This document shows, piece by piece, positions 1 to 64,000 of a stretch of 64,000 nt of DNA. The notes beneath the pieces are model-generated. The model was not told where the DNA came from, made no database searches, and saw nothing but the letters and a program-made list of their open reading frames with translations. The number at the start of each line of letters is the position of its first letter. Within the stretch, counting starts at the first letter, position 1. A program made the translations under genes and the position numbers. Where the stretch lies: positions 67,261,076 through 67,325,075 of the forward strand of contig OY757019.1 in assembly GCA_963580285.1 (NCBI GenBank). Reading direction: 5' to 3'. Source of the DNA: Lucinisca nassula. Its lineage: Eukaryota; Mollusca; Bivalvia; Lucinida; Lucinidae.

Positions 1-1320
1 TTTTGTCAAGATGATCATTCCGAGCATGTTTGATGATGATCGGACCAAAACTGGGGCCTCTAGTGTGTTCACAAGGTTTTTCTATGATCTGACCTGACCT
101 ACTTATTGACCAGACATGACCCAAATTCGAAATTAACCGAGATATTGTCAAATGATCATCATGAGCAAGTTTGATTACGAACAGATCAAAACTGTGGCCT
201 CTAGAGTGTTCATAATGTTTTTCTATGATTTGACCTACTGACCTTCTTATTGACCTGACATGACCTGTATTTGAACTTGACCGAAATATTGCCAAGATGA
301 TCATTCTGAGCAAATTTGATGATGATCAGACGAAAACTGTGGTCTCTAGTGTGTTCACAAGGTTTTCTACGATTTGACCTACTTTCTGACCCGACATGAC
401 TCATATTCGAATTTGACCTAGATATTGTCAAGCTGATCATTCTGAGCAAGTTTGATGATAGTTAGACTAAAATTGTAGTCTCTAGAATGTAAACAAGGTT
501 TTTCTATGATTTGACCTACTTTTTGACCCCACAAAACCCATATTCGAACTTGACGTAGATATTGCAGAGATGATCATTCTATGCAAGTTTGAGGATGATT
601 CGACCAAAACTGTGGCCTCTAGAGTGTTAACAAGGTTTGTCTACGGTTTGACCTTCTGACCTACTATTTACCCAACATGACCAGTATTCGAACTTTACTG
701 AGATATTGTTAGGATGATCATTCTGAGCAAGTTTGAGGATGACTGGACCAAAACTGGGGCCTCTAGAGTGTGAAAAAGGTTTTTCTATGATTTGACCTAC
801 TGACCTACTTTTTGACCCGACATGACATATATACGAACTTGACAGAGATATTGTCATGATGATCATTCTGAGCAAGTTTGAGGATGATTGGACCAAATCT
901 GTGGCCTCCAGAGTGTTAACAATGTTTTTCTATGATTTGACCTACTGACCTACTTTTTGACCCAACATGACCCATATTTGAACTCGACCGAGATATTGTC
1001 AGGATGATCATTCTGAGCAAGTTTGAAGATGATTGGACCCAAACTGTGGTCTCCAGGGTGTTTACAAGGTTTTCTATGGTTTGACCTACTGACCTACTTT
1101 TTGACCACACATGACCCATTTTCAAACTTGACCGAGATACTGTCAGGATGATCATTCTGACCAAGTTTGATGATGATTGGATCAAAACTGTGGCCTCTAG
1201 AGTGTTAACAAGAAAAGTTTACGCACGCACGACGAACGACGAACACGCCACGACGAACGACGACGCCGTACATCTCACATTCACAAAAGCTCACCATGAC
1301 CTTCGGTCAAGTGAGCTAAA
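1..1320. repeat. 145 bp-monomer tandem array with element tail
   Basis: About nine monomers of 136-145 bp; the anchor GATCATTC recurs near 299, 435, 572, 716, 861, 1006 and 1150. The array runs into a GACGAACGACGAAC-type simple-sequence patch (about 1220-1270) and then a tail hairpin, GCTCACC...TGACCTTCGGTCA...GTGAGCTAAA, ending near 1320. The head lies outside the window to the left. Short open frames here are read-through of the monomer and vary from copy to copy, so none is called as a gene. Confidence 0.8.
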
Positions 1321-1677
1321 AAGAGCAAACATGTTAAAAAAGAGTTGAACTCATAGCCGGCAACTTGGCCCAAAATTATTGAAACACAAAATCTATTTGA
1401 TGAGTTTTAAGCATCTGTTCAACTTCGCGCTAACAAAGCGCTAACAACTCATTATACACTTTAACATTATTAGACCTCAAGTCAAAAAAGACGAAAAAAG
1501 TGAAAGAAATAATTTTAGGAGTATGAAAAACCCACATGCACATCTTCAGACCTATATGAAAACTCATGCAAAGTTTCAAAAGGATCAACCAAAAACTGTG
1601 AGAGGAGTTGCGCTAACAAGGTACCCACTCCCTATACACTTTAACATTATTAGACCTCAAAAAATGGATATGTTAAA
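1321..1677. repeat. Spacer with a 180 bp direct repeat
   Basis: This A/T-rich stretch between two elements holds two copies of TATACACTTTAACATTATTA, at 1453 and 1633, offset by 180 bp. GCGCTAACAA is also repeated nearby. It is probably two units of another short-period repeat family. No coding signal was seen. Confidence 0.5.
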
Positions 1678-2453
1678 ACAAGAGGGCCATGATGGCCCTG
1701 AATCGCTCACCTGATCCATAGAGTAACAAGTGGGACCCGGGGAGGGCCATTATTAACCCCAGGGCTATAATGTGCATAATGTTCAGAGACGTCTAAAAAG
1801 GTGAAGCTTCATACCAAATATCAACAAAGGCTATAATTTGAACAATCTTGGCAAAGGTCCACTAGATATGCTACATACCAAATATCAAAGACCTGGGCCT
1901 TGCGGTTTCAGAGAAGAAGATTTTAATTAAAGATATTCCCTACATAAGCCTATATAAAACCAAATGGCTCCAGGGCGGGGGCATTTTTGGCCTCAGGGCT
2001 ATAATTTAAACCATCTTGATAGAGGTCCACTAGAGGAAGCTTCACACCAAATATCAAAGACCATGGCCTTGCTGTTTCAGAAGAAGATTTTTAAGGAATA
2101 TCTCTACATAAGTCTATGTAAAACCAAAGGGCCCCAGGTCGGGGGCAGTTTTGGCCCTAGCACTATAATTTGAACAATCTTGGTAGGGGTCCACTAGATG
2201 AAGCTTCATACCAAATAGCAAAGACCTGGCCCTTGGGGTTTCGGAGAAGATTTTCCCCATATAAGCCCATGTTAAACCATAGGGCCCCGGGGCGATGGCA
2301 TTTTTAGCCCAAGCACTATAATTTGAACAATCTTGGTAGGAGTCCACTAGATGAAGCTTCATACCAAATAGCAAAGACCTGGGCCTTATGGTTTCAGAGA
2401 AGAAGATTTTTAAAGATTTTCCCTATATAAGCCCATTTAAAACCAAAGGGCCC

Positions 2454-2457
<4 letters not shown>

Positions 2458-2490
<33 letters not shown>

Positions 2491-2504
2491 GGGGGGGGGG
2501 GGGG
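2458..2504. repeat. (TG)n followed by a G homopolymer
   Basis: A TG dinucleotide run passes into GGGTGG and then a long G run, where the monomer normally carries CCCCGGGGCGGGGGC. This microsatellite grew inside the GC-rich box of one core monomer. A sister copy occurs in the next monomer. Confidence 0.9.
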
Positions 2505-2636
2505 GGAAGAAGGACCATGGCCGTGTGGGATGAAGCTTCATACCAAATATCAAAGACATGGGCCTTACGGTTTCAGAGAAGAAAATTTTTAAAGGTTTTC
2601 CCTATATAAGCCCATATAAAACCAAAGGGCCCCAGA

Positions 2637-2672
2637 GAGTGTGTGTGTGTGTGTGTGTGGGGGGGGGGGGGG
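2637..2672. repeat. Second (TG)n/G-run copy in the next monomer
   Basis: The same TG run plus G homopolymer as at 2458-2504, shorter, and followed by the same unusual bases (GAAGAAGGACCATGGCCGTG). The whole monomer including its microsatellite was therefore tandemly duplicated after the microsatellite arose. Confidence 0.9.
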
Positions 2673-3683
2673 AAGAAGGACCATGGCCGTGTGGGATGAA
2701 GCTTCATACCAAATATCAAAGACATGGGCCTTACGGTTTCAGAGAAGAAAATTTTTAAAGGTTTTCCCTATATAAGCCCATATAAAACCAAAGGGCCCCG
2801 GAGCGGGGGCATATTTGACGCCAGCACTATAATTTGAACAATCTTGGTAGGGGTCCCCTAGATGAAGCTTCATACCAAATATCAAAGACCTGGGCCTTAC
2901 GGTTTCAGAGAAGAAGATTTTTAAAGCTCTTCCCTATATAAGCCCATCTAAAACCAAAGGGCCCTGGAGCGGGGGCATTTTTGGCCCCAGCACTATAATT
3001 TGAACAACCTTGGTAGGGGTCCACTAGATGAAGCTTCATACCAGATATCAAAGACCTGGGCCTTGCGGTTTCAGAGAAGAAGATTTTTAAAGATTTTCCC
3101 TATATAAGCCCATGTAAAAACAAAGGGCCCAGGAGCGGGGGCATTTTTGGCTCCAGCACTATAATTTGAACAATCTTGGTAGGGGTCCACTAGATGAAGC
3201 TTCATACCAAATATCAAAAACCTGGGCCTTACGGTTTCAAAGAAGAAGATTTTTAAAGATTTTCCCTATATAAGCCCATGTAAAACCAAAGGGCCCCGGA
3301 GCGGGGGCATTTTTGGCCCCAGCACTATAATTTGAACAATCTTGGTAGGGGTCCACCAGATGAAGCTTCATACCAAATATCAAAGACCTGGGCCTTGTGG
3401 TTTCAGAGAAGAAGATTTTTTAAGTTTTTGGTGAAAAAAATCTGTTTTTGGCTCCTATGACCTAGATGTGCAACAGACCGGAACCATTTGAACAACTTTG
3501 AAAGGGGACCACCTAAGGATCATTCCTGTGTAGTTTGGTCAAAATCCGATCAGTGGTTTAGGAGGAGATGTCGTTTAAAGAATTGTTTACGGACGGACAC
3601 ATGCACGGACGGACAGACGGACGCACGAAAAGTGATCCCAAAAGCTCACCTCGTCACTACGTGACAGTGAGCTAAAAAGACAA

Positions 3684-5256
3684 ACAAGAGGGCCATGATG
3701 GCCCTGGATCGCTCACCTGATCCATAGAGTAACAAGTGGGCCCCAGGGAGGGCCATTATTGATCCGAAGGTTATAATGTTGAGGGCGGTCTAAAAAGGTG
3801 AAGCTTCAAAAGGCTATAATTGTCCACTAGATGAAGCTCCATACCAAATATCAAAGACATGGGACTTGCAGTTTCAGAGAAGAAAATTTTTAAAGATTTT
3901 CCTATATAAGTCTATGTAAAACCAAAGGGTCTCGGGGCGGGGGCATTTTTGGTCCCAGGGCTATAATTTGAACAATCTTGATAGAGGTCCACTAGATGAA
4001 ATTTCACAACAAATATCAAAGACCTAGGCCTTGTGGTTTCACAGAAGAAGATTTTTCAAGATTTTCCCTACATAAGTCTATGTAAAACCAAAGGGCCCTG
4101 GAGTGGGGGCATTTTTGGCCACAGGGCTATAATTTGAACAATCTTGGTAGAGGTTCACAAGATGAAGCTTCATATCAAATATCAAAGAACTAGGCCTTGT
4201 GGTTTCAGAGAAGAAGATTTTTAAAGATTTTTCGTATATAAGCCTGTGTAAAACCAAAGGGCCCCGGAGCGGGGGCATTTTTGGCCCAAGGGCTATAATT
4301 TGAACAATCTTGGTAGAGGTCCACAAGATGAAGCTTCATATCCAATATCAAAGACCTGGGCCTTGCTGTTTCAGAGAAGAAGATTTTTAAAGATTTTCCC
4401 TACATAAGCCTATGTAAAACCAAAGGGCCCCGTGACGGGGGCATTTTTGGCCCCAGCACTATACTTTGAACAATCTTGGTAGGGGTCCACTAGATGAAGC
4501 TTCTTACCAAATAGCAAAGACCTGGGCCTTACAGTTTCAGAGAAGAAGATTTTTCAAGATTTTCCCTAAATAAGCCCATGTAAAAACAAAGGGCCCCGGG
4601 GCGGGGGCATTTTCGGCCTCAGCACTATAATTTGAACAATCTTGGTAGGGGTCCACTAGATGAAGCTTCATACCAAAAATCAAAGACCTGGGCCTTGTGG
4701 TTTCAGAGAAGAAGAGTTTTGAAGATTTCCTATATAAGCCCATGCTAAACCAAAGGGCCCTTGGGCAGGGGCATTTTTGGCCCCAGCACTATAATTTGAA
4801 CAATCTTGGTAGGGGTTCACCAGATGAAGCTTCATACCAAATATCAAAGACCTGAGCCTTGGGGTTTCAGCGAGAAGAATTATCAAGAATTTCCCTATAT
4901 AAGCCCATGTAAAACCAAAAGGCCCCGGGGCGGGGGCATTTTTGGCCCCAGCACTATAATTTCAACAATCTTGGTAGGGTCCACTAGATGAAACTTCATA
5001 CCAAATATAAAAGACCTGGGCCTTGCGGTTTCAGAGAAGAAGATTTTTTAAGTTTTCGGTGAAACAATGTATTTTTGGCTCCTGAGACCTATAAGTGCAA
5101 CTGACCGGAACCATTTGAACAACTTTGAAAGGGGACCACCTAAGGATCATTCCTGTGAAGTTTTGTCAAAATCCAATCAGCGGTTTAGGAGGAGATGTCT
5201 TTTGAAGAAATTGTTTACGCACGGATGACAGACAAAATGTGATCCTTATATTAAAC
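3684..5256. mobile_element. Pearl-like element lacking the tail hairpin
   Basis: It has a normal head and ~165 bp monomers, then the exit unit (GGCTCC...GACCTA..., about 5070-5210) and a short GACAGACAAAA patch. It stops at GTGATCCTTATATTAAAC, directly abutting the next head. The usual GCTCACC...GGTGAGC tail is missing. The same truncated ending recurs at 8470, 20763, 22691 and 59625. Confidence 0.7.
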
Positions 5257-8200
5257 ACAAGAGGGCCATGATGGCCCTGGATCGCTCACCTGATCCATAG
5301 GGTAAGAAGTGGGCCTCGGGGAGGGCCATTATTGACCCCAGGGTTATAATGTGCATAATGTTGAGGGAGGTCTAATAAGGTGAAGCTTCATACCAAATAT
5401 CAACAAAGGCTATAATTCGAAAATCTTGGCAAAGGTCCACTAGATGAAGTTTCACACCAAATATCAAAGACCTGGGCCTTGGGGTTTCAGAGAAGAAGAT
5501 TTTCGAAGATTATCCCAATATAAGTCTATGTAAAACCAAAGAGGCCTGGGGCGGGGGCATTTGTGGCCTGAGGGCTATAATTTGAACAATCTTGGTAGAG
5601 GTCCACTAGGTGAAGCTCCATACCAAATGTCAAAGACATGGGCCTTGCAGTTTCAGAGAAGAAGATTTTTAAAAGATTTCCCTATGTAAGTCTATGTAAA
5701 ACCAAAGGGTCTCAGGGAGGGGGCATTTTTGGCCCCCGGGCTATAATTTGAACAATCTTTATAGAGGTCCAATAGATGAAATTTCACACCAAATATCAAA
5801 GACCTAGGCCTTGTTGTTTCATAGATGAAGATTTTTCAAGATTTTCCCTATATAAGCCTATGAGTCTATGTTAAACCAAAGGGCCACGGAGCGGGGGCAT
5901 TTTTGGCCCCAGGGCTATAATTTGAACAATCTTGGTAGAGGTCCACAAGATGAAGCTTCATACCAAATATCAAAGACCTGGGCCTTGCAGTTTCAGAGAA
6001 GAAGATTTTTAAAGATTTCTCTATATAAGCTTATGTAAGAAGAAGATTTTTAAAGATTGTCCCTATTTAAGTCTATGTTAAACCAAAGGGCCACGTGGTG
6101 GGGGCATTTTTGCTCTCAGGGCTATAATTTGAACAATCTTGGTAGAGGTTCGCTATATTAGTCTGTGTAAAACCAAGGGCCCTGGAGCTGGGGCATTTTT
6201 GGCCCCAAGGCTATAATTTGAACAATCTTGGTACTGGTCCACAAGCTGAAGCTTCATAACAAATATCTGGCGGGGGCATTTTTGGTCTCGGCGCTATAAT
6301 TTGAACAATCTTGGTAGATGTCAACCAGCTGAAGCTTCATAACAAATATCAAAGACCTCAGACCTAAGCCTTGTGGTTTCAGAGAAGAAGATTTTTCCTA
6401 TATGTAAAACCAAAGAGCCCCGGAGCATGGGCATTTTTGGCCCAAGGGCTATAATTTAAACAAGGTCCCCAAGATGAAGCTTCATAACAAATATCAAAGA
6501 CCTGGGCCTTGTAGTTTCAGAGAAGAGGACTTTTAAAGATTTTCCCTATATAAGCCTATATAAAACCAAAGGGCCCTGGGGCGGGGGCATTTTTGGCCCC
6601 AGCACTATTATTTGAACAATCTTGGTAGGAATCCACTAGATGAAGCTTCATACCAAATATCAAAGACCTGGGCCTTGTGGTTTCAGAGAAGAGGATTTTT
6701 AAAGATTTTCCCTATATAAGCCCATGTAAAACAAAAGGAACCCTGGGGCGGTGTCATTTTTGGGCCCAGCACTATAATTTGAGCAATCTTTGTAGGGGTC
6801 CACTAGATGAAGCTTCACACCAAATATCAAAGACCTAGGCCTTGTGGTTTCAGAGAAGAAGATTTTAAAGATTTTCCCTATATATGCCTATGTAAAACCA
6901 AAGGGTCCCGGGGCGGGGGCTTTTTGGCCCCAGCACTACAATTTGAGCAATCTTGGTAGGGGTCCCACTATGTGAAGCTTCATACCAAATAGCAAAGACC
7001 AGGGCCTTGTGGTTTCAGAGAAGAAGATTTTTAAAGATTGTCCCTATATAAGTCTATGTTAAACCAAAGGGCCACGAGGAGGGGCATTTTAGGTCTCAGG
7101 GCTATAATTTGAACAATTTTGGTAGAGGTTCGCTATATTAGTCTATGTAAAACCAAAGGGCCCTGGAGCGGGGGCATTTTTGGCCCCAGGGCTATAATTT
7201 GAACAATCTTGGTAGAGGTCCACTAGCTGAAGCTTCATAACAAATATCAAAGACCTTAGCTTTGTGGTCTCTGAGAAGAAGATTTTCCCTATATAAGTCT
7301 ATGTTAAACAAAAGGGCCACATGACGGGGGCATTTTTGGTCTCTGCCCTATAATTTGAACAATCTTGGTAGAGGTTCACCAGCTGAAGCTTCATAACAAA
7401 TATCAAAGACCTAAGACCTTAGCCTTGTGGTTTCAGAGAAGAAGATATTTTCAAGATTTTCCCTATATGTAAAACCAAAGAGCCCTGGAGCGGGGGAATT
7501 TTTGGCCCAAGGGCTATAATTTGAACAATCTTGGTTGAGGTCCCAAAGGTGAAGCTTCATACCAAATATCAAAGACCTGGGCCTTGTAGTTTCAGAGAAG
7601 AGGACTTTTAAAGATTTTCCCTATATAAGCCTAAGTAAAACCAAAGGGCCCCGGGACGGTGGCATTTTTGGCCCCAGCACTATAATTTGTACTTGGTAGG
7701 GGTCCACTAGATGAAGCTTCATACCAAATAGCAAAGACCTGGGCCTTGCAGTTTCAGAGAAGAAGATTTTAAAGATTTTCCCTATATAAGCCCATGTAAA
7801 ACAAAAGGGCCCCGGGGCGGGGGCATTTTTGGCCCCAGCACTATTATTTGAACAATCTTGGTAGGGGTCCACTAGATGAAGCTTCATACCAAATATCAAA
7901 GACTGGGCCTTGCGGTTTCGGCGAAGAAGATTTTTTTAAAGATTTTCCCTATATAAGCCCATGTAAAAGCAAAGGGCCCTGGGGGCGGGGGAATTTTTGG
8001 CCCCAGCATTATAATTTCAACAATCTTGGTAGGGGTCCACTAGATGAAGCTTCATACCAAATATCAAAGACCTGGGCCTTGCAGTTTCAGAGAAGAAGAT
8101 TTTTAAAGATTTTCTCTTTATAATCCCATGTAAAACCAAAGGACCCCAGTGCGGGGGCATTTTTGGCCCCAGCACTATAATTTGAATAATCTTGGTAGGG

Positions 8201-8470
8201 GTCCACTAGATTAAGCTTCATACCAAATATCAATGTTCTGGGCCTTGCGGTTTCAGAGAAGAAGTTTTCAGTGAAAAAAAATCTATTTTTGGCTCCTGTG
8301 ACCTATAAGTGCAATGGACCGGAACCATTTGAACAACCTTGAAAGGCATCCACCTTAGGATCATTCATGTGAAGTTTGGTCAAAATCCGATCTGTGGTTA
8401 AGGAGGAGATGTCGTTTGAAGAAATTGTTTACGCACGGATGACAGACAAAAAGTGATCCTAATATAAAAC
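5257..8470. mobile_element. Pearl-like element, long core array, lacking the tail hairpin
   Basis: About 3.2 kb with roughly eighteen monomers of the 165 bp type. Several are internally deleted (for example around 6020-6420 and 7240-7440, where the TCAAAGACC or GATTTTCCC blocks are shortened). It ends with CCTAATATAAAAC directly against the next head. Confidence 0.7.
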
Positions 8471-9083
8471 ACAAGAGGGCCATGATGGCCCTGGATTGCT
8501 CACCTGATCCATAGTGTAACAAGTGGGCCCCAGAGAGGGCCATTATTGGCCCCAGGGCTTTAATGTGTATAATGTTGAGGTCTTTCCATAAATCTTCATG
8601 TATTGATTTTGTTTACCTGAGCTACCTATTTTTGTGGCGTAGTCTTCAATGGTTTCCTAAATATTCATTATTTTCACTTTTTCCCATGCAAAAGCCCAAG
8701 TCTGCAAATTTGACATAGCCATAAAATAGGTCAAGGCCATCCCAGGGTCACCATTTTTACAAACTATGATGGGCTCAAGTACCAGATGCTACAAGCCAAC
8801 TTTCAAGGTCATTGGCTTCATGGTTCTGGAGAAGAAGATTTTTGAAGGCTTTTTACCATATATGGGCATGGCTGCCATCTTGGTCATGTGACTCAGACCC
8901 CGCGAACAAACTTTCGTTCCCCCATCCTACTGAAGCTCCACATGAAATTTGGCTTTGATTGGCCTCCCTGTTTTGGAGGAGAAGATCTTTGAAAATGGTG
9001 GACGGACGGACAACGGATGGACGGACGACAGACCATGGCTATACTATAAGCTCACCTATGAGCCTAAAGGCTCAGGTAAGCTA
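8471..9083. mobile_element. Chimeric short element: 165-type head, GACCTT-type body and tail
   Basis: The first ~110 bp are the usual head and lead sequence (ACAAGAGGGCC to ATAATGTTGAGG). At about 8580 it switches to the other family (TCTTCATGTATTGATTTTG..., GGTCAAGGCCATCCCAGGGTCACC). It ends with a GGACGGACAACGG patch and a tail hairpin, AGCTCACCTATGAGCC...GGCTCAGGTAAGCTAAAAA. Head and body come from different families, so this is a recombinant or template-switched element. Confidence 0.6.
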
Positions 9084-10326
9084 AAAATCAATTATTTTCA
9101 CTTTTTCCCAAGCAAAAGCCTAAGTCCGCAAATTTGACATTGCCGTAAAATAGGTAAAGGTCAACCCAGGGTCACCATTTGAACAAATTATGATAGGCCC
9201 GTGTACCAGATGCTTCCTGCCAAGTTTCAAGGTCATTTGCCTTACGGTTCTGGAGAAGAAGAATTTCGAAGTGTTTTTACCATATATGGGCATGGCCACC
9301 ATCTTGGCCATGTGACCTGGACCATATGAGCAAATTTTCATTTGTTCATCATATAAAGGATCCAAATCAAATTTCACTTGAATTGGGCCAGCGGTTTCTG
9401 AGAAAAAACTGTTTGAAATATGGAACCTGGTTAATCTTGGTCCCAGGTCACTGAATGATGACTTTTCTTACCCATGAATCTTCATGTATTCATTTACTTT
9501 ACCTGATCTACCAATTTGGTGACATTGTCTTCAATGGTTTCCTAAAAATCCATTATTTTCACTTTTTCACATGCAAAAGCCTAAGTTGACAAATTTGACA
9601 CTGCCATAAAATAGGTCAAGGTCAACCCAGGGTCAGCATTTGTAAAAACTATGACAAGCCCGAGTACCATATGATATATGTCAAGTTTCAAAGCCATTGG
9701 CCTTACAATTCTGGAGAAGAAAATTTTTGAAGGCTTTTTACCATATATGGGCCATCTTGGTCATGTGATCTAGACCGTACTGGCACCTTTTCATTTGTTC
9801 AACTCACAAAAGCTCCATATTGAATTTCACTTAAATTGGCTCAGTAGTTTCTGAGAAAAAATTTTTTTTTGAAATATGAAATCGGAGTGACCTTGGTCTA
9901 AGGTCAATGAATGACCTTGACCTTTCTTACCCATAGATCTTCATGTATTCAGTTACTTTACCTAATCTACAAATTTTGGTGACACTGTCTTCAATGGTTT
10001 CCCTAAATATCCATTATTTTCACTTTTTCCTATGCAAAAGCCTAAGTCAGCAAATTTGACATTACTGTAAAATAGGTCAAGATCAATCCAGGGTCACCAT
10101 TTGAACAAATTATGATAGGCCCAAGTACCATATGCTACATGCCAAGTTTCAAGGCCATTGGCCTTACGGTTCTTGAGAAGAAGAATTTCGAAGTTTCTTT
10201 ACCATATTTGGGCGTGGTGGCCATCTTGGTCATGTGATCTAGACCATGTTGGCAGCTTTTCATTTGTTCAACTCCCAAAGGCTCCATATTGAATTTCACT
10301 TCAATTGGCTCAGTAATTTCTGAGAA
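9084..10326. repeat. ~450 bp GACCTT-rich repeat units, left half of a split array
   Basis: The units carry AATTTGACATTGCCGTAAAATAGG, GGTCAACCCAGGGTCACC and TTTACCATATATGGGCATGG. The anchor GTCTTCAATGGTTTCC recurs at about 9537 and 9987 (450 bp). The array breaks at GGCTCAGTAATTTCTGAGA and resumes at 13716 with TGTTTGAAATATGG. The joined order matches uninterrupted copies such as that at 15040, so the element between them is an insertion. Confidence 0.75.
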
Positions 10327-13300
10327 ACAAGAGGGCCATGATGGCCCTGGATCGCTCACCTGATCCATAGGGTATCAAGCGGGCCCCTGAGAGAGCCATT
10401 ATTGGCCTGGGCTATAATATGAATAATCTTGATGGTGGTCTAAAAAGTGAAGCTTCATACCAAATATCAAAGACTGGAGCCTTCTGGTTTCAGTCAAGAC
10501 GATTTTTATAGGGTTTTCCTTATAAAGGTCTATTTAAACCTTGAGGTCCCCGGGGCGGGCCATTTTTGGCCCCAGGGCTATAATTTGAACAATGATGGTA
10601 GAAAATCCACAAAACGAAGCTTCATACCAAATATCAAAGACCTTGGCTTTCTGCTTTCAGACAAGAAGATTTTCAAAGGTTTTCATTGCCTTGACCTCTA
10701 TTTCCTAGGGCTATGATTTGAACAATTTAAATGAAGCTTCACACCAAATATCAAAGACCTGGACCTTGCGATTTCCGAGAAGAAGATTTTTTAAAACTTC
10801 CCTATATAAGTCAATGAAAAACTAAGGGCCCCGGGGCGGGGCCATTTTTGGCCCAAGGACTATGATTTGAACAACCTTGGTAGAAGTACACTAGATGAAG
10901 CTACACATCAAATTTCAAAGAACTGGGCCATGCGGTTTTGGAGAAAAATTTTTTTTAAAGATTTTCCTTGTATAAGTCAATGTAAAACCAAAGGTGCAGG
11001 TGGGGACATTTTTTCCCTAGGCCTATAATTTGAACAATCTTGATAGAGGTCCACAAGATGAAGCTTCACACCAAATATCAAAGACCTGGGCCTTGTGGTT
11101 TCAGAGAAGAAGATTTTTTTTAAGATTTTCCCTATATAAGCCTATGTTAACCATAGGCCCCCGGGGCCGGGGCATTTTTGGCCCCAGGACTATAATTTGA
11201 ACAATCTTGGTAGAGGTCCACTAGATGAAGCTTCATACCAAATATCAAAGACCTGGGCCTTGTGGTTTCAGAGAAGAAAATTTTTAAATGTTTTCACTAT
11301 ATAAGCCTATGAAAAACCAAAGGGCCCAGTGTCGGGGGCATTTTTTGGCCCTAGGGCTATAATTTGAACCATCTTGGTAGAGGTCCACTAGATGAAGCTT
11401 CAAACCAAATATCAAAGACCTGGGCCATGTGATTTCCGAGAAAAAGATTTTTAAAATTTTCAGCAAAACAATCCATTTTTAGCTCCTGTCACCTAGATGT
11501 GTAACAGACCATAACCATTTTAACAACTTTGAAAGGGGGCCACCTAAAGATCATTCCTGTGAAATTTGGTCAAAATCCGATCAGTGGTTTAGGAGAAGAT
11601 GTCGTTGGAAGAAAAAGTTTACGCACACATGAACGCACGCAGAACCATTTTAGCAATTTTGGCAGAGGGTTACCTCAGGAACATTTCTGTGAAATTATTT
11701 TGAAATCGGGCCAAAGGGCTTGGAGGAGATGTCATTTAAAGTTTTTTTCTTTTTTAGCTCTGGTGGCCATTTTATTCAAAAGAGTGGAACCATTTTAGCA
11801 ATTTTGTTAAAGGGTCACCCAAAGAACATTTCTGTAAAATTATTTTGAAATCGGGCTAAAGGGCTAGGAGGAGATGTCGTTTACAGGTTTATCTAATTTT
11901 AGCTATGGTGGCCATTTTGTTCAGTGGAGCGGAACCATTTTAACAATTTTGGTAGAGGGCCACCTTAGGAGCATTTCTGTGAAATTATTTTGAAATCGGG
12001 CCAAAGGGCAAGGAGAAGATGTTGTTGAAAGGTTTTTCTATTTTTAGCTTTGGTGGCCATTTTGTTCAGCGGAGCGGAACCATTTTAACAATTTTGGTAG
12101 GGGGTCACCTTAAGAACATTTCTGTGAAATTTATTTTGAAATCAAGCCAAAGGGCTAGGAGGAGATGTCATTTAAAGGTTTTTCTATTTTTAGCTCTGGC
12201 GGCCGATTTGTTCAGCGGAGAGAAACCATTTTAGCAGTTTTGGTAGAGAGTCACCCAAGGAACATTTCTGTGAAATTATTTTGAAATTGGGCCAAAGGGC
12301 TAGGAGATGTCCTTAAAAGGTTTTCTCTATTTTTAGCCCTCGTGGCCATTTTGTTCAGCGGAGCGGAACAATTTTAGCAATTTTAGTAGAGGGCCATCCA
12401 AGGAACATTTCTGTGAAATTATTTTGAAATCGGGCCAAAGGGCTAGGTGGAGTTGTCGTTTAAAGGTTTTTCTTTTTTTAGCTCTGGCGGCCATTTTGTT
12501 CAGCACAGCGGACCAATTTTAGCAATTTTGGAAGAGGGTCACCTTAGGAACTTTTCCGTGAAATTATTTTGAAATCAGGCCAAAGGGCTAGGAGGAGATG
12601 TCGTTTAAAGGTTTTTCTATTTTTAGCTCTGGCGGCCATTTTGTTCAATGGAGCGGAACCATTTTAGCAATTTTGGTAGAGGGTCATCCAAGGAACATTT
12701 CTGTGAAATTATTTTGAAATCGGGCTAAAGGGCTAGGAGGAGATGTCGTTTAAAGGTTTTTCTAGTTTTAGCTCTGGCGGCCATTTTGTTCAACGGAGCA
12801 GAACCATTTTAGCAATTTTGGTAGAGGGTCATCCAAGGAACATTTCTGTGAAATTATTTTGAAATCGGGCCAAAGGGCTAGGAGGATATGTCGTTTGAAG
12901 ATTTTTCTATTTTTAGCCCTGACGGCCATTTTGTTCAGCAGAGCGGAACAATTTTAGCAATTTTAGTAGAGGGTCATCCAAGGAACATTTCTGTGAAATT
13001 ATTTTGAAATCGGGCCAAAGGGCTAGGAGGAGATGTCGTTTAAAGGTTTTTCTATTTTTAGCTCTGGCGGCCATTTTGTTCAGCAGAGCGGAACCATTTT
13101 AGCAATTTTGACAGAGGGTCATCTTAGGATTATTTCAGTGAAATTATTTTGAAATCGGGCCAAAGGGCTAGGAGGAGATGTCGTTTAAAGATTTTTCTAT
13201 TTTTAGCTCTGGTGGCCATTTTGTTCAGCAGAGCGGAACCATTTTAGCAATTTTGGTAGAGGGTCATCCAAGGAACACTTCTGTGAAATTATTTTGAAAT

Positions 13301-13715
13301 CGGGCCAAAGGGCTAGGAGGAGATGTCGTTTAAAGGTTTTTCTATTTTTAGCTCTGGCGGCCATTTTGTTCAGCGGAACGGAACTATTTTAGCAATTTCG
13401 GTAGAGGGTCATCCAAGGAACATTTCAGTGAAATTATTTTGAAATCAAGCCAAAGGGCTAGGAGGAGATGTCGTTTAAAGGTTTTTCTATTTTTAGCTCT
13501 GGCAGCCATTTTGTTCAGCGGAGCGGAACCATTTTAGCAATTTTGGTAGAGGGTCACCCAAGGAACATTTCTGTGAAAGTATTTTGAAATCCATTCACTG
13601 GTTTAGGAGGAGATGTCATTTAAGTGAATTGTTGACGACGCACGTCGCACGACGGATGCCGGACAAAAGGCGATCACAATAGCTCACCTTGAGCACTTCT
13701 TGCTCAGGTGAGCTA
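10327..13715. mobile_element. Composite element: 165 bp monomers, then a 145 bp-monomer array
   Basis: A head and about six 165 bp-type monomers lead to the usual exit unit and an ACGCACACATGAACGCACGC patch (about 11630). The element does not end there. It runs into about thirteen 145 bp monomers (GCTCTGGCGGCCATTTTGTTC anchor, exact 145 bp steps at 12771, 12916 and 13061), then a second GACGACGCACG patch and the tail hairpin TTGAGCACTTCTTGCTCAGGTGAGCTAAAA. Two cores therefore share one head and one tail. Confidence 0.75.
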
Positions 13716-15947
13716 AAAATGTTTGAAATATGGAACCTGCGTGACCTTGGTCTAAGGTCAATTAATGACCTTGACCTTTCTTACACATAGATCTTCATGT
13801 ATTCAGCTACTTTACCTTATCTACTAATTTTGGTGACACTGTCTTCAATGGTTTCTTAAAAATCCATTATTTTCACTTTTTCCCATGCAAAACCCTAAGT
13901 CGGCAAATTTGACATTGCTGTAAAATAGGTCAATGTCGTCTCGGGGTCACCATTTGTACAAACTATGATAGGCCTGAGTACCATATGCTACATGCCAAGT
14001 TTCAAGGCCATTGGCCTTACGGTTCTGGAGAAGAAGAATTTTTAAGGCTTTTTACCATATATATAGACCATCTTGGTCATGTGATCTAGACCGTATTGGC
14101 ATTTTTTCATTTGTTCAACTCACAAAGGCTCCATATTGAATTTCACTTAAATTGGCTCAGCAGTTTTGGAGAAAAAAATGTTTGAAATATGGATCCTGAA
14201 TGACCTTGGTCTAAGGCCAATGAATGACCTTGACCTTTCTGACCCATAGATCTTCATGTATTCAGTTACTTTACCTGATCTACAAATTTTGGTGACACTG
14301 TCTTCAATGGTTTTCCTATAAATCCATTATTTTCACTTTGCCCCATGCAAAAGCCTAAGCCGGAAAATTTGACATTGCTGTAAAATAGGTCAAGGTAAAC
14401 CCGGGGTCACCATTTGTACAAACCATGATGGGCCCGAGTACCATATGCTACATGCCAAGTTTCAAGGCCACTGGCCTTATGGTTCTGGAGAAGATGATTT
14501 TTGAAGGCTTTTTACCATATATGGGCATGGCGGCCATCTTGGTCATGTGATCCAGACCCCGCGAACAAACTTTTGTTCCCCCATCCTACTGAGGCTCCAT
14601 ATGAAATTTGGCTTTGATTGGCCCTGCAGTATAGGAGAAGATCTTTCAAAATGGTGGACGGACGACGGACCATGGCCATACTATAAGCTCACCTATGAGC
14701 ATAAAGGCTCAGGTGAGCTAAAAATCCATTATCTTCACTTTTTCCCATGCAAAAGCCTGAGTCGGCAAATTTGACATTGCTGTAAAATAGGTCTAGGTCA
14801 ACTCAGGGTCACCATTTGTACAAACTATGATGGGCCTGAGTACCATATGCTACATGCCAAGTTTCAAGGCCATTGGCCTTACGGTTCTGGAGGAGAAGAA
14901 TTTTTAAGGCTTTTTACCATTTATGGGCGTGACGGCCATTTTGGTCATGTGATCAAGACCGTATTGGCATTTTTTCATTTGTTCAACTCACAAAGGCTCC
15001 ATATTAAATTTTACTTAAATTGGCTCAGCAGTTTTGGAGAAAAAAATGTTTGAAATATGGATCCTGAATGACCTTGGTCTAAGGCCAATGAATGACCTTG
15101 ACCTTTCTGACCCATAGATCTTCATGTATTCAATTACTTTACCTGATCTACAAATTTTGTTGACACTGTCTTCAATGGTTTCCTATAAATCCATTATTTT
15201 CACTTTGCCCCATGCAAAAGCCTAAGCCGGAAAATTTGACATTGCTGTAAAATAGGTCAAGGTCAACCCAGGGTCACCATTTGTACAAACCATAATGGGC
15301 CCGAGTACCATATGCTACATGCCAAGTTTCAAAGCCACTGGCCTTATGGTTCTGGAGAAGAAGATTTTTGAAGGCTTTTTACCATATATGGGCATGGCGG
15401 CCATCTTGGTCATGTGATCCAGACCCGCCAACAAGGCCAATGAATGACCTTGACCTTTCTGATCCATATACATTCATGTATTCAGTTACATTACCTGATC
15501 TACAAATTTTGGTGACACTGTCTTCAATGGTTTCCTATAAATCCATTATTTTCACTTTGCCCCATGCAAAAGTCTAAGTCGACAAATTTGACATTGCTGT
15601 AAAATAGGTCAAGATCAACCCAGGGTCACCATTTGTACAAACCATGATGGGCCCGAGCACCATATGCTACATGCCAAGTTTCCAGGCCACTGGCCTTATG
15701 GTTCTGGAGAAGAAGATTTTTGAAGGCTTTTTACCATATATGGGCATGGCGGCCATCTTGGTCATGTGATCCAGACCCCGCGAACAAACTTTCGTTCCCC
15801 TATCCCACTGAGGCTCCATATGAAATTTGGCTTTGATTGGCCCTGCAGTATAGGAGAAGAAGATCTTTGAAAATGGTGGACGGACGGACGACGGACCATG
15901 GCTATACTATAAGCTCACCTATGAGCCTAAAGGCTCAGGTGAGCTTA
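13716..15947. repeat. ~450 bp GACCTT-rich repeat units, right half of the split array
   Basis: Continues the array broken at 10326. Internal tails occur at about 14716 and 15940 (GCTCACCTATGAGC...GCTCAGGTGAGCT), each preceded by a GGTGGACGGACG patch. The array therefore contains element ends as well as internal units. Read-through frames such as those at 14547-14774 follow the repeat and are not genes. Confidence 0.7.
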
Positions 15948-15988
15948 AAATCGACATTTTCAGCAATCAAAGAGACGTAACTGTAAGA
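15948..15988. repeat. Left stub of an interrupted ~160 bp repeat family
   Basis: CGACATTTTCAGCAATCAAAG and GACGTAACTGTAAG match the interior copy at about 17740-17785. The partner half begins at 17623. Confidence 0.6.
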
Positions 15989-17622
15989 ACCAGAGGACCA
16001 TTGGTCCTGAATCGCTCACCTGACTTTTCTGAGGAAGTCCTCAAAGACTTTAATATGTGATCTTTGGCCAAGAGGGGCCGAAGGTCTGTGTAACTGGGTG
16101 GGGATCTCAATTGTTTCCGAGATATTAAGCATTCAATGCAATAAAGGGAGTTGGTCCCCAGCCCCCCCCCCCCCCACACTGGAACCGTAGGTCCAACGGT
16201 CCATTACACTGAATGCGACAAGAATATATATGGTTTATGGGTGGGGGGATCTTAACCGTTTCCGAGATATTAAGCATTTTGTGGAAAAAAGGGGGTTAGG
16301 CATGCCCCCCTCCCTAACCCAGGGACCCCCGGGTCCAAAGGTCCATGTCACTGAATGCGCCTTATCATAAGGAACAAGAATATATATGGTTTGTGGGTGG
16401 GGATCTTAATCTTTTCCGAGATATTAAGCATTTTGTTTGAGCAAAAAAGGGGGAGGGGCATGCCCCCCCACCCCCCCGGACCCCTGGTACCCCAGGGTCC
16501 AAAGGTCCATGTCACTGAATGCGCCTCATCATAAAGAACAAGAGTATATATGGTTTATGGGTGGGGATCTTAACCGTTTCCGAGATATTAAGCATTTAAT
16601 GCAAAAAAGGGGGTGGGGCATGCCCCCCTGGGACCCCCGGGTCCAAAGGTTCATGTCACTTAATGCGCCTTATGATCAGGAACAAGAATATATATGGTTC
16701 ATGGATAGAGATCTTAACCGTTTCCGAGATATTAAGCATTTTGTGCAAAAAAAAAGGGGTGGGGCATGCCCCCCCCCCCCATCCCCCCCCCCCCGGACCC
16801 CTGGTACCCCATGGTCCAAAAGTCCATGTCACTGAATGGGCCTCATTATAAGGAACAAGAGTATATATGGTTTATGGGTCGGGATCTTAACCGTTTCCTA
16901 GATATTAAGCATTTTGTGCAAAATAGGGGTGGGGCATGCCCCCCCCCCCCCCCCCCCGGAAACCCCGGTACCCAAAGTTCCAAGTCACTGAATGCGCCTT
17001 ATCATAAGGAACAAGAATATATATGGTTTATGGGTGGGGATCTTAACCGTTTCCGAGATATTAAGCATTTTGTGCAAAGAAGGGGGTGGGGCATGCCCCC
17101 CCGGGGGGCCCCAGGGTCCCAAAATCCATGTCACTTAATGCGCCTCATCATAAGGAATAAGAATATATATGGTTTAGTGGCATTATTTGTAACAGTTTGC
17201 AAGATATCAGACATTTCTACTTTTTCCCATACAAATGCCCATGTTACCAAATTTAACCTTTAACCGTGTAAAATAGGTCAAGGTCATCCCAGGGACACCA
17301 TTTATGCAATTTATGATGGGCCCATGTCCCAGGTACTACATGCCAAGTTTCATGCAAATCGGCCCAGTGGTTCCGGAGGAGAAGATTTTCGAAGGGTTTT
17401 ACCATATATGGGCATGGCGGCCATCTTGGTCATGTGACCTAGACCAAAAATGCAAACTTTCGTTCTCCCACCCCATGGAGCCTCCACATGAAATTTGACT
17501 AGAATCGGCCCAGCGGTTCCGGAGGAGAAGACGTTTGAAAATGTGAACACACACACACACAGAATTTTTGCCTGGCCATACTATCAGCTCACCAATGAGC
17601 CTTCTGCTCAGGTGAGCTAAAA
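15989..17622. mobile_element. Element with poly-G/poly-C monomer core
   Basis: A variant head (ACCAGAGGACCATTGGTCC...) is followed by about seven monomers of 145-164 bp. These carry GTTTCCGAGATATTAAGCATT, a G-rich box (GGGGGTGGGGCATG) and C homopolymers of varying length; C-run length explains most of the length variation. From about 17170 a unit of the GACCTT-type family supplies the exit, an (AC)n patch and the tail GCTCACCAATGAGCC...GCTCAGGTGAGCTAAAA. It sits inside another repeat whose halves are at 15948 and 17623. Confidence 0.7.
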
Positions 17623-18131
17623 ATGGGCCAACTTGGCCGGTTTTCAAACTCATCCAAGGTTTTATCCCCAGCCACCTTACATATAAGTTTCAAAAAGATT
17701 TGATCAAAACTGAAGGGGCTACGGTGATGACAAGGAAAAAAATCGGCATTTTCAGCAATCAAAGGGATGTAACTCTACGATAGATGGGCCGACTTAGCCT
17801 TTTTTTCGAACTCATTCGCGTTTTTATCCCCAGCCACCTTACATATAAGTTTCAGAAAGATCCGATCAAAACTGAAGGGGCTACGGTGATGACAAGCATT
17901 TTCCCATAGTAAGTCTATGGGACCATGTGGTTGCCATAAAAACCAAAGTTTTAAAGCAATTTCGAAAAAAAGTTTATGTCATCAATGCCCCACCAGAGGC
18001 ATGCTACAGATGAGAAATGATTGAGATCAGCCTGCAGGCTGCAGAGATATAGCTGCTCAAAAGTGTGGACGGACGACGGAGGACCCACTATACTATAAGC
18101 TCCCCTGGAGCCTTCAGCCTAGGTGAGCTAA
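17623..18131. repeat. Right half of the interrupted ~160 bp family, with tail hairpin
   Basis: Two units begin GGGCCAACTTGGCC (17626) and GGGCCGACTTAGCC (17788), about 160 bp apart. They share CCAGCCACCTTACATATAAG and CTGAAGGGGCTACGGTGATG. A GGACGGACGACGGAGG patch and the tail GCTCCCCTGGAGCC...GGTGAGCTAAAA end near 18131. Confidence 0.65.
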
Positions 18132-18273
18132 AAACTGTCGGAGAAGACATTTCATTATGCCCATAATCCGAACATATTTCATCAAAAATGTCTTTGCATC
18201 GTATACCAAGAATACAACGATTCTTAATATAGGACCATATTTCAAAGGCGTACTCTGACCTTCTTCCAACCAT
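18132..18273 (-). pseudogene. Mariner-family transposase fragment, N-terminal HTH only
   Basis: Read on the minus strand from an ATG at 18273, the frame gives about 47 residues: RRSEYAFEIW, then SYIKNRCILGIRCKDIFDEI, then YGHNEMSSPTVF. This resembles the first helix-turn-helix (HTH_48-like) of mariner transposases: F..YIK, LG...KDI..E, YG....S..TV before a tryptophan. The frame is cut at 18132, where the tail of a pearl-like element begins, so the rest of the DNA-binding region and the whole catalytic DDD domain are missing. The open frame extends upstream to about 18501, but those residues do not look like a transposase and are probably 5' flank. The family call rests on motif recognition alone. 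It is certainly non-functional as it stands. Confidence 0.5.
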
Positions 18274-18674
18274 GTTTTGTATTAGTATACCAGAGAAGAC
18301 AGTGTTTATCGAACAATATACATGGCTAAAGTGCACGGATCTTAACAGGTTTGGTATCAATGTATAGGTTAAATGTTTTTCTATGCTGTGAAATTTATTT
18401 CCAGGTGATTTTTGTATTAGTGCAGGACAAAACGTTCTACTTGCATTTATATTTGAACAGTCCTCGTAGATAAAATTGAAATGAGCTGTACTTTTGTTCA
18501 TGGATTATTTTTAATTTTCTTTTCTAATTTACCAAAAAAATTTCAAAATGAAGTCTCAAACTTGTTGTCTAATAACCTCTAGGAAGGAAAACCCAATCTC
18601 CAAGAAATGAAAACCTACTAGAAATGTCTTCAGAAGAAAACAATGTTCCCCACCACCCCCACCACCATAAAAAT
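18274..18674. other. Non-repeat stretch, no gene recognised
   Basis: About 400 bp of AT-rich sequence unlike the surrounding arrays. It is probably the 5' flank of the mariner fragment plus old intergenic or intronic DNA. An open minus-strand frame covers its left part (to 18501) but has no recognisable domain. Confidence 0.5.
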
Positions 18675-18793
18675 ATATTAAACACCCATTTGACTTTACT
18701 AACTAGGTTAAAGTCACCAAAATGTAAGCTGCAAACAAGCCATTTTTGGCCTTGGCCCAAAATTAACTTTTTTGGGGGTGCTGTGACCTTAAA
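18675..18793. repeat. Remnant of the GACCTT repeat family
   Basis: CAAGCCATTTTTGGCC, AAAATTAACT and GGTGCTGTGACCTTAAA match the units at about 27450-27505 and 34500-34565. It ends where the next element head begins. Confidence 0.6.
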
Positions 18794-20763
18794 ACAAGAG
18801 GGCCATGATGGCCCTGGATCGCTCACCTGATCCATAGAGTAACAAGTGGGCCCCGGGGTGGGTCATTATTGACCCCAGGGTTATAATGTGCATAATGTTG
18901 AGGGAGGTCTAAAAAGGTGAAGCTTCATACCAAATATCAACAAAGGCTATAATTTGAACAATCTTGGCAAAGGTCCAGTAGATGAAGCAACACACCAAAT
19001 ATCAAAGACATGGGCCTTGCGGTTTCAGAGAAGAAGATTTTTTTAAAGATATTCCCTACAAGCCTATGTAAAACCAAATGGCCCTGGGCCGGGGGTATTT
19101 TTGGCCTCAGGGTTATAATATACACAATCTTGATAGAGGTCCACTAGATGAAGCTTCACACCAAATATCCAAGACCTGGGCCTTGCTGTTTCAGAGAAGA
19201 AGATTTTTCAAAGATTATCTCTATATAAGTCTATGTAAAACCAAAGGGCCCTGGGGCGGGGGCTTTTGTGGCCAGAGGGCTATAATTTGAACAATATTGG
19301 TAGAGGTCCACTAGATGAAGCTCCATACCAAAATATCAAAGACATGGGCCTTGCAGTTTCAGAGAAGAAGATTTTTAAATATTTCCCTATATAAGTATGT
19401 AAAACCAAAGGGCCTCTGGGCGGGGGCATTTTTGGCCCCAGGGCTACAATTTGAACAATCTTGATAGAGGTCCACTAGATGAAATTACACACCAAATATC
19501 AAAGACCTAGGCCTTGTGGTTTCACAGAACAAAATTTTTAAAGATTTTCCCAGTATAAGTCTATGTAAAACCAAAGGGCCTCGAGGCGGGGCCATTTTTG
19601 GTCTCAGGGCTATAATTTGAACAATCTTTGTAGATGTCCACTAGATGAAGCTTCATACCAATTATCAAAGACCTAGGCCTTGTGTTTCAGAGAAGAAGAT
19701 TTTTATAGATTTTCCCTATAGAAGTTTATGTAAAACAAAAGGGCCCCGGAGCGGGGGCATTTTTGGCCCCAAGGGCTATAGTTTGAACAATCTTGGTAGG
19801 GGTCCACAAGATGAAGCTTCATACCAAATAGCAAAATCCTGGGCCTTGCAGTTTCAGAGAAGAAGATTTTTAAAGATTTTCCCTATATAAGACTATGCAA
19901 AACCAAAGGGTCCTGGGACGGGGGCATTTTTGGCCCCAGCACTATTATTTGGCCCCAGCACTATAATTTGAACAATCTTGGTAGGGGTCCACTAGATGAA
20001 GCTTCATTCCAAATAGCAAAGACCTGGGCCTTGCGGTTTCAGAGAAGAAGATTTTTAAAGATTTTCCCTACATAAACCCATATAATTTCAAAGGGCCCTG
20101 GGGCGGGGGCATTTTTGGCCCCAGCACTATAATTCGAACAATCTTGGTAGGGGTCCACTAGATGAAGCTTCTTACCAAATATCAAAGACCTGGGCCTTGC
20201 CCTTTCAGAGAAGAAGATTTTTAAAGATTTTCCATATATAAGCCCATGTAAAACCAAAGGGCCCCAGGGCGGGGGCATTTTTGGCCCAACCAGTATAATT
20301 TGAACAATCTTGGTAGGGGTCCAGTAGATGAAGCTTCATACTAAATATCAAAGACCTGGGCTTTGCGGTTTCAGCGAAGAAGAGTTTTAAAGGTTTTCCC
20401 TATATAAGCCCATATAAAACCAAAGGGCCCCCGGGTGTGGGCATTTTTGGCCCCAGCACTATAATTTTAACAATCTTGGTAGGGGTCCACTAGATGAAGC
20501 TTCATACCAAATATCAAAGACCTGGGCCTTGTGGTTTCAGAGGAGAAGATTGTTTGAGTTTTTTTGTGAAAAAATCTTTTTTTGGCTCCTGTGACCTAGA
20601 TGTGCAACAGACCGGAACCATTTGGACAACGTTGAAGGGGGACCACCTAAGGGTCATTCCTATGAAGTTTGGTCAAAATCCGTTCAGTGGTTTAGGAGGA
20701 GATGTTGTTTGAAGAAATTGTTTACGCACGAATGACAGACAAAAAGTGATCCTAATATAAAAC
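18794..20763. mobile_element. Pearl-like element lacking the tail hairpin
   Basis: The head is followed by about ten 165 bp monomers. One (near 19930-19970) has a short internal duplication of GGCCCCAGCACTAT. The exit unit, a GATGACAGACAAAAAG patch and CCTAATATAAAAC follow, directly against the next head. Lead sequence and truncated end match the element starting at 20764. Confidence 0.7.
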
Positions 20764-22691
20764 ACAAGAGGGCCACGATGGCCCTGGATTGCTCACCTGA
20801 TCCATAGAGTAACAATTGGGCCTCAGGGAGGGCCATTATTGACCCCAGGGTTATAATGTGCATAATGTTGAGGAAGGTCTAAAAAGGTGAAGCTTCATAC
20901 CAAATATCAACAAAGGCTATAATTTGAACAATCTTGGCAAAGGTCCACTAGATGAAGCTAAACAAAAAATATCCAAGACCTTGGCCTTGCGGTTTCAGAG
21001 AAGAAGATTTTTTAAAGATTTTCCCTATATAAGCCTATGTAAAACCAAAGGGCCCTGGGGCGGGGGCATTTTTGGCCCCAGGACTACATAAGCCTTTGTA
21101 AAAACCAAATGGCACCAGGGCGGGGCATTTTTGGCCTCAGGGCTATAATTTAAACAATCTTGGTAGAGGTCCACTAGATGAAGCTTCATACCAAATATTA
21201 ACGGGCCTCCGTGGCCTAGTGGATAAGAGCGCTGACTCTTAGTCATTAGGTCTCTCACCGCCGTAGGTTCGAGCCTCGCTCGGGCCACGTGTGAGACGCC
21301 AAGTTCTGCAACGGAAGGTCAGGTGGTTTTTCTCCGGGTACTCCGGTTTTCGCCCACCTCTGATTAACGATCGGCTCGATATGAGTGAAATAATCTTGAA
21401 AGGGCCGTAAAACCCAAACCAAACAAACAAACAAATCATACCAAATATCAAAGACCTGGGCCTTGTGGTTTCAGAGAAGAAGATTTTCAAAGATTATCTC
21501 TATATAAGTCTATTTAAAACCAAAGGGCCCCGGGGCGGGGGCATTTGTGGCCCAAGGCTATAATTTGAATAATCTTGGTAGAGGTCCACTAGATGAAGCT
21601 CCATACCAAATATCAAAAAAATGGGCCTTGCAGTTTCAGAGAAGAAGATTTTAAAGATTTCCCTATATAAGTCTAGGTAAAACCAAAGGGTCTTGGGGCG
21701 GGGACATATTTGGCCCCAGCACTATAATTTGAACAATCTTGATAGAGGTCCACAAGATGAAATTTCACACCAAATATCAAAGACCTAGGCCATGTGGTTT
21801 CATAGAAGAAGATTTTTAAAGATTTTCCCTATATAAGTCTATGTGTAACCAAAGGGCCACGAGGCGGGGGCATTTTTGGTCTCAGGGCTACAATTTGAAC
21901 AATCTTGGTAGAGGTCCACAAGCTGAAGCTTCATACCAAATATCAAAGACCTAGGCCTTGTGGTTTCAGAGAAGAAGATTTTTCAAGATTTTCCCTATAC
22001 AAGACTATGTAAAACCAAAGGGCCCCAGGGCGGGGGCATTTTTGGCCCCAGGGCTATAATTTGAACAATCTTGGTAGAGGTCCACATGATGAAGCTTCAT
22101 ACCAAATATCAAAGACCTGGGCCTTGCAGTTTCAGAGAAGAAGATTTTTAAAAATTTTCCTTATATAAGCCTATGTAAAACCAAAGGGCCCCGGGGCGGG
22201 GGCATTTTTGGCCCTGGCACTATTATTTGAACAATCTTGGTAGGGGTCCACTAGATGAATCTTCATACCAAATATCAAAGATCTGGGCCTTGCGGTTTCA
22301 GAGAAGAAGATTTTTAAAGATTTTTCCCTATATAAGCCCATGTAAAACCAAAGGGCCCCGGGGTGGGGGCATTTTTTGCCCCAGTACTATAATTTGAACA
22401 ATCTTGGTAGGGGTCCTATAGATGAAGCTTCATACCAAATATCAAAGACCTGGGCCTTGCGGTTTCAGAGAAGAAGATTTTTTAAGTTTTTGGTGAAAAA
22501 AATCTTTTTTTGGCTCCTGTGACCTAGATGTGCAATGGACCCGAACCATTTGAACAATTTTGAAAAGGGTACACCTAAGGATCATTCCTGTGAAGTTTGG
22601 TCAAAATCCGATCAGTGGTTCAGGAGGAGATGTCGTTTGAAGAAATTGTTTACGCACGGATGACAGACAAAAAGTGATCCTAATATTAATC
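20764..22691. mobile_element. Pearl-like element lacking the tail hairpin, host of a SINE
   Basis: Same architecture as the previous element. Its third monomer is interrupted by a SINE at 21201-21435. It ends in CCTAATATTAATC, directly abutting the next head. Confidence 0.7.
21201..21435 (+). mobile_element. tRNA-derived SINE with target-site duplication
   Basis: The tRNA-like head has an A box (GTGGCCTAGTGGATAAG, about 21211) and a B box (GGTTCGAGCC, 21266-21275). The body contains CTCCGGGTACTCCGGTTTTC and GAAATAATCTTGAAAGGGCC, and the 3' tail is AAACCCAAACC(AAAC)n. It is flanked by a 15 bp duplication, TCATACCAAATATTA at 21186-21200 and TCATACCAAATATCA at 21436-21450, with one mismatch. 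The duplicated bases belong to the pearl monomer, so it inserted by LINE-type retrotransposition after the array existed. It looks full length. Confidence 0.9.
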
Positions 22692-24679
22692 ACAAGAGGG
22701 CCATGATGGCCCTGGATCGCTCACCTGATCCATAGAGTAACAAGTGGGCCCCGGGGAGAGCCATTAATGACCCCAGGGTTATAATGTGCATAATGTTGAG
22801 GGAGGTCTAAAAAGGTGAAGCTTCATACCAAATATCAACAAAGGCTATAATTTGAACAATCTTGGCAAAGGTCCACTAGATGAAGCTACACACCAAATAT
22901 CAAAGACCTGTGCCTTGCAGTTTCAGAAGATATTCCCTACATAAGCTTATGTAAAACCAAATGGCCCCGGGGCGGGGGCATTTTTGTCCTCAGGGTTAAA
23001 ACCTAAACAATATTGATAGAGGTCCACTAGATAAAGCTTCACACCAAATATCAAAGACCTGGGCCTTGCTGTTTCAGAGAAGAAGATTTTCAAAGATTAT
23101 CTCTATATAAGTCTATGTAAAACCAAAGGGCCCTGGGGTGGGGGCATTTGTAGCCCAAGGGCTATAATTTGAACAATCTTGGTAGAGGTCCACTAGATGA
23201 AGCTCCATACCAAATATCAAAGACATGGGCCTTGCAGTTTCAGAGAAGAAGATTTTTAAAGATTTCCCTTTATAAGTCTATGTAAAACCAAAGGGTCTCA
23301 GGGCGGGGGCATTTTTGGCCCCAGGGCTAAAATTTGAACAATCTTGATAGAGGTCCACTAGATGAAATTTCACAACAAATATCAAAGACCTAGGCCTTGC
23401 GGTTTCATAGAAGAAGATTTTTAAAGATTTCCCCTATATAAGTCTATGTAAAACCAAAGGGCCACGAGGCGGGGGCATTTTAGTACTCAGGGCTATAATT
23501 TGAACAATCTTGGTAGAGGTCCACTAGCTGAAGCTTCATACAAAATATCAAAGACCTAGGCCTTGTGGTTTCAGAGACAAAGATTTTTCAAGATTTTCCC
23601 TATATAAGTCTATGTAAAACCAAAGGGCCCTGGAGCCAGGGCATTTTTCGTCACAGGGCTATAATTTGAACAATGTTGGTAGAGGTCCACAAGATGAAGC
23701 TTCGTACCAAATATCAAAGACCTGGGCCTTGCAGTTTCAGAGAAGAAGATTTTTAAAGATTTTCCCTATATAAGCCTATGTAAAACCAAAGGGCCCAGGG
23801 GCGGGGGCATTTTTGGCCCCAGCACTATAATTTGAATAATCTTGGTAGGGGTCCACTAGATCAAGCTTCATACCAAATAGCAAAGACCTGGGCCTTGCAG
23901 TTTCAGAGAAGAAGATTTTTAAAGATTTTCCCTATATAAGCCTATGTAAAACCAAAGGGCCCCGGGGCGGGGGCATTTTTGGCCCCAGCACTATAATTTG
24001 AACAATCTTGGCAGGGGTCCACTAGATGAAGCTTCATACCAAATATCAAAGACCTGGGCCTTGTGGTTTCAGAGAAGAAGTCTTTTAAGATTTTCCCTAT
24101 ACAAGCCCATGTAAAACCAAAGGGCCCCAGGGCGGGGGCATTTTTGGCCCCAGCACTATAATTTGAACAATCTTGGTAGGGGTCCACTAGATGAAGCTTC
24201 ATACTAAATATCAAAGACCTGGGCCTTGCGGTTTCAGAGAAGAAGATTTTTAAAGATTTTCCTTATATAAGCCCATGTAAAACCAAAGGGCCCCGGGGCG
24301 GGGGCATTTTTGGCCCCAGCACAATAATTTGAACAATCTTGGTAGGGGTCCACTAGATGAAGCTTCATACCAAATATCAAAGACCTGGGCCTTGCGGTTT
24401 CAGAGAAGAAGATTTTTTAAGTTTTTGGTGAAAAAAATCTATTTTTGGCTCCTGTGACCTATATGTCCAATGGACCGGAACCATTTGAACAATTTTGAAA
24501 GGGGACTACCTAAGGATCATTCCTGTGAAGTTTGGTCAAAATCCGATCAGTGGTTTAGGAGGAGATGTCGTTTAAAGAAATTGTTTACGCACGGACGCAT
24601 GCACGCACGCACGGATGCACGCACGATGGACAAAAAGTGATCCCAAAAGTTCACCTCGTCACTACGTGACGGTGAGCTA
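22692..24679. mobile_element. Pearl-like element, complete
   Basis: Head, about ten 165-166 bp monomers (CTATAATTT anchors at 23991 and 24156 are 165 bp apart), exit unit, an ACGCATGCACGCACGC patch and the tail hairpin TCACCTCGTCACTACGTGACGGTGAGCT. The tail shares its last bases with the next head: GGTGAGCTAACAAGAGGG. Confidence 0.75.
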
Positions 24680-25180
24680 ACAAGAGGGCCCAAAGGGCCC
24701 TGAATCGCTCACCTGAGAATTAGTGTCTCCAAGGGCTATAATTTGAACAAACTCGGTAATGGTCCACTAGATGAAGCTTCATACCAAATATCAAAGACCT
24801 GGGCCTTCTGGTTTCAGACAAGAAGATTTTTTAAGGTTTTCCCTATATAAGCCTATGAAAAACCAAAGGGTCCCGGAGTGGGGGCATCTTTGGCCCCAGG
24901 GCTATAATTTGAACAATCTTGAAAGAGGTCCACTAGATGAAGTTTCACACCAAATACCAAAGATCTGGGCCTTGCGCATTCAGGGAAGAAGATTTTTAAA
25001 GATTTTCCATGTATAAGCCTACGTAAAACCAAAGGCCCCAGGGGTGGGGGCATTTTTGGCCCCAGGGCTATAATTTTAACAATCTTGGTAGAGGTCTACT
25101 AGTTGAAGCTTCATATCAAATAGCATAGAGCAGGGCCTTGTGGTATCAGAGAAGAAGAATTTTAAATATTTTCCCTAATT

Positions 25181-25334
25181 AATAAAAATAAAAAATGAGT
25201 TCCTTTAAGAGCAATGAAAACATTCATAAGAAAGAAGATGGGTCATACTACGTAGTTTTGGCTATTAAAGCCTCATCAGTGACTCTGTAATGATCCGGCA
25301 AAGAAAGCCTGTGAAAACTTACTGCAATTTTGCG
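25181..25334 (-). mobile_element. Hammerhead-bearing insert, copy 1
   Basis: About 154 bp, foreign to the pearl monomer and sharing GAGTTCCTTTAAGAGCAATG and ACATTCATAAGAAAGAAGATG with copy 2. It lies at the end of a shortened GATTTTCCCTA block, and the monomer resumes with AAGCCTGTGAAAAACC. It is shorter at its right end than copy 2, stopping after TGCAATTTTGCG. Retrozyme or ribozyme-SINE origin is inferred. Confidence 0.65.
25240..25285 (-). ncRNA. Hammerhead ribozyme, mutated core
   Basis: On the minus strand: stem I strand GAGTCA, core CTGATGA, stem II GGCT/AGCC with loop TTAAT, then AAAA in place of GAAA, a 3 bp stem III with loop ACGT, TA at the cleavage position, and TGACCC. The invariant G12 is A, and stem I has one A-C mismatch. 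It keeps the fold but should be catalytically dead, because G12 is needed for hammerhead catalysis. Confidence 0.75.
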
Positions 25335-25504
25335 ATTAAGCCTGTGAAAAACCAAAGGGTCCAAGGGTGGGGGCATTTTTGGTCCTAGGGCTATAATTTG
25401 AACAATCTAGATAGAGGTCCAATATATAAAGCTTCACACCAAATATCTAAGACCTTAGCCTTGCAGTTTCTGAGAAGAAGTTTCTTTAAAGATTTTCCCT
25501 ATAT

Positions 25505-25692
25505 AATAAAAATCAAAAATGAGTTCCTTTAAGAGCAATGAAAACATTCATAAGAAAGAAGATGGGTCATACTGCGTAGTTTCGGCTAATAAAGCCTCAT
25601 CAGTGACCCTGTAATATTCCGGCAAAGAAAGCCAGAGGAAACATACTGCAATTTTGCAAATTTCGAATAGGCAGTCTTTGATACCTTGCAGA
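25505..25692 (-). mobile_element. Hammerhead-bearing insert, copy 2
   Basis: Homologous to 25181-25334 and longer by about 40 bp at its right side (TTTCGAATAGGCAGTC...). One pearl monomer separates the two copies; together insert plus monomer repeat with a 324 bp offset. No protein is encoded. It may be a non-autonomous ribozyme retroelement of the animal retrozyme type, or a fragment of a Penelope-like element; both classes carry type I hammerheads. Confidence 0.65.
25564..25609 (-). ncRNA. Type I hammerhead ribozyme, all core positions intact
   Basis: Read on the minus strand from 25609: GGGTCA (stem I, 5' strand), CTGATGA (core 3-9), GGCT-TTATT-AGCC (stem II, 4 bp with a 5-nt loop), GAA plus A15.1, then CT-ACGC-AG closing stem III (A-U, C-G, U-A), U16.1, A17 as the cleavage-site base, then TGACCC pairing perfectly with GGGTCA. 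Every invariant residue of the hammerhead core is present and both longer stems are fully paired. Cleavage is predicted after A at 25570. A very short stem III closed by a 4-nt loop is characteristic of hammerheads in Penelope-like elements and animal retrozymes. This is a structural call; activity is not shown. Confidence 0.85.
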
Positions 25693-27424
25693 AAGAAGAA
25701 GATTTTTTAATGATTTTCCCAATATAAGCCTATGTAAAACCAAAAGCCCCCGGGGCAGGGACATTTTTGGCCCCAGGGCTATAATTTGAACAATCTTGGT
25801 AGAGGTCCATTAGATTAAGCTTCACACCAAAGAAAAGTTTCAAAGATTTCCCCTACATAAGCTTGGGTAAAACCAAAGGCCCCCTGGGCGGGGGCATTTT
25901 TGGCCCCAGGGCTATAATTTGAACATTCTTGGTAGAGGTCCACTAGGTGAAGCTTCATACCAAATATCAAAGACCTGGGCCTTGTGGTTTCAGAGAAGAA
26001 GATTTTCCCTATTTAAGCCTATGAAAAACCAAAGGGTCCAAGGGTGGGGCCATTTTCGGCCCCAGGGCTATAATTTGTACAACCTTGAAAGAGGTCCACT
26101 AGATGAAGCTTCAAACCAAATATCAAAGATCTGGGCCTTGCGGTTTCAGAGAAGATTTTTAAAGATTTTCCCTGTATAAGCCTATGTAAAACCAAAGGCC
26201 CCCGGGGCGGGGCATTTCTGGCCCAAAGCTATAATTTGAACAATCTTAGTAAAGGTCCACCAGGTAAAGCTTCACACAAAATATTAAAGACCTGGGCCTT
26301 GTGGTTTCAAAGAAGAAGATTTTTTAATGATTTTCCCAATATAAGCCTATGTAAAACCCTAGGCCCCCGGGGCGGGGGCATTTTGGCCCCCAGGGCTATA
26401 ATTTGAACAATCTTGGTAGAGGTCCACTAGATGAAGCTTCAAACCAAATATCAAAGATCTGGGTCTTGCGGTTTCAGAGAAGAAGACTTTTAAAGATTTT
26501 CCCTGTATAAGCCTATGTAAAACCAAAGGACCCCGGGGCGGGGGCATTTTTGGCCCCAAGGCTATAATTTGAACAATCTTAGTAGAGGTCCACTAGGTAA
26601 AGCTTCACACCAAATATTAAAGACCTGGGCCTTGTGGTTTCCGAGGAGAAGATTTTTAAATGATTTTCCCTATATAAACCTATGTAAAACCATAGGCCCC
26701 CGGGGCGGGGGCATTTTGGCCCCCAGGGCTATAATTTGAACAATCTTGGTAGAGGTCCACTAGATGAAGCTTCACACCAAATATCAATGATCTGGGCCTT
26801 GCTGTTTCATTGAAGAAGGTATTTAAAGATTTTCCCTGTATAAGCCTATGTAAAACCAAAGGCCCCCCGGGTGGGGGCATTTTTGGCCCCAAGGCTATAA
26901 TTTGAACAATCTTATTAGAGGTCCACCAGGTAAAGCTTCACACCAAATCTCAAAGACCTGGGCCTTGTGGTTTCCGAGAAGAAGATTTTTTAATGATTTT
27001 CCCTATATAAGCCTATGTAAAACCAAAGGCCCCCGGGGCGGGAGCATTTTGGCCCCCAGGGCTATTATTTGAACAATCTTGGTAGAGGTCCACTAGATGA
27101 AGATTCATACCAAATATCGAAGACCTGGGCCTTGTGGTTTCGGAGAAGTAGATTTTTAAAGTTTTCGTTTAAAAAATCTATTTTTAGCTCCTGTGACCCA
27201 GATGTGCAATGGACCAGAACCATTTGAACAATTTTGAAAGGGGACCACCTAAGGATCATTGCTGTGAAGTTTGGTCAAAATCCGATCAGTGGTTTAGGAG
27301 ATGTCATTTGAAGAAAAAGTTTATGCACACACACACACACGCACGCACACACGCACGCACTGACGACGGACGAAAAGTGATCACAAAAGCTCACCTTGTC
27401 ACTACGTGACAGGTGAGCCAAAAA

Positions 27425-27505
27425 AGGTCAAGGTTACCAAAAACTATGCAGACGAGCCATTTTTGGTGAAAAATTGACTGTTTTTGTGGTGCTGTGACCT
27501 TTCAA
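27425..27505. repeat. GACCTT repeat family, left piece of a split unit
   Basis: GGTCAAGGTTACCAAAA, GACGAGCCATTTTTGG and GTGGTGCTGTGACCTT. The sequence stops at a new element head and resumes at 32207 with AGGTCAAGGTTACC, so the large element between was inserted into it. Confidence 0.65.
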
Positions 27506-27617
27506 ACAAGAGGGCCCAATGGCCCTATATCGCTCACCTGTGTACCAGAAAATCATTAGTGTAGGAGACCACTTGACATTGCTACATACTAAATATCTAA
27601 GCTCAGGCAAAGCGGTG

Positions 27618-27742
27618 TCCATGCTTATAAACCCTACTGGTTTCATTGGGCAACAGGGCTTGAGATGTAATTTCATCTCAATGTCTGGTAAAAGTCCCAC
27701 AAAATTGGAAGAGACATCTCCAAAATGACCTATACAGTGTTG
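27618..27742 (+). other. Dispersed fragment shared with 52847-52975
   Basis: About 125 bp starting AAACCCTACTGGTTTCATTGG and ending near CTCCAAAATGACCTA, foreign to the monomers around it. Read on the plus strand it begins NPTGFIGQQGLRCNFISMSG; the other copy reads NPTGFIGWQRLRRHFI. A one-base difference at GGTAAAAGTCCC shifts the frame here. I do not recognise a protein family. It may be a transduced host exon or part of another transposon. Confidence 0.45.
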
Positions 27743-30700
27743 ATGGGGAAGTAAAACCACAAATCAAACAAAATCTGTGCCTTATGGTTTTGGAGAAAAA
27801 TGATACTTTAGTTTTTTCCAGTTTAAGTCTATAGGAGCTAATGAGCCCTGGGGCTGGACAAATTTTGACCCAAAGGGCATGGTTGGCAGGATTTATGTAG
27901 GTGACCATTTTGTGTTGCTATAATTATACTAAATATCTAAGGTCTGTACTTCATGGTTTCAAAGAAGATGTTTGAAGCCTTTTCCATTATAAGTTTGTTG
28001 GAGTTAAAGGGCCACAGGATTTGGACCCCAGGGGCATGATTGGCAGGATTCATGTAGACGACCACTCGACATTGCTACATGCTAAATACCTAAGCTCTGG
28101 GACTTATGGTTTCAGAGAAGAAGATTTTTGAAGATTTTTTCCCCATTTTAAGTTTGTTTTGTTTTTTTCATTATAAGGGCCCTGTGGTTTCAGAGAAGAA
28201 GATTTTTGAAGTTTCTCCAATTTTAAGTCTATGGAAGCTAAAGAGCCCTGGGGTGGGGCCCATTTGGATCCCAGGGGCATAACTGGCAGGATTTATGTAG
28301 GTGGCCACTTGATGTTGCTACATACTAAAAATCTAAGCTCTGGGCCTTATGGTTTCATAGAAGAAGATCTTTTAAGTTTTTTTCCATTATAACTCTATTG
28401 GAGGTGATGAGCTGGGGCGAGGCCAATTTTGACCCCAGGGGCAGGGTTAGCTGGATTTATGTAGCTGGCTATTTTATGTTGCTAGATACTAAATATCTAA
28501 GTTCTGTGCTTCACAGTTTCTGGGAAGAACATTTTTGAAGCTTTTTACCATTATGAGTCTATGGGAGCTAAGGGGCCCCGGGCGTGCCCATTTTGACCCA
28601 AGGGGCATGATAAGAAGGAAATATGAAGGTGACCACTTGCCGTTGCTACATGCTAAATATCTAAGCTCTGGGCGCTGTGGTTTCAGAGAAGAAGATTTTT
28701 GAAGTCTTTTTTCCATTATGAGTCTATGGGAGCTAAGGGGGTCCCAGGGTGTGGCCCATTTGGACCCCAGGGGCATGATTGGCAGGATTTATGTAGGTGA
28801 CCACTTGCCATTGCTACATGCTAAATATCTAAGCTCTGGGCCCTGTGGTTTCAGAGAAGAAGATTTTTTAAGCTTTTATTCCATTATGAGTCTATAGGAG
28901 CTAAGTGGCCCTGGGGCGTGGCCCTTTTGGATCCCAGTGGCATGATTGGCAGGAATTATGTAGGTGACCACTTGCGATTGCTATGTGCGTAATATCTAAG
29001 CTCTGGGCGCTGTGGTTTCAGAGAAGAAGATTTTTTAAGCTTTTTTCCATTATGAGTCTATGGGAGCAAAGGGGCCCAGGCGCGTGGCCCATTTGGAACC
29101 CAGGGGCATGATTGGCAGGAATTATGTAGGTGACCAATTGCCCTTGCTACATGCTTTGGTTTCAGAGAAGAATATTTTTGAAGCTTTTTTCCATTTTGAG
29201 TCTATGGGAGCTAAGGGGCCCCAGGGCCTGGCCCATTTGGACCCTAGGGGCATGATTGGCAGGATTTATGTAGGTGACCACTTGCCATTGCTACATGTCA
29301 AATACCTAAGGTCTGGGCCCTGTGGTTTCAGAGAAGAAGATTTTTGAAGCTTTTTTCCATTATGAGTCTATAGGAGCCAAAGGGCCCCGGGGCGTGGCCC
29401 ATTTGGACCCCAGGGGCATGATTGGCAGGAATTATGTAGGTGACCACTTGCCGTTGCTACATGCTAAATATCTAAGCTCTGGGCCTTGTGGTTTCCGAGT
29501 AGAAGTTTTTGAAGCTTTTTGTTCCATTGTGAGTCTGTGGGAGCGAAGGGGCCCCTGGGCGTCGCCCATTTGGAACCCAGGGGCATGATTGGCAGGAATT
29601 ATGTAGGTTACCACTTGCCGTTGCTACATGCAAAATATCTAAGCTCGGGGCCCTGTGGTTTCAGAGAAGAAGATTTTTGAAGCTTTTTTTCCATTATCAG
29701 TCTATAGGAGCGAAGGGTTCCGGGGCGTGGCCCTTTTGGGTACCAGGGGCATGATTGGCAGGAATTATGTAGGTGACCACTTGCCGTTGCTACATGCTAA
29801 ATATCTAAGCTCTGGGCCTTGTGGTTTCTGAGTAGAAGATTTTTGAAGCTTTTTGTTCCATTATGAGTCTATGGGAGCGAAGGGGCCCCGGGGCGTCCCC
29901 CATTTGGAACCCAGGGGCATGATTGGCAGGAATTATGTAGGTGACCACTTGCCATTGCTACATGCTAAATATCTAAGCTCTGGGCCCTGTGGTTTCAGAG
30001 AAGAAGATTTTTTAAGCTTTTTTACCATTATGAGTCTATTGGAGCGAAGGGGCCCCGGGGTGTGGCCAATTTGGAACCCAGGGGCATGATTGGCAGGAAT
30101 TATGTAGGTGACCACTTGCCGTTGCTACATGCCAAATATCTCAGCTCTGGGCCCTGTGGTTTCAAAGAAGAAGATTTTTGAAGCTTTTTTCCATTATGAG
30201 TCTATAGGAGCTAAAGGGCCCCGGGGCGTGGCCCGTTTGGACCCAAAGGGCATGATTGGCAGGAATTATGTAGGTGACCACTTGCTATTGCTACATGCTA
30301 AATATCTAAGCTCTGGGCCCTGTGGTTTCTGAGAAGAAGTTTTTTGAAGCTTTTTGTTCCATTATGAGTCTATGGGAGCAAAGGGGCCCCGGGGCGTGGC
30401 CAATTTGGACCCTAGGGGCATGATTGGCAGGAATTATGTAGGTGACCACTGGCGGTTGCTACATGCTAAATATCTAAGCTCTGGGCCCTGTGGTTTCAGA
30501 GAAGAAGATTTTTGAAGCTTTTTTTCCATTATGAGTCTATGGGAGTTAAGGGGCCCCTACATGGGAGTTAAGGGGCCCCTAGATTTGGAACCCAGGGGGA
30601 TGATTGGCAGGAATTATGTAGGTGACCACTTGCCGTTGCTACATGCCAAATATCTCAGCTCTGGGCCCTGTGGTTTCAGAGAAGAATATTTTTGAAGCTT

Positions 30701-31553
30701 TTTTCCATTATGAGTCTATAGGAGCTAAAGGGCCCCGGGGCGTGGCCTGTTTGGACCCCAGGGGCATGATTGGCAGGAATTATGTAGGTGACCACTTGCG
30801 GTTGCTACATGCTAAATATCTAAGCTCTGGGCCTTGTGGTTTCCGAGAAGAAGATTTTTGAAGCTTTTTGTTCCATTATGAGTCTATAGGAGCGAAGGGG
30901 CCCCGGGGCATCCCCCATTTGGAACCCAGGGGCATGATTGGCAGGAATTATGTAGGTGACCACTGGCCATTGCTACATGCTAAATATCTAAGCTCTGGGC
31001 CCTGTGGTTTCCAAGAAGAAGATTTTTGAAGCTTTTTGTTCCATTATGAGTCTATGGGAGCGAAGGGGCCCTGGGGCGTGGCCAATTTGGACCCTAGGGG
31101 CATGATTGGCAGGAATTATGTAGGTGACCACTGGCCATTGCTACATGCTAAATATCTAAGCTCTGGACCGTGTGGTTTCAGAAAAGAAGATTTTTGAAGC
31201 TTTTTTTTCCATTATGAGTCTATGGGAGCTAAGGGGCCCCGGGATGTGGCCAATTTGGGCCCCAGGGGCATGATTGGCAGGAATTATGTAGGTGACCACT
31301 TGCCGTTGCTACATGTCAAATACCTTAGCTCTGGGCCCTGTGGTTTCATAGAAGAAGATTTTTGAAGCTTTTTTTTCCATTAGGAGTCTATGGGAGCTTA
31401 GGGGCCCCAGGGCGTGGCCCATTTGGACCCCAGGGGCATGATTGGCAGGAATATGTAGGTGACCACTTGCCGTTGCTACATGCGAAATATCTAAGCTCTG
31501 GGTCCTGTGGTTTCAGAGAAGATTTTTGAAGCTTTTTTTTCCATTATGAGTCT

Positions 31554-31794
31554 TTTTTGTTTGTTTGGATTGGAGTTTAACGGCCCAGTCAACACTATTT
31601 AGGTCATTTTTGAGCCGGTCAGTTTACCTATCCACACTTTCCTGGGCAGGCTTATACGTAAGCGGTTAACCAGTACAGTGCACATTCTTTCGCCAGAAAC
31701 TGACAACTGCCCTTCTTGAATCAGCGGAAGGGAGAGAATGACCGTAGAAAAGATTTCATGATCAATCTCCACGAAAGAATGTTGCCGACCCCGG
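31554..31794 (-). mobile_element. 5'-truncated tRNA-type SINE
   Basis: The minus-strand body CGGGGTCGGCAACATTCTTT... AAACTGACCGGCTCAAAAATG ends in CCAATCCAAAC(AAAC)n. It lacks the tRNA head present in the homologous copy at 51674-52014. It is flanked by a perfect 14 bp duplication, TCCATTATGAGTCT, at 31540-31553 and 31795-31808, which are bases of the host monomer. Confidence 0.85.
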
Positions 31795-32206
31795 TCCATT
31801 ATGAGTCTATGGGAGAGAAGGGGCCCCGGGGCGTGGCCCATTTGAAACCCAGGGCCATGATTGGCAGGAATTATGTAGGTGACCACTGGCCGTTGCTACA
31901 TGCTAAATATCTAAGCTCTCGGCCCTGTGGTTTCAGAGAAGAAGATTTTTTAAATTTTTCCCATTATAAGTCTATGGGAGCTATATGTTGCCATGGCAAC
32001 CAGAGTTCAAATCTGATCAGCCCAAAAATCTTATGCAGCCTGTCCCCCTACCTGATGATGCTTCACATGAAATTTGATCAAGATTGGCCATGTGGTTTTA
32101 GAGATATACTTATTTGAAATTGTTTACGGACGCACGGACGCACGCACGACGGACAAAAAGTGATCACAAAAGCTCACCTTGTCACTACGTGACAGGTGAG
32201 CTAAAA

Positions 32207-32369
32207 AAGGTCAAGGTTACCAAAATCTAATTAAATCTGCGGTTTGTTGTAATGATATATTGTACCAAGTTTGACGAAAATCAATCAATTGGTTAATGAG
32301 ATAGAGTGAAGACAAGCCATTTTTGGTCCAAAATTGACTGTTTTTGGGATCCTATGACCTTGAAAAAAT
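32207..32369. repeat. GACCTT repeat unit, continued
   Basis: Resumes the unit broken at 27505 (GGTCAAGGTTACCAAAATC, TTGTACCAAGTTTGACGAAAATC). It is broken again by the hAT-like transposon and continues at 34408. Confidence 0.65.
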
Positions 32370-32576
32370 TAGTGTTGTGAATCGGACAGAAAAGTTACAA
32401 TCGATTATCGGTAAAGTAAAACCGATTGATTATCGATTGTACAATCGGATATCCCATCATTCGCTTCAACAACATATAATGATAGCAAACGCTTTTTCAG
32501 AGCCTCCATTTATACATTCCCACCCAATTACAGAGCGTGATTTGCTCAAGAAAACACCTCATAGTTAATGAGGTAG

Positions 32577-32903
32577 TGGGCTCTTGTTTTGTCTGGTGTC
32601 CCACAAGGGACTGTTCTTGGTCCCCTGTTATTCTCCCTGTACATTAATGATATTTCCTCTGACATTAATTCAGACGACTGTGTTTGCTACTGAGGACTCA
32701 TTTAAACTTGAGAATGATATAGACACATGATGATAAGGATGTAGGGCACGAAAATTGTTGCATGAAATTTCAGCCCGTTAAAGTTAATGCAGTATTATGT
32801 AGATAAATAGGAAGAGACCCAATGGAATTAAGGGAACGGTGATTCCATTAAATACCTTTGTGTGACAATCACACACGATTTGAGATTCATAACACCTCAT
32901 TAA
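32577..32903 (+). pseudogene. Non-LTR retrotransposon reverse transcriptase remnant
   Basis: From 32592 the frame reads SGVPQGTVLGPLLFSLYIND and then ISSDINSDDC before a stop. SGVPQG.VLGPLLF..YIND is the hallmark palm-region motif of jockey/CR1-type LINE reverse transcriptases. Further on, in other frames, come CMKFQPVKVNAVLCR (like the usual W..KFN..K segment) and GDSIKYLCVTITHDLRFI (like KYLGV.I...L.W). The pieces are in the right order but much closer than in an intact enzyme. The FADD catalytic motif is lost and stops intervene. This is a decayed, internally deleted fragment carried within the hAT-like element. Confidence 0.8.
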
Positions 32904-33996
32904 AGATCTATACAGTTATACAAACTTAATTACTTTGACACGCGTGATAAAACATGACATGCAATCAACTCAAAACTGTCAGCTTAGCGAGAAAGAAATC
33001 ACCGTAAAAGAAAGCAGTGCAGTTTAATTAACAATTTAATATTCAGGCTATAAAATGAGCCCAAACTTTCATACCCGCCTTTATGGGCAAGACCAATGCA
33101 ACCAACATCATTGAAAAATCAATTGTCTATCGTTTTTTTTCTGTTGGCGATCGGTAAATGACGTCATCGGATTGTAGCAAATATACATGCATTGAATGTT
33201 ATTGTTTTATTTTAATAGGACGTTTTTTCTTTCATAAAAAAAAATTGGAACCGATATTTTCTCAGTAACCAAACGGTTGTGTTTTGAGAAATGCGCCTTG
33301 TATTATGCACGTTTTATTTTTGAAAGTTCAATCTTATTTACCAATAGCAGCGTTACCAGTAAAGAGGTCGTTTTTGTTTTGTTTTTTTCGCGCCAAGCAT
33401 GCGTTTTTCCCCGCGAAAACAAAAACAACAAAAAACTAGCGTTCACGAGACAGTAGAAAAGTATGTTTTTATTTTTCATACATTTACCTTTAGATGTTGC
33501 TAATCGCCTTAGGAGGATTTTCACACTTGTTGATTGTGTTTTATGATTGACGGATATACCCAAATAAGAGTCATAACTTGACCTTACCTTATTTTCACGT
33601 GAAACCTTGTCACACGGAACATTCATTATAGGCTTATCGGTATGACAGGAGGTGTGTTTTTGCAGTGTAATAGTAGAATAGTAACGTGAAGAATACGGTC
33701 GGCGTTTATAACGCGATTCGGTTAACTGACACGTTGCGTTGGTTGGACCCGGAGTTCCGGGACATAGCGAGGTTGAGGTGTATTACAAATCCGATTTATA
33801 TCGCAAATTGGTAGATATTACACACTCTAAAACATTAAATGAATTCATTTCGGAAGAATTGGTATGGATAAACACACTTAAACATATTCCATTTTGACTT
33901 CTCGAACGTTATTTATTTTATGTTTATATTGAAATGAATACCGAGCTCACATTTGACCACATCTCTGTTACCGTCAAAAGCGATAAGATCGTACGT
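32904..33996. other. Interior of the hAT-like element, no gene recognised
   Basis: AT-rich, with TTTTGTTTTGTTTTTTTCGCGCC and several homopolymers. A 107-codon minus-strand frame (33303-33626) has no recognisable domain and a lysine/serine composition that follows the A/T bias. It is not called as a gene. Confidence 0.5.
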
Positions 33997-34181
33997 TTAC
34001 ATAACGGTATTTATAATCAACGCCAAAGGCACTAATTATGGTCGCTGAAGTGTGGACAGTCAACAGGTGTCACATGCTAAAAACATGTTTACATAACGGT
34101 ATTTATAATCAGTGCCTAAAGCCCAACTAATTATGGTCGCTGAAGCATGTGCGGTCACAGGTGTCAGGTGCTAAAACACGT
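33997..34181. repeat. ~92 bp tandem duplication
   Basis: GTTTACATAACGGTATTTAT begins at about 33997 and again near 34086. Both copies share CTAATTATGGTCGCTGAAG and CAGGTGTCA...GCTAAAA. It lies near the right end of the hAT-like element. Confidence 0.8.
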
Positions 34182-34407
34182 GCCGGGTTAATTTAAAGAG
34201 GTTGAAAATAATGCCGATAAATAGACTTCAAAGAAAAGAAACCTAATCAAGATGGCATGAAGATTGTTTTTTTTTTTTTCTGCGATAAAAAGAGTGTGCT
34301 CGGCAGGCTTCATTTACAATCGATAGTGACAAAAGTGCTATCGATTGTCACCGACGTTGCTCAGAACGATTAGTTTTCGATGTTCAGCGACAATCGGTAC
34401 AACACTA

Positions 34408-34775
34408 GAAAAAAGGTCAAGATCCAAAATCTAATCAAATCTGCGGTATATTGTAAAGATATATTGTACCAGGTTTGACTAAAATCAATCAATTTGGTAA
34501 TGAGATAGAGTGCAGACAAGCCATTTTTGGCCCAAAAATGACTGTTTTTGGGCCACTGTGACCTTAAAAAAAAGAGGTCAAGGTCACTGGTTTCTAATCG
34601 AATCTGCGGTGTATTGTAATGATATATTGTACCAAGTTTGCCTAAAATCAATCAATTCCTTAATGAGATAGAGTGCAGACAAGCCATTTATGGCCCAAAA
34701 ATGACTGTTTAGTGGTCGCTGTGACCTTGAAAATGAAGTTAAAGTCATCATGGTCTAATGACTGTTTTCCCCCAT
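34408..34775. repeat. GACCTT repeat family, right part
   Basis: About two units sharing TCAAATCTGCGGT, ATATTGTACCAAGTTTG, ATCAATCAATT and GAGATAGAGTGCAGACAAGCC, each ending in GTGACCTTGAAAA or similar. It continues the array interrupted by the hAT-like element. Confidence 0.7.
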
Positions 34776-35051
34776 CGTAGTGATGCGTCTTTGCCAGTTC
34801 AGGAGTTATAGTGCTTCAAACAGGCTATACCGACGCAAACGGGATCCACACCAACAACAATATGTCCCCCTCCCCTCTAGGACTCTTGTCAAAATATTTA
34901 GCCAGCATAACTGTTTCCAAAATATTTTTTGGCTCCCTTTTCAATAGCACTTTTCTCTCGAAAGGAAGAATGTGCTCCTGATGGGGCTAATTACTTCCTT
35001 TATGAGGAAACCCCATTTCAGACAAAGTGCTTGTATTGCAAACAGATGTCC
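34776..35051. other. Non-repeat stretch downstream of the exon
   Basis: Probable COG8 intron sequence (minus strand). I found no second COG8 exon here: none of the frames resembles the helical region that follows in the protein. Confidence 0.5.
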
Positions 35052-35257
35052 ATTGTTTTCCTATTTTGGTTTTGGTTTTACGAGCCTTTCAAGATTATTT
35101 CAATTATTTCAAGCTGACTGTTAATCAGGTGGATGAAAACCAGAGTGCCTGGGAAAAACCCACCTGACCTTCATGTTACTAAAGCGATACTTGAAACCAC
35201 AATGGTGAGAGACTTAATGACTGTCGGCGCTCTCACCAAATAGGCCACGATGCCTGT
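35052..35257 (-). mobile_element. SINE of the 21201 family, internally deleted
   Basis: The minus-strand head GGCATCGTGGCCTATTTGG...AGAGCGCCGAC, GTCTCTCACC and a decayed B box (GGTTTCAAG) are followed by GGTCAGGTGG, CACTCTGGTTTTC and AAATAATCTTGAAAGGC, with an AAAACCAAAACC tail. Compared with 21201-21435 it lacks about 30 bp after the B box. Flanking CAGATGTCC (35043-35051) and CAGAAGTCC (35258-35266) form a 9 bp target-site duplication with one mismatch. It lies 72 bp beyond the COG8 exon donor, in the same orientation as the gene. Confidence 0.8.
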
Positions 35258-35329
35258 CAGAAGTCCCTTATAAAAATGGTGAAAACATGGCAAGTGTATC
35301 CATTCCAGAAAGACAAAACTGATACTTAC

Positions 35330-35501
35330 AGCTAAAATAGGTATAGCTGAATGTTTTTTCTCCATTCTCTTTACATACAAAGCCAGTTCTAGTGCTTCAT
35401 CATAGTAACAGTTTCTTACGCATGTATCCATTAGCTGGGGGACTTCAAGTACCTCTAGTAACTGGGTATGTCTCTGTAGGGTCAGTGTGTTCATCTTACG
35501 G
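35330..35501 (-). CDS. COG8: Internal exon of conserved oligomeric Golgi complex subunit 8 (partial gene)
   Basis: Minus-strand exon of 172 bp. The acceptor is TTTTCAG (AG at 35503-35502) and the donor GTAAGT starts at 35329. It encodes one base of a split codon plus 57 residues: RKMNTLTLQRHTQLLEVLE, VPQLMDTCVRN, YYDEALELALYVKRMEKKH and SAIPILA, ending in phase 0. This matches the highly conserved N-terminal part of COG8 (RHT..LE.LE.PQLMDTCVRN.YY.EALELA.YV.R.E), a subunit of the lobe B tether that guides retrograde vesicles to the Golgi. An open frame continues past the donor into a SINE, which is why the splice site, not the frame, sets the end. A Cys follows RN where Ser or Gly is usual. 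No other exon of the gene was recognised in the window, so both flanking introns are long or the gene is scattered. Confidence 0.85.
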
Positions 35502-35513
35502 CTGAAAATTACA

Positions 35514-36043
35514 ACAAGAGGACCATGATGGTCCTATATCGCTCACCTGAGCTAAGAGATTTACATTCTTAATATTAAAGTTTCACACGGTAAATTGCTT
35601 GAAGACTGTGTAAATGTTTTGACCCCAGAGGTTTTACTTGAGCAACCTTGGTAGAGGTCACTGTTTGAAGCTACAAGCCAAATAGTCCACTAGATGAAGG
35701 TACATACCAAATATCAGAAACCTGGGCCTTCTGGTTTCAGACAAGAGAGTCGTAAGGTTTTCTCTATTAATCTCTATGGAAAACGTGGGCCCCTCAGTGG
35801 GTTCATTTTTGGCCCCAGGCCTTAATTTGAACAATCTTGGAAGAGGTCTACATACCAAATATCAAGAACATGTGGGCCCCTGGGTGGGGCGATTTTTGGC
35901 CCCTTGGTTTTAATTTGGAAAATCTTGATAGAGGTCCACTAGAAGACAACTCATACCAAATATCAGAGACCTGTGCCTTCTGGTTTATGACATGCACGCC
36001 GAACATTGACTGACCATGAGCACTTTGTGCTCAGGTGAGCTAA
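35514..36043. mobile_element. Short pearl-like element 12 bp from the COG8 splice acceptor
   Basis: The head ACAAGAGGACCATGATGGTCC is followed by two to three degraded 165 bp-type monomers with CTTCTGGTTTCAGACAAG, and the tail hairpin ATGAGCACTTTGTGCTCAGGTGAGCTAA. On the gene's strand its end reads ...GGTCCTCTTGT and sits immediately upstream of the remaining TGTAATTTTCAG of the intron. Confidence 0.75.
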
Positions 36044-37981
36044 TAAGCCTGTGTAAAACATGCGGTTCCTGTGGCGGGGCCATTTTTGGCCCCTAGACTA
36101 TAATTTGAACAATCCTGAAAGAGGTCCACTAGATGAAGCTTCATTCCAAATATCAAAGAACTAAATGGCCCCTAGGCTACAATTTGAACAATCCTGTGAG
36201 AGGTTCACTAGATGAAGCTTCATACCAAATATCAAAGATCTATGTCTTTTGGTTACAGACAAGAATATATTTAAAGGTATTCCCTATATTAGCCTATGTA
36301 AAACACAGGGCAGCGCATTTTAACCCAGGGCTATAAGTTGAACAATCTTGGTAGAGGTCCACTATAGGAAGTTTAATTCCAAATATCAAAGACCTGGGCC
36401 TTCTGGTTTCAGACAAGAATATTTTAGAAGGTTTTTCCTATATATATAAGCCTTATTAAAACATGTGGGCACTGGGGTTGGGTCATTTTTGGCCCCAGGG
36501 CTATAATTTGAACAACCTTAGAAGAGGTCCATTAGATAAAGCTTCATACAAAATATCAAAGACCTATAGATTTTCCCTATATAAGCCTATGTAAAACATG
36601 TGGGCCCTGGGGCGGGGTCATTTTTTGGCCCAAGGGCTATAATTTGAACAATTTTGGTAGAGGTCATATCAAATATCAAAAATCTGGGTTTTTTTGGCCT
36701 GAGGGCTATAATTTGAACAATTTGGTAAAGGTCCATTAGATGAAGCTTCATATCAAATATCAAAGATCTGGGCCTTCTGGTTTCAGACAAGAAGATTCAC
36801 AAAGGATCCCTCTGGGCCTCAGTAGCTCAGTCTGAGGCGCATCTGATTGGTGATCAGGCTTACGTATAAGGCCTGCCCAGGAAAGTGTGGATAAGTAAAC
36901 TGACCGACTCAAAAATGATCAAAATAGTGTTGACTGGGCTGTTAAACTCCAATACAAACAAAGGATCCCCCTATATAAGCCTATGTAAAAGGTGGGCCCC
37001 GGGGCGGGGCCCTTTTTGGCCCAAGGGCTATAATTTAAACAATCTTGGTAAAGGTCCACTAGATGAAGCTTCATACCAAATAACAAAGACCTCGGCCTTT
37101 TGGTTTCAGACAAGAAGACTTTTAAAGGTTTTCCCTATATCAATTATAGGCCTATGTAAACCAAGTGGGCCCTGGCCCAGGGGCATTCTTTGTCCCAGGG
37201 CTTCTATTTGAACAAGCTCAGTATACTGGTCCACAAGATCAAGCTTCAGGCCAAATATCAAAGTCCTGGGCCTCCCGGTTTCAGATCAGAAGATTTTTAA
37301 AGGTTTTTCCCCGATATAAGCCTATGTAAAACTAGTGGGCCCCGGCGTAGTGCCATTTTTGGCCCCATGCTATAATTTGAACAATGTTGGTAAAGGTCCA
37401 ATAGATGAAGCTTCATACCTAATATCCGATGAAAGACCTCAGCCTTCTGGTTTCAGACAAAAAGATTTTTAAAGGTTTTCCTTACATAAGCCTATGTAAA
37501 AGCAGTGGGCAACGGCCCATGGGCACATTTGGCCCCAGGGCTATAATTTGAACAATCTCAGTAGAGGTCCATCAGATGAAGCTTCAGGACAAATATCAAA
37601 GACCTGGGCATTCTGGTTTCAGACAAGAAGATTTTTTAAAGGTTTTTCCCCCGATATAAGCCTATGTAAAACTAATGGGCCCCATTGCGGGAACATTTTT
37701 TGCCCCAGGGCTATAATTTGAACAATCTTGGTAGAGTTCCACTAGATGCAGCTTCATACCTAATATCAAAGAACTGGGCCTTCTGGTTTCAGACAAGAAG
37801 ATTTTTAAAGATTTTCCTGTATACGCCTATGTGAAACCAGTGGGCCCCGTTGTGGGGGCATTTTTGGCACAAGGACTATAATTTTAACAATCTTGGTAAA
37901 GGTTCATTAGATGAAGCTTTATAACAAATATCGAAGACCTTGCGGTTTCAGAGAAGAAGATTTTTTAAGTCTTCAGTAAAA
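36044..37981. repeat. Old 165 bp-type array, left part of a nested element
   Basis: About eleven divergent monomers of the CTTCTGGTTTCAGACAAGAAG variant. It ends in TTAAGTCTTCAGTAAA, which is the start of the exit unit, then breaks at another head. The exit unit resumes at 51335. A SINE sits at 36813-36958. Confidence 0.7.
36813..36958 (+). mobile_element. Internally deleted SINE with target-site duplication
   Basis: The tRNA-like head CAGTAGCTCAGTCTGAGGCG is followed by ATTGGTGATCAGG, then jumps over the B box and central body to AGTGTGGATAAGTAAACTGACC and the tail CTCCAATACAAA. It is the same family as 51674-52014 but about 200 bp shorter. Flanks CAAAGGATCCCTC (36800-36812) and CAAAGGATCCCCC (36959-36971) are a 13 bp duplication with one mismatch. 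Confidence 0.85.
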
Positions 37982-39444
37982 ACAAGAGGCCCATGGGCCA
38001 CTACGCTCACCAGAGGTCATGTGGTTTATACCATATACAGGCATGTTGCCCATCTTGGTCATGTGACAAGAAAAGGCCAACATGCAATCAGTAAAATCCA
38101 CTTCTTGCCTTTTTTTCCATACAATTCCATCTGTGTGACCAAATTTGACCGTGACGTAAAAACAGGTCAAGGTCAACCAAAGGTCATCATTTGAATAAAA
38201 TTGGTAGGGTCCGAGCCCTCGATGCTGCACACCAAGTTTCAAGGTCATCCCCTATTTTGGTTCCTGAGAAGAAGATTTTTTAAGGTTTTTACCAAATATG
38301 GGCATGGCAGCCATATTGGCCATGTGACCTTGTCCTTACGAACAAACTTTCATTCCCCCTTCCCATAGAAGCTCCACATGTAATTTGGTTTCAATCAACC
38401 TAGCAGTTTGATTAGAGAAGAAGATTAAAATACTGAATCTCAGCCATCCAGGACAAAGGTCAGCAAATGACCTTGACCTTTGGTGTTGAAAAACTTCCAT
38501 TCAGTTGATTGCAAATATTATTTCTGATGCCACAGGTTACCATGTAATCAGAAAAATCCACTGTTTTGCCCTTTTTCCATACATATGTCTAAGTGACCAT
38601 ATTTGACCTTGAGGTAAAATATGTCAAGGTCAAAAGTCATCATTTGAACAAACTTGATAGCCCGAGTCACGGCTTCAAGTTTCAAAGTCATTGGCCATTT
38701 GGTTCCTGAGAAGAAGATTTTTAAAGGTTTTTACCATATATGAGCATGGCGGCCAAAATGGTCATGTGACCCAGTCCTCACAATCAAACTTTCGTTCCCT
38801 CTTCCCATAGAGGCTCCACATGTAATTTGGTTTCAACTGACCCAGCAGTTTAAATTTAGAAGATAAAAATACTGAATCTGAGCCTCCCGGACAAAGGTCC
38901 AAAAATGACCTTGACCTTCGGAACTGGCAAAATTCCATTCAGCTGAGTGCAAATATCATTTCTGATGCCACTAGCTACCATGCAATCAGAAAAATCAACT
39001 GTTTTGCCTTTTTTCCATACAAATGTCTAAGTGAGCATATTTGACCTTGAGGTAAAAAAGGTCAAGGTCAACCAAAGGTCATCATTTGAACAAGCTTGGT
39101 AGGGCCTAAGTCCCTGTTGCTGCATATCTAGTTTCAAGAACATCAGCCATTGGGTTCTTGCGAAGAAGATTTTTAAAAGTTTTACCATATATGGGCATTG
39201 CAGCCATATTGGACATGTGACCCAGTTCTCACGAACAAACTTTCGTTCCCCCTTCCCACAGAGGCTCCACTTGTAATTTGGTTTCAATCCACCCAGCAGT
39301 TTAAGTTGGAAAGAAGATAAAAATACTGAATCTGAGCCTTCCCGTAAAAAGGTCAGTAAATGACCTTGACCTTTGGAACTGACAAAATTCCATTCAGCTG
39401 AGCGCAAATATCATTTCTGATGCCACTAGCCACCATGCAGTCAA
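37982..39444. mobile_element. GACCTT-type element, part 1 of 3
   Basis: The head ACAAGAGGCCCATGGGCCACTA contains a perfect GGCCCATGGGCC palindrome. Units of about 440 bp follow, with TTTTTTCCATACAAATGTC, GGTCAAGGTCAACC and CATGGCAGCCATATTGG. It breaks at CACCATGCAGTCAA and resumes at 48884 with AATCAACTGTTTTGCC, matching the intact junction near 38990. Confidence 0.75.
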
Positions 39445-42400
39445 ACAAGAGGGCCCAGAGGGCCCTGAATCGCTCACCTGAGAATCAGTGTCTTTAGTAC
39501 ATTTTTGGCCCAAGGGCTATACTAGGTGAAGCTTCATACCAAATATCAAAGACCTGAGCCTTGTGGTTTCAGAGATGAAGATTTTTAAATATTTTCCCTA
39601 AATAAGCCTATGAAATACCAAAGGGTCCTGGGGATGGGGGCATTTTTGGCCCAAGGGCTATAATTTAAATAATCTTGGTAGAGGTCCACTACATGAAGCT
39701 TCACACCAAATATCAAAGATCTGAGCCTTGCGGTTTCAGAGAAGAAGATTTTTAAAGATTTTCCCTGTATAAGCCTATTTAAAACCAAAGGCCCCCTGGG
39801 CAGGGGCAATTTTGGCCCAAGGGCCATAATTTGAACAATCTTGGTAGAGGTCCACTAGATGAAGCTTCATACCAAATATCGAAGACCTGGGCTTTCGGTT
39901 TCAGAGAAGAAGATTTTTAAAGATTTTCCCTGTATAAGCCTATGTAAAATCAAAGGCCCCTGGGGCGGGGGCATTTTTCGCCCCAGGGCTATAATTTGAA
40001 CAATCTTGGTAGAGGTCCACTAGGTCAAGCTTCACACCAAATATCAAAGACCTGGGCCTTGTGGTTTCAGAGAAGGAGATTTTTAAAGATTTTCCCTGTA
40101 TAACCCTATGTAAAACCAAAGGCCCCCGGGTCGGGGGCATTTTTCGCCCCAGGGCTATAATTTGAACAATCTTGGTAGAGGTCCACTAAGTCAAGCTTCA
40201 CACCAAATATCAAAGACCTGGGCCTTGTGGTTTCAGAGAAGAAGATTTTTAAAGATTTTCCCTATATAAGCCTATGTATACACAAAGGCCTCCGGGGCAG
40301 GGACATTTCTGGCCCAAGGGCCATAATTTGAACAGTCTTGGTAGAGGTCCACTAGATGAAGCTTCAAACCAAATATCAAAGACCTGGGCCTTGTGGTTTT
40401 AGAGAAGAAGATTTTTTTTAAGATTTTTCCTATATAAGCCTATGTAAACCAAAAGGCCCCCATGGCGTGGGCAGTTCTGGCCCAAGGGCTATAATATGAA
40501 CAATCTTGGTAGAGGTCCACTAGATGAAGCTTCATACCAAATATCGAAGACCTGGGCCTTTTGATTTCAGAGAAGAAGATTATTAAAGATTTTCCCTGTA
40601 TAAGCCTATGCAAAACCAAAGGCCCCCGGGGCGGGGGCATTTTTCGCCCGAGGTCTATAATTTGAACAATCTTGGTACAGGTCCACTAGATGAAGCTTCA
40701 CACCAAATATCAAAGACCTGGGCCTTGTGATGTCAGAAAAGCAGATTTTTAAAGATTTTCCCTATATAAGCCTATGTAAACCGAAAGGCCCCTGGGGCGG
40801 GGGCATTTTTGGCCCTAGGGCTATAATTTGAAAACTCTTGGTAGAGGTCCACTAAAAGAAGCTTCACACCAAATATCAAAGATCTGAGCCTTGTGGTTTC
40901 AGAGAAGGAGATTTTTAAAGATTTTCCCTGTGTAAGCCTATGTAAAACCAAAGGCGCCCGGGGCGGGGGCATTTTTCACCCCAGGGCTATAATTTGAACA
41001 ATCTTGGTAGAGGTCCACTAGGTCAAGCTTCACACCAAATATCAAAGACCTGGGCCTTGTGGTTTCAGAGAAGGAGATTTTTAAAGATTTTCCCTGTATA
41101 AGCCTATGTAAAACCAAAGGCCCCCGGGTCGGGGGCATTTTTTGCCCCAGGGCTATAATTTGTACAATCTTGGTAGAGGTCCACTAGGTCAAGCTTCACA
41201 CCAAATATCAAAGACCTGGGCCTTGTGGTTTCAGAGAAGAAGATTTTCATAGATTTTCCCTATATAAGCCTATGTATACACAAAGACCCCCGGGGCGGGG
41301 ACATTTCTGGCCCAAGGGCCATAATTTGAACAATCTTGGTAGAGGTCCACTAGATGAAGCTTCAAACCAAATATCAAAGACCTGGGCCTTGTGGTTTTAG
41401 AGAAGAAGATTTTTAAAGATTTTTCCTATATAAGCCTATGTAAACCAAAAGGCCCCCAGGGCGGTGGCAGTTCTGGCCCAAGGGCTATAATATGAACAAT
41501 CTTGGTAGAGGTCCACTAGATGAAGCTTCATACCAAATATCGAAGACCTGGGCCTTTCGATTTCAGAGAAGAAGATTATTAAAGATTTTCCTTGTATAAG
41601 CCTATGCAAAACCAAAGGCCCCCGGGGCGGGGGGATTTTTCGCCCTCGGGCTATAATTTGAACAATCTTGGTACAGGTCCACTAGATGAAGCTTCATACC
41701 AAATATCAAAGACCTGGGCCTTGTGATGTCAGAAAAGCAGATTTTTAAAGATTTTCCCTATATAAGCCTATGTAAACCGAAAGGCCCCCGGGGCGGGGGC
41801 ATTTTTGGCCCTAGGGCTATAATTTGAAAACTCTTGGTAGAGGTCCACTAGATGAAGCTTCACACCAAATATCAAAGATCTGAGCCTTGTGGTTTCAGAG
41901 AAGGAGATTTTTAAAGATTTTCCCTGTGTAAGCCTATGTAAAACCAAGGCGCCCCGGGCGGGGGCATTTTTCACCCCAGGGCTATAATTTGAACAATCTT
42001 GGTAGAGGTCCACTAGGTCAAGCTTCACACCAAATATCAAAGACCTGGGCCTTGTGGTTTCAGAGAAGAAGATTTTTAAAGATTTTCCCTATATAAGCCT
42101 ACATGTATGTATACACAAAGGCCCCCGGGGCGAGGCATTTCTGGCCCAAGGGCCATTATTTGAACAATCTTGGTAGAGGTCCACTAGATGAAGCTTCACA
42201 CCAAATATCAAAGACCTAGGCCTTGTGGTTTTAGAGAAGAAGATTTTTAAAGATTTTTCCTATATAAGCCTATGTAAACCAAAAGGCCCCCAGGGCGGGG
42301 GCAGTTTTGGCCCATGGGCTATAATATGAACAATCTTGGTAGAGGTCCACTAGATGAAGCTTCATACCAAATATCGAAGACCTGGGCCTTTTGATTTCAG

Positions 42401-42830
42401 AGAAGAAGATTATTAAAGATTTTCCCTGTATAAGCTTATGCAAAACGAAAAGGCCCAAGGGGCGGGGGCATTTTTGGCCCTAGGGCTATAATTTGAACAA
42501 TCTTGGTATAGGTCCACTAGAAGAAGCTTCACACCAAATATCAAAGACCTGGGCCTTGTGATGTCAGACCAGCAGATTTTTAAAGATTTTCCCTATATAA
42601 GCCTATGTAAACCGAAAGGTCCCCGGGGCGGGGGCATTTTTGGCCCTAGGGCTATAATTTGAAAACTCTTGGTAGGGGTCCACTAAATGAAGCTTCACAC
42701 CAAATATCAAAGATCTGAGCCTTGTGGTTTCAGAGAAGGAGATTTTTAAAGATTTTCCCTATATAAGCCTATGTAAAACCAGTGGGCCCCGGGGCAGGCC
42801 GTTTTTGGCTCCAGGGCTAATAATCCATCC
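39445..42830. mobile_element. Pearl-like element: higher-order array of 165 bp monomers
   Basis: The head with GGGCCCAGAGGGCCC is followed by about 20 monomers. Diagnostic monomer variants recur in the same order: the TATACACAAAGG...GACATTTCTGG type at about 40270, 41280 and 42110, and the GGCAGTTCTGG (or GGCAGTTTTGG) type at about 40465, 41465 and 42300. The repeating unit is thus about 5-6 monomers (roughly 835-1000 bp). The 145 bp-type array that follows (from about 42830) shares its tail. Confidence 0.75.
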
Positions 42831-45119
42831 ACTGGTTAAGCAGGAGAAGCTCTGGTGGCCATTTTGTTCGCCCTAGCTGAACAGTATGAGCAATTTTGGT
42901 AGAGGGACACCAAACGAACATTCCTGTGAAATAATTTCAAAATTCATCCACTGGTTAAGGAGAAGAAATCGTTTAAAAGTTTTTCTATTTTTGCTCTGGC
43001 AGCCATTTTGTTCACCCAAGGGGAACGGTATGAGCATTTTTTGATGAGATTCACCAAAGGAACATTCCTGTGAAATAATTTCAAAATCCATCCACTGGTT
43101 AAGGAGAAGAAGTCGTTTAAAGGTTTTTCTATTTTTAGCTCTGGTGGCCATTTTGTTCACCCGAGCGGAATGGTTTGAGCAATTCTGGTAGAGGGTCACA
43201 CAAGGAACACTCCTTTGAAATAATTTCAAAATCCATCCACTGGTTAAGGAGAAAAAGCCGTTTAAACGTTATTCTATTTTTAGCTCTGGTGGCCATCTTG
43301 TTCACCCGAGCGGAACGGTTTGAGCAATTTTGGTAGAGGGTCACCCAAGGAACCTTCCTGTGAAGTAATTTCAAAATCCATCCACTAGTTAAGGAGTAGA
43401 AGTCGTTTAAAGGTTTTTCTATTTTGTAGCTCTGGCGGCCATCTTGTTCACTGGAGGGAAATGGTTAGAGCAATTTTGGCAGAGGGTCACCCAAGGAACA
43501 TTCCTGTGAAGTAATTTCGAAATCCATCCACTGGTTAAGGAGAAGAAGTCCTTTAAAGGTTTTTCTATTTTTAGCTCTGGCGGCCATTTTGTTCACCCGA
43601 GCGGAACAGTTTGAGCAATTTTGGTAGAGGGTCACCCAAGGAACATTCCTGTGAATTAATTTCGAAATCCATCCACTGATTAAGGAGAAGAAGCCCTTTA
43701 AAGGTTTTTCTATTTTTAGCTCTGGCGGCCATTTTGTTCACCCGAGCGGAACGGTTTGAGCAATTTTAGTAGAGGGGCTCCCAAGGAACATTCCTGTTCA
43801 ATAATTTCAAAATCCATCCACTGGTTAAGGAGAAGAAGTCGTTTAAAGGTTTTTCTATTTTTAGCTCTGGCGGCCATTTGGTTCACCCGAGCGGAACGAT
43901 TTGAGAAATTCTGGTAGAGGGTCACACAAGGAACACTCCTTTGAAATAATTTCAAAATCCATCCACTGGTTAAGGAGAAAAAGCCGTTTAAACGTTATTC
44001 TATTTTTAGCTCTGGCGGCCATCTTGTTCACCCGAGCGGAACGGTTTGAGCAATTTTGAGGTCACCCAAGGAACCTTCCTGTGAAGTAATTTCAAAATCC
44101 ATCCACTAGTTAAGGAGTAGAAGTCGTTTAAAGGTTTTTCTATTTTTAGCTCTGGCGGCCATCTTGTTCACTGGAGCAAAATGGTTAGAGCAATTTTGGC
44201 ACAGGGTCACCCAAGGAACATTCCTGTGAAGTAATTTCGAAATCCATCCACTGGTTAAGGAGAAGAAGTCCTTTAAAGGTTTTTCTATTTTTAGCTCTGG
44301 CGGCCATTTTGTTCACATGAGCGGAACAGTTTGAGCAATTTTGGTAGAGGGTCACCCAAGGAACATTCCTGTGAAGTAATTTCGAAATCCATCCACTGAT
44401 TAAGGAGAAGAAGTCCTTTAAAGGTTTTTCTATTTTTAGCTCTGGCGGCCATTTTGTTCACCCGAGCAGAACGGTTTGAGCAATTTTAGTAGAGGGGCTC
44501 CCAAGGAACATTCCTGTTCAATAATTTCAAAATCCATCCACTGGTTAAGGAGAAGAAGTCGTTTAAAGGTTTTTCTATTTTTAGCTCTGGCGGCCATTTT
44601 GTTCACCCGAGCGGAACGGTTTGAGCAATTTTAGTAGAGGGGCACCCAAGAAACATTCCTGTGCAATGATTTCAAAATCCATCCACTGGTTAAGGAGAAG
44701 AAGTCCTTTAAAGGTTTTTCTATTTTTAGCTCTGGCGGCCATTTTGTTCACCCGAGCGGAACTGTTTGAGCAATTTTGGTAGAAGGTCATCCAAGGAACA
44801 TTCCTGTGAAATAAATTCAAAATCCATCCACTGGTTAAGCAGGAGAAGTCGTTTAAAGGTTTTTCTATTTTTAGCTCTGGCGGCCATCTTGTTCACCCGA
44901 GCAGAATAGTTTGAGCAATTTTGGTAGAGGATCACCCAAGGAGCATTCCTGTGAAATTAGATCAAAATCTGTCCAGCAGTTTTGGAGAAGAAGTTGTATA
45001 AAGCAAAAGTTGATGACGGACGCACGGACGCACGGACGCACGGACGACGGACGACGGACGACGGACAAAGACCGATCCCAAAAGCTCACCTTGAGCACTT
45101 CGTGCTCAGGTGAGCTAAA
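42831..45119. repeat. 145 bp-monomer array with five-monomer higher-order repeat, then tail
   Basis: About 15 monomers anchored by GCTCTGGCGGCCATTTTGTTC (for example 43574 and 43719, 145 bp apart), with ATCCATCCACTGGTTAAGGAG. A marker monomer, GGTCACACAAGGAACACTCC with AAAAAGCCGTTTAAACGTTA, occurs near 43194 and again near 43920, a 726 bp step. A (GGACGCAC)n patch (45014-45065) and the tail TTGAGCACTTCGTGCTCAGGTGAGCTAAAA end it. Confidence 0.8.
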
Positions 45120-45168
45120 AACCAAAGGCGCCCCGGGGCGGGGGCATTTTTCACCCCAGGGCTATAAT
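45120..45168. repeat. 165 bp-type monomer fragment before the island
   Basis: ACCAAAGGCGCCCCGGGGCG and CAGGGCTATAATTT: part of one monomer, cut off where non-repeat sequence begins. The array resumes at about 47188. Confidence 0.6.
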
Positions 45169-45835
45169 TTCTACGCTGATTACGGCGGTCTGTCCGCCCT
45201 TGCTGGACCCTAACGCCTAGCGTCGTACCAGTACCTGCTGCTATGAAGCAGGGAGCAGCAGGTCACACATTGTTGTGCCTGCAAATTATGATAACTGGAC
45301 TAAGACACGAGTCACAAAACATACATGCTATATCATGATCCCCCTCCCGGAGAAGTAAGAATATGTTCATGCATATACCGTTATTGCGCATGCGCCGACC
45401 AGACATACAGGCTGATTAGTGCATGCGACAAATAACCGTACAGCAGAACTCAACTTGACTGTGCATCAAATTATCAGCACCCAGCGCTTGACACAATAAT
45501 ACTCAAAGTTCATGTTTCCTTACTGAGCACTACAGAAATCAATTAATGCTCACTACTACTGAGCATAATACTCATCAAATTTGTGCTCACTACATTATCA
45601 CAAGTAAGAGGCAATTGAACAGACCACGCCTTTGCGCTACCTGGTCAGCTGCCAATTACAGGAAACATAGCAATCTCTATTTCATATCCTTCTCCGCGAC
45701 ACGGCTCACAAATATAGCTATTCACAAATTCAATACATTAATAACAGATAGAAACTGCAACAGAAGATTTTCATCTATAATCCACAACATTTGTTAGTGT
45801 CTCATAAGGGCCAACACTGTTTGCCGTAAATTCTC

Positions 45836-45930
45836 TCTGTATTTGGTAGGCACCCCGTCACAACCGTCCTCGCGACGCCGATGACGCAGCTGACGTCATC
45901 CCCGCCGCTCAGGCCGTTATGACGTGTGGC
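45836..45930. promoter_or_regulatory. CpG-rich block with CRE-like sites
   Basis: GATGACGCAG, TGACGTCA (45891-45898) and TTATGACGTGTGG lie within about 45 bp in a CpG-dense patch, in otherwise AT-rich DNA. TGACGTCA is the consensus cAMP-response element bound by CREB/ATF proteins. A GCGCATGCGC (NRF1-like) palindrome lies 500 bp away. Promoter function is inference; no transcript start is visible. Confidence 0.3.
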
Positions 45931-46299
45931 GACCAAATACTCCCACTTATCATCATCATGTTCTTTATATGTACATACATGCACAAACTGAGTTATCAGA
46001 CAAAAACGGCATCATTACAAAATGAACTCGTAATTCTTCTTGAACAAAATTATTTCTAATCAACGTGAACATGCTTTTAAAATAAAATTCATTACGGTTC
46101 ATCATCACGGATAACCCAACAGGCTCTTGTAAGAGTTTGCCCTGATGATGAAGATATGGTTAAACCCGTCTTAAGTTTACGTCCCCTCTACACCTAATAT
46201 CATATTGGGACGGAACCACGGTTTTCTAACCACAGCTAGTCAAAAGTCATGGATCAAACAAGTGAACCGGCGTTTATTAATTACATTCTACAAAAGGGG

Positions 46300-46484
46300 T
46301 CTAAAAGCCTAAATGAATCTAGAATGAGCGGGTGTCCAAACTTTACGTCTCACCAACATCTAGGGTCAGCATGAGACAGGACCTCACTTAGAAAGACTCA
46401 TTCTACTACTGGAGAAGCCTGGGATCAATCCTGCGACGTCTAGCTGGCAAAGCTAGTAGCCTAATCACTACAGGCCACAACAGT
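46300..46484 (-). mobile_element. tRNA-derived SINE of a third family
   Basis: On the minus strand the head has an A-box-like GTGGCCTGTAGTGATTAGG (46478-46460) and a B-box-like GGATTGATCCC (46431-46421), spaced as in a tRNA. A body with GTCTCATGCTGACCCTAG and GTGAGACGTAAAG follows. It lacks a proper acceptor stem and has a long unique extension, so it is a SINE or tRNA pseudogene and not a working tRNA. The 3' end is uncertain. Confidence 0.55.
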
Positions 46485-47187
46485 GAATTCAGAATAGGCT
46501 TCAGAAAGTTGGGGTATACAAGAAGTAAACCCCTCCAAAACCTACAAGCATGTTCATACAAAAATAATACTAAACATAGATTTAACATACCTTTCAATAT
46601 ACTTTCTACTTCCCGACACGATGTTGTAGGTATACGTTACAACTTGACCTGCTGCTAAAGTGTTCGTTTTTCTCAGGGTTTATATATCTATGAATACTAC
46701 CAGAAAATCATGCCTACTCATATTACCTTGCTCAATTCGTGGCGAGGTGGAGATACCGGCCACAAATAAAGCTAGATAGCAAAAATCGAGTAGATAATGG
46801 ATTTGCGTTCAAATAGTATATTTCCCATTGGAAAAATTGATGAAATGACCCTATAATCAATGACATGACTCCTGTCAAAACGAACACCCACACAACACGT
46901 GACGGGAATAAAAATCATATATGGCACAATTTGGCGGTTGGCGATTTTTAGGCAAATTCTATAGGACTCGGCCTTATAGCGGCCCCCTGTATTGTAAAAA
47001 CAGCTCCCTATAAACCACTCATGCATACATCGTATGATATGTGCATGACTTGTTCATGGAGCAGCACAGTTTGCGTACCATATTTCACCTAAAATATTTC
47101 ACTCGCACCGCCCTACCATATATCTACTAAAATAATTTAGATGTGCATAAGCACCAGAGAGGTTTCCTATTCCATCTCGTAACACTG

Positions 47188-48883
47188 GGGCCGGGGCATT
47201 TCTGGCCCAAGGGCCATAATTGGTACAATCTAGATGAAGCTTCATACCATATATCGAAGACCTGGGCCTTTTGGTTTCAGAGAAGAAGATTTTTAAAGAT
47301 TTTCCCTGTATAAGCCTATGTAAAACCAAAGGCCACCGGGGCGGGGCATTTTTCGCCCCAGGGCTATAATTTGAACAATCTTGGTAGAGGTCCACTAGGT
47401 GAAGCTTCACACCAAATATCAAAGACCTGGGCCTTGTGATGTCAGAGAAGCAGATTTTTAAAGATTTTCCCTATATAAGCCTATGTAAACCCAAAGGCCT
47501 CCAGGGCGGGGGCATTTTTGGCCGTAGGGCTATAATCTGAACACTCTTGGTAGAGGTCCACTAGATGAAGCTTCACACCAAATATCAAAGATCTGAGCCT
47601 TGTGGTTTCAGAGAAGGAGATCTCTAAAGATTTTCCCTGTATAAGCCTATGTAAAACCAAAGGCCCCCGGAGCGGGGCATTTTTCGCCCCAGGGCTATAA
47701 TTTGAACAATCTTGGTAGAGGTCCACTAGGTCAAGCTTCACACCAAATATCAAAGACCTGGGCCTTGTGGTTTAAGAGAAGAAGATTTTTAAAGATTTTT
47801 CCTATATAAGCCTATGTATACACAAAGGCCCCCGGGGTTGGGGCATTTCTGGCCCAAGGGCCATAATTTGAACAATCTTGGTAGAGGTCCACTAGATGAA
47901 GCTTCATACCAAATATCGAAGACCTGGGCCTTTCGGTTTCAGAGAAGAAGATTTTTAAAGATTTTCCCTGTATAAGCCTATGTAAAACCAAAGGCCACCG
48001 GGGCGGGGCATTTTTCGCCCCAGGGCTATAATTTGAACAATCTTGGTAGAGGTCCACTAGATGAAGCTTCATACCAAATATCAAAGATCTGGGCCTTGTG
48101 GTTTCAAAGAAGAAGATTTTTAAAGATTTTCCCTACATAAGCCTATGTATACACAAAGGCCCCCGGGGCGGGGGCATTTCTGGCCCAAGGGCCATAATTT
48201 GAACAATCTTGGTAGAGGTCCACTAGATGAAGCTTCATACCAAATATCAAAGACCTGGGCCTTTCGGTTTCAGAGAAGAAGATTTTTAAAGATTTTCCCT
48301 GTATAAGCCAATGTAAAACCAAAGGGCCCCCGGGGCGGGGGCATTTTTGGCCCTAGGGCTATAATTTTAACAATCTTGGTAATGGTCCACTAGGTGAAGC
48401 TTCACACCAAATATCAAAGACCTGGGCCTTGTGGTTTCAGAAGAAGATTTTTAAAGATTTTCCCTATATAAGCCTATGTAAACCAAAAGGCCCCCGGGGC
48501 GGGGGCATTTCTGGCCCAAGGGCCATAATTTGAACAATCTTGGTAAAGGTCCACTAGATGAAGCTTCATACCAAATATCAAAGACCTGGGCTTTGCGGTT
48601 TCAGAGAAGAAGAATTTTAAAGTTTTCATTTTAAAAATCTATTTTTAGCTCCTGTGACCTAGATGTGCAATGGACCAGAACCATTTGAACAACTTTGAAA
48701 GGGGACCACCTAAGGATCATTCCTGTGAAGTTTGGTTAAAATCCAATCAGTGTTTTAGGAGGAGATGTCATTTGAAGAAAAAGTTTACGCACGCACACAC
48801 GCACTGACACACACACGCACGACTGACGACGGACAAAAAGTGATCCCAAAAGCTCACCTCGTCACTACGTGACAGGTGAGCTA
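47188..48883. repeat. 165 bp-type array resuming after the island, with exit unit and tail
   Basis: About nine monomers of the same variants as 40100-42770 (TATACACAAAGGCCCCCGGGG and GGCATTTCTGGCCCAAGGGCC types). The exit unit, an (ACGCAC)n/(AC)n patch (about 48785-48830) and the tail GTCACTACGTGACAGGTGAGCTAAAA follow. No head is present on its left. Confidence 0.7.
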
Positions 48884-49204
48884 AAAAATCAACTGTTTTG
48901 CCTTTTTTCCATACAAATGTCTAAGTGACTATATTTGACCTTGATGTAAAACAGGTCAAGGTCAACCAAAGGTCATCATTTGAACAAAATTGGCAGGGCC
49001 CGAGTCCCCGATGCTGCATACCAAGTTTCAAGAACATCGGCCATTGGGTTCTTGAGAAGAAGATTTTTAAAGGTTTTTACCATATATGGGCATATTGGTC
49101 ATGTGACATTGTCCTCACAAACAAACTTTCGTTCCCCCTTCCCACAGAGGCTCCACATGTAATTTGGTTTCAATCGTCTCAGTAGTTAAGTTGAGAAGAA
49201 GATA
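48884..49204. mobile_element. GACCTT-type element, part 2 of 3
   Basis: Continues 37982-39444. It breaks at GTTGAGAAGAAGATA and resumes at 50778 with AATACTGAATCTGAGCC. The intact junction AGAAGATAAAAATACTGAATC is seen near 38870 and 39320. Confidence 0.7.
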
Positions 49205-50777
49205 ACAAGAGGGCCCAGAGGGCCCTGGTTCGCTCACCTGATCCAAAGCATAACAAGTGGGCCCCGGGCAGGGTCAATTTTGGCCCCAGGGGGTAAAATT
49301 TGAACAATCTTGGTAGAGGTCCACAAGATAAAGCTTCATATCGAATATGAAAGACCTGGGCTTTCTGGTTTCAGAGAAGAAGATTTTAAAGGTTTACCCT
49401 TCATATAGAAGTCTATGTAAAACAAGATTTTCCCTATATAAGTCCATGTCAAACCAAAGGGCCCCGGAGCGTGGGCATTTTTGGCCCCAGGGCTATAATT
49501 TGAACAATCTTGGTAGAGGTCCACTAGCTGAAGCTTCATAACAAATATCAAAGACCTATCGCCTTGTGTTTCAGAGAAGATGATTTTTAAAGATTTTCCC
49601 TATATAAGTCTATGTAAAACCAAAGGGCCACATGGCGGGGGCCTTTTTTTGTCTCAGGGCTATAATTTGAACAATCTTGGTAGTGGTCCACAAGATGAAG
49701 CTTCATACCAAATATCAAAGACCTGGGCCTTGCAGTTTCAGAGAAGAAGATTTTTCAAGATTTTCCCTATATAAGCCTATGTAAAACAAAAGGGCCCTTG
49801 TGCGAGGGCATTTTTGGCCCCAGCACTATAATTTGAACAATCTTGGTAGGGGTCTACTAGATGAAGCTTCATACCAAATATCAAAGACCTGGGCCTTGCG
49901 GTTTCAGAGAAGAAGATTTTTCAAGATTTTCCCTATATAAGCCCATGTAAAACCAAAGGGCCCCCTTGCGGGGGGCATTTTTAGCTCCAGCACTTTAAGT
50001 TGAACAATCTTGGTAGGGGTCCACTAGATGAAGCTTCATACCAAATATCAAAGACCTGGGCCTTGCAGTTTCAGAGAAGAAGATTTTTCAAGATTTTCCC
50101 TATATAAGCCTATGTAAAACAAAAGGGCCCTGGTGCGGGGGCATTTTTGGCCCCAGCACTATGATTTGAACAATCTTGGTAGGGGTTCACTAGATGAAGC
50201 TTCATACCAAATATCAAAGACCTGGGCCTTGCGGTTTCAGAGAAGAAGATTTTTAAAGATTTTCCCTATATAAGCCCATGTAAAACCAAACGGGCCCCAT
50301 GCGGGGGCATTTTTAGCTCCAGCACTATAATTTGAACAATCTTGGTAGGGGTCCACTATATGAAGCTTCATACCAAATATCAAAGATCTGGGCCTTTCGG
50401 TTTCAGAGAAGAAGATTTTTTAAAGACTATAATTTGAACAATCTTGGTAAGGGTCCACCAGATGAAGCTTCATACCAAATATGAAAGACCTAGGCCTTGC
50501 GGTTTCAGAGAAGAAGATTTTTTAAAGTTTTCGGTGAAAAAAATCTATTTTTGGCTACTGTGACCTATATGTGCAACGGACCAGAACCATTTGAACAACT
50601 TTGAAAGGGGACCACCTAAGGATCATTCCTGTGAAGTTTGGTCAAAATCCGATCAGTGGTTTAGGAGGAGATGTCGTTTGAAGAAAAGTTTACGGACGCA
50701 CGCACACACGGACGCACGCACGACGGACAAAAAGTGATCCCAAAAGCTCACCTTGCCACTACGTGACAGGTGAGCTA
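49205..50777. mobile_element. Pearl-like element, complete, inserted in the GACCTT-type element
   Basis: Head with GGGCCCAGAGGGCCC, about seven 165 bp monomers, one shortened near 50420-50440, exit unit, an ACGCACGCACACACGGACGC patch and the tail GCCACTACGTGACAGGTGAGCT. The flanking sequence is a clean split of a known repeat, so this is a direct view of an insertion. Confidence 0.8.
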
Positions 50778-51334
50778 AAAATACTGAATCTGAGCCTTCC
50801 TGGACAAAGGTCAGTAAATGACCTTGACCTTCAGAACTGACAAAATTCCATTCAGCTGCATGTAAATATCATTTCTAATGCCACTAGCAACCATGCAATC
50901 AGAAAATCCACAGTTTTGCCTTTTTTCTATACAAATGTCTAAGTGACCATATTTGGCCTTGACGTTAAACAGGTCAAGACCAAACAACCAAAGGTCATCA
51001 TTTGAACAAACTTGGTAGGGCCCGAGTCCCCGATGCTGCACACCAAGTTTCAAAAACATCGGCCGTTTGGTTCTTGAGAAGAAGATTTTTAAAGGTTTTT
51101 ACCATATATGGACATGGCGGCCATATTGGTCATGTGACCCAGTCCTCATGAACAAATTTTCGTTCCCCCTTCCCACAGAGGCCCCACATGTAATTTGGTT
51201 TCAATTGGCCAAGTAGTTTCAGAGGAGATGTTGTTTGAAAATGTTGACGACGCAGATGACACAGACGACGACGACGACGACGGACCATTGCCTATACTAT
51301 AAGCTCCCCCTGAGCCTTCGGCTCTGTGAGCTAA
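50778..51334. mobile_element. GACCTT-type element, part 3 of 3
   Basis: The final unit, a (GAC)n patch (about 51246-51282) and the tail TGAGCCTTCGGCTCTGTGAGCTAAAA. Together with 37982-39444 and 48884-49204 it makes one element of about 2.3 kb with both ends present. Confidence 0.75.
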
Positions 51335-51594
51335 AAAATCTATTTTTGGCTCCTGTGAACTAGATTTGCAAAGAACCGGAATCATTTGAACAACTCTGAA
51401 AGGGGATCACCTATGGATCATTCCTTGAAGTTTGGACAAAACCCAATAAGTGGTTGAGGAGATGTTGTCGAAGAAATTGTTTAAGAATGCACAGATGGAT
51501 GGACAGACACATGCACACAAGGACGTATGACAGATGACAGACAAAAATTAATCACAAAAGCTCACCTTGTCACTACTTGACAGGTGAGCTAAAA
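51335..51594. mobile_element. Exit unit and tail of the outer 165 bp-type element
   Basis: AATCTATTTTTGGCTCCTGTG picks up exactly where 37981 stopped (TTTTAAGTCTTCAGTAAA). A GGATGGACAGACACATGCAC patch and the tail TGTCACTACTTGACAGGTGAGCT follow. Confidence 0.75.
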
Positions 51595-52397
51595 ACTGTG
51601 GGCCCTAGGGCAGGGCCAACTTTGGCCCCAGGGTTATAGTTAGAACCTCCACAGCAGAGGTCCACCAGGTGATTTGTTTTTTGTTTGTTTGTTTGTATTG
51701 GAGTTGAATGACCCAGGCAACACTATTTTAGGTCATTTTTGAGCCGGTCAGTTTACCTATCCACACTTCACTGGGCAAACTTTGATTTTTGATTCATTTT
51801 TGATTTTTATTATACAAAAGCGGTTAACCAGTACAGTGCACATTCTTTCACCAGAAATTGACAACTTCCCTTCTTGAATCAGCGGAAGGGAGAGAATGAC
51901 TGTAGAAAAGATTTCATGATCAATCTCCACAAAAGAATGTTGCCGACCCCGGCAGGAATCAAACCCACATCCTCCTGATCACCAGTCAGACGCGCATCTT
52001 ACTGAGCTACCGAGCTTCATATCAAAATATCAAAGACCTGGGCCTTCTGGTTTCAGACAAGAAGATTTTTAAAGGTATTCCCTATATAATCAAAGTAAAA
52101 ACCTGTGGGACCCAGGGTGGGGCCATTTTTGACCACAAGGCTATGATTTGAACAATCTTGGTAGAGGTCACTAGATGAAGCTTCATACCAAACATCAAAG
52201 ACCTAGGCTTTGTGGTTTCAAACAAGAAGATTTTTAAAGGGCTTTCCTATGTAAGTCTATGTAAAACCAGTTGGCCCCAGGGCTATTATATGGACAATCA
52301 TAGTTAAGGCCCACCAGATGAAGCTTCATACCAAATATCAAAGACCTGGGCCTTCTGGTTTCAGACAAGAAGATTTTTAAAGGTTTTCCCTATATAA
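51595..52397. repeat. Divergent 165 bp-type array carrying a SINE
   Basis: About three monomers of the CTTCTGGTTTCAGACAAGAAG variant, cut by a SINE (51674-52014). It breaks at GGTTTTCCCTATATAA, where the next head starts. Confidence 0.65.
51674..52014 (-). mobile_element. Full-length tRNA-derived SINE
   Basis: The minus-strand head CTCGGTAGCTCAGTAAGATG is the A-box region and GGTTTGATTCC (51965-51955) the B box. The body CCGGGGTCGGCAACATTC... and AAACTGACCGGCTCAAAAATG follows, with the tail CCAATAC(AAAC)n. It has an extra AT-rich segment of about 35 bp (near 51780-51825) absent from 31554-31794. No clear target duplication was seen. Confidence 0.8.
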
Positions 52398-52846
52398 ACA
52401 AGAGGGCCAGGCCATCGCTCACCTGATCCATATTCATTATTGTACAAATGAATAGGTAATATATGGTGGAGTAGATGGTTTGAGCAATATTGGTTGACCC
52501 AAGGAACATTTATGTGAAATTAATTCAAAATCAGTCTGGCTGTTTAGGAGTAGAAGTCATTTTGAGGTTTGTATTTTGAGGTTTGAGATTTTTAGCTCTG
52601 GTGGCCATCATGCTCAGTCAAGCAAAATATTTTGAGCAATTTTGTTAACGGGTCACCCATAAAACATTCCTATAAAATTGCTTCCTTTTAGAGACAGAAG
52701 TCTTTTGAAAGTTTTGGCCCCCACCCATCAGGTTTGGAGAAATAGATTGGGCTGCACGGTGCTTCTACAAAGAGCTGAAACTGACTGCACATGAGTATTG
52801 GTAAACCCCTTAAAGGCAAAGTGATGCGAGTCGAACCGTCTGTGCA

Positions 52847-52975
52847 TTTAAACCCTACTGGTTTCATTGGGTGGCAGCGCTTGAGACGTCATTTCATCCT
52901 AATGATGGGTAAAAAGTCCCACAAAGTTAGTGGCAATGTCTCCAAAATGACCTAAATGGTGTTGACATGGACTTT
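52847..52975 (+). other. Dispersed fragment, second copy (see 27618-27742)
   Basis: Plus-strand reading NPTGFIGWQRLRRHFILMMG then KKSHKVSGNVSKMT stays open for about 34 codons, whereas the other copy is frame-shifted. The 5' neighbour (52730-52846: GGAGAAATAGATTGGGCTGC...) also differs from the arrays and may belong to the same source. The product is unknown. Confidence 0.45.
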
Positions 52976-53008
52976 AAAAACCTCAATTCAAACCAAAAAT
53001 AATAAAAA

Positions 53009-53146
53009 ACTAGAGCTGTCAGTGAAACTGACTAGGGCCCCGGCAGCGCTATCAGAAATTTGTGGACGGACAGACGGACAGACAGACAGACAGACGGACA
53101 GAGTGATTACTATAGGGCACCCACACTTTCAGTGCGGGGCCCTAAA
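53009..53146. mobile_element. Minimal 138 bp hairpin-ended element
   Basis: The head ACTAGAGCTGTCAGTGAAACTGAC has a short CAGT/ACTG hairpin. A (GACA)n/(GACGGACA)n patch (53062-53102) and the tail GGGCACCCACACTTTCAGTGCGGGGCCCTAAAA follow. It has the same order of parts as the large elements but no core array. Left and right ends share GGGCCC. Confidence 0.6.
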
Positions 53147-53844
53147 AAATTATTCTTATTATTGCAACCAGTGGAACAATTTTGAAGGATGGTTATCAAA
53201 CCAGCATTCCTTTGAAATCATTTATCAGAGCAGAATGGTTTAAACAATTATGGTCGAGGGTCCCCAAAGGAACATTCCTGTGAAATTATTTCAAAATCCA
53301 TCCACTGGTTAAGGAGAACTTACTTAAAGTTTTGTTGTTGTTTTTCTAATTTTAGCTCTGGCAGCCAAGATATCTTGTTCATTCAAACAAAACAGTTTCA
53401 GCAATTTTGGTAGAGGATTCCTGTGAAATAATTTCAAAATCCATCCACTGGTTAAGGAGGAGAAGTCGTTTAAAGGTTTTTCTATTTTAAGCTCTGGGGC
53501 AAGAACAGGATAAAGTGAATACCCTGATCCAGGAGGAGTAGTTGTTTAAAGTTTTTTTCTATTTTTAGCTTGAGTGGCCATCTTTTTCGTCAGAGCAGAA
53601 TGGTTTGAGCAATTTTAGCAATTTCACCCAAGGAACATTTCTGTAAAATTATTTCAAAATCCATTCACTGGTTAAAGAGAAGAAGTCGTTTAAAGGTTTT
53701 TCTATTTTAAGCTCTGCAGCCATCTTATTAACCCGAACGGAACAGTTTGAGCAATTTTGGTAGAGGGTCACCCAAGGAACATTACTGTAAAATCATTTTA
53801 AAATCCATCCGGAGACGCTTGGAAGGGGAGACAATTGGGCTATA

Positions 53845-55157
53845 CCGTATTCGGGTGTGTATTACCCGCATTTGCGTACTACCCGCACCCCCCTTTTTTG
53901 CCAAAATCTGGGGGAAAACTGTTATTCTTTTGTATTACCCGCATGGAACATTGGCTGAAATTTTGGTGGATGCGTAAGTGAGAAAAAGTAAGAATTTGGC
54001 CAGTTTTTGTAACACACAACGGAACGCGCGATCGTCTTCAAAAGGCGGGAAAATGCACGTGCGTGCGAGTATCACCAGAAAGCATGTATTTTGCATTAAA
54101 ATGTTGAAAAAACTTTACCTGTTCACCATTGTAATTTATTTATTAACCCACATATGCCTGCGGCCCTTTTTGGGACATCGGCAAACAGTGCAGTCCCAGA
54201 TCAGACACCTCAGAAAAGCGCCGCAGACCTCTCTTCTTTGGGACATCAGCAAACAGTGCAGTCCCAGATCAGACACATCAGACGGACGCCGCAGACGTCT
54301 GATTTGGATTGACACTGTTTGATGATTTATAACGGTTCAATTATGACACTATTGTTAATCCCTGTCATATATTTGCCACCCTGCGGTGCGTGTCGATAAG
54401 GTGTGAAAATATGGTCAAGTTAAGTCTCTAATTTGCGTTTATTCCCCAATCATAAAATTTAATCCGCAATCAATGTGAAAATTATTTAATTGCTCCTAAG
54501 ACGAGTTGCTACGACTATTCTACTATCTCGTAAATGGTTATGTTTTGGAGCCAAATAGCAGACCTTGGCGAGAAAAGTTGAACACTTTGTGTTAACACAT
54601 CTGTATGATGTTGTTGGTATTGACACGGAGCTTACGGAAAACGCTTTTTTCCACAACCGTTTTGCTATCGAGAATATTTGTACCGTTTCCAAACAATTTT
54701 TTATGAGAGAGATACGCCCCATTAAGATAAAACAATAGACACGTGTGGGGTTGCTGGGGTCCGATGATGTCATTTACCCATCGCGTGCAGAAAAAAAAAA
54801 TGTAGCGGTGGTTTGTGGGCGGCGGTTTTGATGCCGGAAAACTTTAATGTTCGCATTGAACTTGCTTGTTAATTTCGTTTAAAATCAGAGTTTTAGGAAT
54901 AATACTCACAAAATCGGGCTTGCTAGTAAAGGAGATTGTTATATTACTCATGTGTAAGTAAAATTGAGTGGACAATTAAACGTTTTTTATGTCGGGAATC
55001 GTAAAAGGATAGAGCATAACACGAGATGCATCGTATTTTCAGCTGACAAAAGTAAAAATAAAATGGTCCAAAAATAATTCGGGCGGATTACCCGCACCCT
55101 GAACTTGGGCCTGTAATTTGAGGGAAAAAACTGTGGGTAATACACGCCCGAATACGG
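53845..55157. mobile_element. TA-flanked inverted-repeat DNA transposon, 1.3 kb, non-autonomous
   Basis: The ends are CCGTATTCGGGTGTGTATTA (continuing CCCGCA) and, inverted, CCGTATTCGGGCGTGTATTA (continuing CCCACA): 26 bp with two mismatches. TA flanks both sides (53843-53844 and 55158-55159), fitting the Tc1/mariner/pogo superfamily, which duplicates TA. TTACCCGCA motifs repeat inside both ends. No transposase domain is recognisable in any frame; the 114-codon plus frame (53978-54322) spans an internal 68 bp duplication and is not called. Confidence 0.75.
54171..54300. repeat. 68 bp tandem duplication inside the transposon
   Basis: TGGGACATCGGCAAACAGTG (54171) recurs as TGGGACATCAGCAAACAGTG (54239), both followed by CAGTCCCAGATCAGACAC and a CGCCGCAGAC block. 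Confidence 0.85.
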
Positions 55158-55159
55158 TA

Positions 55160-55284
55160 GTTCGTTTTCTACTTTTTTTTTCTGATTCTTTTTCCAACTG
55201 AAGGTCGAATCCCGTGCAAAGCCACTAGATAGGCTTATAATATCTTGTATGCTGACATTGAACAGCAATAGAAAACTTTAACCA
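55160..55284. other. Short non-repeat spacer
   Basis: AT-rich sequence between the TA-flanked transposon and the next head. Nothing recognisable. Confidence 0.5.
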
Positions 55285-56635
55285 ACAAGAGCTCCGCAAG
55301 CGGGGCATTATACGCCCATGGCAATTGGTAAGATGGCGCATATATACAAAGGGGGGTGCCCATAAGGCCCTTTTCCTGCCCTAGAACAAAAGTCTTCATT
55401 TTCTCCTGATATATTGCCTATAGTGTCCCATTTACTAAAATAGTACTGGTTTTGTAACGTAAGCCCTAGTTATTGAGAAACACGATAATGAAAGTGGGTG
55501 GGGTAATTCAGCATTAATCTGAGGTATCATTTTTTACGCACTGTTTCTTTTTTAAAATATATCAAACCCACTCATTATTTCTTCTGTTTGCTAGACAAAA
55601 TAATGTATTGGGTAAATTCCAACTTAAACTTTCTTCCTCTAAAGTAAAATACTACATCTGCAGCAAGTATTTTATGAACATCGTCAATTTTTGTTAATTT
55701 TGCATCTTCAAATTCAATAAATTCTAGTCTCCGAAACTAAATGGCAAATTATTTTCAAACTTACTTGAATTTAACATTGGAAGAGTACAAAGTGTTGGTT
55801 AGGTTTTGGTGACCTTGACCTAATATTCAAGGTCACTTGGGCTGGTCAAATGTCAAAATACGGGGTGACCATTTTGGCCATTTTTCTGTTCCTAAACAAA
55901 AAGCTTCAAATTCTCCTAATACATTGCCAATAGAATTCCTTTTACTGAGACAGTCTAGGTTTTGCAAAGTAAGCCCTAGTTATGGAGTTAAATGATCCTG
56001 AACAACATCATCGGATCTATTTTCAAAGGGGCTTAACCCTATTATTATTTGGTGGACCATAACCTCCAAACAATATGCTCTGCCCTACATTGACATGGTC
56101 TAATTACATTATGAAGTTTCAGCTAGATTGGATGTAAAATGTAGGAGGAGTCATCCGGAAACAAAAAGTTTACAAAAAATTTCAAAGGGGAATAACTCTA
56201 TTCAAATTTGATGGACCTTTACCTTGAATCAATATGCGCTGCCCCACATCATGGTCTAACTATGGATGAAGTTTCAGCTTGATCGGATGTAAACTGTAAG
56301 ATGAGTTACCCGAAAAGGGGCATAACACTATTAAAATTTTGGTGGACTGTAACCTCGAAACAATATGCCTTGCCCCACATCACGGTCTAACTATGTATGA
56401 AGTTTCAGCTTGATCGGATGTAAACTGTAGGAGGAGTTATCCGGAAACAAAAAGTTTACAGATGGACAAACAGACGGATGGACGGACAGACACCTGGGGG
56501 CATAACATTATATAATTGTTTTCAAATGGGTTTATAAGAACTATTTGAGTGACGTACACCTGTACTGACCATGCTGACACTGATGCCAGTGTGACTGCTA
56601 TAGCTCTTGCTGTTCTTTGTACAGGCGAGCTAAAA
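55285..56635. mobile_element. Element of a distinct family (ACAAGAGCTCCGC head)
   Basis: The head hairpin GCTCCGCAAGCGGGGC is followed by a diverged left part. Then come about three core units of 130-150 bp (CAATATGCTCTGCCC, CAATATGCGCTGCCC and CAATATGCCTTGCCC at about 56076, 56226 and 56357), with AGTTTCAGCTTGATCGGATG. A GACGGATGGACGGACAGACA patch and the tail ...GTACAGGCGAGCTAAAA end it. The head and tail consensus place it in the same superfamily as the others. Confidence 0.65.
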
Positions 56636-57191
56636 GATCCATGGAAAAATACTCAAATTATCGATCAGAAATGGTGCGGATGGACATAAGGAATTTCAAA
56701 GACACCAAAGGTATATCATAACTAGAATTTTTTTTTTTTCTACAAAAACACAGAATGATGTATCCCCCCTTTTTGACCTCTAAGTATGACCTTGACATTG
56801 GAGGCATTGACCTGGGTCTTGTGTGCAACACATCATCAAATGAAGATGAACATTTCTACAAATAACTTTAAAAAGTTCATAGAGAAATAAGAAAGTTATT
56901 GACCGTACACAAAAAGACCTTTTTTTAACCTTTGACCTCTAAGTATGGCCTTGACCTTTGAGGTACAACACATCCTCTCATGATGGTGAACATTTCTGCC
57001 AAGTAATTTCATAATCTATCAAAGAATAAGAAAGTTATTGACTGTACACAAAAAAGGCCCCCTTTTTGACGCTTGACCTCTAGGTATGACCTTTATATTG
57101 GAGGTATGGACCTTGGTCTTGCACACGACTCATCAGCTAATGAAGGTGAACATTTCTGCATGGTTACTTTAAAAAGTCCAACCAGAAATAA
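56636..57191. repeat. GACCTCTAAGTATGACC tandem units
   Basis: Three units of about 140-160 bp (anchors near 56774, 56935 and 57076) share GATGGTGAACATTTCTGC, AGAAAGTTATTGAC and GTACACAAAAA. The array breaks at the next element head. GACCTT/TGACC-rich composition relates it loosely to the other GACCTT families. Confidence 0.7.
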
Positions 57192-59625
57192 ACAAGAGGG
57201 CCATGATGGCCCTGGATCGCTCACCTGATCCATAGGGTAACAAATGGGCCCCGGGGAGGGCCATTATTGACTCCAGGGTTATAATGTGCATTATGTTATG
57301 GGAGGTCTAAAAAGGTGAAGCTACATACCAAATATCAACAAAGGCGATAATTTGAACAATCTTGGCAAAGGTCCACTAGATGAAGCTACATACCAACTAT
57401 CAAAGACCTGGGCCTTGCAGTTTCAGAGAAGAAGATTTTTTTAAAGATATTCCCAACATAAGCCTATGTAAAGCCAAATGGCCCCAGGGCAGGGGCATTT
57501 TTGGCATCAGGGCTATAATTTAAACAATCTTGATAGAGGTCCACTAGATGAAGCTTCACAAAGACCTGGGCCTTGCTGTTTCAGAGAAGAAGATTTTCAA
57601 AGATTTTTTCTAGATAAGTCTATGTAAAACCAAAGGGTCTCAGGGTGGGGGCTATTATTTGAACCATCTTGATAGAGGTCTGCTAGATAAAATTTCACAC
57701 CAAATATCAAAGACCTAGGCCTTGTGGTTTCTTGGAAGATTTTTAAAGATAGATAAGTCTTATATAAGTCCCTATAAAAGTCTATGTAAAACCAAAGGGT
57801 CACAAAGCGTGGGCATTTTTGGTCTCAGGGCTATAATTTGAACAATCTTGGTAGAGATCCACTGGCTGAAGCTTCATACAAAATATCAAAGACCTAGGCC
57901 TTGTGATTTCAGAGAAGAAGATTTTTAAAGATTTTCCCTATATAAGTATATGTAAAACCAAAGGGCCCCGCAGCGGGGGGCATTTTTGGCCGCAGGGCAA
58001 TAATTTGAACAATCTTGGTAGAGGTCCACAAGATGAAGCTTCATACCAAATATCTTAGTCCTGGGCCTTGCAGTTTCAGAGAAGAAGGTTTTTAAAGATT
58101 TTCCCGATATAAACCTATGTCAAACAAAAGGGCCCCGCGGCGGGGGCATTTTTGGCCCCAGCAATCTTGGTAGGGGTCCACTAGATGAAGCTTCATACCA
58201 AATAGCAAAGACCTGGGCCTTGCAGTTTCAGAGAAGAAGATTTTTAAAGATTTTTCCCTATATAAGCCCATGTAAAACCAAAAGGCCCCATGGCGGGGAT
58301 ATTTTTGGCCCCAGCACTATAATTTGAACAATCTTGGTAGGGGTCCACTAGATGAAGCTTCATACCAAATATCAAAGACCTGGGCCTTGTGGTTTCAGAG
58401 AAGAAGATTTTTTAAGATTTTTCCTATATAAGCCTATGTAAAACCAAAGGGCCCCGGGGCGGGGGCATTTTTGGCCCAAGCACTATAATTTGAACAATCT
58501 TGGTAGAGGTCCACAAGATGAAGCTTCATAACAAATATCAAAGATCTGGACCTTGCAGTTTCAGAGAAGAAGATTTTTAAATATTTTCCCTATATAAGCC
58601 TATGTAAAACCAAAGGGCCCCGGGGCGGGGGCAATTTTGGCCCCAGCACTATAATTTGAACAATCTTGGTAGGGGTCCACTAGGTAAAGCTTCATAACAA
58701 ATAGCAAAGACCCGGACCTTGCAGTTCCAGAGAAGATGATTTTTAAAGATTTTTCCTATATAAGCCTATGTAAAACCAAAGGGCCCTGGGGCGGGGGCAT
58801 TTTTGGCCCAAGCACTATAATTTGAACAATCTTGGTAGAGGTCCACAAGATGAAGCTTCATACCAAATATCAAAGATCTGGACCTTGCAGTTTCAGAGAA
58901 GAAGATTTTTAAATATTTTCCCTATATAAGCCTATGTAAAACCAAAGGGCCCCGAGGCGGGGGCAATTTTGGCCCCAGCACTATAATTTGAACAATCTTG
59001 GTAGGGGTCCACTAGGTAAAGCTTCATAACAAATAGCAAAGACCCGGACCTTGCAGTTCCAGAGAAGATGATTTTTAAAGATTTTCCCTATATAAGCCAA
59101 TGTAAAACCAAAGGGCCCCGGGGGGGGGGGGGGGGGGCATTTTTGGCCCCAGCACTATAATTTGCACAATCTTGTTAGGGGTCCACTAGATGAAGCTTCA
59201 TACCAAATATCAAAGAACTGGGCCTTGCGGTTTGAGAGATGAAGATTTTTAAAGATTTTCCCTATATAAGCCCATGTAAAACCAAAGGGCCCCGGGGCGG
59301 GGGTATTTTTGGCCCCAGCATTATAATTTGAACAATCTTGGTAGAGGTCCACTAGATGAAGCTTCATACCAAATATCAAAGACCTGGGCCTTGCGGTTTC
59401 AGAGAAGAAGATTTTTTAAGTTTTCGGTGAAAAAAATCTATTTTTGGCTCCTGTGACCTTTATGTGCAACGGACTGGAACCATTTGAACAACTTTGAAAG
59501 GGGAGCACCTAAGGATCATTCCTGTGAAGTTTGGTCAAAATCCAATCAGTGGTTTAGGAGGAGATGTCGTTTGAAGAAATTGTTTACGCACGGATGACAG
59601 ACAAAAAGTGATCCTAATATAAAAC
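57192..59625. mobile_element. Pearl-like element lacking the tail hairpin
   Basis: Head, about thirteen 165 bp monomers, exit unit and a GATGACAGACAAAAAG patch, then CCTAATATAAAAC against the next head. Two adjacent monomer pairs (about 58420-58740 and 58760-59060) are near duplicates, giving a 2-monomer local repeat. A pure G run (about 59119-59137) replaces the GC box of one monomer. Confidence 0.75.
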
Positions 59626-61604
59626 ACAAGAGGGCCATGATGGCCCTGGATCGCTCACCTGATCCATAGGGTATCAAGTGGGCCCCTGGGAGAGCCATTA
59701 TTGGCCCAGGCTATAATATGAAATCGGGCCAAAGGGCTAGGAGGAGATGTTGCTTAAAGGTATTTCTATTTTTAGCTCTGGTGGCCATTTTGTTCAGCGG
59801 AGCAGAACCATTTTATCAATTTCGGTATAGGGTCACCCAAGAAACATTTCAGTGAAATTATTTTGAAATCGGGCCAAAGGGCTAGGAGGAGATGTCGTTT
59901 AAAGGTTTTTCTATTTTTAGCTCTGGCGGCCATTTTGTTCAGCGGAGCGGAATCATTTTAGCAATTTCTGTAAAGGGTCATCCAAGGAACATTTCAGTGA
60001 AATAATTTTGAAATCAGGCCAAAGGGCTAGGAGGAGATGTCGTTTAAAGGTTTTTTCTATTTTTAGCTCTGGTGGCCATTTTTTTCAGCGGAGTGGAACC
60101 ATTTCAGCAATTTTGGTAGAGGGTCATCCAAGGAACATTTCTGTGAAATTATTTTGAAATCAGACCAAAGGGCTAGGAGGAGATGTCGTTTAAAGGTTTT
60201 TCTATTTTTAGCTCTTGCGGCCATTTTGTTCAGCGGAGGGGAACCATTTTAGCAATTTCGGTAGAGGGTCATCCAAGAAACATTTCAGTGAAATTATTTT
60301 CAAATCGGGCCAAAGGGCTAGGAGGAGATGTTGTTTAAAGGTTTTTCTATTTTTAGCTCTGGCGGCCATTTTGTTCAGCCGAGCGGAACCATTTTAGCAA
60401 TTTCGGTAGAGGGTCATCCAAGGAACATTTCTGTGAAATTATTTTGAAATCGGGCCAAAGGGCTAGGAGGAGATGTCGTTTAAAGGTTTTTCTATTTTTA
60501 GCTCTGGCGGCCATTTTGTTCAGCGGAGCGGAACCATTTTAGCAATTTCGGTAGAGGGTCATCCAAGGAACATTTCTGTGAAATTATTTTGAACTCAGGC
60601 CAAAGGGCTAGGAGGAGATGTCGTTTAAAGGTTTTTCTATTTTTAGCTCTGGCGGCCATTTTGTTCAGCGGAGCGGAACCATTTTAGCAATTTTGGTAGA
60701 GGGTCATCCAAGGAACATTTCTGTGAAATTATTTTGAAATCGGGCCAAAGGGCTAGGAGGAGATGTCGTTTAAAGGTTTTTCTATTTTTAGCTCTGGCGG
60801 CCATTTTGTTCAGCCGAGCGATACCATTTTAGCAATTTTGGTAGAGGGTCATCCAAGGAACATTTCTGTGAAATTATTTTGAAATCGGACCAAAGGGCTA
60901 GGAGGAGATGTCGTTTAAAGGTTTTTCTATTTTTAGCTCTTGCGGCCATTTTGTTCAGCGGAGCTGAACCATTTTATCAATTTCGGTATAGGGTCATCCA
61001 AGAAACATTTCAGTGAAATTATTTTGAAATCGGGCCAAAGGGCTAGGAGGAGATGTCGTTTAAAGGTTTTTCTATTTTTAGCTCTGGTGGCCATTTTGTT
61101 CAGCGGAGCGGAACCATTTTAGCAATTTCGGTAGAGGGTCATCCAAGGAACATTTCTGTGAAATTATTTTGAAATCGGGCCAAAGGGCTAGGAGGAGATG
61201 TCGTTTAAAGGTTTTTCTATTTTTAGCTCTGGCGGCCATTTTGTTCAGCCGAGCGGAACAATTTTAGCAATTTTGGTAGAGGGTCATCCAAGGAACATTT
61301 CTGTGAAATTATTTTGAAATCGGGCCAAGGGGCTAGGAGGAGATGTCGTTTAAAGGTTTTTCTATTTTTAGCTCTGGCGGCCATTTTGTTCTGCAGAGCG
61401 GAACCATTTTAGCAATTTTGGTAGAGGGTCACCCAAGGAACATTTCTATGAAAGTATTTTGAAATCCATTCACTGGTTTAGGAGGAGATGTCATTTAAGT
61501 GAATTGTTGACGACGCACGACGCACAACGCACACCGCACGACGGACGCCGGACAAAAGGCGATCACAATAGCTCACCTTGAGCACTTCGTGCTCAGGTGA
61601 GCTA
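59626..61604. mobile_element. Element with 165-type head and 145 bp-monomer core, complete
   Basis: The head and about 90 bp of the usual lead switch at AGGCTATAATATGAAATCGGGCC into about twelve 145 bp monomers like those at 11640-13600. A GACGCACGACGCACAACGC patch and the tail TTGAGCACTTCGTGCTCAGGTGAGCTAA follow. The core is nearly the same as in 10327-13715, but the 165 bp monomers in front of it are almost all deleted. Confidence 0.8.
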
Positions 61605-63659
61605 ACAAGAGGGCCATGATGGCCCTGGATCGCTCACCTGACCCATATGATAGAGTAACAAGTGGGCCTTGGGGAGGGCCATTATTGACCCCAGGGCTAC
61701 AATGTGCTTAATGTTGAGGGAGGTCTAAAAAGGTGAAGCTTCATACCAAATATCAACAAAGGCCTTGGGGTTTCAGAGAAAAAGATTTTTTAAAGATATT
61801 CCCTACATTAGCCTATGTAAAAACAAATGGCCCCGGTGCGGGAGCATTTTTGGCCTCAGGGCTATAACTTAAACAATCTTGCTTGATAGAGGTCCACTAG
61901 ATGAAGCTTCACACCAAATATCAAAGACCTGGGCCTTGCTGTTTCAGAGAAGAAGATTTTCAAAGATTATCTCTATATATAAAACTATGTAAAACCAAAG
62001 GGCCCCGGGGCAGGGGCTATAATTTGAACAATCTTGGTATAGGTCCACTAGATGAAGCTCCATACCAAATATCAAAGACATGGGCATTGTGGTTTCAGAG
62101 AAGAAGATTTTTAAAGATTTACCTATATAAGTCTATGAAAAACCAAAGGGTCTCGGGGCAGGGGCATTTTTGGCCCCAGGGCTATAATTTGAACAATCTT
62201 GATAGAGGTCCACTACATGAAATTTCACACCAAATATCAAAGACCTAGGCCTTGTGTTTCACAGAAGAAGATTTTTAAAGATTTTCCCTATATAACTCTA
62301 TGTAAAACCAAAGGGCCCCCGAGACAGGGGTGTTTTTTGGTCTCAGGGCTATAATTTGAACAATCTTGGTAGAGGTCCACTAGATGAAGCTTCATACCAA
62401 ATATCAAAGACCTAGGTCTTTTGGTTTCAGAGAAGAAGATTATTCAAGATTTTCCCTACATATAAGTCTATGTAATACCAAAGGGCCCCAGTGGGGGCAT
62501 TTTTGGCCCCAGGGCTATAATTGAACAATCTAAGTAGGGTTCCACTAGGTGAAGCTTCATACCAAATATCAAAGACCTGGGCCTTGTGGTTTCAGAGAAG
62601 ATTTTTTATAGATTTTCCCTATAGAAGCCATGTAAAACCAAAGGGCCCCAGAGCGGGGCATTTCTGGCCCCAGTACTATAATTTGAACAATCTTGGTAGG
62701 GGTCCACTAGGTGAAGCTTCATACTAAATATCAAAGACCTGGGCCTTGGGGTTTCAGAGAAGATTTTTAAAGATTTTCCCTATATAAGCCCATGTAAAAC
62801 CAAAGGGCCCCAGTGGGGGCATATTTGACCCCAGCACTATAATTTGAACAATCTTGGTAGGGGTCTACTAGATGATCCTTCATACCAAATATCAAAGACC
62901 TAGTCCTTGTGGTTTCAGAGAAGAAGATTTTTAAAGATTTTCCCTATATAAGCCCATGTAAAACCAAAGGGCCCCGGGGCAGGGGCATATTGGCCCCAGC
63001 ACTATAATTTGAACAATCTTGGTAGTGGTCCCCTAGATGAAGCTTCATACCAAATATCAAAGACCTGGGCCTTACGGTTTCAGAGAAGAAGATTTTCAAA
63101 GCTCTTCCCTATATAAGCCCATGTAAAACCAAAGGGCCCCGGAGCAAGGGCATTTTTGGCCCCAGCACTATAATTTGAACAATCTTGGTAGAGGTCCACT
63201 AGATGAAGCTTCATACCAAATATCAAAGACCTAGGCCTTGCGGTTTCAGAGAAGAAGATTTTTAAAGATTGACCCTATATAAGCCCATGTAAAACCAAAG
63301 GGCCCCGGGGCGGGGGCATTTTTGGCCCCAGCACTATAATTTGAACAATCTTGGTAGGGGTCCACTAGATGAAGCTTCATACCAAAATTAATATCAAAGA
63401 CCTGGGCCTTGTGGTTTCAGAAAAGAAGATTTTTTAAGTTTTTGGTGAAAAAAAATCTATTTTTGGCTCCTATGACCTAGATGTGCAACGGACCAGAACC
63501 ATTTGAACAACTTTGAAAGGGGACCACCTAAGGATCATTCCTGTGAAGTTTGGTTAAAATCCAATCAGTGGTTTAGGAGATGTCGTTTAAAGAAATTGTT
63601 TACGGACGCACGAAAAGTGATCCCAAAAGCTCACCTCGTCATTACGTGACGGTGAGCTA
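61605..63659. mobile_element. Pearl-like element, complete
   Basis: Head, about eleven 165 bp monomers, exit unit, a short GGACGCACG patch and the tail TCACCTCGTCATTACGTGACGGTGAGCTAA. It is joined at both sides to neighbouring elements with no spacer. Its layout and tail closely follow 1678-3676. Confidence 0.8.
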
Positions 63660-64000
63660 ACAAGAGGGCCATGATGGCCCTGGATCGCTCACCTGATCCA
63701 TAGAGTAACAAGACGGCCCTGGGGAGGGCCATTATTGACCCCAGAGTTATAATGTGCATAATGTTGAGGGAGGTCTAAAAAGGTGAAGCTTTATACCAAA
63801 TATCAACAAAGGCTATAATTTGAACAATCTTGGCAAAGGTCCACTAGATGAAGCTAAACACCAAATACCAAAGACCCGGGCCTTGCGGTTTCAGAGAAGA
63901 AGATTTTTTTAAAGATATTCCCTACATAAGCCTATGTAAAACCAAATGGCCCCGAGGCAAGGCATTTTTGGCCTCAGGGCTATTATTTAAACAATCTTGA
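63660..64000. mobile_element. Pearl-like element, cut by the window end
   Basis: Head ACAAGAGGGCCATGATGGCC, lead sequence and the first two monomers. It begins on the last bases of the previous tail. Confidence 0.8.

What the first reader, a model, noticed from the sequence alone, without database searches (positions are those of the whole stretch)
25564..25609. Intact type I hammerhead ribozyme inside a tandem-repeat element
The minus strand carries CTGATGA, a 4 bp stem II, GAAA, a 3 bp stem III, a UA cleavage site and a perfectly paired 6 bp stem I (GGGTCA/TGACCC). All invariant core bases are present. Hammerheads with tiny stem III occur in Penelope-like elements and animal retrozymes, which work as dimers or circles. 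Its presence inside a pearl/Helentron-like core array is unexpected.
Basis: partly seen in the sequence, partly recalled or inferred. Interest (0 to 1): 0.9.

Follow-up and report, generated by a model that had tools for sequence, protein, structure and literature searches.

The report
Hammerhead retrozyme fragment in satellite array
A real self-cleaving-RNA motif sits here, most likely because a small ribozyme-carrying jumping element of this animal genome landed in a satellite repeat, at a position where the same kind of junction is also seen elsewhere in the genome.

Summary
Minus strand 25609-25564 is a complete type I hammerhead (stems of 6, 4 and 3 bp, all core bases), expected 0.0013 times per window by chance. 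It lies in a 172-bp, 5'-truncated piece (25505-25676) of a non-LTR retrozyme that occurs in the same genome as 383-bp tandem units (L031, L057) and as dispersed copies up to 99.4% identical. The 11 insertion ends read share one 3' boundary. An older copy with a broken core lies 324 bp away. That period is not a duplication: flanking monomers are 78.7% identical, and the two copies are no closer to each other than to other members. A junction search scored 40 of 1439 candidates; all 40, the window included, match across the same retrozyme/satellite junction. In the one read (L058) the retrozyme half is 65/65 identical, the monomer half 51/59. This favours repeated landing at one A/T-rich satellite site. 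Activity of the window copy is doubtful: a loop change breaks the stem III palindrome through which family members are predicted to pair as dimers.

The parts
25564..25609 (-). Type I hammerhead ribozyme, core intact; cleavage predicted between 25570 and 25569
25505..25676 (-). Retrozyme fragment 'win2', 172 bp (0.45 of a 383-bp unit), family 3' end at 25505 (exact to 1-2 bases), 5'-truncated
25240..25285 (-). Second hammerhead, degenerate: G12 to A (GAAA to AAAA) and one stem I mismatch; predicted inactive
25180..25333 (-). Older retrozyme fragment 'win1', about 153 bp, same 3' end, different 5' truncation
24690..27158 (+). Array of 166-bp satellite monomers in which both fragments sit, at the CCCTATATAA position of the monomer
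24707..24725 (+). Left arm of a 19-nt, 79% complementary inverted repeat around the array (partner 27400-27418); possible Helentron subterminal repeat
27389..27418 (+). Hairpin-like GCTCACCT...GGTGAGC after the microsatellite, right flank of the array

Best explanation
The hammerhead belongs to a truncated copy of a non-autonomous non-LTR retrozyme family of this genome. Shown here: 383-bp head-to-tail units each with one hammerhead, dispersed copies that share one 3' boundary (CATTTTTKATTTTTAT) while their 5' ends vary, a non-coding unit, and the same junction with the 166-bp satellite at many loci. Inferred: tandem transcripts are cut by the hammerheads (probably best as dimers through the palindromic stem III), the monomers are circularised by a host ligase, and a reverse transcriptase supplied in trans (Penelope-like or LINE) starts at a nicked A/T-rich target on the U-rich stretch at the boundary. 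It copies part of a unit, one unit or several rounds, which would explain a 172-bp piece here and a 3.3-unit array in L031. In the window two such insertions, an old and a recent one, hit the same CCCTATATAA position of neighbouring satellite monomers. The window copies look like products, not sources: one core is broken and the other is then a lone ribozyme, so no circle is expected to be cut out of this locus.
For: L031 holds 3.3 copies of a 383-bp unit, each with the hammerhead; L057 shows a full unit from one of five listed pairs. The window fragment is 99.4% identical to L051 and L052. DNA search of the own genome: 40 of 40 scored places (969 candidates) match at 97% or more over 164-171 bases, the window's own place included; five pairs are spaced 382-389 bp. 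The 11 insertion ends read (win1, win2, ends of L031 and L057, L058, L051-L056) share the boundary and their flanks begin with A or T. One unit: GC 39.2%, longest ATG frame 36 aa with the unit closed to a circle. Junction search: 40 of 40 scored places (own place included) of 1439 candidates cover 130-131 of the 131 query positions; 39 of them at 91-95%, the window at 100%; one further row is a 29-nt piece. L058: 65/65 identical in the retrozyme half, 51/59 plus one gap in the monomer half. Literature: animal retrozymes 150-450 bp and below 50% GC, mussel units about 350-390 bp in two similar ribozyme families (PMC7229834, parts 1-4 of 6 read).
Against: Expression, self-cleavage and circles were not tested. 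L051-L056 were picked by me from the top 40 hits, none from a listed pair, and located the boundary by its motif, so 11 of 11 is not an unbiased count. The two 5'-junction searches that would separate independent insertion from descent more fully did not complete. As monomers, not only the window copy but also L031a, L051, L034 and L031b are predicted to prefer a non-hammerhead fold; as a dimer L031b does too. Four of the ten hammerheads aligned have a changed core base (win1, L053, L031b, L034). The helper enzyme is unknown: the one Penelope family compared has a different 3' end, several copies of it being followed by TA runs.
Confidence: 0.85

Rival explanations
1. Composite element: the hammerhead became part of the satellite/Helentron element once and has been copied with it, so the recurrent junction reflects descent.
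For: The same junction recurs at all 40 scored places; Helentron-like elements carry and spread satellite cores (PMC7492417, abstract and one section read). Two pairs of hits lie 598 and 1280 bp apart, as local copying would give.
Against: In L058 the retrozyme half is 65/65 and the monomer half 51/59 identical; the monomers flanking the two window copies are 78.7% identical, below the medians for those monomers; no listed junction hit other than the window itself exceeds 95%.
Confidence: 0.08
2. A piece of a Penelope-like element pLTR, whose minimal hammerhead it resembles.
For: The genome is rich in GIY-YIG frames of the Penelope kind (138 matches from 150 scored of 746 candidates); such elements carry type I hammerheads with short or missing stem III (PMC11167929 and PMC7761336, passages). 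The L031 array lies beside one, and 41 bases of the retrozyme recur exactly inside another (L007).
Against: The repeat unit is 383 bp with no ATG frame above 36 aa; apart from its own array and two other hammerheads, the unit finds only weak hits (E 0.011 or worse) in the 20 ten-kb Penelope stretches (L007 was not in that comparison); the Penelope-type hammerhead found in L049 (two copies 2144 bp apart) has another sequence and a 3-bp stem II; the hammerheads in L031 are on the strand opposite to the frame.
Confidence: 0.05
3. One insertion, duplicated locally as a 324-bp unit (as the tandem-repeat finder suggests).
For: 25014-25657 is reported as two copies of 324 bp at 85%; both fragments sit at the same monomer position.
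Against: Fragments 92.8% identical, while the older is 92.8-94.1% identical to the other members compared and the younger 99.4% to copies elsewhere; different 5' ends; flanking monomers 78.7%.
Confidence: 0.05
4. Chance resemblance to a hammerhead.
For: The loose core pattern alone is expected 0.52 times per window; no Rfam gathering match.
Against: Full descriptor expected 0.0013 times per window; a family of copies in the genome keeps the motif.
Confidence: 0.01

Closest known systems
Animal non-LTR retrozymes, above all those of the mussel Mytilus galloprovincialis (Cervera and de la Pena 2020, PMC7229834)
   Same: Type I hammerhead, tandem units of about 350-390 bp (383 here), low GC, two related hammerhead subfamilies, no coding frame
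   Different: Sequences could not be compared (mussel sequences not held). Seen here and not in the parts of that paper that I read: one shared 3' end with variable 5' truncation, and a recurrent junction with a 166-bp satellite
Penelope-like element pLTR hammerheads (PMC11167929, PMC7761336; passages)
   Same: Type I, short stem III, tandem arrangement suited to dimers
   Different: No reverse transcriptase or GIY-YIG frame in the unit; longer stem II; 383-bp unit; different 3' end from the family compared
Newt and axolotl satellite hammerheads / retrozymes (PMC7229834, PMC6155905)
   Same: Weak stem III with palindromic loop, dimer activity reported there, satellite-like tandem repeats
   Different: Here the satellite (166 bp) and the ribozyme element (383 bp) are two different repeats
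Helentron-type non-autonomous elements (Cg_HINE, PMC7492417; pearl elements, recalled)
   Same: Tandem core repeats with microsatellite, hairpin and subterminal inverted repeats
   Different: This is the host array, not the ribozyme element; its termini are only sketched here

Membership tests
Animal non-LTR retrozyme | Type I hammerhead with conserved core | tested here: met
   window copy and 5 of the other 9 aligned copies keep CTGATGA and GAAA; descriptor scan
Animal non-LTR retrozyme | Hammerhead inside tandem repeats of about 150-450 bp | tested here: met
   383-bp units in L031 and L057; five pairs spaced 382-389 bp, L057 being from one of them. The window pieces themselves are truncated fragments
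Animal non-LTR retrozyme | GC below 50%, non-coding | tested here: met
   one L031 unit: 39.2% GC, longest ATG frame 36 aa
Animal non-LTR retrozyme | No LTR, primer binding site or polypurine tract | not tested
   no dedicated search was made
Animal non-LTR retrozyme | Expressed as linear and circular RNA; hammerhead cleaves | not testable with these tools
   no RNA data or bench work
Penelope-like element pLTR | Hammerhead in the pLTR of a reverse transcriptase plus GIY-YIG frame, same strand | tested here: not met
Helentron/HINE element (host array) | Tandem core, microsatellite, subterminal inverted repeats, 3' hairpin | tested here: inconclusive
   core, microsatellites, a 19-nt 79% inverted pair and a hairpin-like stretch seen; termini, insertion site and autonomous partner not established

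The most novel reading that the evidence does not exclude
A retrozyme with a preferred landing site: circular hammerhead RNA is reverse-transcribed from a fixed internal start into one A/T-rich position of a Helentron-borne satellite, so that the satellite works as a landing pad and the DNA transposon can carry the ribozyme to new places and new promoters.
Probability: 0.3. Interest if true: 0.65.

Novelty: new member of a known kind. Interest (0 to 1): 0.45.

Why it matters
How animal retrozymes get back into DNA is open; PMC7229834 names LINEs or Penelope-like elements as likely helpers. A shared 3' boundary inside a circular unit, with 5' ends anywhere and arrays of non-integer length, would be a footprint of target-primed copying of a circle. 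A satellite with one recurrent landing site would supply many junctions to read that mechanism from. The case also shows that a satellite array can hold a ribozyme that does not belong to it, and that Rfam's hammerhead models miss the copies tested here at their cut-offs.

Tried and rejected
Rfam RF00163 in the own genome gave 0 matches, but its 14 control genomes gave none either, so it says nothing. A scan of viral contigs for the family motif gave 0. Similarity of the retrozyme 3' end to the main Penelope family was looked for and not found. The idea that L031's hammerheads lay in the Penelope element was dropped when strands were compared. The 324-bp tandem duplication was considered and rejected. 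A target-site duplication of about 45 bp at the younger copy is suggested by restarting monomer sequence (CCTTGCAG on both sides), but in a satellite it cannot be told from array rearrangement. The species was not identified; 'bivalve' rests on a recalled resemblance of the satellite to pearl/Helentron cores and is not used as evidence. Covariation is weak: among 9 distinct rows one pair has changes on both sides, which 273 of 500 shuffles also reach, and 39 of 500 shuffles reach the covariation score. The hammerhead-fold energies printed for the win1 monomer and the L031b monomer include non-standard pairs and were not used.

Full report
OBSERVATION. The minus strand 25609-25564 reads as a complete type I hammerhead with stems of 6, 4 and 3 bp and all core bases. 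A full descriptor scan finds this site alone in the window and expects 0.0013 by chance. Rfam does not report it at its cut-off, but neither does it report L031, L051, L052 or the Penelope-type hammerhead in L049. A second copy at 25285-25240 has lost G12, the proposed general base (PMC6155905, passage), and one stem I pair.

WHAT IT IS. The window lies in a 2.93-Gb genome. From a search for GIY-YIG domains (138 matches from 150 scored) I fetched 20 ten-kb stretches. One, L031, holds at 5661-6914 a tandem of 3.3 units of 383 bp, each with the hammerhead GGGTCACTGATGAGGCTTTATGAGCCGAAACTACGTAGTATGACCC. One unit is 39.2% GC and has no ATG frame above 36 aa. A DNA search with the window fragment scored 40 of 969 candidates; all 40 match at 97% or more, the window's own place among them. 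Five pairs are spaced 382-389 bp, the tandem period; a full unit from one pair was read (L057). These are the marks of an animal non-LTR retrozyme; mussel units are about 350-390 bp with two similar ribozyme families (PMC7229834). A second subfamily occurs here too (L031 at 7323, L034 at 38; L033 is a further form): stem II changes U-A to C-G, and the stem III palindrome changes from ACUACGUAGU to ACUAGCUAGU while staying a palindrome. The two copies of that subfamily that I read each have one changed base in CTGATGA, and L053 of the first has one in GAAA, so of ten aligned hammerheads six keep the core (win2, L031a, L051, L055, L056, L033) and four do not (win1, L053, L031b, L034).

ENDS. Eleven insertion ends were read: win1, win2, the ends of L031 and L057, L058, and L051-L056. 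All 11 run to CATTTTTKATTTTTAT and then into flanks that begin with A or T and differ from the internal unit, which continues TTGCCTTCACTG. I chose L051-L056 from the top 40 hits, none from a listed pair, and the script found the boundary by its motif, so this is not an unbiased sample. The 5' ends vary (25676 and about 25333 in the window, beside the hammerhead in L031, further upstream in L051 and L055). A shared 3' end inside a circular unit with free 5' ends is what target-primed copying of a circular RNA from one start would leave. That step is inferred.

WHY IN A SATELLITE. Both window fragments sit at CCCTATATAA of a 166-bp monomer. The 324-bp spacing is 166 plus the insert length. It is not a duplication: the monomers flanking the two copies are 78.7% identical over 150 bp, below their medians against the other monomers of the window (0.837 and 0.807). 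The older fragment is 92.8% identical to the younger and 92.8-94.1% to the other members compared, while the younger is 99.4% identical to L051 and L052. A search with 66 nt of retrozyme plus 65 nt of monomer scored 40 of 1439 candidates. All 40, the window included, cover 130-131 of the 131 query positions, 39 of them at 91-95% (a 41st row is a 29-nt piece). The one I could read, L058, has 65/65 identical letters in the retrozyme half and 51/59 plus one gap in the monomer half. Copying of a ready-made composite would leave both halves about equally diverged, so independent landing at one site is favoured. The overall identities of the other 38 fit this but do not prove it. The site may be favoured simply because the satellite supplies most such motifs: 62 of 92 TATATAA in the window are CCCTATATAA.

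ACTIVITY. For L051 and L034 the lowest-energy dimer is the double hammerhead (-39.3 and -43.3 kcal/mol), for L031a nearly so (-39.7 best, -37.9 double hammerhead), for L031b not (-37.1 against -32.1). As monomers, all of these prefer another fold (L051 -12.5 against -11.7; L031a -12.7 against -11.0; L034 -15.7 against -13.3). The window copy carries a T-to-C change in the stem III loop, shared by L055; it is no longer palindromic and prefers other folds as monomer (-14.3 against -11.7) and as dimer (-35.1 against -29.9). These energies ignore tertiary contacts and proteins; a Penelope hammerhead has been reported to need its protein (PMC11167929, passage). With the neighbouring core broken, no circle is expected from this locus.

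LITERATURE. PMC7229834: parts 1-4 of 6 read. PMC7761336, PMC6155905, PMC11167929, PMC4918200: passages. PMC7492417: outline with abstract, and one section. PMC4209133 (Penelope hammerheads) is not held. Three papers hold both 'hammerhead ribozyme' and 'Helitron' (listing only). None holds 'hammerhead ribozyme', 'satellite DNA' and 'bivalve' together. Of 20 papers holding three of 'retrozyme', 'satellite DNA', 'Helitron', 'Helentron', the 10 listed contain no 'retrozyme'; the other 10 were not seen. That recurrent satellite landing is unreported rests on these searches and on the listings only.

VERDICT. A genuine hammerhead on a new member of a known kind of mobile element, in an unusual but explainable place. 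The most interesting part is not the ribozyme but the recurrent junction with one satellite site and the shared 3' end.

Noticed in passing
L049 2920 and 5064 (+): Penelope-type minimal hammerhead TATTCCCCTGATGAGTTATAAACGAAACCGGTTGGGAATA in two copies 2144 bp apart around a 639-aa frame, with palindromic ACCGGT in stem III.
   Followed up: partly
L007 2658-2698: 41 bases identical to the retrozyme stretch just after the hammerhead lie inside a Penelope-like locus, apparently on the strand opposite to its frame; possibly a template jump or inverted priming.
   Followed up: no
L031-L037, L042, L045: A very uniform (about 98-99%) Penelope-like family with frames of up to 764 aa, in L034 in tandem with a period of about 4 kb; several copies end at TTATTTATCAAAGTA followed by TA runs, suggesting TA-microsatellite targets.
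   Followed up: partly
window, arrays from 1725 to 63999: The 166-bp arrays recur with caps of a few hundred bp that hold a microsatellite and, beside the hammerhead-bearing array, a hairpin-like stretch; other arrays have 144-145-bp and 168-bp monomers. Looks Helentron-like.
   Followed up: partly
window 35171-35533 (-): Open frame resembling an exon of the COG8 Golgi complex subunit (recognised from memory, not searched).
   Followed up: no
window 51944-52016 (-): tRNA-like match just over the Rfam cut-off (30.9 bits, cut-off 29, E 0.018), possibly a SINE head.
   Followed up: no
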